DNA from: Nanobdellota archaeon
Lineage (GTDB): Archaea; Nanobdellota; Nanobdellia; Pacearchaeales; GW2011-AR1
Assembly (NCBI GenBank): GCA_027858295.1
Contig: JAQICZ010000034.1
Location: 1 to 44,378 of the forward strand
DNA: 44,378 bases
Reading direction: 5' to 3'
The position numbers were made by a program, and so were the translations under genes. Each line of letters starts with the position of its first letter. Position 1 is the first letter of the stretch. Below, in pieces: positions 1 through 44,378 of this stretch. Below the pieces are notes generated by a model. The model made no database searches. It was not told where the DNA came from and saw only the letters and a list, made by a program, of their open reading frames with translations.

Positions 1-286
1 ATCAATTTTAAAAAAATAATTTACACTATTTGCCTCTGCCAGCGGCGATAATTCAAAATTTATATGAGCGGAGCGAACAATTTTTTCAGGTTATGTAAGT
101 TATGTTGAGATTTAGAAATAATTGTATTTTTGGTCAAAATTGGGAGAAGAAGCATATATTTAGATAGCTTCGGGCAGGTTAAATTATCCGCTCCGCTGGG
201 AACATGAAATATATATGATATATAGAATTTTAGGACATATAAATATTTTTTATAGGTCTACTGTTAACGGCTCGCTGTTTGCAATT

Positions 287-727
287 TTACTTAACTATTA
301 TTGAGCCTTTCATATAGGGGTGTGGCTTACAATAGTAGTCATATGTTCCCCGAGTATTGAATGTGTGGATGTATTTTTCTCCTTTTCCTAGAAGTCTTGA
401 GTTTAGTTCTGAACCTTCTTCTGAAGTTATTGTATGGGCTATTGTATCTCTATTTTCCCAGGATACTGTGTCACCTACATTTATTTCTAAATCTACTGGG
501 GAGTATGCGAAGTTGATTATTTTTATTTCATAGTCGGAAGTTATTTCTTTTGGTTTTGCTAGTTCTCCTGGGGAATCTATAGGGATTTCTGTTGCTGGAA
601 CTGGAAGTTCTCCAGTAGGAGTTATTGGCTCTGATATTACATTTCCTGTTTGGAAACCGTTGAATATTACACCAACGGCTACAAGAAGTATTAGCATTCC
701 AAATGCGAACCAGACTTCTTTTCTCAT
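287..727 (-). CDS. Secreted cupredoxin (plastocyanin/azurin-like) domain protein
   Basis: N-terminal TM/signal segment, then INFAYSPVDLEINVGDTVSWENRDTIAHTITSEEG...GTYDYYCKPHPYMKGSIIVK with the typical His...Cys-x2-His-x4-Met copper ligand pattern. Confidence 0.9.
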   Translation of the reverse strand: MRKEVWFAFGMLILLVAVGVIFNGFQTGNVISEPITPTGELPVPATEIPIDSPGELAKPKEITSDYEIKIINFAYSPVDLEINVGDTVSWENRDTIAHTITSEEGSELNSRLLGKGEKYIHTFNTRGTYDYYCKPHPYMKGSIIVK

Positions 728-1115
728 GTTATTCTTAGGGTGGCGTTATTTATAGGAGATTGGGCGAATAAATTCGTTGGAGCGAAAAGAGACGGAGGGT
801 GGGAAGAAAGTAAGGCAGATTAATATGCTAAATTTATTAGGATCAATTGAGTTTTTATAAGAACGGAGGGCCGATTGATATGGGGCCGTTGAGTTAATGT
901 TACCCTTCGGATATGAGTAAGGTTCGCGATGACGGAGTTTAAAGACATAGTGATATCTGCATTGCGGTTTGTCCCGTAGGGATGACCCGATGGGGAAAGC
1001 TGGGCCTCGGTTTGATATGTCTAGTTTGTTTAGGGCAAATTAAGATAGTCACTCCGCTGGGGCCTAAACTGTTGGAGGTTAGCAGAGCAGTAAAACATAG
1101 CAATATTTGTCCTGC

Positions 1116-1190
1116 GGTTGACAGTTGACGGTGGACGGTGGACAGTTGACGGTGGACAGTTGACAGTTGACGGTTAACGGTCTGCGGTTT
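1116..1190. repeat. Tandem heptamer array (GGTTGAC/AGTTGAC/GGTGGAC)
   Basis: About ten consecutive 7-nt units: GGTTGAC AGTTGAC GGTGGAC GGTGGAC AGTTGAC GGTGGAC AGTTGAC AGTTGAC GGTTAAC GGTCTGC GGTT. Confidence 0.95.
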
Positions 1191-1239
1191 CTCAATTAAT
1201 ATTATAAATTGTAATTGTTTTATCTGATTAGGTGATTAT

Positions 1240-2025
1240 ATGGATTTGAAGAGAGATGTTAATGCGGCTCGTGTGGCTTTTAGGAAAGGTGATAAGGAAG
1301 CTTCTATTGTTGCACATTCAGGCCATAGGGAGGTTCATGATACGGGATTTGGTAAGTATTTGAAGAGTTGGGTTTATGGTGGGCTTGATGGTATTATTAC
1401 CACATTTGCTGTTGTTGCTGGAGTCGCAGGAGCTGCTCTTGGTGTAAATGTTATATTGATTCTTGGCTTTGCTAATTTGATTGCTGATGGAATTTCTATG
1501 GCGATTGGCGACTACTTGTCTACTAAATCTGAGAATGAATATTATGATTTGGAAAGGTCTCGTGAGAAATGGGAAGTTGATTCTCATCCAAAAGGTGAAG
1601 AGGCCGAGATGCTTGAGGTTTATCAGAAGAAGGGGCTGAATAAAAAGGATTCAAAGATTCTTGTGAATGTTTTGAAGAGGAATAAGAAGTTTTGGATTGA
1701 TACTATGATGCATGATGAGCTGGGGCTTGTAAAAGAAGATGAAAATCCAGTAAAGCATGCAGTTGTTACCTTTGGGTCATTTCTTGTTTTTGGGTTTATT
1801 CCTTTAGCACTTTTTGTTTTTGGGTTAATCTTTAAGTGGGATGTTGCTAATGGGTTTCTATGGACGTCTGTGCTCGCAGGAATTTCTATGTTTGGACTTG
1901 GAGCTGCAAAAACCAAGATAACTGGTAAGAAGTGGGCTAGGAGTGGATTTGAGACTCTATTGATTGGTGGAGTTGCTGCCGGAGCTGCTTATTTTGTTGG
2001 TGATATATTGGCTAAGATTGTTTAA
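1240..2025 (+). CDS. VIT1/CCC1 family metal (Fe/Mn) transporter
   Basis: GGLDGIITTFAVVAGVAGAALGVNVILILGFANLIADGISMAIGDYLSTKSE plus C-terminal TM helices, typical VIT1/CCC1 signature. Confidence 0.9.
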   Translation: MDLKRDVNAARVAFRKGDKEASIVAHSGHREVHDTGFGKYLKSWVYGGLDGIITTFAVVAGVAGAALGVNVILILGFANLIADGISMAIGDYLSTKSENEYYDLERSREKWEVDSHPKGEEAEMLEVYQKKGLNKKDSKILVNVLKRNKKFWIDTMMHDELGLVKEDENPVKHAVVTFGSFLVFGFIPLALFVFGLIFKWDVANGFLWTSVLAGISMFGLGAAKTKITGKKWARSGFETLLIGGVAAGAAYFVGDILAKIV

Positions 2026-2089
2026 TGTTACTTTTTACGAGTAGTGACAAAAAGAAAGGTTTTATAAGGTCTTTTTTGCTTAGTTTTGT

Positions 2090-2524
2090 ATGAAAGATTT
2101 AACAGATTTTATGGAAGTAGGGATGGGACAATTTAGGAAAGCAGATTCTAACACTAGTCAATATACAACATATTTGAAGCCATGTATTGGTGTTGGTTTT
2201 TTTGACACCTTAAGTAAAGAAAGTTATATGCTTCACTATCCAGACCTAATGTTTTATGATATTGATAAAGATGTCAAAACAATAACTGATGATTTCTCAG
2301 ATAAATCAAAGATAGAAGTTTATGCAACTGGTGGATCTATTAATTTCAAAGATGATAAAGGATATAATGGATCAGTTCTTAAAGATAGAGCAGACATTGA
2401 AAAAGTTCTAAAAGACAACTTTCCTGAAGGTAATGTTCAAATTGATTGGGGCAATTTAAATGGAGAGACTGAATTGTATCTCAATAAGCCAGAGGGGAAG
2501 TTTGAAGCGAAAAAGATAGTTTAA
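2090..2524 (+). CDS. Hypothetical protein, possibly CheD-like
   Basis: ORF with coding-like composition; LKPCIGVGFFDTLSKESYMLHYP...YATGGS resembles the CheD Cys/His/GG pattern only weakly. Confidence 0.5.
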   Translation: MKDLTDFMEVGMGQFRKADSNTSQYTTYLKPCIGVGFFDTLSKESYMLHYPDLMFYDIDKDVKTITDDFSDKSKIEVYATGGSINFKDDKGYNGSVLKDRADIEKVLKDNFPEGNVQIDWGNLNGETELYLNKPEGKFEAKKIV

Positions 2525-2686
2525 ACTTCTAACTATTTTTTCTTACAATTTCACAATTAGACTTTAACATATTTTATATTTAATTTAATAATTGAGAGAC
2601 TTAATATTGTATTTTTATCTATTGTCACCTTTTAATAGTAGTTACAAATTATCAGGTTTTATAAACCAAATTTTACTTACTATATT

Positions 2687-3195
2687 ATGAAGATAAAGAA
2701 AGAAAACACAGCATTAATCATCGTTGACAGGCAAGAGGACTTTGCTGAAGAACAGTTTCACAAGTCAGATGTTGAGACAATTATGAATTCATATCATCAA
2801 CTTTTGGGTGATAGACAGATGGATGTATATAATTTCTCTAGTGGAGCTTTTGGAAAAACTCTGCCTGAGCTTAACAAATATTTGAAAAGTGTTGAGAATG
2901 TAAGCTATATGAAAAAGAAACCAACTATGGATAGTTGTTTTACTAATCGCAATCTTCTTGAGAGTCTAGTAGAGAGGGGTACGGATAATTTAATTGTTAC
3001 TGGAATAAGTGGCCATATTGTGTTAAATCAACTGCACAAATGGGTCAGATGAAGGGGTTTAATATTCATTCATCACTTGACATGGTTGCTGTTCAAAAGG
3101 GCAGAGAAAAAGAAATGGAAAAGTTCAACGAATGGCTCTATGAACATGGTGAGTTATATGATTCTGTTGATGACCTGATTGATAATATTGAATAA
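2687..3195 (+). pseudogene. Isochorismatase-like cysteine hydrolase, interrupted by a -1 frameshift
   Basis: Frame 1 encodes MKIKKENTALIIVDRQEDF...NLIVTGISGHI; shifting -1 at about 3019 restores CVKSTAQMGQMKGFNIHSSLDMVAVQKGREKEMEKFNEWLYEHGELYDSVDDLIDNIE ending at 3195. Confidence 0.75.
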
Positions 3196-3390
3196 TATTT
3201 AATTAAAATTAATATGATAATCTGAAAATAATTTTGACTAATTTAAAAGCTTAATAAATTAAAACACTGAAAAATCAAACAAACAAAAGGCAAAAAAACA
3301 CCTTCGCTATCACTCAGGATTAAGGCCATTAAATTATCGCCTCTGGCAGGAACAAATATTGTATTATCAATAGAGTCAAATTTTTACTAA

Positions 3391-3437
3391 AAGTCTCGCT
3401 GACCACACCCTTAAGGGTGTGGCTTGACGCGGGACTT
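3391..3437. repeat. Long hairpin with a perfect 20-nt palindrome CCACACCCTTAAGGGTGTGG, IS200/IS605-end-like
   Basis: Inner stem 3403-3422; outer stem AAGTCTCGC (3391-3399) / GCGGGACTT (3429-3437) with one G-T pair. Confidence 0.75.
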
Positions 3438-3584
3438 TCTTAACGCAAAAATCATCCACTCCCTCTATTTGCGGAAACGGTCGCCCTCTATACCCATTCG
3501 CTTGGGAATATGAGGAATTACCATTCGCATCCTGAATATGGGAAAATAAAATACCCGTAGTTGATTATATTTTATTTAGGGTGC

Positions 3585-3634
3585 CAAAATTCAGGGCAGA
3601 TAAAAACCCTTGGAAAAGTTTTTATTGAATTTTG
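3585..3634. repeat. Covarying hairpin element, copy 1
   Basis: CAAAATTC / GAATTTTG outer stem, AGGGCAG bulge, ATAAAAAC / GTTTTTAT inner stem, loop CCTTGGAAAA. Confidence 0.75.
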
Positions 3635-3664
3635 TATGGGTGCCATAAAACCGAAGGAAGGCAT

Positions 3665-3685
3665 CCACACCCTAAAGGGATGTGG
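3665..3685. repeat. Hairpin CCACACCCT..AGGGaTGTGG related to the palindrome at 3403-3422
   Basis: 9-bp stem with a single bulged A. Confidence 0.65.
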
Positions 3686-3917
3686 CTTCGATTTGAAGAC
3701 ATGTCAAATAAGTAATCATTGCTAGTTATAATAATATTTTTATTATAAATACACTCCCCATATGCCCTTAGATTAATCCAGTTGTCTTTTATCAATTATG
3801 GCGAAAGCTAATTTATTTTTGTTAATGAATTCCAAATATTTTCAAATTATAAACTTTCTTCTTGATAATCATATTTTTTGGTAAGAATTGGGGAAAGAAG
3901 CTAACAGATTACTATAT

Positions 3918-5285
3918 TCAATCTAAATTTCTAACTATTTTTTCTTGAATTTCTTTTCGATAGCAATCTTCACAAACTTTTACGCCTGTTTTTCTACTTC
4001 GTCTAAAGTCTGAGCCGATTTTTAGGGAAGCGCATCTTTCGCATTTTGTTAAGCAGGTATTACAATAATGTCTTCTTGATAATTTGTCTTGAGTCGTATG
4101 GGATTTACACATTAACTTTCCGCAGCCAATGCATCTTACTTTACAACTATCACAGATTAAGGCATCACAAAGTTCACAATGGATTTTTAGACATTTTTTA
4201 CAATGCTCTTTCCCACAGGATTTACAGGCAACCATACATTTTCTACAGGCGAGATGGCCGTTTGAACAAAAGTAAATTTCTCTAACATCCTCGTGGCAAA
4301 TGGAACAGGGAATTTTTTGCAATGATTTAGTTAAGGGGTCATAAGCTACTTCGAAGTTTGTTTTCATGTGCTCGTTTTTTACATAAAAGTCATAAGTATA
4401 AATTGGATGATAAATTAAAGTTGTATTGAATAATTTATTATTTACGTTCAGGCCGTGCTTTGTTTTTTCTATTAGAATGCTTCTTTCTTTATCATTTAAT
4501 CTTTCTTCGGGATTCAATTTTTCTTTTATACTATCTATTACTTTTGCTTGTCTACTTATTTTTACTTGATCGCCTTCTCTTACGGTTTCTTCGAATCTTT
4601 CTTTTGCTTTTTCTAATAGATATTTTAATTCTCTTTCTTCTGTTTCAAAATGAGCTTCAACTCTTCTTATTTCTAATTCTAGAGCTGTGTTTAATTTGTT
4701 TGCAACTTCTCTTGTTTTATTATCTAGTTGCACTTTCAAATCTTCTTTTGCAACGAAATAAGATTCTTTCATATCTGGAATATCAATTTCTGATTTTGAG
4801 CCTTCTGATACTGGGTAATCATTTAGGTCTCCATTTATTCTCTTGTTATCATGAATATAGACCTCGTTAATTAGCTTTTCTCTTTCGTTCAGATATTGGA
4901 AAGATGTATGAAAGGTGTATCTGAAGAAGATGTTATTTCTTTTTTTTTGTGAGAGTTTAACTATTGTTGAATTCTTTAAGTCTATCCTTTTTTTTACTTC
5001 TGATTCTGGATCACATTTGAAGTCTATTTTTAGAAGAGTTGTTTCTCCTGAACCTTCTAGGTAACTTGAGATTGCTTTTAATGTGTAAGAGCCTTTTTCT
5101 AAGAATTCGACTTCGTCTGTTGCTAAGGACTCATCTACTGTGAATTTGTATGGCGACTTTTTCCCAAAGAATTTTTCGAATTTTTCTGGTATGTTTGAGG
5201 CTGTTAGAATTTCGTTTCTCATTGAGAGAGTTGCTCCTAGATTTTTAAAGAATTTCCAAACAAATTTTAGTAATGCATCATCCAT
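3918..5285 (-). CDS. Coiled-coil protein with C-terminal multi-CxxC zinc-binding (Zn-ribbon/treble-clef-like) repeats
   Basis: CSICHEDVREIYFCSNGHLACRKCMVACKSCGKEHCKKCLKIHCELCDALICDSCKVRCIGCGKLMCKSH...YCNTCLTKCERC; charged central helix region. Confidence 0.8.
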   Translation of the reverse strand: MDDALLKFVWKFFKNLGATLSMRNEILTASNIPEKFEKFFGKKSPYKFTVDESLATDEVEFLEKGSYTLKAISSYLEGSGETTLLKIDFKCDPESEVKKRIDLKNSTIVKLSQKKRNNIFFRYTFHTSFQYLNEREKLINEVYIHDNKRINGDLNDYPVSEGSKSEIDIPDMKESYFVAKEDLKVQLDNKTREVANKLNTALELEIRRVEAHFETEERELKYLLEKAKERFEETVREGDQVKISRQAKVIDSIKEKLNPEERLNDKERSILIEKTKHGLNVNNKLFNTTLIYHPIYTYDFYVKNEHMKTNFEVAYDPLTKSLQKIPCSICHEDVREIYFCSNGHLACRKCMVACKSCGKEHCKKCLKIHCELCDALICDSCKVRCIGCGKLMCKSHTTQDKLSRRHYCNTCLTKCERCASLKIGSDFRRSRKTGVKVCEDCYRKEIQEKIVRNLD

Positions 5286-5354
5286 AGAGGTGGGAAGGTC
5301 GAGAGGTTTTTAAGGATTATTGGGGTTGTTATTCACTTGGGAGTATAAGAAAGC

Positions 5355-5402
5355 AAATCCTCGGGCAGTTAAGTTGATTGGAAAACAACTTAAGGAGGAT
5401 TT
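5355..5402. repeat. Covarying hairpin element, copy 3
   Basis: AAATCCTC / GAGGATTT outer stem, GGGCAG bulge, TTAAGTTG / CAACTTAA inner stem, loop ATTGGAAAA. Confidence 0.75.
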
Positions 5403-5722
5403 ACTTAAAGGATTATTGGCTTATTGTGAGGAAAAATTCGGAGATTGAGAAGGCAGTTTCGCCGTTTCACAAGTACATCTAATAACATAAAAGTACTCCG
5501 TGACTTTTATTCCTCTAGAAAATCTAGAGATAGAAGGCATCACGGATTTTTTGGATTGAAGAGATTGGGTCAGGGGTGGGGTACCAATGACATGACCCGA
5601 TAGGGAAAGCTGGGCCTCAGATTAATTATGAGAGAACAGGAGACAAATTGATATATTGAATTTGCCTAGGGCCAATTGAAATAGTCGCTCCGTATAACCA
5701 TTCGCTTTTTAATATAGCGTGC

Positions 5723-5773
5723 CAAAATTTCAGGCCGGTAAAATCGATTGGAAAACGATTTAACGAAATTTTG
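5723..5773. repeat. Covarying hairpin element, copy 2
   Basis: CAAAATTTC / GAAATTTTG outer stem, AGGCCGG bulge, AAATCG / CGATTT inner stem, loop ATTGGAAAA. Confidence 0.75.
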
Positions 5774-6110
5774 TATCTGGGGGCATAACCTGTTTGAGAT
5801 TGATAGTTGTTCAAAGACATTGAATTGCTTAATTGATGTTGAGTTGAGCTATTTATGCCTGCTAACGCAGTGGATAATGTTTTTACTCTCCAAATTCTTT
5901 GGAGCTAAGTAGAATTATGGTTTAACATATTATGTCTTAATTGCTGAGTTTGCTCAGGTGTTTTAAAGATTGCTAAACTATTCATTCAGTAATTAGAGTA
6001 ATTGAGTTAATACGAAGGCATACTTGATTTGTGATTACAGAGAAGGTTAGGGTAAGAATTAATTAACAAACCACGATAATCCTTAAATAGATTAAATTAA
6101 TATTTGACTT

Positions 6111-6506
6111 ATGAAAGAACCTAAAGATGCTTTTGTTAAATATATTGTCCCTAACAAGCATGCGGAAGAAGACACTCTTAAGAGATTGCAATTTTATACC
6201 TTCTTTCCAAAAGAACCAAATAATTTTTATTTTGGCCTCAGTTTTAGAGAGTTTACTTCAAAAGGAAAAATCACAAAATGGGAAAAAGAGGGCAAACTGA
6301 TAAAGCTTACAGAATCAGTAAAAATAGAAAACAAAGAACTTTGGTTTGATTCAAAAGGCAATGTTATATGTGCTGATGGTGTAAACCCTATTCAAGACAA
6401 GCAAAAACGAAATTTAGGAAGATACAAACAACTCTCGAAAGCATATCAATTAGCTCAACAAATCGACTTGTCCAATATTCCAAATTATCATATTATTCCA
6501 TCCTAA
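6111..6506 (+). CDS. Hypothetical protein
   Basis: Uninterrupted 131-aa ORF preceded by an AT-rich promoter-like region; no family recognised. Confidence 0.55.
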   Translation: MKEPKDAFVKYIVPNKHAEEDTLKRLQFYTFFPKEPNNFYFGLSFREFTSKGKITKWEKEGKLIKLTESVKIENKELWFDSKGNVICADGVNPIQDKQKRNLGRYKQLSKAYQLAQQIDLSNIPNYHIIPS

Positions 6507-6547
6507 TTTTAGATCAATATTCTCTTTTTTAATAAAGAAAATATAAA

Positions 6548-8371
6548 TTATTCTTCATTTATCTTCTCATCCAATTCTTTTAGAAGATCTTCTTCATCTA
6601 GGAGTTCTGAAGAGGCTGATTTTGCTTCGTCGTATTCTTCCATTCCTGCGAGTATCGTCGTTTCTATCTCTTTTATGCTTTTTGCGAATTTTTCTAGATT
6701 ATTTTTTGAGTCAATGAAAGAATTAAGTATTCTTTCTTCGATTTTATTTGAGCCGCCTTTGCCTTCTGAGTCTAGGCCTAGGTTGAAAAGGATTATTGGG
6801 AGTTCTCCGACTACTAAGCCGACACAACACATTTTGTTTATGATTAAATCTACTATGTGTTCTTCCATTGTTCCTTTTGTCGCTAGGGAATATATTTGCA
6901 TATCTTTCTTTTGACCGATTCTGTCTAGCCTACCAATTCTCTGTTCTACACTCATTGGATTCCATGGCAAGTCATAATTAATTAGAACTGAACAAAATTG
7001 CAGGTTAAGGCCTTCTGCTCCTGCATCTGTACAGATAAGCACTTGTGACTTGTATTTGAATTCTCTTATTTTTTCTGCTTTTTCTTCTCTTGTTAGTCCG
7101 CCCATGAACCCTGTAACTTTTATCTTGTAAGGTTCTAATCTTTCTTTAATATATTCTAAGGTAGAGGGATGCTTTGTATAAATTAATATTTTTTCTTTTG
7201 GATTTTCTGCTAGTGTTTCATTAATTATTTCAAGCATCTTTTCCATTTTTGAATCTACCTTTAGGTCTCTATAATCTGAAAGAATTTCTCTTGCGAAGCG
7301 CCTTGTCTCTTCGTGATATTTTTCGTTGGCTGCCATTTTTGCTAAGGATTCCATTGCTGATTTTGAGGAGGAGGTGACTTTTGGTAGAATTGCAAAAAGT
7401 ATTAATCTTGGATTTATTTGTCCTCCATCGACATAAAAATATTGTTCTTTTAGGAGTTCTTGAATCTTGTCATATATTTTTGCCTCTTGCTCTGTTTGCT
7501 CAACAGAAATTATTCTTGGCATTCTTTTCTTATATTCAATGCCTGTTTCTGAACGCTTTCTTCTTACCATTACTTGATCTAACTTTGCTTTCAACTGTTT
7601 TGGATTTAGAGGATGTCTTTTATTTCCTTGATTTAGGAATTGCTTTCTAAATTCTTTTACTGTTCCAAGGTGTCCTTTTTTTAGAAGGTTTAGTAAATTA
7701 TATAATTCGAGTAAATCATTTTGAAAAGGTGTTGCCGTTAGAAGTAGAAATCTTTTCTTTTGCAACTGATCTACAAATTTCCAACGAATTGTATTTGATT
7801 CTTTTAGTTTGTGAGCTTCATCAACCATTAGTAAATCCCAAGGAATTTGGTGCGCTTTTTTGTGCCTGAACTCTCCGGTTTTTCTGTCAAACATTTTTAC
7901 TCTATCAAGAGAAGCAATTGCGAAGGTTGCGTTTGCCCAGTCTGATTCCTTTTCTATGATTTTGAAATCTAGTTCGAATTTTTCTCTTAACTCGGCCACC
8001 CATTGATTTACTAAAGAAGGTGGAGTTAAAATCAAAATTCTTTTTGCAAAACCTCTTACGATGCATTCTTTTACAACTAAGGCGGAAGTTATTGTTTTTC
8101 CCAAACCTACTTCATCTGCTAGAAGTGCTGAGCCATTTAAGTCTCTTAGAATTCTTAGGGCTCCATCTATTTGATATGGCAATTTGTAGGCTAGGTTTTT
8201 TTCAATTAATGCATAGCCTAATAATTCATTTATTTCTGTATCATTAGAAATTTCTTCTGCTTCTACTTTTAGATTTAGCAAAGTTGATGACTCAAATTCT
8301 TTTTTTTCTAGTTTTTCAAAAAAGGATAAGTCTTCGTTTGAAAAAGATTCGTTTATTGTTACATCTACCAT
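6548..8371 (-). CDS. SNF2/HepA-like DEAD/H helicase
   Basis: LADEVGLGKTITSALV (Walker A), DLLMVDEAHKLK (DEAH), LLLTATPFQND, LICTDAGAEGLNLQFCSVLINYDLPWNPMSVEQRIGRLDRIGQ. Confidence 0.95.
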   Translation of the reverse strand: MVDVTINESFSNEDLSFFEKLEKKEFESSTLLNLKVEAEEISNDTEINELLGYALIEKNLAYKLPYQIDGALRILRDLNGSALLADEVGLGKTITSALVVKECIVRGFAKRILILTPPSLVNQWVAELREKFELDFKIIEKESDWANATFAIASLDRVKMFDRKTGEFRHKKAHQIPWDLLMVDEAHKLKESNTIRWKFVDQLQKKRFLLLTATPFQNDLLELYNLLNLLKKGHLGTVKEFRKQFLNQGNKRHPLNPKQLKAKLDQVMVRRKRSETGIEYKKRMPRIISVEQTEQEAKIYDKIQELLKEQYFYVDGGQINPRLILFAILPKVTSSSKSAMESLAKMAANEKYHEETRRFAREILSDYRDLKVDSKMEKMLEIINETLAENPKEKILIYTKHPSTLEYIKERLEPYKIKVTGFMGGLTREEKAEKIREFKYKSQVLICTDAGAEGLNLQFCSVLINYDLPWNPMSVEQRIGRLDRIGQKKDMQIYSLATKGTMEEHIVDLIINKMCCVGLVVGELPIILFNLGLDSEGKGGSNKIEERILNSFIDSKNNLEKFAKSIKEIETTILAGMEEYDEAKSASSELLDEEDLLKELDEKINEE

Positions 8372-8797
8372 CTTACACCTCGTATGTGAATTTGAAATTT
8401 TGATAAGTTTTTAAGTTTTTATGCATACCATTTGTGTCCTGTGTATAAACAGAAGTATAAAAGGCAGATTGATATGTATAGCTAGCTTAAGGTGGAAAAC
8501 AGGGGCATTCAATTAACGTTACCCTTCAGGCGAGGGAATTGCTCGTAAAAGCAGAGTAGTTTGAGTCATATATCTGGAACAGTTGGGATTCAGTTTCGCC
8601 AAGTATTGATTCCTATAATCTGGGGAGTTATCGATCTAAACATTATTTGATTTTTTGGAAAGGGTAAATTAATATTCAGTCAGTTGAGTTAATGTAAAGG
8701 CATACTTAGATAGAGATTGACAGAGTAGTTTGAAGACATAGATGTATTTGTCTAATGTCGAATATCAGATGTTTGCGGAAAGTCTTATAATAAATAA

Positions 8798-9721
8798 ATG
8801 ACATCTATTGTTATGAAATGGGGTAATACTATACTGATTTTTTTGAATATTTTGATGCTCTTAGTTATGAGCTTGTATTTTTTTATGCCACAAGGCGATA
8901 TCTCTTTTCTTCAGCAGGAGAAGAGTCCGGAGTTTAATCTTGGTAATAATTCTGTGGAGATGCAATTTTATGAGAACATGAGGTTCCCTGAGAAAACTAT
9001 ATCTTATGCTATTAATGATGATTGCAATTTGAGAAAGAGACAAGATATGACAATTGCCTTTGAGACTTTGGCAAATCTTACTGTTCTTGATTTCTATCAG
9101 GTACCAGGCAATGAGCAAATTACTGTTGCTTGTCAAGAGAAGAGTGTTGTGGAGGAAGGAATGTTTATTGCTGGAGAAGGTGGGCCAACTGATATTACTG
9201 ATGGGACAAGGTTTAAGGTTATTTTGAACGGAAACATACTTCTAATCAAAGATTCTGACTGTGAACGACCGAATGTTGCAATTCATGAATTATTGCATGT
9301 GCTTGGCTTTAATCACTCTGAGAATGAGAATAATATTCTTTATCCTGTGAGTAGATGCAAACAGACTATTGGAGATGAAATTCTTAAGAGGATTGCTGAT
9401 TTATATTCGACCCCTACTCTTCCTGATTTGAGTTTGAATAATGTATCTACTTCTAGTGAAGGCCGTAAGCTGAATGTTAATTTGTCTATTAGAAATGAAG
9501 GATTAAAGAAATCTTCTGAGAGTCAAATTCAAATTTATGCTGATGATAAGATGATTAAAGAAATTAAGGTTGATGAAATTGAAATTGGGAATGGTATAAG
9601 GATAGAACTACAAAACTTGTGGCTATCTAAAATAACAATAAAACAATTAAGGATAGTCATCAATTCTACAGATTCGGAACTTTCAGATACTAATAATCAA
9701 GTTCTTTTTATTGTAGAGTAA
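8798..9721 (+). CDS. Membrane-anchored or secreted metzincin (matrixin-like) metalloprotease with C-terminal CARDB-like domain
   Basis: N-terminal TM segment; HELLHVLGFNHS = HExxHxxGxxH zinc motif; C-terminal LPDLSLNNVSTSSEGRKLNVNLSIRNEG CARDB-like. Confidence 0.85.
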   Translation: MTSIVMKWGNTILIFLNILMLLVMSLYFFMPQGDISFLQQEKSPEFNLGNNSVEMQFYENMRFPEKTISYAINDDCNLRKRQDMTIAFETLANLTVLDFYQVPGNEQITVACQEKSVVEEGMFIAGEGGPTDITDGTRFKVILNGNILLIKDSDCERPNVAIHELLHVLGFNHSENENNILYPVSRCKQTIGDEILKRIADLYSTPTLPDLSLNNVSTSSEGRKLNVNLSIRNEGLKKSSESQIQIYADDKMIKEIKVDEIEIGNGIRIELQNLWLSKITIKQLRIVINSTDSELSDTNNQVLFIVE

Positions 9722-9733
9722 TTCTCTTTTGTA

Positions 9734-9820
9734 TTAATCAAGGTCTAGCTCATCGATATTATGATCAATATCGTCTGAACTAAACTTTGGGATTTTTTCT
9801 TCGTATTCCTCTTTGTACAT
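9734..9820 (-). CDS. Possible 28-aa acidic small protein
   Basis: MYKEEYEEKIPKFSSDDIDHNIDELDLD* on the minus strand, preceded by purine-rich GAGAGGGAGATAAAAATG; absent from the supplied ORF track because of length. Confidence 0.4.
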   Translation of the reverse strand: MYKEEYEEKIPKFSSDDIDHNIDELDLD

Positions 9821-10131
9821 TTTTATCTCCCTCTCCCCGTAAGAAACTTTTTCTTACAAGAATTATAAAATCTTAAATATGATTTTAGTATATAAATTTT
9901 TCTATATTATTATGTGTATTTTAGACCGATTATTATCCAAGAATGTCTTTTTACCGACGGGCGAGGTAAAGTCGGAGGGACGATTGGTCGATTGGTCGAC
10001 TGTTCGGAGGGCGGAGGTCAGACTATTGGAAGCCTGGCATTGAAAATACTATGAACAGACTCTAATTATTTTAAGAAATAGACAATAATAACTTTTAAAA
10101 ACAACTACTTATATTGTATAGTATTGATAAC

Positions 10132-10156
10132 CCATCCATAGCTCAACGGTAGAGCG
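10132..10156 (+). tRNA. Isolated duplicate of the tRNA-Tyr 5' half (partial copy A)
   Basis: CCATCCATAGCTCAACGGTAGAGCG, 25 nt identical to the start of the complete gene at 10218; candidate TATA box TTTTAAAA at about 10093. Confidence 0.75.
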
Positions 10157-10217
10157 AGGAACCTGACAAAAATCAGAACCCTCCCGATATCATTGACCTC
10201 TAGATGGAGGATTATAT

Positions 10218-10373
10218 CCATCCATAGCTCAACGGTAGAGCGTTTGGTTGTAGATTAACTAAGGTGGAGTGTCCAGACGGACATACGATGAAGCCCCAAA
10301 AACTAAGAAAACGTAAGTTTTCTTGGGTTCAGCAGAACCCGAAAGGTTCCCGGTTCGATCCCGGGTGGATGGA
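10218..10373 (+). tRNA. tRNA-Tyr(GTA) with an approximately 84-nt intron after position 37 (about 10254-10337)
   Basis: Acceptor CCATCCA/TGGATGG with C1:G72 and A73; D arm GCTC AACGGTA GAGC; anticodon stem TTTGG/CCGAA, loop TTGTAG^C; variable AGGTT; T arm CCCGG TTCGATC CCGGG. Confidence 0.85.
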
Positions 10374-10383
10374 TAAAACAAGG

Positions 10384-10412
10384 GGGGTCACAATTTATTG
10401 TGCCCCTTTTTT
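10384..10412 (+). terminator. Hairpin plus T-run downstream of tRNA-Tyr
   Basis: GGGGTCACAAT-TT-ATTGTGCCCC followed by TTTTTT. Confidence 0.6.
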
Positions 10413-10476
10413 CTTTATTATTACTATTGGATATAACCAGTATAAAATTCAACTAGATTTATCGCCCACAGGCGAA

Positions 10477-10564
10477 GTTCCCGGTTAAGTAAAAGCTTCC
10501 ACAGAAGTTTTTGCTTGTGGGAAGTTTCCCAAAAGAAACTTCGCTCCAATCCCGGGTGGATGGA
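10477..10564 (+). tRNA. Duplicate of the tRNA-Tyr 3' half (partial copy C) with a 60-nt insert in the T loop
   Basis: GTTCCCGGTT then insert 10487-10546 then CAATCCCGGGTGGATGGA; removing the insert gives a perfect T arm CCCGG TTCAATC CCGGG. Confidence 0.65.
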
Positions 10565-10573
10565 TAAAACAAG

Positions 10574-10592
10574 GGGCTTCGGCCCTTTTTTT
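10574..10592 (+). terminator. GGGC-TTCG-GCCC hairpin plus T7 after partial copy C
   Basis: UUCG-capped stem followed by TTTTTTT. Confidence 0.6.
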
Positions 10593-10662
10593 ATTTTATT
10601 ATTATAGAACAAAATCATCACCTCGCGGTGCGTGCATGAAGGGTGTTTAATTAACATAATAA

Positions 10663-11211
10663 TTAATTTATTAATTTCAACAAGAAAGGAAATTCTTTAT
10701 ATGGCTGATTGTATGATGAAGACCCCATATGTCCTTCACCATGACGAATGATTAATGTTCCACCTAATTTATCAAACATTTTTCTTCCTTGGAGATCATT
10801 GCATCCCCATGGATTATTATCAGAATTAATAAAAATAATGTCATCGACATTTGATTTAATCTTATTCCAACCATATGATGGTTGTAAAGTTTTCGAGTCC
10901 CCTTCTAAAAATCCTGCAACAAAAATTGCTTGTTTAACTTTGGTATCGAGTTTTTATAAAATACTGAATATCAACGGCCCTCCTGAGCTGTGTCCAATCA
11001 ATATTGTATCTTTATCAATATCTGTATTTTCGAGAACAAATGGAAGCCACTCTTCAATATTAGCTTCACCAGCATTTGGCAAATTGGAGACCGAAACAGT
11101 ATATCCTTTATTTTCTAAATTTTCTTTGACATATGTATACCAATATAAGTCAGGCGGACAACCCGTTCCGTGTAGAATCATTACATTTGTCATAATAGAC
11201 AGAAAAGTCAC
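10663..11211 (-). pseudogene. RBBP9/YdeN-like alpha/beta hydrolase with an in-frame TAA
   Basis: MTNVMILHGTG...ILIGHSSGGPLIFSIL*KLDTKVKQAIFVAGFLEGDSKTLQPSYGWNKIKS...IIRHGEGHMGSSSYNQPYKEFPFLLKLIN; same frame on both sides of the TAA at 10951-10953. Confidence 0.8.
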
Positions 11212-11293
11212 TTCTTTTGAATATTATCATTCGCCTTGGAATGTCAAAAAATAAAATTCCATCATTTATTTTAAAAAAATTGGGTCTGTTTCT

Positions 11294-12265
11294 TTAATCT
11301 GTATTGAGATATTTATCAACATTTTCTCTTGTTACTAAGATTCCTGGTACAAGGACTTCTTTTTCATAGTCTTCACCTTCAAGATAGTGTATTACTTGGA
11401 TTAGACTTTCTTTAGCCATATTAGCTGTTGGCTGAATCATTGTTGCCGACATTTCTCCTGAATTAATACTTTCGAAAGCCCTATCTAAACCATCAAATCC
11501 AGTATAAATCAAATTTTCATCTCCACCATTTTTTTTTGCAACATTTATAACAGTTAAAGTTGCTTCATCCCAAGCGGTAGCTATGGAAGTATATTCATTT
11601 TCTTTTCCAAATTCTTCTGAAATTAATTCATAAACAGGTTGAAGACTCCAAGTTGTATCATTTAAATTTTTAACAACAACTCTAACTCCCTTAGGCTGTA
11701 ATGAATCTACTATACCATCTTTTCTTTCAACGGCATTTTGATGCTCGTTATTTGGATAAATCATCAAACAATCACCCAGACCATTTGTCTCACTATAAAT
11801 ATATTCACCCAATATCTTTGAACTTTCATAATTACTTAAACCAACATAGCCCTGAATATCTGGATTCTCAAATTTTGCATCAACCAAAAAAACTGGGATG
11901 TTTTTTCTCTTAAACTTATTTATTACATTTTCAGATAATTCTTTTTCACCACCTATCCCAAGAATAACTGCATCAAAATCTTCAAGCATTAATTCCTCTG
12001 CGGCTCTCATCCTCTCTTCAGGAATGTCATTATTTGGTGTATAATCATGAAGAATAACCCCCCTGTTTATAGACTCATTTTTAAAAGAATTGCCTAATTT
12101 AATCCAATAGGGTGAAAATAAATGTGCCCCAATATATGCAATATTATATTCTTTACTAACATGGAGTTCTTGATTATTTATATTCTTATTATATAATATA
12201 AATCCTATTACTCCTGATAATACTAAAAATGAGATAACAATTGTAATTATTTTAATATTTTTCAT
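11294..12265 (-). CDS. Sugar-type periplasmic binding protein (Peripla_BP_4/RbsB-like), membrane-tethered
   Basis: N-terminal TM; YNIAYIGAHLFSPYWIKLGNSFKNES...MRAAEELMLEDFDAVILGIGGE...GYVGLSNYESSKILGEYI fold pattern. Confidence 0.8.
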   Translation of the reverse strand: MKNIKIITIVISFLVLSGVIGFILYNKNINNQELHVSKEYNIAYIGAHLFSPYWIKLGNSFKNESINRGVILHDYTPNNDIPEERMRAAEELMLEDFDAVILGIGGEKELSENVINKFKRKNIPVFLVDAKFENPDIQGYVGLSNYESSKILGEYIYSETNGLGDCLMIYPNNEHQNAVERKDGIVDSLQPKGVRVVVKNLNDTTWSLQPVYELISEEFGKENEYTSIATAWDEATLTVINVAKKNGGDENLIYTGFDGLDRAFESINSGEMSATMIQPTANMAKESLIQVIHYLEGEDYEKEVLVPGILVTRENVDKYLNTD

Positions 12266-12319
12266 AGAGTAATAAATTTAAGAGAATTATTATTATATAC
12301 TACGAATATATTCTAAAAC

Positions 12320-13699
12320 CTATTGTAGATATTTTTTATCTTTTTGTTCTGCCAAAAAGAATGCTTTGTTTGAAGCTGTTTGTTTTGGAGTTCCTTCTTG
12401 CTCGAATCTACAGATTGTCCCTGGAAGTGCAAATCTACCTAATACTCCTACCTTTGAGTATACAATATAACTCATTGCTCTGCTTTCTCCGGCCTCTAAA
12501 TATTCGAAATCCCATTCTAATCTTTTTTTGTCTTTTGAAATCTTATCTGGTAATTCTCCACCGAATCTTTCGTACATTTTTACTAAGGGCGGCAATCTGT
12601 CGATGATTTTTACTTTTTCTACGAACTCTCTTGCTTGTGCGATGATTGTAACTTTAAGTGCGAATTCTCCGCCTTTTGCTTTTACGAAGGATACTCTTTT
12701 CCTTACTTGGACTTTTTGAGTTGAATATTTCTTGAAGAAATAAATTAAGGTTACGAAGAAGAATATTATTAGGAATGGTAATAGCCAGTTTGTTTTAACT
12801 ATAACTTCGAAGTTTTCTCCTGGAGCTAATTTCTCTGCCCAAGTATAATATACTGTAGCACCTTGTCTTTCAACTTGGTCTGGGTCTGAAGAATAAGTTG
12901 TGAATAATCTTGAAAGGATATTTTTCTTTATTGTAATTTCTGTGTCGGCCATCGTATTACCCTTGTTCACTTTTTCGATTACTTTTGTTGTAACAATAAA
13001 TCCGTAATCTCTTTTTTGTGTTGATAAATCATCTTTTTCTATAAATTCAATTTTTCCTTCGACTTCTCCTTTAAGGTTTTCAAAAGCTATTTTAGCATTT
13101 AATGTATAGAAGCCTGCCATTAATTTGTCGAAATCTTCTTTTTCGATATCAATTGTGAACTCTTTTTTACTGTATGGGGATAAATCCATTGTTTCTTCTA
13201 GAATGAAAAATGGAGAGGAAAACTTAACTTCTAAATCTTTGAAGTCAAAGTTTACTTTATTTCTAATAAAAATTCTTAATTGTTGTGTGTCTGGATCGAT
13301 TGAACCTGAACCTACTTCAAAGGCGTCTTCTAAGCCTATAATATTAACTGAAAGCTTTTCTTCAATCTTTGTATTATCACTTCCTTGTATATAATAGATA
13401 GGTGCCGTTTTACCTTTTTGGATTAAGTCTAATCTTGGAGCGATTGAAATTGTTAATTCTTTTGTTTCGCCTTTTTTAATTTCAAATTCTTCTCTTGGTT
13501 CGATACCATAACCATAGAAAGTGTACATTGAGAATGTGTCTGTATTTCCATTGTTTGTGATTTCCAAATCAAAAGAAACTGGCTCATTTAATCCATAAAT
13601 TAATGTTTCTCCGGAGCTTGTTCTTTCAACATCTAAGTTTACTGCGAGAACAACTGGAAACAATGTTAGAACTAATAAAAATGTTAATACCTTTCTCAT
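12320..13699 (-). CDS. Secreted or membrane protein with NEW3/DUF11-like beta domains
   Basis: Signal peptide; LNEPVSFDLEITNNGNTDTFSMYTF...GETKELTISIAPRL; internal TM WLLPFLIIFFFVTLIYFF. Confidence 0.7.
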   Translation of the reverse strand: MRKVLTFLLVLTLFPVVLAVNLDVERTSSGETLIYGLNEPVSFDLEITNNGNTDTFSMYTFYGYGIEPREEFEIKKGETKELTISIAPRLDLIQKGKTAPIYYIQGSDNTKIEEKLSVNIIGLEDAFEVGSGSIDPDTQQLRIFIRNKVNFDFKDLEVKFSSPFFILEETMDLSPYSKKEFTIDIEKEDFDKLMAGFYTLNAKIAFENLKGEVEGKIEFIEKDDLSTQKRDYGFIVTTKVIEKVNKGNTMADTEITIKKNILSRLFTTYSSDPDQVERQGATVYYTWAEKLAPGENFEVIVKTNWLLPFLIIFFFVTLIYFFKKYSTQKVQVRKRVSFVKAKGGEFALKVTIIAQAREFVEKVKIIDRLPPLVKMYERFGGELPDKISKDKKRLEWDFEYLEAGESRAMSYIVYSKVGVLGRFALPGTICRFEQEGTPKQTASNKAFFLAEQKDKKYLQ

Positions 13700-13973
13700 A
13701 GTATAAATTCGTGAAATTTCTATATAAAGATTTCTGTAATTGAAGAGTGGCTTTGTAGTGGAGGGTAGAGGAGCGATTGTTCGATTGTTCGAAATGCGGA
13801 GGGCGGATGTGGGAAATAAAAAAGGAGAAGTTTTGACTATTAAGACATAGGGCAGGAGCAGATTAATATAAAAACAGTTGAATTAATATTACCCTTCGAG
13901 TGAGGAACTTGTTGGAGGTTGACAGAGTAGCAGAACACATTAAATAAATCGCTAGGAGACTAATATTAAAACC

Positions 13974-14477
13974 TTATAATTTCCCTTCTAAGTCTAAGTA
14001 GGCTTTTGCCTGACTCATAAACTCTACGCATTGATCAATCAATTTGTCTTCGAATTCTTTTATTCTTGAGGGAATTAAGAATTTTTCGTAAATTCCTCTC
14101 ATGAACTTTGTTTTTGCAGAGGATTCAAATTGACCTGCTGGATCTTTAATAAAAATGCCCTTTACTGTAAATTTGACCTGACCTTGGTTTGTCTTTATCT
14201 TCTTTCCTTCAGGAGTAACAATTTCAACTTCAGCCAATTGTTTTATATCAAATTCGACCTTTACTTCATAATTGAAGTATTCTGCTACTTTAGCCTTCCC
14301 TGTCCATTTTATTTTTACTTCTTTAACATTGCCTTTAATCTTTTCTTCATATTCATCTTCTTGAACTTTAAGATCCATTTCTCCACCCATCCACTTAAAA
14401 CAGAATTGGTAAAAGTCTTTCAAATTAAACACCCCTGCATATTTGATTTTACTATTGAACTTTGTGTCTTTAGCCAT
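13974..14477 (-). CDS. Hypothetical protein
   Basis: 167-aa ORF with coding-like composition; no family recognised. Confidence 0.7.
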   Translation of the reverse strand: MAKDTKFNSKIKYAGVFNLKDFYQFCFKWMGGEMDLKVQEDEYEEKIKGNVKEVKIKWTGKAKVAEYFNYEVKVEFDIKQLAEVEIVTPEGKKIKTNQGQVKFTVKGIFIKDPAGQFESSAKTKFMRGIYEKFLIPSRIKEFEDKLIDQCVEFMSQAKAYLDLEGKL

Positions 14478-14758
14478 AAGGAAAAGAGGGAGATTTCTTT
14501 TAAATAGATTTTGTTTGGAATTGCTGACCGCAAACCGCGGACTGCTTATTGGGGAGGCAAAGGGTAGAAGGATATGTTAAATTAGTCTAAGTCCGTTGAG
14601 TTAATTGATAATCGCTTCGCGACTTTGAGTTGGGGTTACGACAACATCAACTAATAAAGAGATTAAAGGAATAATTAGAAATATGAGAGCAGAAAAAAGG
14701 AGTATACTACAGAACAATCTATACTACATTAAAAAATCTTAATTTTGACAGATATAAT

Positions 14759-15484
14759 CTAATTACTATAAAATTCTCTTAGAATTTCTCTAGATTCTAT
14801 CGCCTCTTTAAAGTCTCTCACTTCAAGAATCACTTTTTCCACATTTGGAAGATTAGATAAAACATCCTCCCATTTGAAAATCCCATTATTTATTCCACAA
14901 TGAGAATCACTTCTCCCATCATTATTATGTATATGTATGTGTACTACTCTATTTTTTGCTTTTTCTATAAAGCTATCCAAATCCATGCCAAAAGCATCTT
15001 GAAAAATAGCAATATTCAGATGACCTAAGTCGAGACATATATTTATTTCTGGGAAATTCTCTAAGATATAAAGGATAGCCCTTGCTGAACAGACATGATT
15101 CTCATATATCAACTCCACTCCATTTTCTTTTGCAAATGCTATTAATTCTTTAAATTTCTCAATATCACTTTTCTCTAATTCATAATTAGTCATGTGAAAG
15201 TTTATTCTTGAAATACCTATTATTTTTGAAATCATTATCTCATATTTTAAGATCTCCATTTCAGATTCAGAAAACTCTGGATACCCCTTTTTTACACAGC
15301 TAAAGATTCTACTTAAACCACTATGCATGGAAAGATCTTCTTCACTAAATTTTTCTTTCAATTCAATTATTTTTTTAATATTTGGTCGGATGGAAGAAGC
15401 CCTCAACTCATAGGTGTCAAACAAGAATTCTTTTTTTGAAAATTTTCTTAAATCTAAAATACTATAACCTATTTTTGGTATCAT
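14759..15484 (-). CDS. Sugar phosphate isomerase/epimerase (AP_endonuc_2 TIM barrel)
   Basis: LSMHSGLSRIF...GVELIYENHV...NICLDLGHLNIA...VVHIHIHNNDGRSDSHCGINNGIFKW. Confidence 0.9.
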   Translation of the reverse strand: MIPKIGYSILDLRKFSKKEFLFDTYELRASSIRPNIKKIIELKEKFSEEDLSMHSGLSRIFSCVKKGYPEFSESEMEILKYEIMISKIIGISRINFHMTNYELEKSDIEKFKELIAFAKENGVELIYENHVCSARAILYILENFPEINICLDLGHLNIAIFQDAFGMDLDSFIEKAKNRVVHIHIHNNDGRSDSHCGINNGIFKWEDVLSNLPNVEKVILEVRDFKEAIESREILREFYSN

Positions 15485-15572
15485 ATATCAAATAACTTAA
15501 CAGTCCTTTTATTTGTTTTGCAACATACTTCACCACATATAATTATATAAACTTTGATTTACACATAAATCC

Positions 15573-15794
15573 ATGAAAACTTTAAAAAATAAGATTAAGG
15601 AAGAATCCTTTTTCTCTGAATTTAAAGAATCTTTAAAAGAAGGTGAAAAAGAAATTAAACCAACTTTTTCATACAATCCGTTAGTTGAGAAGACTGACAA
15701 GCAATACATATCTCCAAAAGCATCAATTAGCTTTGATATGCCAAGCTACAGTATGCCAAGCTACAGTACTCCTAGCTGGGATATGGATGTATAA
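15573..15794 (+). CDS. Small protein with C-terminal MPSYS-type tandem repeat
   Basis: Ends SFDMPSYSMPSYSTPSWDMDV; exact 15-nt tandem repeat ATGCCAAGCTACAGT x2 (15738-15767); 9 nt upstream of the kinase-like gene. Confidence 0.7.
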   Translation: MKTLKNKIKEESFFSEFKESLKEGEKEIKPTFSYNPLVEKTDKQYISPKASISFDMPSYSMPSYSTPSWDMDV

Positions 15795-15803
15795 GATTCA
15801 TAA

Positions 15804-16625
15804 ATGATAGGATTTGAAGAAAGAATTTCTAAAATACTTGGTATTGTACCAACAAAAATTTCAAAATTAAAAAACTTAAAAAGCTCCAGTTATATAGTAG
15901 ACACTTTTGACCATAAATATTTTTTCAAATTCTCAAAACAGAAAAAGGTAGAAAAAGAGAAATATGGAATAAAATATTTTAAAGATAATCTAGATATAGA
16001 AACTCCAAAAATTATATTTGAAGGACCTGACTATCTGGTTACAAAATTTGAAGAAGATCTACGAAGAGTTCATCCCACAGATTTAGTAAACATTGTTGCT
16101 CATTATCAAAAAAGATATATTGAATCTTCAACCCCAGCATTAATCCCAACTAAGTTCTCTAGGCAAAAAATAAACCAGCTATATGAAAGAAATAAAAAGC
16201 ATTTTGTTGGCTTTCAAACAAAAGGACTTTCAAAAATTTTAAACATTATAGGTGAAAAAGCATACAAAGAACTACCAAAAGTTATCAGCCATGGGGATGT
16301 TCATAATAAGAATATTTTTCTAACAAAAAATAACAATCCATTTATATTAGACTTTGAGAATCTAAGCACAGACTACCCCACTTTTGATATTTCTACTGCA
16401 ATCTTCTACGCACTAAATGATGCAAAGGGCATAATTAATAATTATTCATCAAATATTCCCCAAAATTTTAATATTTCAAAGAATAACCTAATAGATCTTG
16501 TTATTGCCGACACATTAAGAATAGCAATCTATGATACACTAAACTCTAAAAAAAGAAATGAAAAAACATTAGATATAGAAAAAAGAATAAGAAATAATAA
16601 GAAATTTTTTGATGTATTTTTATAA
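15804..16625 (+). CDS. APH/choline-kinase-like phosphotransferase
   Basis: VISHGDVHNKNIFLTKNNNPFILDFENLSTDYPTFDIS (HGDxHxxN and IDFE motifs). Confidence 0.85.
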   Translation: MIGFEERISKILGIVPTKISKLKNLKSSSYIVDTFDHKYFFKFSKQKKVEKEKYGIKYFKDNLDIETPKIIFEGPDYLVTKFEEDLRRVHPTDLVNIVAHYQKRYIESSTPALIPTKFSRQKINQLYERNKKHFVGFQTKGLSKILNIIGEKAYKELPKVISHGDVHNKNIFLTKNNNPFILDFENLSTDYPTFDISTAIFYALNDAKGIINNYSSNIPQNFNISKNNLIDLVIADTLRIAIYDTLNSKKRNEKTLDIEKRIRNNKKFFDVFL

Positions 16626-16697
16626 TGGGCCAAACTTCGGATATCGAAAATTAGATATTATTAACACAATAATCTTTATATAATTCTTAAGGGATTT

Positions 16698-18317
16698 ATG
16701 ATTATGGAAAGGCGAGGAGATATTATGGCTGGTGAAATGGAGAGGCTTATGGGCAAGGATGCTCAAAGGAATAATATACTAGCTGCGAAGACTGTTTCTG
16801 ATATTGTTAAGACTACGCTTGGGCCGAAGGGTATGGACAAAATGCTTGTGACTCCTTCGGGGGAGATTATTGTTACTAATGATGGGGTTACTATTTTGTC
16901 TGAGATGCAGATTGAACATCCAGCTGCGAAGATGATGGTTGAGATTGCTAAGACTCAGGAAGATGAGGTTGGGGATGGGACTACGAGTTCTGTTATGATT
17001 GCTGGGAAGTTGCTTGAAAATGCGGAGAAGATGCTTGACCAGAAAATTCATCCTACTATTATTGTTAAGGGATATAGGATGGCGCAAGAGAAGGCTCAGG
17101 AGATTTTGAAGGAAGGTGCTTTACAGATTACACCTGAAAATGAAGAAGTGTTGAGACAGGTTGCTATGACGGCTATGACGGGAAAGGGTGCTGAAGATTC
17201 AAAGGAAAAACTTGCGGACATTTTGGTTAAAGCTGTGAAGGCTGTGAAGAGTAATGATTTGGTTGATTTGAAGGATATTAAGGTTGAGAAGGTTTCGGGG
17301 GATTCTATTAATGACACGGAACTAATTTCTGGCATTGTTCTTGATAAGGCAAGGTTGTCTAAGGATATGCCGAGGATTGTTGGGAAAGCTAAGATTTTGC
17401 TTGTTGATTTTCCGATTGAGTTAAAGAGCCCTGAGATTGACACTAAAATTTCTATTAATTCTCATATTGAGTTGCAGAATTTTCTGGGTGAAGAAGAGCG
17501 GGCGATGAAGGAGATGATTGATAAGGTTGTTGAGACGGAGGCGAATGTTTTGTTTTGTCAAAAAGGAATTGATGACTATGCTCAATATTTATTGGCAAAA
17601 AAAGGGATTTATGCTTGTCGTCGTGTTCCGAAGTCTGACTTAGAGAAATTATCAAAAGCTACTGGGGCTAAGATTATTTCTGGTATTAATGATATTACTT
17701 CGTATGAACTTGGAGAGGCTGAAGAAGTTGAAGAGGTTAAACATTCTGGTGACATTATGACTTATGTTCGTGGTTGTAAAAATCCGAAGGCTGTTACTAT
17801 TTTGATTCATGGGGGAACGAGTCATGTACTTGATGAAATTGAGCGGGCTTTGATGGATGGGCTTGGAGATATTGTTTCTGCTCTGGATACCAAGCTTGTT
17901 GTTCCTGGTGGAGGGGCGATTGAGATTGAATTGTCTAGGAGGATTAGAAGTTTTGCTAAAGGCTTGAAGGGTCGTGAAAGAATTGCTGTTTATGAATTTG
18001 CTAATTCTTTAGAATTTATTCCGGCTACGCTTTCCGAAAATGCGGGGCTTGACCCGATTGATATGATTACCGAGATGAAGAGACGGCATGATGCTGGTGA
18101 CAAGAATGCTGGATTGAATTTGTTTGAGAATAAGGTTGACAATGTTTTGAATGCGAAGATTATTGAGCCTTACAAAGTTAAATCTCAGGCAGTAAATTCT
18201 GCTACTGATGTGGCTACTATGATTCTGCGGATTGATGATGTAATTGCTGCTCGGCCTCGGGCTAGGGACAGTTCTGAGAAAGGGATGATGAGTAATTATA
18301 TGAATTCACGGGAGTGA
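16698..18317 (+). CDS. thsA: Thermosome (group II chaperonin) subunit; true start may be about 16725
   Basis: [13 protein letters not shown]...[19 protein letters not shown]...[35 protein letters not shown]. Confidence 0.97.
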
Positions 18318-18380
18318 ATTCGAGTTATTAGTTATTAGTTATTAGTTGTTGGTTCAGACAGTGGAGAGGTAAGAATTAAG

Positions 18381-18767
18381 ATGGAAAAGAAAATAATACC
18401 TGTAGTTAATGATATAAATTTGAGAGATAGTCCCGAGGATAACAAGTTTGTTCAATTAAATGTTGACAATAAACCATACCTACGATTCATTAGACCAACT
18501 GATGTGAGGTATCATTTTGATATTTTAGGAAGCACTTTGATTGATGAGTTTGAGATTGTCCCTGAGTTCGAGAATGGGGGAATTACTAAAGCTGAGGGAG
18601 AGAGGTATAATATGACTGGGCTTGGAAATTTTAGAGAAGGTGTGGTAAATGGGAAGATTGAAGTTTATGAATCTTTGAGTAAAGACTATCCGTTTCATCG
18701 GATTGATAGGGAAGGTTTGGAAGAGGTTTCTAAATTGACTGGGTTGGAATTTAAGGTTCTTGATTAG
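18381..18767 (+). CDS. Hypothetical protein
   Basis: 128-aa ORF, no family recognised. Confidence 0.6.
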   Translation: MEKKIIPVVNDINLRDSPEDNKFVQLNVDNKPYLRFIRPTDVRYHFDILGSTLIDEFEIVPEFENGGITKAEGERYNMTGLGNFREGVVNGKIEVYESLSKDYPFHRIDREGLEEVSKLTGLEFKVLD

Positions 18768-18978
18768 ATTGATATGTTGAGTTATTCGTTCGCGCTGCGT
18801 GCATCGTTTGAGTTTGATTTTTTGGGTGGGTTTGAAAAAATAAGATACCGGGTTAGATATTGGTTGTTTTTGGGGGAGGAATTTAGAAAACAAATAAATA
18901 CTAGTTTATTTGGTTGTTGCTCTAAAGAGTTTAGTATATTCTCAATAAAATTATAAAGATTAAAATCTATCATTAGCT

Positions 18979-19329
18979 ATGATAAGAATTTCAAAAATAG
19001 ATAAAGCAAAATTAGAATTAAAGTATATTGAGAAGTCCAAAGAAGTAGATAAGTTCGACTATAATGTTCGACTAAGGGTAATGCTAGCTATGTATGGTGG
19101 TTTTTTTGGCTTACTTATTGTCGGATTAAGTACAGAGATTAAAGGGTTGGCTATAATTATGGGGATTACGCTTGTTCTATTTCCCCTTATTTTCGCGATA
19201 TATCTTTTTTATCCAATAACAAAAGAATTTAAGGCAAAAAGAAAGATGGAGAGAAGTAGATATGATTTGCTTGGCATGAATTCTCAGGAATTAGATAAGG
19301 AATTAAAAGAAACATTAAATAATTTCTAA
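18979..19329 (+). CDS. Small two-TM membrane protein
   Basis: MYGGFFGLLIVGLSTEIKGLAIIMGITLVLFPLIFAIYLFY. Confidence 0.6.
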   Translation: MIRISKIDKAKLELKYIEKSKEVDKFDYNVRLRVMLAMYGGFFGLLIVGLSTEIKGLAIIMGITLVLFPLIFAIYLFYPITKEFKAKRKMERSRYDLLGMNSQELDKELKETLNNF

Positions 19330-19432
19330 ATAAATAGTAGTTTATTCGGCTTGGATTTTTGTGCGTAAAAGTGGAGTTTTTTTAATATGCAGTTCGTTTG
19401 AGAATCTAGATTTTAAAGTTTTTATTAGAAGA

Positions 19433-19699
19433 TTAAATTCTTCCACCATGGTAAACAATATGTCCCCTCCTTCTGTCAGATTTAGAAGTTAAATATAATC
19501 CATAGAGTAAAATACATAAACCAGGTATAAGACCAAAAAAAGATTGAAATTTATATGGTAAATAAATAGTCAATATAAACCCACCCAAAATTAAAATTCT
19601 TCCGAATCCCCTCCATAAGAAGATTTTACTATCACTTGTCATAATAGGTTTTAGAGTGATAAATATATAAAATAATTGGACATAGAGGCTCTGGGACAA
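19433..19699 (-). CDS. Small membrane protein
   Basis: 88 aa with two predicted TM stretches. Confidence 0.4.
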   Translation of the reverse strand: MSQSLYVQLFYIFITLKPIMTSDSKIFLWRGFGRILILGGFILTIYLPYKFQSFFGLIPGLCILLYGLYLTSKSDRRRGHIVYHGGRI

Positions 19700-19763
19700 A
19701 ACATATATTTTTAAATTCAGGAATTTATTGTTAATTATTGAAATTGGTACAATTTAGATTAAA

Positions 19764-20096
19764 ATGAAAAAAAACTTTTCTTATGATGACATTGGTGATA
19801 GTATAATTATATCAAATAAAGCAGATAATGAAAAAGTTAAGAGGAATTTTATGTTTGATAGTTTGATTTTGAGTATGACTAATTCTGGGAAGATTGTTGG
19901 TCTTGAGATTCAAGATTTTTCTAATTTTCTGAAGGAGTCTGGAGTTAATGAGTCCGTATTAGATTCTATTGAGAATGTTGTTTTGGAAGTTGTGGAGAAG
20001 AAGGAATTGGTTTTGATTAAGTTTATTATTACCAGTCACGGTAAGGAGCAGGTTATACCTGTTACGAGATTACCTATTCAAATGATTCCTAATTAA
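19764..20096 (+). CDS. DUF2283-like protein
   Basis: FSYDDIGDSIIISN...DSLILSMTNSGKIVGLEIQDFSNFL. Confidence 0.7.
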   Translation: MKKNFSYDDIGDSIIISNKADNEKVKRNFMFDSLILSMTNSGKIVGLEIQDFSNFLKESGVNESVLDSIENVVLEVVEKKELVLIKFIITSHGKEQVIPVTRLPIQMIPN

Positions 20097-20475
20097 TTTT
20101 TCTAAATCTTTTCATCATTTTTTTCTTAAAATCGTTGATGTTTGTGTATGTGAAAAATCCATTGATTAGATATGGTGGTTCTTCGTTGAAATTTATTGAG
20201 ATAACTGCTCTTTTGTATTTATCTAGAAAATAATGAAAATCATAATTTTCAAGCATTTTGCCACTTCTATGTTTTCTTCTTCTGAGACAGATTAATTTGA
20301 TTCTATCGGTTTGTGGATATATTTTTTCAAGTTCTTTTTCGTTTGTATCTTTTTCTAATAATGAGAATTCGTAATGAGGGCTTTTTTTGAGATTGTTAAA
20401 GGGGGTTGTTTTGATAAAGGAGCAAATCTTTTTTATTTTTTCATCCTCTTCATAGATTTCTTTTATCTCATCCAT
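20089..20475 (-). CDS. Hypothetical protein
   Basis: 128-aa ORF converging with the DUF2283-like gene, 8-nt overlap. Confidence 0.55.
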   Translation of the reverse strand: MDEIKEIYEEDEKIKKICSFIKTTPFNNLKKSPHYEFSLLEKDTNEKELEKIYPQTDRIKLICLRRRKHRSGKMLENYDFHYFLDKYKRAVISINFNEEPPYLINGFFTYTNINDFKKKMMKRFRKIN

Positions 20476-20641
20476 AATTTAGTCAAGGAATCCTTTTTTA
20501 TAAATATGGGGGCACAGAATATAGAATATTGTATATTTGTTTCGCTTAGGCTAAGTTATTAGGGCAGATTAGTAAAAGGCAGTTGAGTTAATGTTAGGGC
20601 ATACTTGGTTGGAGGATTACAATAAAATATTTTGTTCTTTT

Positions 20642-21226
20642 TTATATGTCTAAAATACTGCAAATAACATCGTCCTTGATTTCAATACTTTCAATAATAT
20701 CATATGCTCTTTTGAGTCCAATAAATTGCCTTTCCACAGCTTTTATTTTCTCTGATTCTTCTTTTCCAAAAAGTTTCCCAAAGACCTTTTCTGTAATTGC
20801 ATTTACTAGAACATGAACTTTTGTTTTAATATTCTCATCTGGGAATTTATTGTCCAAAGCTACATACACTTGCTTTAACTCCTCTTCATTTTGTAAAAAT
20901 ATCTCATGAACTGCCTCATGGATGAGAGTCTTTACTACCCTATTTTTATTTTCAGAAATTCTAATTGTCAATGGGTCTGAAAATCCAGTAACTTTTAAAT
21001 TTGAAACGAAATAAATTTTAACCTTTTTGTTTCTCCATTTTAAATTAGAATGAAATGCTATGGCGTCTAAAATTTCATCTTCTTTAGGATCCCATACTTT
21101 GGAAAGTTGTTCTATAAAATTTTCAACTATTTGTTTATTCTCTTGTCTATTATATTCTTTTCCTAATGCTAATGCCCAATTTTTATCATAAATTGTCGAA
21201 TACTTGAAAACAAATTCTCGTTCCAT
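20642..21226 (-). CDS. Small putative zinc metallopeptidase
   Basis: VVKTLIHEAVHEIFLQNEEEL: HExxH motif in a helix-like context. Confidence 0.6.
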   Translation of the reverse strand: MEREFVFKYSTIYDKNWALALGKEYNRQENKQIVENFIEQLSKVWDPKEDEILDAIAFHSNLKWRNKKVKIYFVSNLKVTGFSDPLTIRISENKNRVVKTLIHEAVHEIFLQNEEELKQVYVALDNKFPDENIKTKVHVLVNAITEKVFGKLFGKEESEKIKAVERQFIGLKRAYDIIESIEIKDDVICSILDI

Positions 21227-21476
21227 ACAAAATAGAGGAAGTATTTTATTATAAGTATTTGTTTTAGAATAAGATTGATAATATTAGTGCTGCGCGAGCT
21301 GGACCTGCTTAAATGAGTGAGAGTAGGATATGAATGGTGGGAATTGATTGCTGAGGGTAGATTGATATGTATAATTTGTCTAGGGCAAGTTGAATTAGTC
21401 GCTCCGCTGGGGGCATTGGTTGAGTTTGATTTTTTGGTGAATATTTGATTGTTTTAATGTTAAATTTTAAATATGC

Positions 21477-22292
21477 TTGAAATATAGTAAGATTATGTTA
21501 GGCAAAGACCACATTGGAATAAGCATGGCTTTTATGATTCCATTTTTAATTCCATTATTATTTCTGAACATTGGGGATATAGTTTTTGTTATAACAATAA
21601 TGGCTTCTGTGTTTGTGGGGTCTTTAATTCCAGATTCTGATTGTGGAGGAAGAGCAACAATCTACTACAAATTTCCATTAGTGCATAAATTTATGGATAA
21701 AGTTGTGGGGAAATTGATAGTATTTTCATTTAATAACTTAATATCCAAAAAGAAAATTAGTGTTGAGCATAAAGTTGGCGATGAGCATAGAGGAATAATA
21801 CATTCTCCGATAGGGGTTTTGCTTACATCAATAATGATTAGCCTGCCTATCATCATAGTAACTTTAATATTAAGAATATTTTATTGGAAAATTCAACTTG
21901 CTATATTCTTAGGTTTGATTGCGGGACAACTATTGCATTTACTGGAAGACAGCTGTACAATCTCAGGAATTAATTGGGCATTCCCATTTGGGAATAGACC
22001 ATTGAAAGGCAAAATACATACGTTTTTCAAAAATCCAGAACTAAGAGATATTAGACCATTATTTTTTGCAGGGATATTCCATCTGCTAACAATTTTGTTA
22101 GTAATAGGACTTGCAACTAATTTTTTAAGTGACTTGTCATTATTTATTCTAGATTTGATTATTATTGGGTATGAGATAATTGCAATTTTTGCAATCATTG
22201 GAATTTCAAAAACAAATGAATCTCAATGGTTAGTTCATAGGAAAATTGAGCAAAAGGTTAGAAAAAAGTTTAAGGAAGTTTTTAGCTCATAA
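21477..22292 (+). CDS. Membrane-bound metal-dependent hydrolase-like (YdjM/DUF457-like)
   Basis: Multi-TM; VGSLIPDSDCGGR...EHRGIIHSPIGVLL...GQLLHLLEDSCTISGINWAFPF. Confidence 0.75.
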   Translation: MKYSKIMLGKDHIGISMAFMIPFLIPLLFLNIGDIVFVITIMASVFVGSLIPDSDCGGRATIYYKFPLVHKFMDKVVGKLIVFSFNNLISKKKISVEHKVGDEHRGIIHSPIGVLLTSIMISLPIIIVTLILRIFYWKIQLAIFLGLIAGQLLHLLEDSCTISGINWAFPFGNRPLKGKIHTFFKNPELRDIRPLFFAGIFHLLTILLVIGLATNFLSDLSLFILDLIIIGYEIIAIFAIIGISKTNESQWLVHRKIEQKVRKKFKEVFSS

Positions 22293-22353
22293 TTTATGGA
22301 TTCTTTTGTCCTTAACCCCCAACTTTTATTAACCACCACCACTTATTTTTTTT

Positions 22354-23160
22354 ATGAAAGAGATATCTATTGTTTTTATGTTGGCAGGAATGTCGAGTCG
22401 TTTTGGTGGAAGAGCTAAGGCGTTTGCTGATGTTGGTCCGAATGGTGAGAATTTACTTGAGTATTCTTTGAATCAGGCGCTTAAGGCTGGGTTTAGGAAG
22501 ATTATTTTTATTGTGAGTCCGAAGACTGAGAAGTTGTTTGTTGATTATTATGGGAATTCATACAAGGGTGTGCCGATTGTTTATGCTTTGCAGGAATATG
22601 ATGAGGAAACTCGTGATAGGCCTTGGGGGACTAATGATGCTTTATGTTCTGCTCGTGATTTGATTGAGGGGCCGTTTGTTATTTGTAATGGTGATGATAT
22701 TTATGGTGAGAATGCTTTCAAGGAGCTTTATGATCATTTGCAATCGAGTGAAGAAGATGCTACTATTGGATACAAACTAGGGAAGGTTCTTTCGGATGCT
22801 GGAAGTGTTAATCGTGGAATTTTTGAGACGAAGGATGGTTATATTAAAACGGTGACTGAAACTCTTGGAATTACTCGTGAAAAGATGTCGGAGATGGGAC
22901 TTAATGATGATGATTTGTGTAGTATGAATTTGTTTGGATTACAGAAGGGAACTCTTGATTTGCTTTATGATAAACTGATTCATTTTAAGCTGACTCATGC
23001 TGATGACCGGAATATTGAATGTTATTTGCCTCATGAGCTGAATTCTTTGATTGCTGAGGGAAAGATTAAGATGAGGCTTTATGAGACTGATGATTTGTGG
23101 ATTGGGGTAACTGTACCGGAAGACGAGCAAATAGTTCGTGGTATTTTAGCCAAGCTTTGA
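22354..23160 (+). CDS. Sugar nucleotidyltransferase (NTP_transferase family)
   Basis: MLAGMSSRFGGRAKAFADVGPNGENLLEYSL...PFVICNGDDIYG. Confidence 0.9.
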   Translation: MKEISIVFMLAGMSSRFGGRAKAFADVGPNGENLLEYSLNQALKAGFRKIIFIVSPKTEKLFVDYYGNSYKGVPIVYALQEYDEETRDRPWGTNDALCSARDLIEGPFVICNGDDIYGENAFKELYDHLQSSEEDATIGYKLGKVLSDAGSVNRGIFETKDGYIKTVTETLGITREKMSEMGLNDDDLCSMNLFGLQKGTLDLLYDKLIHFKLTHADDRNIECYLPHELNSLIAEGKIKMRLYETDDLWIGVTVPEDEQIVRGILAKL

Positions 23161-23266
23161 TTATTTTGAAACAGAAGGCAAATTAATATGTTGAATTATT
23201 CGTTCGCACTGCGTGCATGTAAAATATAATAATTGCTAGTTTTAATCTAATAATACTGGTTGGAAA

Positions 23267-23659
23267 CTAATTTTCTGAGAATTTTTTATAGGCATCTTGA
23301 GTTTGACCTAGAGTATATTTATTGAAGAAGTATCCCATGAGGGCTTCAACATTTTTTTCTGCTTTTGCTATTTGTATTGAGTTTGGTTTAGTGTAAATAT
23401 ATGATTGGTTTGCTACTAGGAGGTCTTTTATTGGCCCTATTGCTTCGAGGGTATTTGGCTTCAGCTCGATCAATCCTTTTTCTAAATTGATGATTTTTTT
23501 CATGCATTCTCTTGTTCTATTAGACATGCTCTCTCTGGGGAAAGTGCCTTTATAAAAATTGTGGGCGTCGAGGACGAATTCAGATTTAATATTATAAATA
23601 TGTGCCCATACCGATATATTTATATATTTGTGCCCACATAAAATTAAATGGTATATCAT
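23267..23659 (-). CDS. Hypothetical protein divergent from Fic; real start probably downstream of 23659
   Basis: ORF with plausible coding sequence from SNRTRECMKKIINLEK onward. Confidence 0.5.
   Translation of the reverse strand: MIYHLILCGHKYINISVWAHIYNIKSEFVLDAHNFYKGTFPRESMSNRTRECMKKIINLEKGLIELKPNTLEAIGPIKDLLVANQSYIYTKPNSIQIAKAEKNVEALMGYFFNKYTLGQTQDAYKKFSEN
23601..23636. promoter_or_regulatory. TATA box bracketed by direct repeats TGTGCCCA
   Basis: TGTGCCCA at 23601-23608 and 23629-23636 on either side of a TATATTTATATATT core; Fic ATG at 23648. Confidence 0.6.
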
Positions 23660-24550
23660 GAAGTACGTGAAGCGAATGGAAAGATGGCAAATTATTTGAT
23701 TCAGAATAAACGAGTTAATGGGAAGTTTAAGAAAACGGCGAAGTTTGTTGGCTATGGAGAGATTTCGAAAAGTAGAATATCAAAATTGAAGGAATCTTTT
23801 GAGGAATATTTGAGGCGAGAGACGTTGTATAAGAATCTAACAAAAGAGCAAGTTGAGAGAGTTGATGAATTGTCTAAGATTTATTTGAAGGGGAAGAAAA
23901 GGTATGATAAAAGAAATTTTGATGAATCATTTTTTACTGAATTGACTTATGACTCGAATGCGATTGAGGGTAGTACTTTAACATTACAAGAAACTTCTTT
24001 GGTGATTAATGATGGCATTGTGCCGAAGGGAAAATCTGTTAGGGAGATATATGAAGCGAAAAATCATTTGGAGGCGATAATATTTATTCAAGAACATGAG
24101 GGAGCTTTGAATGAGTTGTTTATTTTAAAATTGCATAAACTAATATTAAAAGAAATATTTTCTAGATATGCTGGAGTTTATCGGGATAGGAATGTTCGAA
24201 TTCAAGGTAGTTCTGTGAAACTTCCGAATTATGACAAAGTTCCTCAACTAATGAAAAATTTGATTTACTGGTATAATAAAAACAAGAAGACAGCTCATCC
24301 ATTTGAGCTTGCGATTATTTTTTCTATGAAATTTGTTACGATTCATCCTTTTATTGATGGGAATGGTCGAGTATCTAGACTACTTATGAATTTTATTTTG
24401 AATCGATTTAATCAGCCTTGGATAAATATAAGGTTCAGGAATAGAGAGGAGTATATTGGAGCTGTGGAACTTGGGAATAAAGAGAAATATGAGAAAATGA
24501 TTGAGTTCTCCATAGAACAGTTAGAAGAAAATATTCGGGATTTATTTTAA
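23648..24550 (+). CDS. Fic domain protein (putative AMP-transferase) with N-terminal autoinhibitory motif
   Basis: HPFIDGNGRVSRLL (HPFxxGNGRxxR) and SNAIEGS ((S/T)xxxE(G/N)) inhibitory helix motif. Confidence 0.93.
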   Translation: MVYHEVREANGKMANYLIQNKRVNGKFKKTAKFVGYGEISKSRISKLKESFEEYLRRETLYKNLTKEQVERVDELSKIYLKGKKRYDKRNFDESFFTELTYDSNAIEGSTLTLQETSLVINDGIVPKGKSVREIYEAKNHLEAIIFIQEHEGALNELFILKLHKLILKEIFSRYAGVYRDRNVRIQGSSVKLPNYDKVPQLMKNLIYWYNKNKKTAHPFELAIIFSMKFVTIHPFIDGNGRVSRLLMNFILNRFNQPWINIRFRNREEYIGAVELGNKEKYEKMIEFSIEQLEENIRDLF

Positions 24551-24560
24551 ATTGTTAATA

Positions 24561-25319
24561 TCATCCAAAAATATTATTTAGTAATAATAATATTCCAAGA
24601 CCTGTTACGATAAACCCGACATACAGGTTTAATCTTTTTTCGTCTAGCTTGTTTGCAAACTTGGATGCCACAAAGGCTCCTATTATTCCTCCGGCTCCCC
24701 CGAGGATTAGAGCTGTCATTGAGAATGGCATATTGACATAATGAGAAATTCCTCCGAATAGGGCTATAAAAATCATCAGAAAGACAGAGGTTCCAATGGC
24801 TTTATGGGTATTATAATTTAAGATAACAATTAAAGTTAATAGAATCATAATACCTCCTCCTGCACCAAATATTCCTGAGACTGTTCCTATTAGTAAACCG
24901 ATTAATATTAGAGAAGGCGTTTTGTATTTTTCTAAGAATAAGTCTTTTTTTGTTCCTGCCCTGTCTTTCTTTACCATTATTGAAATTCCTCCTAGAATAA
25001 TTCCTATACCTGTTAGGAATCCTAGGTGCCCAGAAGGTATGCTTTTTGAAAAATAGCTTGCGGCTATTACTGCAAATAATGCAGAGAATAATAGGACTAG
25101 GCTTGGCTTTATTTTTAGTTGCCCGTGTTTGTGATAGACTAAGGCTGCAGAACTGGAGGCGAAGACATCAATTAACAAAGATATGCCTATTGCGAGGTAG
25201 GCTGGGTAATTTAGGAAAACGATTAGAAGTGGGGCTGCTACCATTATGGCACTTGCTCCGACCAAACCAGTTACTATTCCGGCACCGATTCCTGCTAATA
25301 AAAAGACTAATATTTCCAT
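24561..25319 (-). CDS. TauE/SafE (COG0730) family permease
   Basis: AGIGAGIVTGLVGASAIMVAAPLLI...LLIGTVSGIFGAGGGIMILLTLI. Confidence 0.9.
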   Translation of the reverse strand: MEILVFLLAGIGAGIVTGLVGASAIMVAAPLLIVFLNYPAYLAIGISLLIDVFASSSAALVYHKHGQLKIKPSLVLLFSALFAVIAASYFSKSIPSGHLGFLTGIGIILGGISIMVKKDRAGTKKDLFLEKYKTPSLILIGLLIGTVSGIFGAGGGIMILLTLIVILNYNTHKAIGTSVFLMIFIALFGGISHYVNMPFSMTALILGGAGGIIGAFVASKFANKLDEKRLNLYVGFIVTGLGILLLLNNIFG

Positions 25320-25409
25320 GTTACCCTAGACCACAAGTAAAAATCCGTTTATTAGTTTGTTGATTGGGAATTGTTGTAACGAAACCCCTTTAAATTACTA
25401 AAGATTACT

Positions 25410-26087
25410 ATGAATATGTGGGTGTTAAAATTTAATGCGAAAGAGAAGTGGAATATGTATAATTCTCGTGCTGTGAAGTTTAATGTTGAAATGCAGCTAT
25501 ATTCACGTAATTATTATATTGAAAATAAGAAAGTATTTTTTATTAATTCTGCAATTGTGCTTGGAGAAGAAGAAAATAAAAAAAAGTTTTTTGATGATTT
25601 TAAAAAAGATAAAAAAATAGAGAAATTAGAAATACAAGGAGATTATTTTATATCTATATATTCTGAATCTTATCCAAGTAGAAGAGCTAGTTTGGTTATG
25701 ACTGCATATAATCCCAAGCTAATTTTTATTGAGCCTTCTTTTATTGATCATGGAGGGTGGGAACATTGGAATATTGGGTCGTTTGACAGGAAAGATTTAG
25801 AAAAACTACTTGAAGAAGTTGAAAAGCTAGGTGATTTAAATTTTGAATTAATTCATTTTAAAGAAAAGAAAGAAATTGAAATGAAAACATTTTCTGCTTT
25901 TCCTAAATTGACTGATAAACAGAAGGCTGTTTTTGACTTGGCTGTTTCTAGTGGGTATTATGGTTATCCCCGTAAAGCCAAACTACAAGATTTAGCGAAG
26001 AAAGCTGGGATTAGCTTGTCTACTTTTCAATTTCATTTGGCTAAGGCTGAAGGAAAGTTAATGCCGTTTTTCTCTAAGAAAGTTTAG
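25410..26087 (+). CDS. HTH_10 (bacterio-opsin activator type) regulator
   Basis: FPKLTDKQKAVFDLAVSSGYYGYPRKAKLQDLAKKAGISLSTFQFHLAKAEGKLMPFF. Confidence 0.85.
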   Translation: MNMWVLKFNAKEKWNMYNSRAVKFNVEMQLYSRNYYIENKKVFFINSAIVLGEEENKKKFFDDFKKDKKIEKLEIQGDYFISIYSESYPSRRASLVMTAYNPKLIFIEPSFIDHGGWEHWNIGSFDRKDLEKLLEEVEKLGDLNFELIHFKEKKEIEMKTFSAFPKLTDKQKAVFDLAVSSGYYGYPRKAKLQDLAKKAGISLSTFQFHLAKAEGKLMPFFSKKV

Positions 26088-26325
26088 GGTGAGTATTGTC
26101 GCTTCGCGTTATTGATAAGGGGCAAGTTGAGTTATTCCTCGCGGTGCGTGCATTGGTTGAGTTAATTGGCATAGAAGTTTTTTGAGTGTGTTTTTAAAAA
26201 CTTTGTCGCTTCGCGTTATAGGTAAAAGGCAGGTTGAATTATCGCCTCTGGCAGTGGCAAATATTGTTGAGCATTGTCAAATTGAGACTTATAAATAAAG
26301 GGATTAATAGCAGAAGACTAATTTA

Positions 26326-26859
26326 TTATTTCAACAACTTCCTCATTTCAAAATTGAATTCTTTTGCTCTTTGTACAGATGTTTTGGCTTTTCTTTCTTT
26401 GATGTCTTCACTAATTTCATATTGAAATATTGCTCTTTTATTCCTTTCATTTGAATAACTCTTTATTATTTCTGTTGCTTTTGATGATGAGATTGAAAGA
26501 ACGTCCTCCATTATCTTTCCATATTCTGACAAGAGTTCTTTTCTTAGATTTTTTAAGACTAAAGTGATTAGGGCTTCATTTGTTACTGCGTGAACAGATT
26601 CTTTTCCTATTCTGTAACCCATATTAAGAAGTACGGCATTTGCCATGTAAAACATTGAGTAATAGGAAGATACTATAACCCAGAGATAAGGCTTTAGTTT
26701 TTCGTCGTTTAGTAATTTTATTGCAACCTTTAGTGATAGGTCTGCATTATTTAGATACATTTGGAAGGCTGTTTCATTTTTTTCTCTTTTAAGCAAGCCT
26801 TCTTTTAGAAATCTGTCGAAACTTCTTTTTGCTATCTTTATTCTTTTCTCATCAATCAT
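26326..26859 (-). CDS. HEPN domain protein (TA toxin candidate)
   Basis: SSYYSMFYMANAVLLNMGYRIGKESVHAV; Rx6H pattern; overlaps MNT gene by 8 nt. Confidence 0.8.
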   Translation of the reverse strand: MIDEKRIKIAKRSFDRFLKEGLLKREKNETAFQMYLNNADLSLKVAIKLLNDEKLKPYLWVIVSSYYSMFYMANAVLLNMGYRIGKESVHAVTNEALITLVLKNLRKELLSEYGKIMEDVLSISSSKATEIIKSYSNERNKRAIFQYEISEDIKERKAKTSVQRAKEFNFEMRKLLK

Positions 26860-27427
26860 TTTTTATTAATTCGTAATATGCTTCTATGTTATATAAAATT
26901 ACATTATTTCTTACTATTTCTTTGACGAGATTTTCTTTTTTTGAATCTAACATATCACTCCATTCTTTTTCTGCAAATAGATGATAGTCTATGTCAAAAG
27001 GGATTGTTTCAAGGAGATTGGTTAAATCTTCTTCTTCTATATTATCTGAAATAAAAAGTAGGTCAATGTCTGACTTCTTGTTTTGCTTTGTTTTTGCGAA
27101 AGATCCGAATAGGAGGAGGATGTATTGAGTTGTATTTATGTTAGATTTTATTATATTTAGAAGTGTATTGATGTTTTTGTTTTCCATTGCTTTTTCTTTT
27201 CTTTCTGTTTCTGCTAGAAAGATTTCTTTTGAGAACTTTTTATTTAATGTTAGTATTGTTGATTTGCCTATTGTTCTGGCTTGGACTCTCTGAAGTTGGA
27301 TTAATGATTGTGTTGCTTTATGTGTTATTCTATAGTCTGACTTAATTTCTTTTGAAAGCTCTCTGATTGAATATTCTTTTTCTTTGTTTTCTATAAGTTT
27401 CTTTAGGATTTTTATTTCGGTTTTCAT
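26852..27427 (-). CDS. MNT nucleotidyltransferase with N-terminal winged HTH
   Basis: LLFGSFAKTKQNKKSDIDLLFIS plus wHTH-like start. Confidence 0.88.
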   Translation of the reverse strand: MKTEIKILKKLIENKEKEYSIRELSKEIKSDYRITHKATQSLIQLQRVQARTIGKSTILTLNKKFSKEIFLAETERKEKAMENKNINTLLNIIKSNINTTQYILLLFGSFAKTKQNKKSDIDLLFISDNIEEEDLTNLLETIPFDIDYHLFAEKEWSDMLDSKKENLVKEIVRNNVILYNIEAYYELIKND

Positions 27428-27746
27428 TATGTATGTAAGTGCATAGTATTATGTATTTATATACTTAATGGGTAGTTTGTCGCTTCGCGTTATTGGGGAG
27501 GGGGATGAGTTGAGTTATCCCCTCCGCTGGGGTATTGGTTGAGTTAATTGACAGAAAAGTTAATGTAAGTATTTGTTAGATATGAGACTAACTCTATTGT
27601 TTAAATTTTGGAACTACTTCCTAAAATTTAGTCTACTCATTCTGTGAAACAGGTGTTTTTTTATTGAAGTAGGCTATCTCATTACATCTAGTTATTTTGA
27701 CTTTTATTGAGGATGAAGCCTATTTGTTTCTAAATTATGCTTTTTG

Positions 27747-27813
27747 TATATCGGAATATTCCGATATAAATTATATCTATTACTTTATTGTTACTATGCT
27801 ATGATAGCAACAA
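27747..27813. promoter_or_regulatory. Two dyads upstream of the 27814 gene
   Basis: Perfect 22-nt palindrome TATATCGGAATATTCCGATATA (27747-27768); TTGTTaCTATgctatgATAGcAACAA (27788-27813). Confidence 0.6.
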
Positions 27814-28461
27814 ATGAAGGGTTATTCTTCATCGTTATCTAAAACAAAAACTCAAGAAAACGAGATTAAAAAACGGGAAAGAAAAATGGAAACATTACAT
27901 AAGACAATAAAACAAACAGCAAAGAGATATGCTTTGCCTGCAATTGTAGTTGGGAGTTTAGCTTTAGGTAGTTGCTCAAATAAAGAAGCAAATTATTTGC
28001 CCATTAATGAGAACTTGTCAAATAAATTGAAAACCGAACAAAGAGCTTACCTGGATTCTGTTTCAAGAGAAGCAGGAAAAGATTTAGAACTTGCCGTAGA
28101 AAGTTTTAATCAAGGAATTGCTGACAAAATCTACACTGTAAAAGAGATGACTGAGACATTATCTCATTACAATAAAGCTGACAGTTTGTATGACGCAGGG
28201 AAGGATTTTGCAAAAGAAATTGGTATGGATTATGAAACTATGCCAAAAGATGCGAAGCATGTTCAAGGAGAGTTGGAAAAGGTTGTTAATGGAATTGACT
28301 TTGGACAAGCAAAAGTTGAAAACAAATTGAATAAAAGCGGAATCAATGTGGATGTTGAAAATCCTCAAACAAAAATGGAAGCAAATATGGCCATAACGGG
28401 AATTGCCTCATTTCTAATTGGACTCGGTTTATTGTATCATTTAAAACGGCATAAAGAATAA
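27814..28461 (+). CDS. Lipoprotein-like protein with C-terminal TM; start may be the internal Met at about 27886
   Basis: ALPAIVVGSLALGSCSNKE lipobox-like; C-terminal ITGIASFLIGLGLLYHLKRHKE. Confidence 0.65.
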   Translation: MKGYSSSLSKTKTQENEIKKRERKMETLHKTIKQTAKRYALPAIVVGSLALGSCSNKEANYLPINENLSNKLKTEQRAYLDSVSREAGKDLELAVESFNQGIADKIYTVKEMTETLSHYNKADSLYDAGKDFAKEIGMDYETMPKDAKHVQGELEKVVNGIDFGQAKVENKLNKSGINVDVENPQTKMEANMAITGIASFLIGLGLLYHLKRHKE

Positions 28462-28494
28462 TTAACAAAAGTAAAAAGGAGGATAAAATAAAAA

Positions 28495-29598
28495 ATGAAA
28501 CAAACACAAAAGAAAAAAGTTTTCGGAGTATTGGCTGTGGCTGTATTGATTGCATTGATTTTGATTATTTCTTTTTCTATGACTGGTAATGTTACTGAAA
28601 AAGATAAAGAAGTCATTAAGATTGGTGTTAGCTTGCCTTTATCTGGAGATGTTGCTTTTTTGGGTGAATCTGCAAAGAATGCAATTCTTTTAGCGCAGAG
28701 TGAACTTGGGGAAACTAAGTTTGAATATGTGCTAATTTTTGAAGACAATATGTTTGATGGTAAGCAAGCTGCAACAAATGCTGAGAAATTAATTTCAGTG
28801 AATAATGTTGATGCTATTATTAGTGCTTTTTCTGGTCCTGCAAATGGGATTACTCCTAAATCGGAGCCTGCGAAGGTTATTCATATGAGTATTGCATCTG
28901 ACACTTCTGTTGCTGATGGTCTTTACACATTTGATCATGTAACAACCCCAGAAGAAGAAGTTAGTTTACTAGTTGCAGAAATGCAAAGAAAAGGCATATC
29001 TAAAGTTGCTTACTTTGGGGCTTTGAATGCTGGGGCGACTCCTATCTTGAATGAATTTAAAAGAAGAGCTATTGAGGCAAATATCGAGATTGTTTTGGAA
29101 GATGAATCTCAAATAGGAAATAATGACTTTAAGACTGCACTTATTAAGGCTGAAAAAAAGAATCCAGATGTATATCTGCTTATTCTTGGTTCACCTGGTC
29201 TTGAAACTTTTGCAAAACAAAGTAAGGAGTTAAATCAAAATATTCCTATGGTTGGAATTGAATCATTTGATTTCACAGCTGAAAAAGATTTATTTGAAGG
29301 TCAATGGTATGTAGGATTTGGTGTTGAGAACGCAGAATTTACTGAGAAGTATATTGCAGTTTACGGAGAAAATCCACAAATGTTTGCTGCTGACAACTAT
29401 GATAATTTCAACATCTTGATTAAAGGATATGAATCTTTTAAAGAGAAACCAACAACTACACAGGTTGCAGAAAAGATTTTGACTTTTACAAATATTAACT
29501 CTGCATTTGGACTTATTAGTTCAGATGAGAATGGAGTCTTTACAACAAAGGCTACATTAAGACAGATTGTTAATGGTGAAGTTAAGATTCTTAATTAA
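28495..29598 (+). CDS. ABC transporter substrate-binding protein, LivK/Peripla_BP_6 type (paralog 1)
   Basis: IKIGVSLPLSGDVAFLGESAKNAILLAQSELG...IFEDNMFDGKQAATNAEKLI. Confidence 0.9.
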   Translation: MKQTQKKKVFGVLAVAVLIALILIISFSMTGNVTEKDKEVIKIGVSLPLSGDVAFLGESAKNAILLAQSELGETKFEYVLIFEDNMFDGKQAATNAEKLISVNNVDAIISAFSGPANGITPKSEPAKVIHMSIASDTSVADGLYTFDHVTTPEEEVSLLVAEMQRKGISKVAYFGALNAGATPILNEFKRRAIEANIEIVLEDESQIGNNDFKTALIKAEKKNPDVYLLILGSPGLETFAKQSKELNQNIPMVGIESFDFTAEKDLFEGQWYVGFGVENAEFTEKYIAVYGENPQMFAADNYDNFNILIKGYESFKEKPTTTQVAEKILTFTNINSAFGLISSDENGVFTTKATLRQIVNGEVKILN

Positions 29599-29657
29599 AA
29601 AGAGAAAATAATTTATTTTTATTTTTTGTTTCTCTTTTTTTATTTTTTATTTTTTAT

Positions 29658-30620
29658 TTAGAACGGATAATAATTATACTTAAACGTTTGTGTTATTCTC
29701 ATTATATCAAAATCTCTAATTATGTTTGAAAACTCTTTTCTTAATTTATTTAATTCCTTGTATAGTCCATCTTCATCTTCAACTTCATATTCTAATTCTA
29801 TGTCCCATGATCCAACTAGTTTTAACAAATGGGTAATTTTATTATTCCCCTTTACATAATCTTTAAGAATCTTCTCTTGTTTTTCGTCAAAACTTTTTGT
29901 TCTCAATGTAACTTTGTATAATTTTATTCCTATATTTTCCAAATTTGGAAACATCCTATATTGAATTATTATTTTTTCCTTTGCAAGTTTTTTAACCCTA
30001 TAATTTATAATGTCTCTTGTAAGTTTGATCTTTTCTGACAATTCAACTATTGAAATTCTTGCATTAACAGAAAGTTCTTTAATTATTTTCTCATCTGTCT
30101 CATCTAATGAATAATTTTCCTCAGGAAATCCATAAACAAATTCAGAATCTTTTTTCTCTGTAAAATATTCCCTTGAATACATTGGAGAATATTCTGTAAG
30201 CAAAACATCTTTTTTTAAAATAAATTTAGAAAACTTATTCATAAATCCAAGCATTGTTTTGCCAAATTCAAAATTATTTTTAGCAAGAATAGAAACGGCC
30301 AAATCCCAATTTCCTCTAACCTCTCCAACCCAAATAGAACTTTTATCTTTAATCCAATAATTTCTAATTAAGTTTTCATCTTCTGGAGAGGCATTCTCAA
30401 ATTTAAAATAAATCTTATATTGAGAATATCCCAATCGAGTAAAATTAATTACAGTATAATAATTAAAGATAATATCATTACTTCTAAATCTATTTAATCT
30501 ATATTCCACTGCAGGCTTAGAAAGTTCAACCTTACTTGCAATCTGTGAGTTTGTGAGTCTAGCATTCTCATCTAGCAATGAAAGAATTTTTTTATCCTTT
30601 AAATCTAATTTTAACACCAT
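29658..30620 (-). CDS. Lrp/AsnC-like regulator with two HTH repeats
   Basis: LDLKDKKILSLLDENARLTNSQIASKVELSKPAVEYRLNRF and LDETDEKIIKELSVNARISIVELSEKIKLTRDIINYRVKKL. Confidence 0.9.
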   Translation of the reverse strand: MVLKLDLKDKKILSLLDENARLTNSQIASKVELSKPAVEYRLNRFRSNDIIFNYYTVINFTRLGYSQYKIYFKFENASPEDENLIRNYWIKDKSSIWVGEVRGNWDLAVSILAKNNFEFGKTMLGFMNKFSKFILKKDVLLTEYSPMYSREYFTEKKDSEFVYGFPEENYSLDETDEKIIKELSVNARISIVELSEKIKLTRDIINYRVKKLAKEKIIIQYRMFPNLENIGIKLYKVTLRTKSFDEKQEKILKDYVKGNNKITHLLKLVGSWDIELEYEVEDEDGLYKELNKLRKEFSNIIRDFDIMRITQTFKYNYYPF

Positions 30621-30757
30621 ATAATTAATAATATGTACTAAGTTTATATATTTTACTTATATGTAAGACTTTTTATAGATAGAATTGATATATGCAAATA
30701 TGTTAGTACTTCTAAGTTACAGGTTAACTTGTATAGAGATACAAAGGAGACAAAAAA

Positions 30758-31861
30758 ATGAAAAATAAAAATACAAAAATAATTGTAATCGCTTCAGTTC
30801 TAGTGGCGATAATAATTTTAGCAATTACATTAACTTCAAGTAATAATGTAGTTGAAGCTAAAACAGTAAAGATTGGAGTAATCGGTCATTTTAGTGGAAA
30901 CTATGCAGATTATGGGCTTCCAATGAAAAATGCTGTTTCATTATATGTTGACGAATTCAACAAAAATAATGAAATGCAAATTCAACTAATATTTGAAGAT
31001 GACTTAACAGATGCAAACAAAGCAGCCTCTGCTATGAATAAGCTTGTGAATATTGATAATGTAGATTATGTTCTTTCTGCTCAAGGTAGTGGTGCAGCAT
31101 CAGTTATTGCACCAATTGCAGAAGACACTGGGACTATTCTAATGGTGACTTTAGGCTCAGCACCTGGAATTCCACAAGGCAAGGATTATGTCTTTAGATC
31201 AGTTGTGTCAGATGTCTATCAAGGTTCAGCAATCCTCAATGTTATTGAAAATAAATTTAATTCAAAAAAGGTTTCAGTATTATATGTAAATGATGCTTAT
31301 GGTGTTGGTATTAAGGATTATATGTTAAATGGGAATTTTGAAAAAGGAATTTATGAGACATTTGAGTCTCAATCTAGTGATTTTAAAACACAACTGTTGA
31401 AAATTAAAGAATCTAATTCCGACACCTTAGCTCTTATTGCTAGGGACAAAGAAATTCCGACAATTTTAAGGCAAATTGATGATTTAGGCATAGATTTTAA
31501 GTATATTATCATTTCCGAAATAATGACACCTGAAGAAGTTTTATCAAATACTGGTTTAAATTCAGAGGGGATTTATACAATTTCTGCAAAGAGCCCTATT
31601 GACTATGTGAATTTCAACGAACAATACAAGGAAGTTTATGGTGAAGACTTAGGGTATGCAATGTATGCTTATGATGGAGCCGTTGCTTTAATCAAGGCTA
31701 TCAAATCTTCTAATGCCAATGCAGAAGTTGTTAAAACTAAGCTTCATTCTGTGAGTTTTAATGGTGCTAGTGGAGAAGTTGGATTTGACTTAGAAGGCGA
31801 TAGAACTGGAGTAAGTTATGAAGTCTACCAGGTTGTGAACGGAAAGCTTGTGGTTGTATAA
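30758..31861 (+). CDS. LivK-type substrate-binding protein (paralog 2)
   Basis: VKIGVIGHFSGNYADYGLPMKNAVSLYVDEFN...FEDDLTDANKAASAMNKLV. Confidence 0.9.
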   Translation: MKNKNTKIIVIASVLVAIIILAITLTSSNNVVEAKTVKIGVIGHFSGNYADYGLPMKNAVSLYVDEFNKNNEMQIQLIFEDDLTDANKAASAMNKLVNIDNVDYVLSAQGSGAASVIAPIAEDTGTILMVTLGSAPGIPQGKDYVFRSVVSDVYQGSAILNVIENKFNSKKVSVLYVNDAYGVGIKDYMLNGNFEKGIYETFESQSSDFKTQLLKIKESNSDTLALIARDKEIPTILRQIDDLGIDFKYIIISEIMTPEEVLSNTGLNSEGIYTISAKSPIDYVNFNEQYKEVYGEDLGYAMYAYDGAVALIKAIKSSNANAEVVKTKLHSVSFNGASGEVGFDLEGDRTGVSYEVYQVVNGKLVVV

Positions 31862-31973
31862 AGAGAAAATAATTTATTTTTATTTTTTTATTCTCTTTTT
31901 TTGTCTACGGTAATGGATGGTATTTATGTATTAAAAAAATAAAAAGAGAAAAAATGAAAAAATAAATTTCTCT

Positions 31974-33086
31974 TTAAATTAATACAACTTTTTCTCCGTT
32001 AAGAATTTGTTTAACAATTGCTTTACTATCAACTATTCCACCTGGTAAAACATTTAATATTCCCATGGCACCAACGAAGCCTTTTGTACTTTGCAAAATA
32101 TCTTTTGCTTCTGACGCTTTTCCATTCTCAGTTTTTTCGAATGATTTTATGATTAGTTTTAGACAATCATATCCATTTCCAGAATATGGTAAAGGTTCTG
32201 AGTTGTATTTGTTCTTAAAATCAGTTACATAAGATTCTGTCGGATTTGCTGAATAAACATACCATGCACCTTCGAATAATTCATATTCTTCAGTGTTTTC
32301 AAATGATTCTATTGCTGATAAAGGTATATCAATATTTAATTCATTAATTTGTTTTCCGATTATCTCGATCTCTGGAGAAATACCTATAATCAATAAAACT
32401 TCTGCACCTGATTCTTTTGATTTCATCAAACTTGTCCTAAAATCGGTTGCCCCTTTATTATAAACCTCATTCAAAGTTATTTCAACTTCCTTCTTTGATA
32501 TTTGTTCTTCTAAAGCGACCGTAATAGATGAAGCCCAGTTGCTATTCTCTCTAACTATTCCAACTTTTTCAATTCCTCTCGATTCCAACTCATCTAAAAA
32601 CATTCTAACTTCTTCCTCAGGGGTGGTCCAATGTATGAAATTATACATTCCTTCTGAAACTTTTTTATCAGTCGCAATACTTATATGTAAAATATTATTT
32701 TCTTCTGTTATTGGTGATATTATACTTCCTTGTCCAGATCCTATTGAAATGACTGAATCTATTTTATCTACATAAACCAACTTATTTATTGCCGATAAAG
32801 TCTTTGTTGTGTCAAACGAGTTATCTTCAAATATTATTTCATATTCATATTTAGTATTTCCGAGTTGTTCCTTTGCTAAAACCATTGCGTCACGAATACC
32901 TTCTCCTAAAAATCCAACATCTCCAGTTAATGGGATTATTACTCCAATCTTTATTATTTCTTTATTTGCCGGCATCTCGCCCGTTGAAAAAGATAATAAT
33001 AATATAATTGCTAATATAACTGCTAATGATGCGAATAATATTGTCTTCTTGTTTTTCATTTGTTTTGGCCTCCCTTCTAGCTGCAT
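31974..33086 (-). CDS. LivK-type substrate-binding protein (paralog 3)
   Basis: IKIGVIIPLTGDVGFLGEGIRDAMVLAKEQLG...FEDNSFDTTKTLSAINKLV. Confidence 0.9.
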   Translation of the reverse strand: MQLEGRPKQMKNKKTILFASLAVILAIILLLSFSTGEMPANKEIIKIGVIIPLTGDVGFLGEGIRDAMVLAKEQLGNTKYEYEIIFEDNSFDTTKTLSAINKLVYVDKIDSVISIGSGQGSIISPITEENNILHISIATDKKVSEGMYNFIHWTTPEEEVRMFLDELESRGIEKVGIVRENSNWASSITVALEEQISKKEVEITLNEVYNKGATDFRTSLMKSKESGAEVLLIIGISPEIEIIGKQINELNIDIPLSAIESFENTEEYELFEGAWYVYSANPTESYVTDFKNKYNSEPLPYSGNGYDCLKLIIKSFEKTENGKASEAKDILQSTKGFVGAMGILNVLPGGIVDSKAIVKQILNGEKVVLI

Positions 33087-33136
33087 AATGGGTTAGTAAT
33101 GAATTAAAACGTATAATAAATATTTATCCCTTTTTT

Positions 33137-33177
33137 CATACATAATGGTAATATTTATATATAATAATACCAGTATG
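33137..33177. promoter_or_regulatory. Extended dyad enclosing a TATA box in the livK3/lrp2 intergenic region
   Basis: CATAC ataa TGGTAATATT tatatat AATAATACCA GTATG. Confidence 0.6.
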
Positions 33178-33184
33178 TAGATAT

Positions 33185-34132
33185 ATGAAAATTGATATTA
33201 AGGATAGAAAAATATTATATGAATTAGAAAAGAACTCTAGACTAACTAATTCTCAAATTGGGAAGAGCGTTGGCCTTGGTCGTGATTCCGTTGGATACAG
33301 AATAAAACAATTAGAAGGAAAAGGCATTATTCGTGGATACAAGGCGGTTATTAATACAAGTAAGCTAGACTATGATTTTTTTAGAGTTTACTTCAAATTA
33401 ATGGATTTAAAAAAAGGAGATTTGGAAAAGATTATTGGGTTCTTAAAAAAAGATAAACGTGCCTGGTGGATTGCAAAACTTGAAGGCTCCTGGGACCTGG
33501 TCTTTGCCTTCTTTGCTAAAACAAATAAGGAATTTTATGATTTTCAATTTCAATTGCTAGAAAATTTTAGATCAAATATCAAGGAAAGTCTAATATCACC
33601 GATTATTTATTATCGCGAGATGCCCAGAAGATATCTAACAAATTCTAGAGAGAATTTTAAGATTGATGTTTCTGACCCTATTATTAAAATGGATGACAAA
33701 GATTTTAAAATACTTCGGATTTTGTCAAAAAATGGACGAATAATGATGATTGATTTGGCCAAGGCATTAAAACTTGATATTAAAACTATTAAATCTAGAA
33801 TTAAGAAACTTGAATCTGAAAAAATAATACTTGGTTACAATACAGATGTTGATGTCTCTAAATTAGGCAGGGACTTTTATACAGTTCAGATTAGTTTAAA
33901 CAATTATTCACGATTTGATTCTGTTAGAAATTATGTCCAATCACTCGTAGAATCTACATCTTGGGTTATTTCCATTGGTGGTGCTGATTTAGAATTTGAT
34001 TTGGAAATTGAAAACAGCAATAGATATTATGAGATTATTGATAAACTGCGTTCTAAATTTCCAGAAATTCGAGAGATTAGATATTTTAGAATTCGTGAGA
34101 ATTATAAAATAAATTATATGCCTGAAGAATAA
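33185..34132 (+). CDS. Lrp/AsnC-like regulator with two HTH repeats
   Basis: IDIKDRKILYELEKNSRLTNSQIGKSVGLGRDSVGYRIKQLEGKGIIRGY and MDDKDFKILRILSKNGRIMMIDLAKALKLDIKTIKSRIKKL. Confidence 0.9.
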   Translation: MKIDIKDRKILYELEKNSRLTNSQIGKSVGLGRDSVGYRIKQLEGKGIIRGYKAVINTSKLDYDFFRVYFKLMDLKKGDLEKIIGFLKKDKRAWWIAKLEGSWDLVFAFFAKTNKEFYDFQFQLLENFRSNIKESLISPIIYYREMPRRYLTNSRENFKIDVSDPIIKMDDKDFKILRILSKNGRIMMIDLAKALKLDIKTIKSRIKKLESEKIILGYNTDVDVSKLGRDFYTVQISLNNYSRFDSVRNYVQSLVESTSWVISIGGADLEFDLEIENSNRYYEIIDKLRSKFPEIREIRYFRIRENYKINYMPEE

Positions 34133-34205
34133 AAAAGGAATTCAAATTTATTTATTTTTAACTTTTAGTTACCTTTAAATTACCCATTCCCCTTGAAAGA
34201 AAAAG

Positions 34206-35081
34206 ATGGTATTTACACAACTACTAATGAACTCCCTAATAATAGGAAGTATCTACGCCTTAGTTGCCGCAGGCTTCTCCCTTATTTACAAGGCAAATAA
34301 ATTCTTTCATTTTGCTCATGGGTCGGTTGTTACATTTTCTGGATATATGTTCTACTTGGCATTCTCCTCACTGAATTTAGGATTAGTATTTTCTTCGATA
34401 TTTGCCTTAGTTCTTGCTGGAGCCTTGGGCTGGGGATTTTATGAAGGAGTCTATTTGCCAATACAGAAACGTGGAGCATCCAAGGCAATTCTGTTGATAG
34501 TATCTGTTGGGTTAATGATTTTAATTGAAAATTTAATATTGCTATTCTTTGGTGCTAATGTTAAAGTTCTTAAAATTGGAAGTTATGAAAGTTTGAATAT
34601 TCTTGGTGCCATTGTTACACCACTTCAACTTGTTATTATTGGTGTGTCTGTTATTCTATTTTTAATCTTATACTATATCATTAATAAAACTAAAATTGGT
34701 CGTGATCTGCGGGCTGTTAGCGATTCTAAAGAACTCTCAAGTATAGTGGGAATTAATTCCAGAAGAGTTTTAAACTTCTCTTTTATTATTGGCTCTTTTA
34801 TTGCGGGGATTGGCGGAATACTTATTGGGATGGAGCAAAACTTGACTCCAACCATGGGTATGATTCTAGGGATTAAAGGATTTACTGGGGCTGTAATTGG
34901 AGGGATGGCTTCTGTTCCTGCGGCGGTTCTTGGAAGTTATATTCTGGGAATTGTTGAGAATTTTGGTATTTGGTATTTGCCTAGTGGATATAAAGACGCT
35001 ATTGCATTTATTCTATTGTTTTTATTCTTGCTGTTGAAGCCTGAAGGATTATTTGGTAAAAAAATGGAGAGAAAAGGATGA
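34206..35081 (+). CDS. livH: Branched-chain amino acid ABC transporter permease LivH
   Basis: LLMNSLIIGSIYALVAAGFSLIYKANKFFHFAHGSVVTFSGY; GIKGFTGAVIGGMASVPAAVLGSYILGIVEN. Confidence 0.95.
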   Translation: MVFTQLLMNSLIIGSIYALVAAGFSLIYKANKFFHFAHGSVVTFSGYMFYLAFSSLNLGLVFSSIFALVLAGALGWGFYEGVYLPIQKRGASKAILLIVSVGLMILIENLILLFFGANVKVLKIGSYESLNILGAIVTPLQLVIIGVSVILFLILYYIINKTKIGRDLRAVSDSKELSSIVGINSRRVLNFSFIIGSFIAGIGGILIGMEQNLTPTMGMILGIKGFTGAVIGGMASVPAAVLGSYILGIVENFGIWYLPSGYKDAIAFILLFLFLLLKPEGLFGKKMERKG

Positions 35082-35279
35082 TGCGCGAAGCGCATGTATA
35101 TGGTATTAAGTATGAGGTAAGGTGTAGAGGAACGAGTAAGAATGCAGGACTTTGTCCTGAATTGATAAGTTTAATTATTCGTTCGCGCTGCGTGCATGGA
35201 TGGTTGGAGATTAACAGAGGAGTTAAAAGATGAAAGGAAAAATAAAAAGAAGAAAGAAAATTAATAGGAGAATGAAGCA

Positions 35280-36149
35280 ATGATAGCTAATTATTTTATT
35301 CATATATTGATTCTTGTAGGGATTTATTCTATACTTTCTGTTAGTTTGAACTTAGCTCTTGGATATACGGGACTACTTAACTTAGGGCACGTTGCTTTCT
35401 TTGGTGTTGGCGCGTATGTCTCTGCATTGCTTAATATGGTTGGAGTTCCGTTCATAATTTCTTTCTTAGCTGCAGGTGTGGTTGCTGGAGCATTTGGCTT
35501 ATTTTTGATTTATGTTAGTAAAAAACTAAAAGGGGATTATTTGGCTCTTGCAACTTTAGGGTTTGCATTCATTGTTTATTCTCTGTTATTGAATTTAAAG
35601 TTCACTCGTGGACCTCTTGGTATTCCTGGAATTCCTAAGCCTGAAATTTTTGGAATTGTTATTTCTTCTAATCTATCTTATTTGATTTTAGTTTTAGTCA
35701 TTGGGGTATTGACTTTTTTATTCTTTAACAAAGTTGTAAAGTCTTCTTTTGGTAAGATGCTTGGTGCTTTGCGTGATGATGAATTAAATCTTCGCGTACT
35801 TGGTAAAAATACTACTAAACTGAAATATTATTCTATGGGAATTAGCGCTTTCTTTGCAGGGATTGCTGGTTCTTTATTTGCTCACTATATTACATATATT
35901 GACCCGTCTTCGTTTTATATGAGTGAATTAATTTTGATTGTAACTATAGTTATTATTGGCGGGTTGGCATCAATTGAAGGTTCTTTAATTGGGGCTTTTA
36001 TTGTTATTCTAATTCCTGAAGTTTTGAGATTTTTTGCTTTGCCTAGCTCGATTTTAGGACCGATGAGACAAATATTTTATGCTCTTGTATTAATTGGGGT
36101 TCTTTGGTGGAGGCCTAAGGGGATTCTGGGGAAGGTGGATTTACAATGA
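35280..36149 (+). CDS. livM: Branched-chain amino acid ABC transporter permease LivM
   Basis: LSVSLNLALGYTGLLNLGHVAFFGVGAYVSALL; GALRDDELNLRVLGKNTTKLKYYSMGISAFFAGIAGSLFAHY. Confidence 0.95.
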   Translation: MIANYFIHILILVGIYSILSVSLNLALGYTGLLNLGHVAFFGVGAYVSALLNMVGVPFIISFLAAGVVAGAFGLFLIYVSKKLKGDYLALATLGFAFIVYSLLLNLKFTRGPLGIPGIPKPEIFGIVISSNLSYLILVLVIGVLTFLFFNKVVKSSFGKMLGALRDDELNLRVLGKNTTKLKYYSMGISAFFAGIAGSLFAHYITYIDPSSFYMSELILIVTIVIIGGLASIEGSLIGAFIVILIPEVLRFFALPSSILGPMRQIFYALVLIGVLWWRPKGILGKVDLQ

Positions 36150-36206
36150 AATACATGAATAACAAATTTTATAAATTGAAATATACTAACTATATTGATA
36201 TGAACC

Positions 36207-36246
36207 CCGGTAATCTAGAGATGGGTTGCCGGATGAGTCTTTTTTA
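36207..36246 (+). other. Stem-loop plus T-run: possible attenuator or small RNA
   Basis: CCGGTAA(36207-36213)/TTGCCGG(36226-36232) with one G-T pair, then CTTTTTTATTTT; TATA-like TTTTATAAATT about 30-40 nt upstream. Confidence 0.4.
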
Positions 36247-36261
36247 TTTTGAGGTGATATT

Positions 36262-36828
36262 ATGAGTGATACATTAGTTTTTATTGATGATGGATTTTTG
36301 TCTAAATTAAGTAAGTTTTTTGGAGAAGGAAAATATATAAAATTACATAGAAAAAAAATTTCAGAATTAATAGCAAGAAAGGAAAGTACAAATTTACTAA
36401 AAACATATCTATATACTGCCCCTCCATTCCAGAGAAATGTTCCAACTCTATTAGAAGAGAAAAGAAGGAGGGGGTATGACCGATTTGTAAAATCTTTAAT
36501 AGATGAAGGAATTGAAGTGAGAGAAGGAAGGTGTCAGAGATTAAAAATTAATGGTGAATTTGTATATTCTCAAAAAGGTGTTGATACATTATTGACTATG
36601 GACTTAGTAAAAGCACCATTTAAATTTCCAACAGTAAAAAAGATTATAATAATAGCTTCAGATTCAGATTTTGTTCCAGTAATTAAAGATATTCAAAGTG
36701 AAGGAGTAAAAGTTGTTCTATATACTTATTTTGAGAAAGGTCGTAAGGCTATATTTTCAACTTCAAATGAATTAATAAAAACTGTTTACAAATATGTTAA
36801 GTTAACAAAAGAGGACTTTTTAAAATGA
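36262..36828 (+). CDS. NYN (LabA/DUF88, PIN-like) domain protein
   Basis: TLVFIDDGFL...QKGVDTLLTMDLVK...IIIIASDSDFVPVIKDIQSEGVKVVLY. Confidence 0.88.
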   Translation: MSDTLVFIDDGFLSKLSKFFGEGKYIKLHRKKISELIARKESTNLLKTYLYTAPPFQRNVPTLLEEKRRRGYDRFVKSLIDEGIEVREGRCQRLKINGEFVYSQKGVDTLLTMDLVKAPFKFPTVKKIIIIASDSDFVPVIKDIQSEGVKVVLYTYFEKGRKAIFSTSNELIKTVYKYVKLTKEDFLK

Positions 36829-37550
36829 TAAAAATAAAGAATATAAATAAATCTTTTGGAGGGCTAAAAGCCGTTGATGGTATTAATTTAGAAATTGGCA
36901 AAGGCCAAATTACTGCTATTATTGGTCCGAATGGAAGCGGAAAGACAACATTATTTAATTTGATTTCTGGAATAGTTGAGAAGGATTCTGGTTCTATTTC
37001 TTTAAATGGAAAGAATATTTCTAGACAAGAAGATTTTCAGAGAAGTGAGTCTGGAATATCTAGAACTTTTCAACATGTTAGATTGTTTAAAAATTTAACA
37101 ATAAGAGAACATTTTGAAGTTGCTTTGGATGATGATAAAAATCTGCTGAAAAAGATTTTTTCTAAGAATAAAGATAGTGGTGATGAAATTGAACGGGTTA
37201 TGAGACTCATTGGGCTTGAAAAAAACATTGAAACGAAAGCAAATGATCTAAGTTATGGACAAAGAAAACTTCTTGATATTGGAATTGGAATTGTAAAGAA
37301 ACATGATGTTTTGATGCTTGATGAGCCTGTAGCTGGAATTAATCCTCTGCTTCGACGCAAGATTAAGGAATTGATTAAAGTATTAAGAGAACAAGGTGAA
37401 ACGATTGTGATTATCGAGCACAATATGGAGTTTGTTATGGATTTGGCTGACAGAGTTGTTTGTTTGGAGCAAGGGAATGTTATTTTCGAGGGGACGGCGA
37501 AAGAAGCGCAGAGTAGCAAGGAGGTGCTTGAAGCTTACTTAGGTAAGTGA
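36825..37550 (+). CDS. livG: Branched-chain amino acid ABC transporter ATPase LivG
   Basis: IIGPNGSGKTTLFN, LSYGQRKLLDIGIGI, VLMLDEPVAGINP. Confidence 0.95.
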   Translation: MIKIKNINKSFGGLKAVDGINLEIGKGQITAIIGPNGSGKTTLFNLISGIVEKDSGSISLNGKNISRQEDFQRSESGISRTFQHVRLFKNLTIREHFEVALDDDKNLLKKIFSKNKDSGDEIERVMRLIGLEKNIETKANDLSYGQRKLLDIGIGIVKKHDVLMLDEPVAGINPLLRRKIKELIKVLREQGETIVIIEHNMEFVMDLADRVVCLEQGNVIFEGTAKEAQSSKEVLEAYLGK

Positions 37551-37599
37551 TAATATATTGAACAATAGTTTTATATATTGAACGATAGTTCTAATTAAA

Positions 37600-38145
37600 A
37601 TGATGAAGAAATTTGAGAACTATGCTGGGATTAAGGTTTTGAATTATTTTTTAAAGAATCCTTCTACCAAGATTTATATTAAAGGACTTAGTCGTGAGCT
37701 AATTATTAGTTCTGCTACTTCAAAGACATTCTGCGATCAGTTTGAAGCCGAGAAGTTTTTAACTTCTGAAAGAATCGGAAATGTTAAATTATTTTATTTG
37801 AATAATGATTCTACTTATGTTCGTGAAATGAAGAGGGTATTTGCTTTAATGTTTTTTAGAGATTCGGGAATAGATAAAATTTTTACTAACTATGTTAGTT
37901 TTGCAATTTATGGAAGTTATGCAAATGGGGAGTATGATGAATCGAGTGATTTAGACCTTCTTCTTCTTGTTAGAAAGAAAGGTATAAGCAGAGACAAGTT
38001 ATTAAAATTTGAAAAAAAGATTGGAGTTGAAATCCAATTAACAGAATTACCTTATTATACATGGGAAAAAGAAAAGAAAGAAGGAAAGAACTTTTGCCGT
38101 GAAGTTTTGGAAAAACATATCTTAATTGGGGGCGAGAAATTATGA
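37600..38145 (+). CDS. MNT nucleotidyltransferase with N-terminal wHTH
   Basis: FAIYGSYANGEYDESSDLDLLLLV. Confidence 0.88.
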   Translation: MMKKFENYAGIKVLNYFLKNPSTKIYIKGLSRELIISSATSKTFCDQFEAEKFLTSERIGNVKLFYLNNDSTYVREMKRVFALMFFRDSGIDKIFTNYVSFAIYGSYANGEYDESSDLDLLLLVRKKGISRDKLLKFEKKIGVEIQLTELPYYTWEKEKKEGKNFCREVLEKHILIGGEKL

Positions 38146-38564
38146 GTAGATTTGATTATTGTTTGAAGTCTGGAATGATTAGGAAAGACTCAAAAGCAAC
38201 AGAGAGAGTATCGGAGTCCATTGAAACGTCGAAAAGATTCTTAATATCATCCGAAAAAACTTATGATATAAAAGAGTATGAAATGTCAGTATTAGCATCA
38301 TACAACTCAATGTTTCATTCTTGCAGAGTATTATTATTTAGTAAGGGATATATAGAAAAAAGCCATGCTTGTTTACTTGAAGCAATAAAAGAATTATTTT
38401 CAGGAGGCAAGATATCATTGCTTGTAAATATGCTAAATAAAATAAAAAAGTCCAGACATGAGATACAATATAGAGGTTTCCAGTCAGACTTAGAAGAGGC
38501 AGAGTTTGCGATTGATTTAGCTAGAGATTTTATTAACGAAGTTGGGAGAATCTTGGGACAATAA
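38142..38564 (+). CDS. HEPN domain protein
   Basis: LASYNSMFHSCRVLLFSKGYIEKSHACLLEAIKELF; overlaps MNT by 4 nt. Confidence 0.82.
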   Translation: MSRFDYCLKSGMIRKDSKATERVSESIETSKRFLISSEKTYDIKEYEMSVLASYNSMFHSCRVLLFSKGYIEKSHACLLEAIKELFSGGKISLLVNMLNKIKKSRHEIQYRGFQSDLEEAEFAIDLARDFINEVGRILGQ

Positions 38565-38668
38565 AATGCAGGATTACGTCATGAATTGATAAGTTGAATT
38601 GTCCGCTCCGCTGGGAACATTGTTGGCTGGAGGATGACTGCTAGTTAAAGACATAATAAAAAGAAAAA

Positions 38669-39364
38669 ATGACAGAAGAAAAAATGAAAAAAGAAGACAA
38701 CATGATTGAGTTGAAGAACATTAAAGCTGGGTATGGTAAGTTTGAAGTTTTGCATGGGATGAATATGGAAATTCCTAGAGGCAAGATTACTGCTATTATT
38801 GGGCCTAATGGAAGTGGAAAAAGTACGGTTATAAAATCAATATATAATATTGCGGATGTTTATTCTGGAAAGGTCTTGCTGAATGATGAAGACATTACTA
38901 ACCTTCAAGCTCACGAATTGATTCGCCATGGTGTTGCGTATATCCCTCAAGGCAAAAGGATTTTTGAAGAGTTAACTGTGCTCGAGAATTTGGAACTTGG
39001 TGCTGAATTTATTAATGACAAAGAATTATGTGAAACTCGAATCAAGGAAGTGTTTAGGAAATATCCAGTTCTCGAAAAGAGGCAGAAAAAGTTAGCTTAT
39101 GGATTAAGCGGTGGGGAGAGGCAGCAGCTTGCGCTTGGTCGTGCTTTGATTCAAAAGCCCGAAGTTATTATTATGGATGAACCGTCTATTGGCCTATCAC
39201 CAATTTTACAGAAGGATTTATTTTTGATGATTCAGGAGCTCCGAGATGAAGGGTTAACTATTTTGATTGTTGAGCAGAATGCTAAGAAGGCAATTGAGAT
39301 TGCTGACAAGACTTATATTTTGGAGAACAAGAAGATACGGGAAGTTTATTTGGGTGGGTATTGA
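38669..39364 (+). CDS. livF: Branched-chain amino acid ABC transporter ATPase LivF, with shortened C-terminus
   Basis: IIGPNGSGKSTVIKS, LSGGERQQLALGRALIQKPEVIIMDEPSIGLSP; ends ADKTYILENKKIREVYLGGY without the usual GEVVFSGGAEIL segment. Confidence 0.93.
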   Translation: MTEEKMKKEDNMIELKNIKAGYGKFEVLHGMNMEIPRGKITAIIGPNGSGKSTVIKSIYNIADVYSGKVLLNDEDITNLQAHELIRHGVAYIPQGKRIFEELTVLENLELGAEFINDKELCETRIKEVFRKYPVLEKRQKKLAYGLSGGERQQLALGRALIQKPEVIIMDEPSIGLSPILQKDLFLMIQELRDEGLTILIVEQNAKKAIEIADKTYILENKKIREVYLGGY

Positions 39365-39366
39365 TT
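39329..39366. repeat. 38-bp direct repeat, left copy
   Basis: AAGAAGATACGGGAAGTTTATTTGGGTGGGTATTGATT, identical at 40791-40828. Confidence 0.97.
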
Positions 39367-39442
39367 TTCTTCTTTGCCGAGGGTTTCTTAAAGAAAATAA
39401 GTATAGTAGTAGTTTTTTGTCACAGAAAGCTTTAAATAATAA

Positions 39443-39479
39443 TACTACTATATTTATATAAATTATAAAAAAAGTAGTA
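39443..39479. promoter_or_regulatory. Inverted repeat TACTACT...AGTAGTA bracketing a TATA box
   Basis: TACTACT (39443-39449) / AGTAGTA (39473-39479) around TATTTATATAAATT; ATPase ATG at 39490. Confidence 0.65.
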
Positions 39480-39489
39480 CTAAAATAAG

Positions 39490-40704
39490 ATGTATATTAG
39501 GCGAGATTTAGAAAAAAAACTAGAAAAGTATAAAGATGTACGTGAAATCATTGCAATAGTTGGAACTAGACAATGCGGCAAAACAACTTTAATCGAACAT
39601 TTTTTCTCAAAATTGAAAAATAAAGAAATGATTAGCTTTGAAGATCAAAAAACATTAAATTTATTTTCAACAAATATAGACTTATTCATAGAAACCCATG
39701 TAAAAGGAATTGATTATTTATTTATTGATGAGTTTCAGTATGCAAAGAATGGAGGAAAACAGTTAAAATATATTTACGATAACTATGATGTAAAGATTTT
39801 TATAACTGGATCCTCTGCCCCTGATCTTGCAGTTCATGGGCTAAAATTTTTAGTTGGAAGAGTTTTTATCCTTAATTTATATCCCTTTAGTTTCTCAGAA
39901 TTCTTAAGATATAAGAATGAAAAATTGCATGAAATTTATTTGGAAAAGAAAAGCTCAAAAGAATTTTTAGATATGATTAATAGATATTATCAAGAATTTG
40001 CAATTTATGGTGGATATCCTAGAGTAATCACCTCAAAAACGATTGAGGAAAAGAAAGATGTATTAAAAAATATCTACAATACTTATTTTCTAAGAGAAGT
40101 AAAAGAAATCTTGCAACTTTCTGATAATTTCAAATTAGCAAAATTAATAAAGATTTTAGCATTGCAAACAGGTAGCTTGACAAATTATTCTGAACTCTGT
40201 TCTACCGTTGAATATAAGAATATTGAACTTCTAAAAAGCTTAAATGTCTTAGTACAAACATTTATTTGCATTGAAGCTAAGCCATTTTTTACAAATAAGA
40301 AAAAAGAAATAATTAAATCTCCTGAGTTTTTCTTTTTAGATAATGGATTTAGAAACATTGTTCTTAATAATTTTCAGGCATTAGGTGACCGAGTTGATAC
40401 AGGTAGTTTAAACGAAAATTTTGTGGCATCTGAACTTATTAAAGGAGAGAATGAACTGAAATATTGGAGAACTAAATTTAAGGCAGAAGTTGATTTTATA
40501 TTAGAAAAGAATGGAGAAACTATTCCAATAGAAGTCAAGTCCCAATTAAATGATAAGAAGATTACTAGGTCCTTTAGAAATTTCTTAGATATGTATGAAC
40601 CAAAAAAAGGATTTATCTTTAGTTATAATTTAATTGATAGTATGAATATTAAGAAGACTAAGGTTGACTTCCGGGGAATTGTAGAGATTGGAAAGTTTGC
40701 CTAA
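39490..40704 (+). CDS. AAA_14/DUF4143 ATPase
   Basis: IIAIVGTRQCGKTTLIEHFF (Walker A), IDYLFIDEFQYAKNGGKQLKYIYD, FITGSSAPDL, C-terminal EVDFILEKNGETIPIEVKSQ. Confidence 0.92.
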   Translation: MYIRRDLEKKLEKYKDVREIIAIVGTRQCGKTTLIEHFFSKLKNKEMISFEDQKTLNLFSTNIDLFIETHVKGIDYLFIDEFQYAKNGGKQLKYIYDNYDVKIFITGSSAPDLAVHGLKFLVGRVFILNLYPFSFSEFLRYKNEKLHEIYLEKKSSKEFLDMINRYYQEFAIYGGYPRVITSKTIEEKKDVLKNIYNTYFLREVKEILQLSDNFKLAKLIKILALQTGSLTNYSELCSTVEYKNIELLKSLNVLVQTFICIEAKPFFTNKKKEIIKSPEFFFLDNGFRNIVLNNFQALGDRVDTGSLNENFVASELIKGENELKYWRTKFKAEVDFILEKNGETIPIEVKSQLNDKKITRSFRNFLDMYEPKKGFIFSYNLIDSMNIKKTKVDFRGIVEIGKFA

Positions 40705-40825
40705 GAAAAGCAATAAGATTAGTCGATAAGACTTATTTATTGGAGAATGGTGAGGTTGTTTTTAGTGGTGGAGCTGAGATATTGAAGAATAAGAAGATAC
40801 GGGAAGTTTATTTGGGTGGGTATTG
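40705..40825 (+). pseudogene. livF 3'-end remnant
   Basis: Translates in one frame to RKAIRLVDKTYLLENGEVVFSGGAEILKNKKIREVYLGGY*, the canonical LivF C-terminus. Confidence 0.85.
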
Positions 40826-40828
40826 ATT
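40791..40828. repeat. 38-bp direct repeat, right copy
   Basis: Identical to 39329-39366. Confidence 0.97.
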
Positions 40829-40937
40829 ATTTATTTGACTTTATCCCATAATTGATCAAAGACTTGCTCGAATGTTTTAGCAAATACTTCGTCTTTTATT
40901 CCAAAACCTCTTTAAACCTTTTATTCCCCACTCTTTT

Positions 40938-42119
40938 ATGCACTACCACATAATCCTAACAGAAAGATGCAACCTAAAATGCACCTACTGCTACGAAAAA
41001 TCAATGAAAGAATTCGAGAACGGACTCGAAGAGAAATGGGACTATGATATGGAAACACCAGTAGATTCAGGAGTTTCAATCGAAAGAATAAAAAAACTAA
41101 TCAAACCAACAGACACACTAATCTTCTATGGTGGGGAGCCGCTTGTTATGATGGATAAGATGAAAGAGATTATGGACCATGTGAATTGTAAGTTTCAGAT
41201 GCAGTCTAATGGGGTTTTGCTTGATCAGTTACCTACTGAATATTTGCTTCGGTTGGATAAGATGTTGATTTCTATTGATGGGACTTCTGAGAGGACTAAT
41301 ACTAATAAAGGCAAGGCGAAGTATGAGATTATTACTAATAATTTGCGTGATGCTCGGGACCGTGGATATAAGGGCGAAGTTGTTGCGCGTATGGTTATTA
41401 CTGAACCTGATTTATATGAACAGGTTATGCATTTGATTGGTTTGATTAAAGTTGGTCTTTACGATTCGATTCATTGGCAGATTGATGCGGAGTTTTATAA
41501 GTTTGATTATGATAAGGAGAAGTTCACTGAATTTGTGAAGGGATATAATGCATCTCTGAAGAGGTTGCTTAAATGGTGGTTAGCAGAGATGCAGCGGTCA
41601 ACTGTTCACGGTCTACAGTCTACGGTTGACGGTCCACGGTCCACGGTCCCAAAGATTTATCCTTTTCTTGGAGTTTTAGGCAGAGTAATGGGCTGGGACA
41701 AAGAAACTCGGTTACCCTGCGGTGCAGGCTATGCTAATTTTACTATTAATACCAATGGGAATTTGTCTGCTTGTCCTATTATGAATTCGGTTAAGAACAT
41801 GTATTGTGGTTCTGTTGAGGAAGGTGTGACGAAGGAAATGAAATGTGGCGGATGGTGTGTTGGTTGTTCGTATATAGATATTTGTGGTGGTCGTTGTCTT
41901 TATTCAAATGATGCCCAACTCTGGCCAAAAGAAGGACATGATTTAGTTTGTGAAACAATTAAATGTTTAATTGATGGAATTCGAGGGCTTGTTGACGGTA
42001 GACGATTGACGGTAGACGGTAAGGAATTAAAGAATATTCGTGAGTTGATTGAAGAGGGTGTTGTTGGGAAAGAAGATTTTGATTTTGAGCGCTACTTCGG
42101 CCCGGAGATTATACCTTAG
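40938..42119 (+). CDS. Radical SAM/SPASM-type protein (archaeal putative peptide-modifying, possibly AF1577-like)
   Basis: HIILTERCNLKCTYCYEKS (CxxxCxxC), LIFYGGEPLV, SPASM-like CGAGYANFTINTNGNLSACPIM...CGGWCVGCSYIDICGGRCLYS. Confidence 0.88.
   Translation: MHYHIILTERCNLKCTYCYEKSMKEFENGLEEKWDYDMETPVDSGVSIERIKKLIKPTDTLIFYGGEPLVMMDKMKEIMDHVNCKFQMQSNGVLLDQLPTEYLLRLDKMLISIDGTSERTNTNKGKAKYEIITNNLRDARDRGYKGEVVARMVITEPDLYEQVMHLIGLIKVGLYDSIHWQIDAEFYKFDYDKEKFTEFVKGYNASLKRLLKWWLAEMQRSTVHGLQSTVDGPRSTVPKIYPFLGVLGRVMGWDKETRLPCGAGYANFTINTNGNLSACPIMNSVKNMYCGSVEEGVTKEMKCGGWCVGCSYIDICGGRCLYSNDAQLWPKEGHDLVCETIKCLIDGIRGLVDGRRLTVDGKELKNIRELIEEGVVGKEDFDFERYFGPEIIP
41596..41650. repeat. Heptamer array inside the radical SAM gene, array 1
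   Basis: GGTCAAC TGTTCAC GGTCTAC AGTCTAC GGTTGAC GGTCCAC GGTCCAC GGTCCC. Confidence 0.92.
41989..42023. repeat. Heptamer array inside the radical SAM gene, array 2
   Basis: TTGTTGAC GGTAGAC GATTGAC GGTAGAC GGTAA. Confidence 0.85.
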
Positions 42120-42278
42120 ACCGAAGAAGCCCACGTTAACAATTTTATTTGAGAATAAAATGATCAAGAGAAGTATTTTGGGCCTGAGATTCTTCTTTAG
42201 GGATTAAGGCAGATTGATATGGGAGCATTGAGTTAATGTTAGGACATACTTGGTTGGAGATTAACAGAGTAGTTTTAT

Positions 42279-42989
42279 TTATTGTTTTATTCCAACTAAT
42301 AATCCCCGTCCTATTAATCCGTGTTTCATATACTTTACTTTGAATCCTGATTCGCACATCAACTTTGCAATTCTCTTGTGTGATGTTATTTTTAATTCAT
42401 GTGTATCGTTCATTTTTTTAATTCCATTGTTTTTTATTGCAATGGTGTAATGATTTTCTAGTATTGTAAAGTCTTTTTTTCTTTTGAGGCTTGTTATTCT
42501 TGATATTTTCATATTCTCTCCGTTGTATGTTCTCATATGAAACATATCTTCTGGATGATTTGACTCTGAAAACCAAGGTTCTATTATTGCTACTCCACCT
42601 GTATTTAGATGATAGTAGAAGTTTTGGAATGTTTGTTTCAATTCTTCATCTGTTTTAAGATATCCTATGCCGCTGAAGAGCGAAGTCATTATATCAAACT
42701 TTTTACACAGGTTAAAGTTTGTCATATTTCCGAGATTAAAATTATTTTGTGGAAATTTTATTTTTGCTACCGAGAGTAATTCTTGGCTTAAATCTAAACC
42801 TTCACAGTTGAATCTCTTTTTTAGAAAGTTTATGTGATTTCCAGTTCCGCAGGCGACATCTAGCAGTCTTTTACCTTTTGACTTTTTGTATTTTTTGATT
42901 ACTTGGTTTATTATTTTTGATTCTTTTTTGTAATTTTTGTTTAGATATAGGCAATCATAATATTTTACAAATTCTTTGTATTCTAACAT
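42279..42989 (-). CDS. Class I SAM-dependent methyltransferase
   Basis: RLLDVACGTGNHINFLKKRF...EGLDLSQELLSVAKIKFP...FDIMTSLFSGIGYLKT; start 1 nt downstream of the preceding gene. Confidence 0.9.
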   Translation of the reverse strand: MLEYKEFVKYYDCLYLNKNYKKESKIINQVIKKYKKSKGKRLLDVACGTGNHINFLKKRFNCEGLDLSQELLSVAKIKFPQNNFNLGNMTNFNLCKKFDIMTSLFSGIGYLKTDEELKQTFQNFYYHLNTGGVAIIEPWFSESNHPEDMFHMRTYNGENMKISRITSLKRKKDFTILENHYTIAIKNNGIKKMNDTHELKITSHKRIAKLMCESGFKVKYMKHGLIGRGLLVGIKQ

Positions 42990-42990
42990 T

Positions 42991-43692
42991 TTAATTTATA
43001 ATTGCCCATGCGTTTTTTCTATCGGGTAGTTTTTTATTTAACCTCTCAAAAGTTTTGCCTAATACAATATCACAGATAAAATAGAATACAGAATCTGTTC
43101 GGGGATATGGAGAGAGGTTATAATAAACCCCTTTGTAGTTTATACCTGAATATGCTAACGAAAATTCATCAAGGACATAATCGCAAAGCTTCCAATACTC
43201 ATATTCTTTAAACTTTCTATCTAGCAAGGATTCTTTTACTGCTTTCAAAATAGGAGTTCTAAAGTCTTTATTATTTTTGAATTCTCTGTAAACGGATTGA
43301 GTCGTTTTTGGCCAAAATATATCTTCTTTCTCATATTCATCCCAATTGATAACATTGACTCTTTCTTTTATTTCTAAAGGAAATGTTGAAATGAATTCTT
43401 CAATATTTTGTTTTATTATATTACCATCCTTTAAAACTCGTCTTAAACTAGCAGCTTCCGAATATGTTTTATTTCTAATAAAAAAATTTGTGTCCTGTAT
43501 TTTATCTACTACTAATAATAATACTTTTTCTTTTGTGTATTCTAATGCCCAATTTAAATATTCTTTTATATTGTTATTAAGTACTCCTTTATGCGAAAAG
43601 AATTTGTTTCCTAGACATATTGGAATGAATATGTTGTGTTCTCTGGATTCTATTTTCCCTTCAGTTGTATTGAAGAGTTGTTTAATCTTCAT
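42991..43692 (-). CDS. Cyclodipeptide synthase-like protein (copy 1)
   Basis: HNIFIPICLGNKFFSHKG aligns with AlbC HALIGISAGNSYFSQKN; WALEYTKEKVLLLVVDKIQDTNFF...SLRRVLKDG; DYVLDEFSLAYSG...YYNLSPYPRTDSVFYF aligns with NYVLAEAPLF...SSVLCYH. Confidence 0.72.
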   Translation of the reverse strand: MKIKQLFNTTEGKIESREHNIFIPICLGNKFFSHKGVLNNNIKEYLNWALEYTKEKVLLLVVDKIQDTNFFIRNKTYSEAASLRRVLKDGNIIKQNIEEFISTFPLEIKERVNVINWDEYEKEDIFWPKTTQSVYREFKNNKDFRTPILKAVKESLLDRKFKEYEYWKLCDYVLDEFSLAYSGINYKGVYYNLSPYPRTDSVFYFICDIVLGKTFERLNKKLPDRKNAWAIIN

Positions 43693-43693
43693 T

Positions 43694-44378
43694 TTAATTA
43701 ATAATCACCATTGCAACTTTTTCTTTTGGTAGTCTTTTTTCTAACTTTTTAAATATTTTATTTTGTTTTATATCTTCTAAAAAATAAACTGTGGAATCTG
43801 AGAATGGATAAATGAACATCCTATAATAGTCATCCTGATATATCACTCCATGATAGCATATTGAGAATTCATCTAAGATATAATCTGAAAGTTTCCAGTA
43901 TTGCGCTTCACTAAATTTTCTATCTGTCAATGTTGTCTTAATGGTTTTTAATATTGCACTTCTAAACTCTTTATTATTTTTGAATTCATTATAAACTAAT
44001 CTTGTTGTTAACCCGCAAATAGAATCTTCTTTTTCGTATTCTTCCCAATTAACAATTTTAATTTTGTTTTGTGCCTGTTTCGGGAGATTGCTTATCATTT
44101 CTTCTACGCCTTTTCTTATTTCTAGACCACACCTTAAGACTCTTCTTAAATTTTGGTGTTCTGTATTGTTAGAAATTCTAACCATATAATTTGTTAATTG
44201 TATTTTATCTGGAATTACAATTAATACTTTTTCTTTTGTGTTTTCTAATGCCCATTTTAAATATTCTTTAAATTTTTCACTTATTAGGCCTTTATTTGAA
44301 AAAAATTTATTCCCTAAACATATTGGAATGAATATGTTGTGTTTCTTTGATTCTATTTTTTATTCACTTGTATTAAAT
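43694..44378 (-). pseudogene. Second CDPS-like gene (copy 2), in-frame TAA near its 5' end; continues past the window edge
   Basis: Reading upstream of the annotated Met gives NTSE*KIESKKHNIFIPICLGNKFFSNKGLISEKFKEYLKWALENTKEKVLIVIPDKIQLTNYMVRISNN..., closely matching copy 1; TAA at 44360-44362 in frame. Confidence 0.65.

Follow-up and report, generated by a model that had tools for sequence, protein, structure and literature searches.

Canonical cyclodipeptide synthases (CDPSs) act through a serine nucleophile, on which an oxoester is formed. AlbC, YvmC and Rv2275 represent the NYH subfamily; the archaeal enzymes described here share their fold and the equivalents of the catalytic residues Tyr178, Glu182 and Tyr202, but have cysteine and proline in place of Ser37 and His203. 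Ser37 of AlbC has been called strictly conserved in active CDPSs. The nearest solved relative by sequence and by fold is ParcuCDPS from Parcubacteria bacterium RAAC4_OD1_1 (PDB 7QB8), a cyclo(His-Glu)/cyclo(His-Pro) synthase of the XYP subfamily. An archaeal member of the same subfamily, AQS34941, is known (Gondry et al. 2018, PMC5816076); the text consulted credits it with all XYP CDPS characteristics and reports no cysteine, tandem arrangement or methyltransferase, and by that description it differs from the locus presented here. Tailoring methyltransferases adjoin the CDPS in actinobacterial CDPS-N-methyltransferase clusters (Ndas_1145, Amir_4628; PMC5767969).

The window analysed here is an entire contig (C36) of 44,378 bases from a draft genome of 1.35 Mb that is 88% complete. 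The host is an uncultured, nano-sized DPANN (Nanobdellota-type) archaeon, and the contig itself is marked as archaeal by a thermosome subunit and tandem-domain Lrp/AsnC regulators. At the right end of the window, the minus strand encodes CDPS copy 2 (43694–44378), CDPS copy 1 (42991–43692, 233 aa) and a SAM-dependent methyltransferase (42279–42989, 236 aa), in this order and with a gap of 1 nt at both junctions. The two paralogous frames and the methyltransferase had already been identified in a sequence-only reading of this DNA, and the 1-nt spacing that it gave between copy 1 and the methyltransferase is correct. In ParcuCDPS, by comparison, no such tandem pair with a methyltransferase has its counterpart.

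Two CDPS copies at a contig end

Copies 1 and 2 are almost certainly CDPSs. A phmmer search aligned residues 2–224 of copy 1 with ParcuCDPS (7QAT; E 5e-14), and a nine-member profile matched 20 distinct PDB sequences, all of them CDPSs, with E-values from 7e-46 to 0.009. The sequence-only reading had proposed an HMM search against the Pfam family, with a mixed outcome: PF16715 does not recognise copy 1, whereas NCBIfam TIGR04539 matches it at 42.1 bits (E 7e-11), 3 bits short of the cut-off of 45, which the orthologue of copy 1 from another species of the same clade (L003) passes with 50 bits. The AlphaFold (AF2) model of copy 1, built with only nine sequences, has a pLDDT of 92.8 and a pTM of 0.89. 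Its best Foldseek match is ParcuCDPS (7QAX; E 3e-13, TM 0.78), all 50 of the listed PDB matches are CDPSs, and the model shares with them the Rossmann, class-Ic aaRS-like fold. The earlier assignment, which had been staked on a family match and on this fold, is thus upheld by the solved CDPSs, by TIGR04539 and by the model. By sequence and by fold the copies clearly belong to the family, although one of its defining features, the serine, is absent.

The copies have the same length as ParcuCDPS and keep the equivalents of its Asp58, Tyr167, Glu171 and Tyr191-Pro192. Tyr178, Glu182 and Tyr202 of AlbC correspond to Tyr172, Glu176 and Tyr196, which are retained in both copies and in the two further cysteine-type enzymes introduced below. 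The sequence-only reading had placed the first two correctly but assigned Tyr202 to the tyrosine of an SVFY/STVY motif; we rejected that residue because the YP motif (Tyr196-Pro197) is the one that aligns with Tyr191-Pro192 of ParcuCDPS. Its presence in all four cysteine-type enzymes places them in the XYP subfamily.

Copy 2 is interrupted in the window by an in-frame TAA at 44360–44362 (minus strand), and its start lies outside. Past the TAA, the first ATG, GTG or TTG is the Met of MVRIS, by which point the nucleophile and the conserved Asp have already been passed. When the genome was searched at the DNA level, the end of another contig (C59) proved to overlap the final 24 bases of C36, all but one of which agree. 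The differing base is the first of the stop codon: C59 has GAA where C36 has TAA. The same contig supplies an ATG and the missing N-terminal peptide with the first codons (MEIKKI). The joined copy 2 (MEIKKIFNTSEEKIESKKHNIFIPICLGN...) has 233 aa, equal in length to copy 1 (MKIKQLFNTTEGKIESREHNIFIPICLGN...). Because the overlapping contig reads GAA and provides the start and N-terminus, the copy 2 gene is most likely whole, the joined form depending on these 24 overlapping bases with their single difference, and we rejected its reading as a pseudogene. The TAA is most simply explained as a probable error at the very end of the contig or as variation between strains. Over 221 aligned residues the two copies share 54% identity, far beyond chance, and their dN/dS of about 0.32 (dN 0.36), which is approximate since dS is 1.10, fits purifying selection.

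Cysteine at the position of the catalytic serine

The acyl-accepting serine (Ser37 of AlbC, Ser26 of ParcuCDPS) is replaced by Cys26 in both copies, encoded by TGT at 43615–43617 in copy 1 and at 44318–44320 in copy 2 (both minus strand). The nucleophile loop reads G-I/V-S-x-G-N in most serine-type relatives and P-I-C-L-G-N in copies 1 and 2. Cysteine is shared by a congeneric archaeon from Crystal Geyser (L003/L023, JAACWA010000037.1; P-I-C-V-G-N) and by G207 (L030; P-L-C-L-G-N), a complete genome of another family, which brings the sequences known to us to four, from three genomes. Among the genomes covered, those of one archaeal phylum and of a single scan of bacteria and archaea, serine occupies this position in at least 23 other related CDPSs from the phylum and from Patescibacteria (one of them, L005, counted by separate alignment), and in every other motif-bearing relative aligned.

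A maximum-likelihood tree built from 22 sequences unites the four cysteine enzymes in one clade (support 99/98; 100% of bootstrap trees), with the serine enzyme of a genus-mate (L002/L024) as the nearest outgroup row. Asp63, Tyr172, Glu176, Tyr196 and Pro197 are invariant within the clade. The equivalent of AlbC Gly35, a small residue in ParcuCDPS, is Pro24 throughout, next to the cysteine of the nucleophile loop, and 5–7 residues are inserted after this loop. Together, the proline next to the cysteine and the insertion indicate that the active site has been remodelled.

Engineered enzymes bear on whether such a cysteine could function. Among the active-site variants of ParcuCDPS, S26C has the highest activity and continues to form product, whereas D58N/A are dead (PMC7613923), and in a crystal of AlbC S37C (4Q24) a Phe-derived substrate analogue is covalently bonded to the sulphur (PMC5935735). 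Cysteine mutants of serine CDPSs are less active than the wild type. Cys26 is probably a working nucleophile. Since the other catalytic residues are kept and the engineered Ser-to-Cys ParcuCDPS retains activity, we infer that catalysis would proceed via aminoacyl- and dipeptidyl-thioester intermediates. Our search of the open-access literature found no report of a natural cysteine CDPS. This cysteine, overlooked in the sequence-only reading, is the main novelty of the locus. A natural cysteine clade with its other catalytic residues intact would show that the CDPS family tolerates, or chose, thioester catalysis, and it offers enzymes whose acyl-enzyme can be trapped and followed.

Methyltransferase, proposed regulation and proposed product

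The methyltransferase carries the SAM-binding motif LLDVACGTGNH and is homologous over its full length to the dTDP-amino-sugar N,N-dimethyltransferases DesVI (3BXO; E 6e-39, residues 8–234) and TylM1 (3PFG; E 1e-33). Its genomic partner differs from theirs: no deoxysugar gene is recognisable next to it, and it stands beside a CDPS. From the methyltransferases of the Ndas_1145 and Amir_4628 clusters, it is set apart by their description; here the enzyme is DesVI/TylM1-like, the host is archaeal, and there is no adjacent oxidase or P450. The proposal that it belongs to the same operon as the CDPS gains support from the Crystal Geyser archaeon (L003/L023), where the junction of CDPS, 1 nt and methyltransferase is conserved although the proteins of the two species have diverged to 39–46% identity. 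Among 11 members of the genus, strong matches to the paired methyltransferase (1e-15 or better) occur only in the two genomes with a cysteine CDPS; the genome of the window has one further, more distant match on contig C17.

There is a slightly better than even chance that the methyltransferase modifies the cyclodipeptide, and N-methylation would be likelier than O- or C-methylation because its DesVI/TylM1-like relatives N-methylate amino sugars; an unrelated amine is also a possible substrate. In a less probable scenario, though one to be taken seriously, the synthases are active and the enzyme is an unrelated amino-sugar N-methyltransferase that merely shares their transcript. The identity of its closest solved relatives speaks for this, as does G207, where a cysteine CDPS is present but no closely related methyltransferase gene was found, adjoining or elsewhere, so that methylation is not a fixed part of cysteine CDPS systems. 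Against it stand a 1-nt junction kept in two species at such protein divergence, the restriction of the methyltransferase, within the genus, to genomes that have the cysteine CDPS, and the lack of any recognisable deoxysugar gene beside it. Methylation of the cyclodipeptide is the preferred reading.

Upstream of copy 2, contig C59 encodes a 165-aa frame followed by a divergent tandem-domain Lrp/AsnC-type regulator. The 165-aa frame belongs to no family and has no relative in 54 other genomes searched, and is therefore not counted as part of the operon. An orthologue of the regulator, 56% identical, lies divergently beside the cysteine CDPS of G207, and the two Lrp paralogues in the window are 34–43% identical to it. 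As the regulator is of the Lrp family, the operon may be under amino-acid-responsive control.

In the proposed reaction, the aminoacyl group would move from a charged tRNA to Cys26, positioned by Asp63, to give a thioester, while Tyr172 and Glu176 would hold the first amino acid. A second aminoacyl-tRNA would then yield the dipeptidyl-enzyme, from which the cyclodipeptide would be released with Tyr196 as proton relay; the product would be N-methylated by the co-operonic DesVI-like enzyme, and the operon would probably be controlled by the divergent Lrp/AsnC-type regulator. A two-synthase cyclodipeptide operon combining a Cys26 thioester, DesVI-like N-methylation and divergent Lrp control is, as a complete explanation, reasonably likely.

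ParcuCDPS binds histidine in the P1 pocket by Tyr55, Glu174 and Tyr189, and its Y55V+E174L double variant makes mostly cyclo(Leu-Pro) (PMC7613923). From alignments, the equivalent residues are Leu60, Leu179 and Ser194 in copy 1, Val, Ile and Phe in copy 2, and Leu, Leu and Tyr in the other two cysteine enzymes. Since this pocket lacks the histidine-binding residues and is hydrophobic, as in engineered Leu/Phe-accepting ParcuCDPS variants, our best guess is that the P1 residue would be leucine-like; the products of copies 1 and 2 may differ. Gene context agrees weakly: in G207, ilvC ends about 0.4 kb short of the cysteine CDPS gene and ilvD is 2.7 kb away from it, and a branched-chain amino-acid importer is encoded about 4–15 kb from the CDPS operon in the window.

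A cyclodipeptide is the likely released product. Thioesters are more reactive towards amines than oxoesters, and this general chemistry favours a different outcome, in which the cysteine enzymes do not cyclise but, as CDPS-derived aminoacyl-transferases, hand the aminoacyl-thioester of Cys26 to a different amine, be it on a small molecule, a lipid or a protein, and the methyltransferase then modifies what results. The remodelled site, with Pro24 beside the cysteine and the 5–7-residue insertion, and the closeness of the methyltransferase to enzymes whose methylation target is the free amine of a sugar are compatible with it as well. Against it, Tyr196, the proton relay for cyclisation, is strictly kept together with Glu176 and Tyr172, and an engineered cysteine variant of a CDPS still cyclises, which makes this outcome improbable. 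We regard a broader idea as similarly speculative: by moving from a serine oxoester to a cysteine thioester, the clade would perform chemistry akin to that of NRPSs with a free-standing domain of aaRS-like type, and the reactive thioester would allow the aminoacyl or dipeptidyl group to be transferred to some acceptor that is not a second aminoacyl-tRNA, so that the resulting class of product would be new for CDPSs. It is more doubtful still that loss of the essential serine and the copy 2 stop on C36 mark a decaying operon of degenerate, inactive CDPSs, given that the stop is absent from C59, that dN/dS is 0.32, and that one ancestral Ser-to-Cys change has been kept across species with the other catalytic residues intact.

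Genome-reduced archaea are thought to be host-dependent, and we know of almost no secondary metabolism in them. The cyclodipeptide operon points to a small-molecule pathway in such organisms and provides concrete genes for testing.

Distribution and other loci

The sequence-only reading had considered a cluster of two synthases and a methyltransferase in this kind of archaeon to be new. Archaeal CDPSs as such are not: one was reported in 2018 (PMC5816076), and the family is present in about 3–7% of the surveyed genomes of the phylum. Within the order, a four-sequence profile found CDPS matches in 13 of 200 genomes; across the phylum, 12 of 371 sampled genomes had one. Near relatives occur in Patescibacteria. 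A viral or plasmid origin was rejected because viral contigs, scanned twice, and plasmids, searched once, yielded no CDPS relative, and a defence system was rejected because the CDPS had no PADLOC match.

A third, distant CDPS of the serine type is encoded elsewhere in the genome of the window (L006:6991-7740, minus strand, contig C33), adjoining a divergent HTH regulator frame and with a close relative in G136; three CDPS genes are unusual for one DPANN draft genome. In another member of the order (L005:1321-3425, minus strand), a CDPS-like gene shares an overlap with the end of a gene of the B12-binding radical SAM-like type, which may be a tailoring partner of another kind.

Xer recombinases flank the CDPS in G004 and G005, but were rejected as a fixed partner because they are of different types and orientations (41% identical) and because their relatives in the genome of the window lie on contigs other than that of the CDPS, two of them frame-broken. 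The serine-type sister CDPS of the genus-mate (L024:5168-7102, plus strand) starts inside the stop of an Xer gene and is followed after 1 nt by a short resolvase-type recombinase fragment, a possible mobile context. The two frame-broken copies in the genome of the window (L049:1543-2211, minus strand, and L054) are 59–70% identical to the Xer that adjoins the Crystal Geyser CDPS.

Within the window, a radical SAM/SPASM gene at 40938–42119 (plus strand; TIGR04084, 224.5 of 225 bits) was rejected as part of the operon, being on the opposite strand, convergent and of a general family. It contains in-frame repeats coding STVHGLQSTVDGPRSTV and GLVDGRRLTVDG (about 41610–41680 and 41970–42040), and contig C17 (L047) has similar repeats within a gene of nuclease-like type. 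They have the look of an intragenic repeat family. A tRNA spanning 156 bases at 10218–10373 (plus strand) was found by Rfam and missed by ARAGORN, and therefore probably contains an intron. The branched-chain amino-acid type ABC importer (28495–39364, both strands) comprises binding proteins, two permeases and two ATPases, and its region includes the two tandem-domain Lrp regulators, a set unexpected for a reduced archaeal genome.
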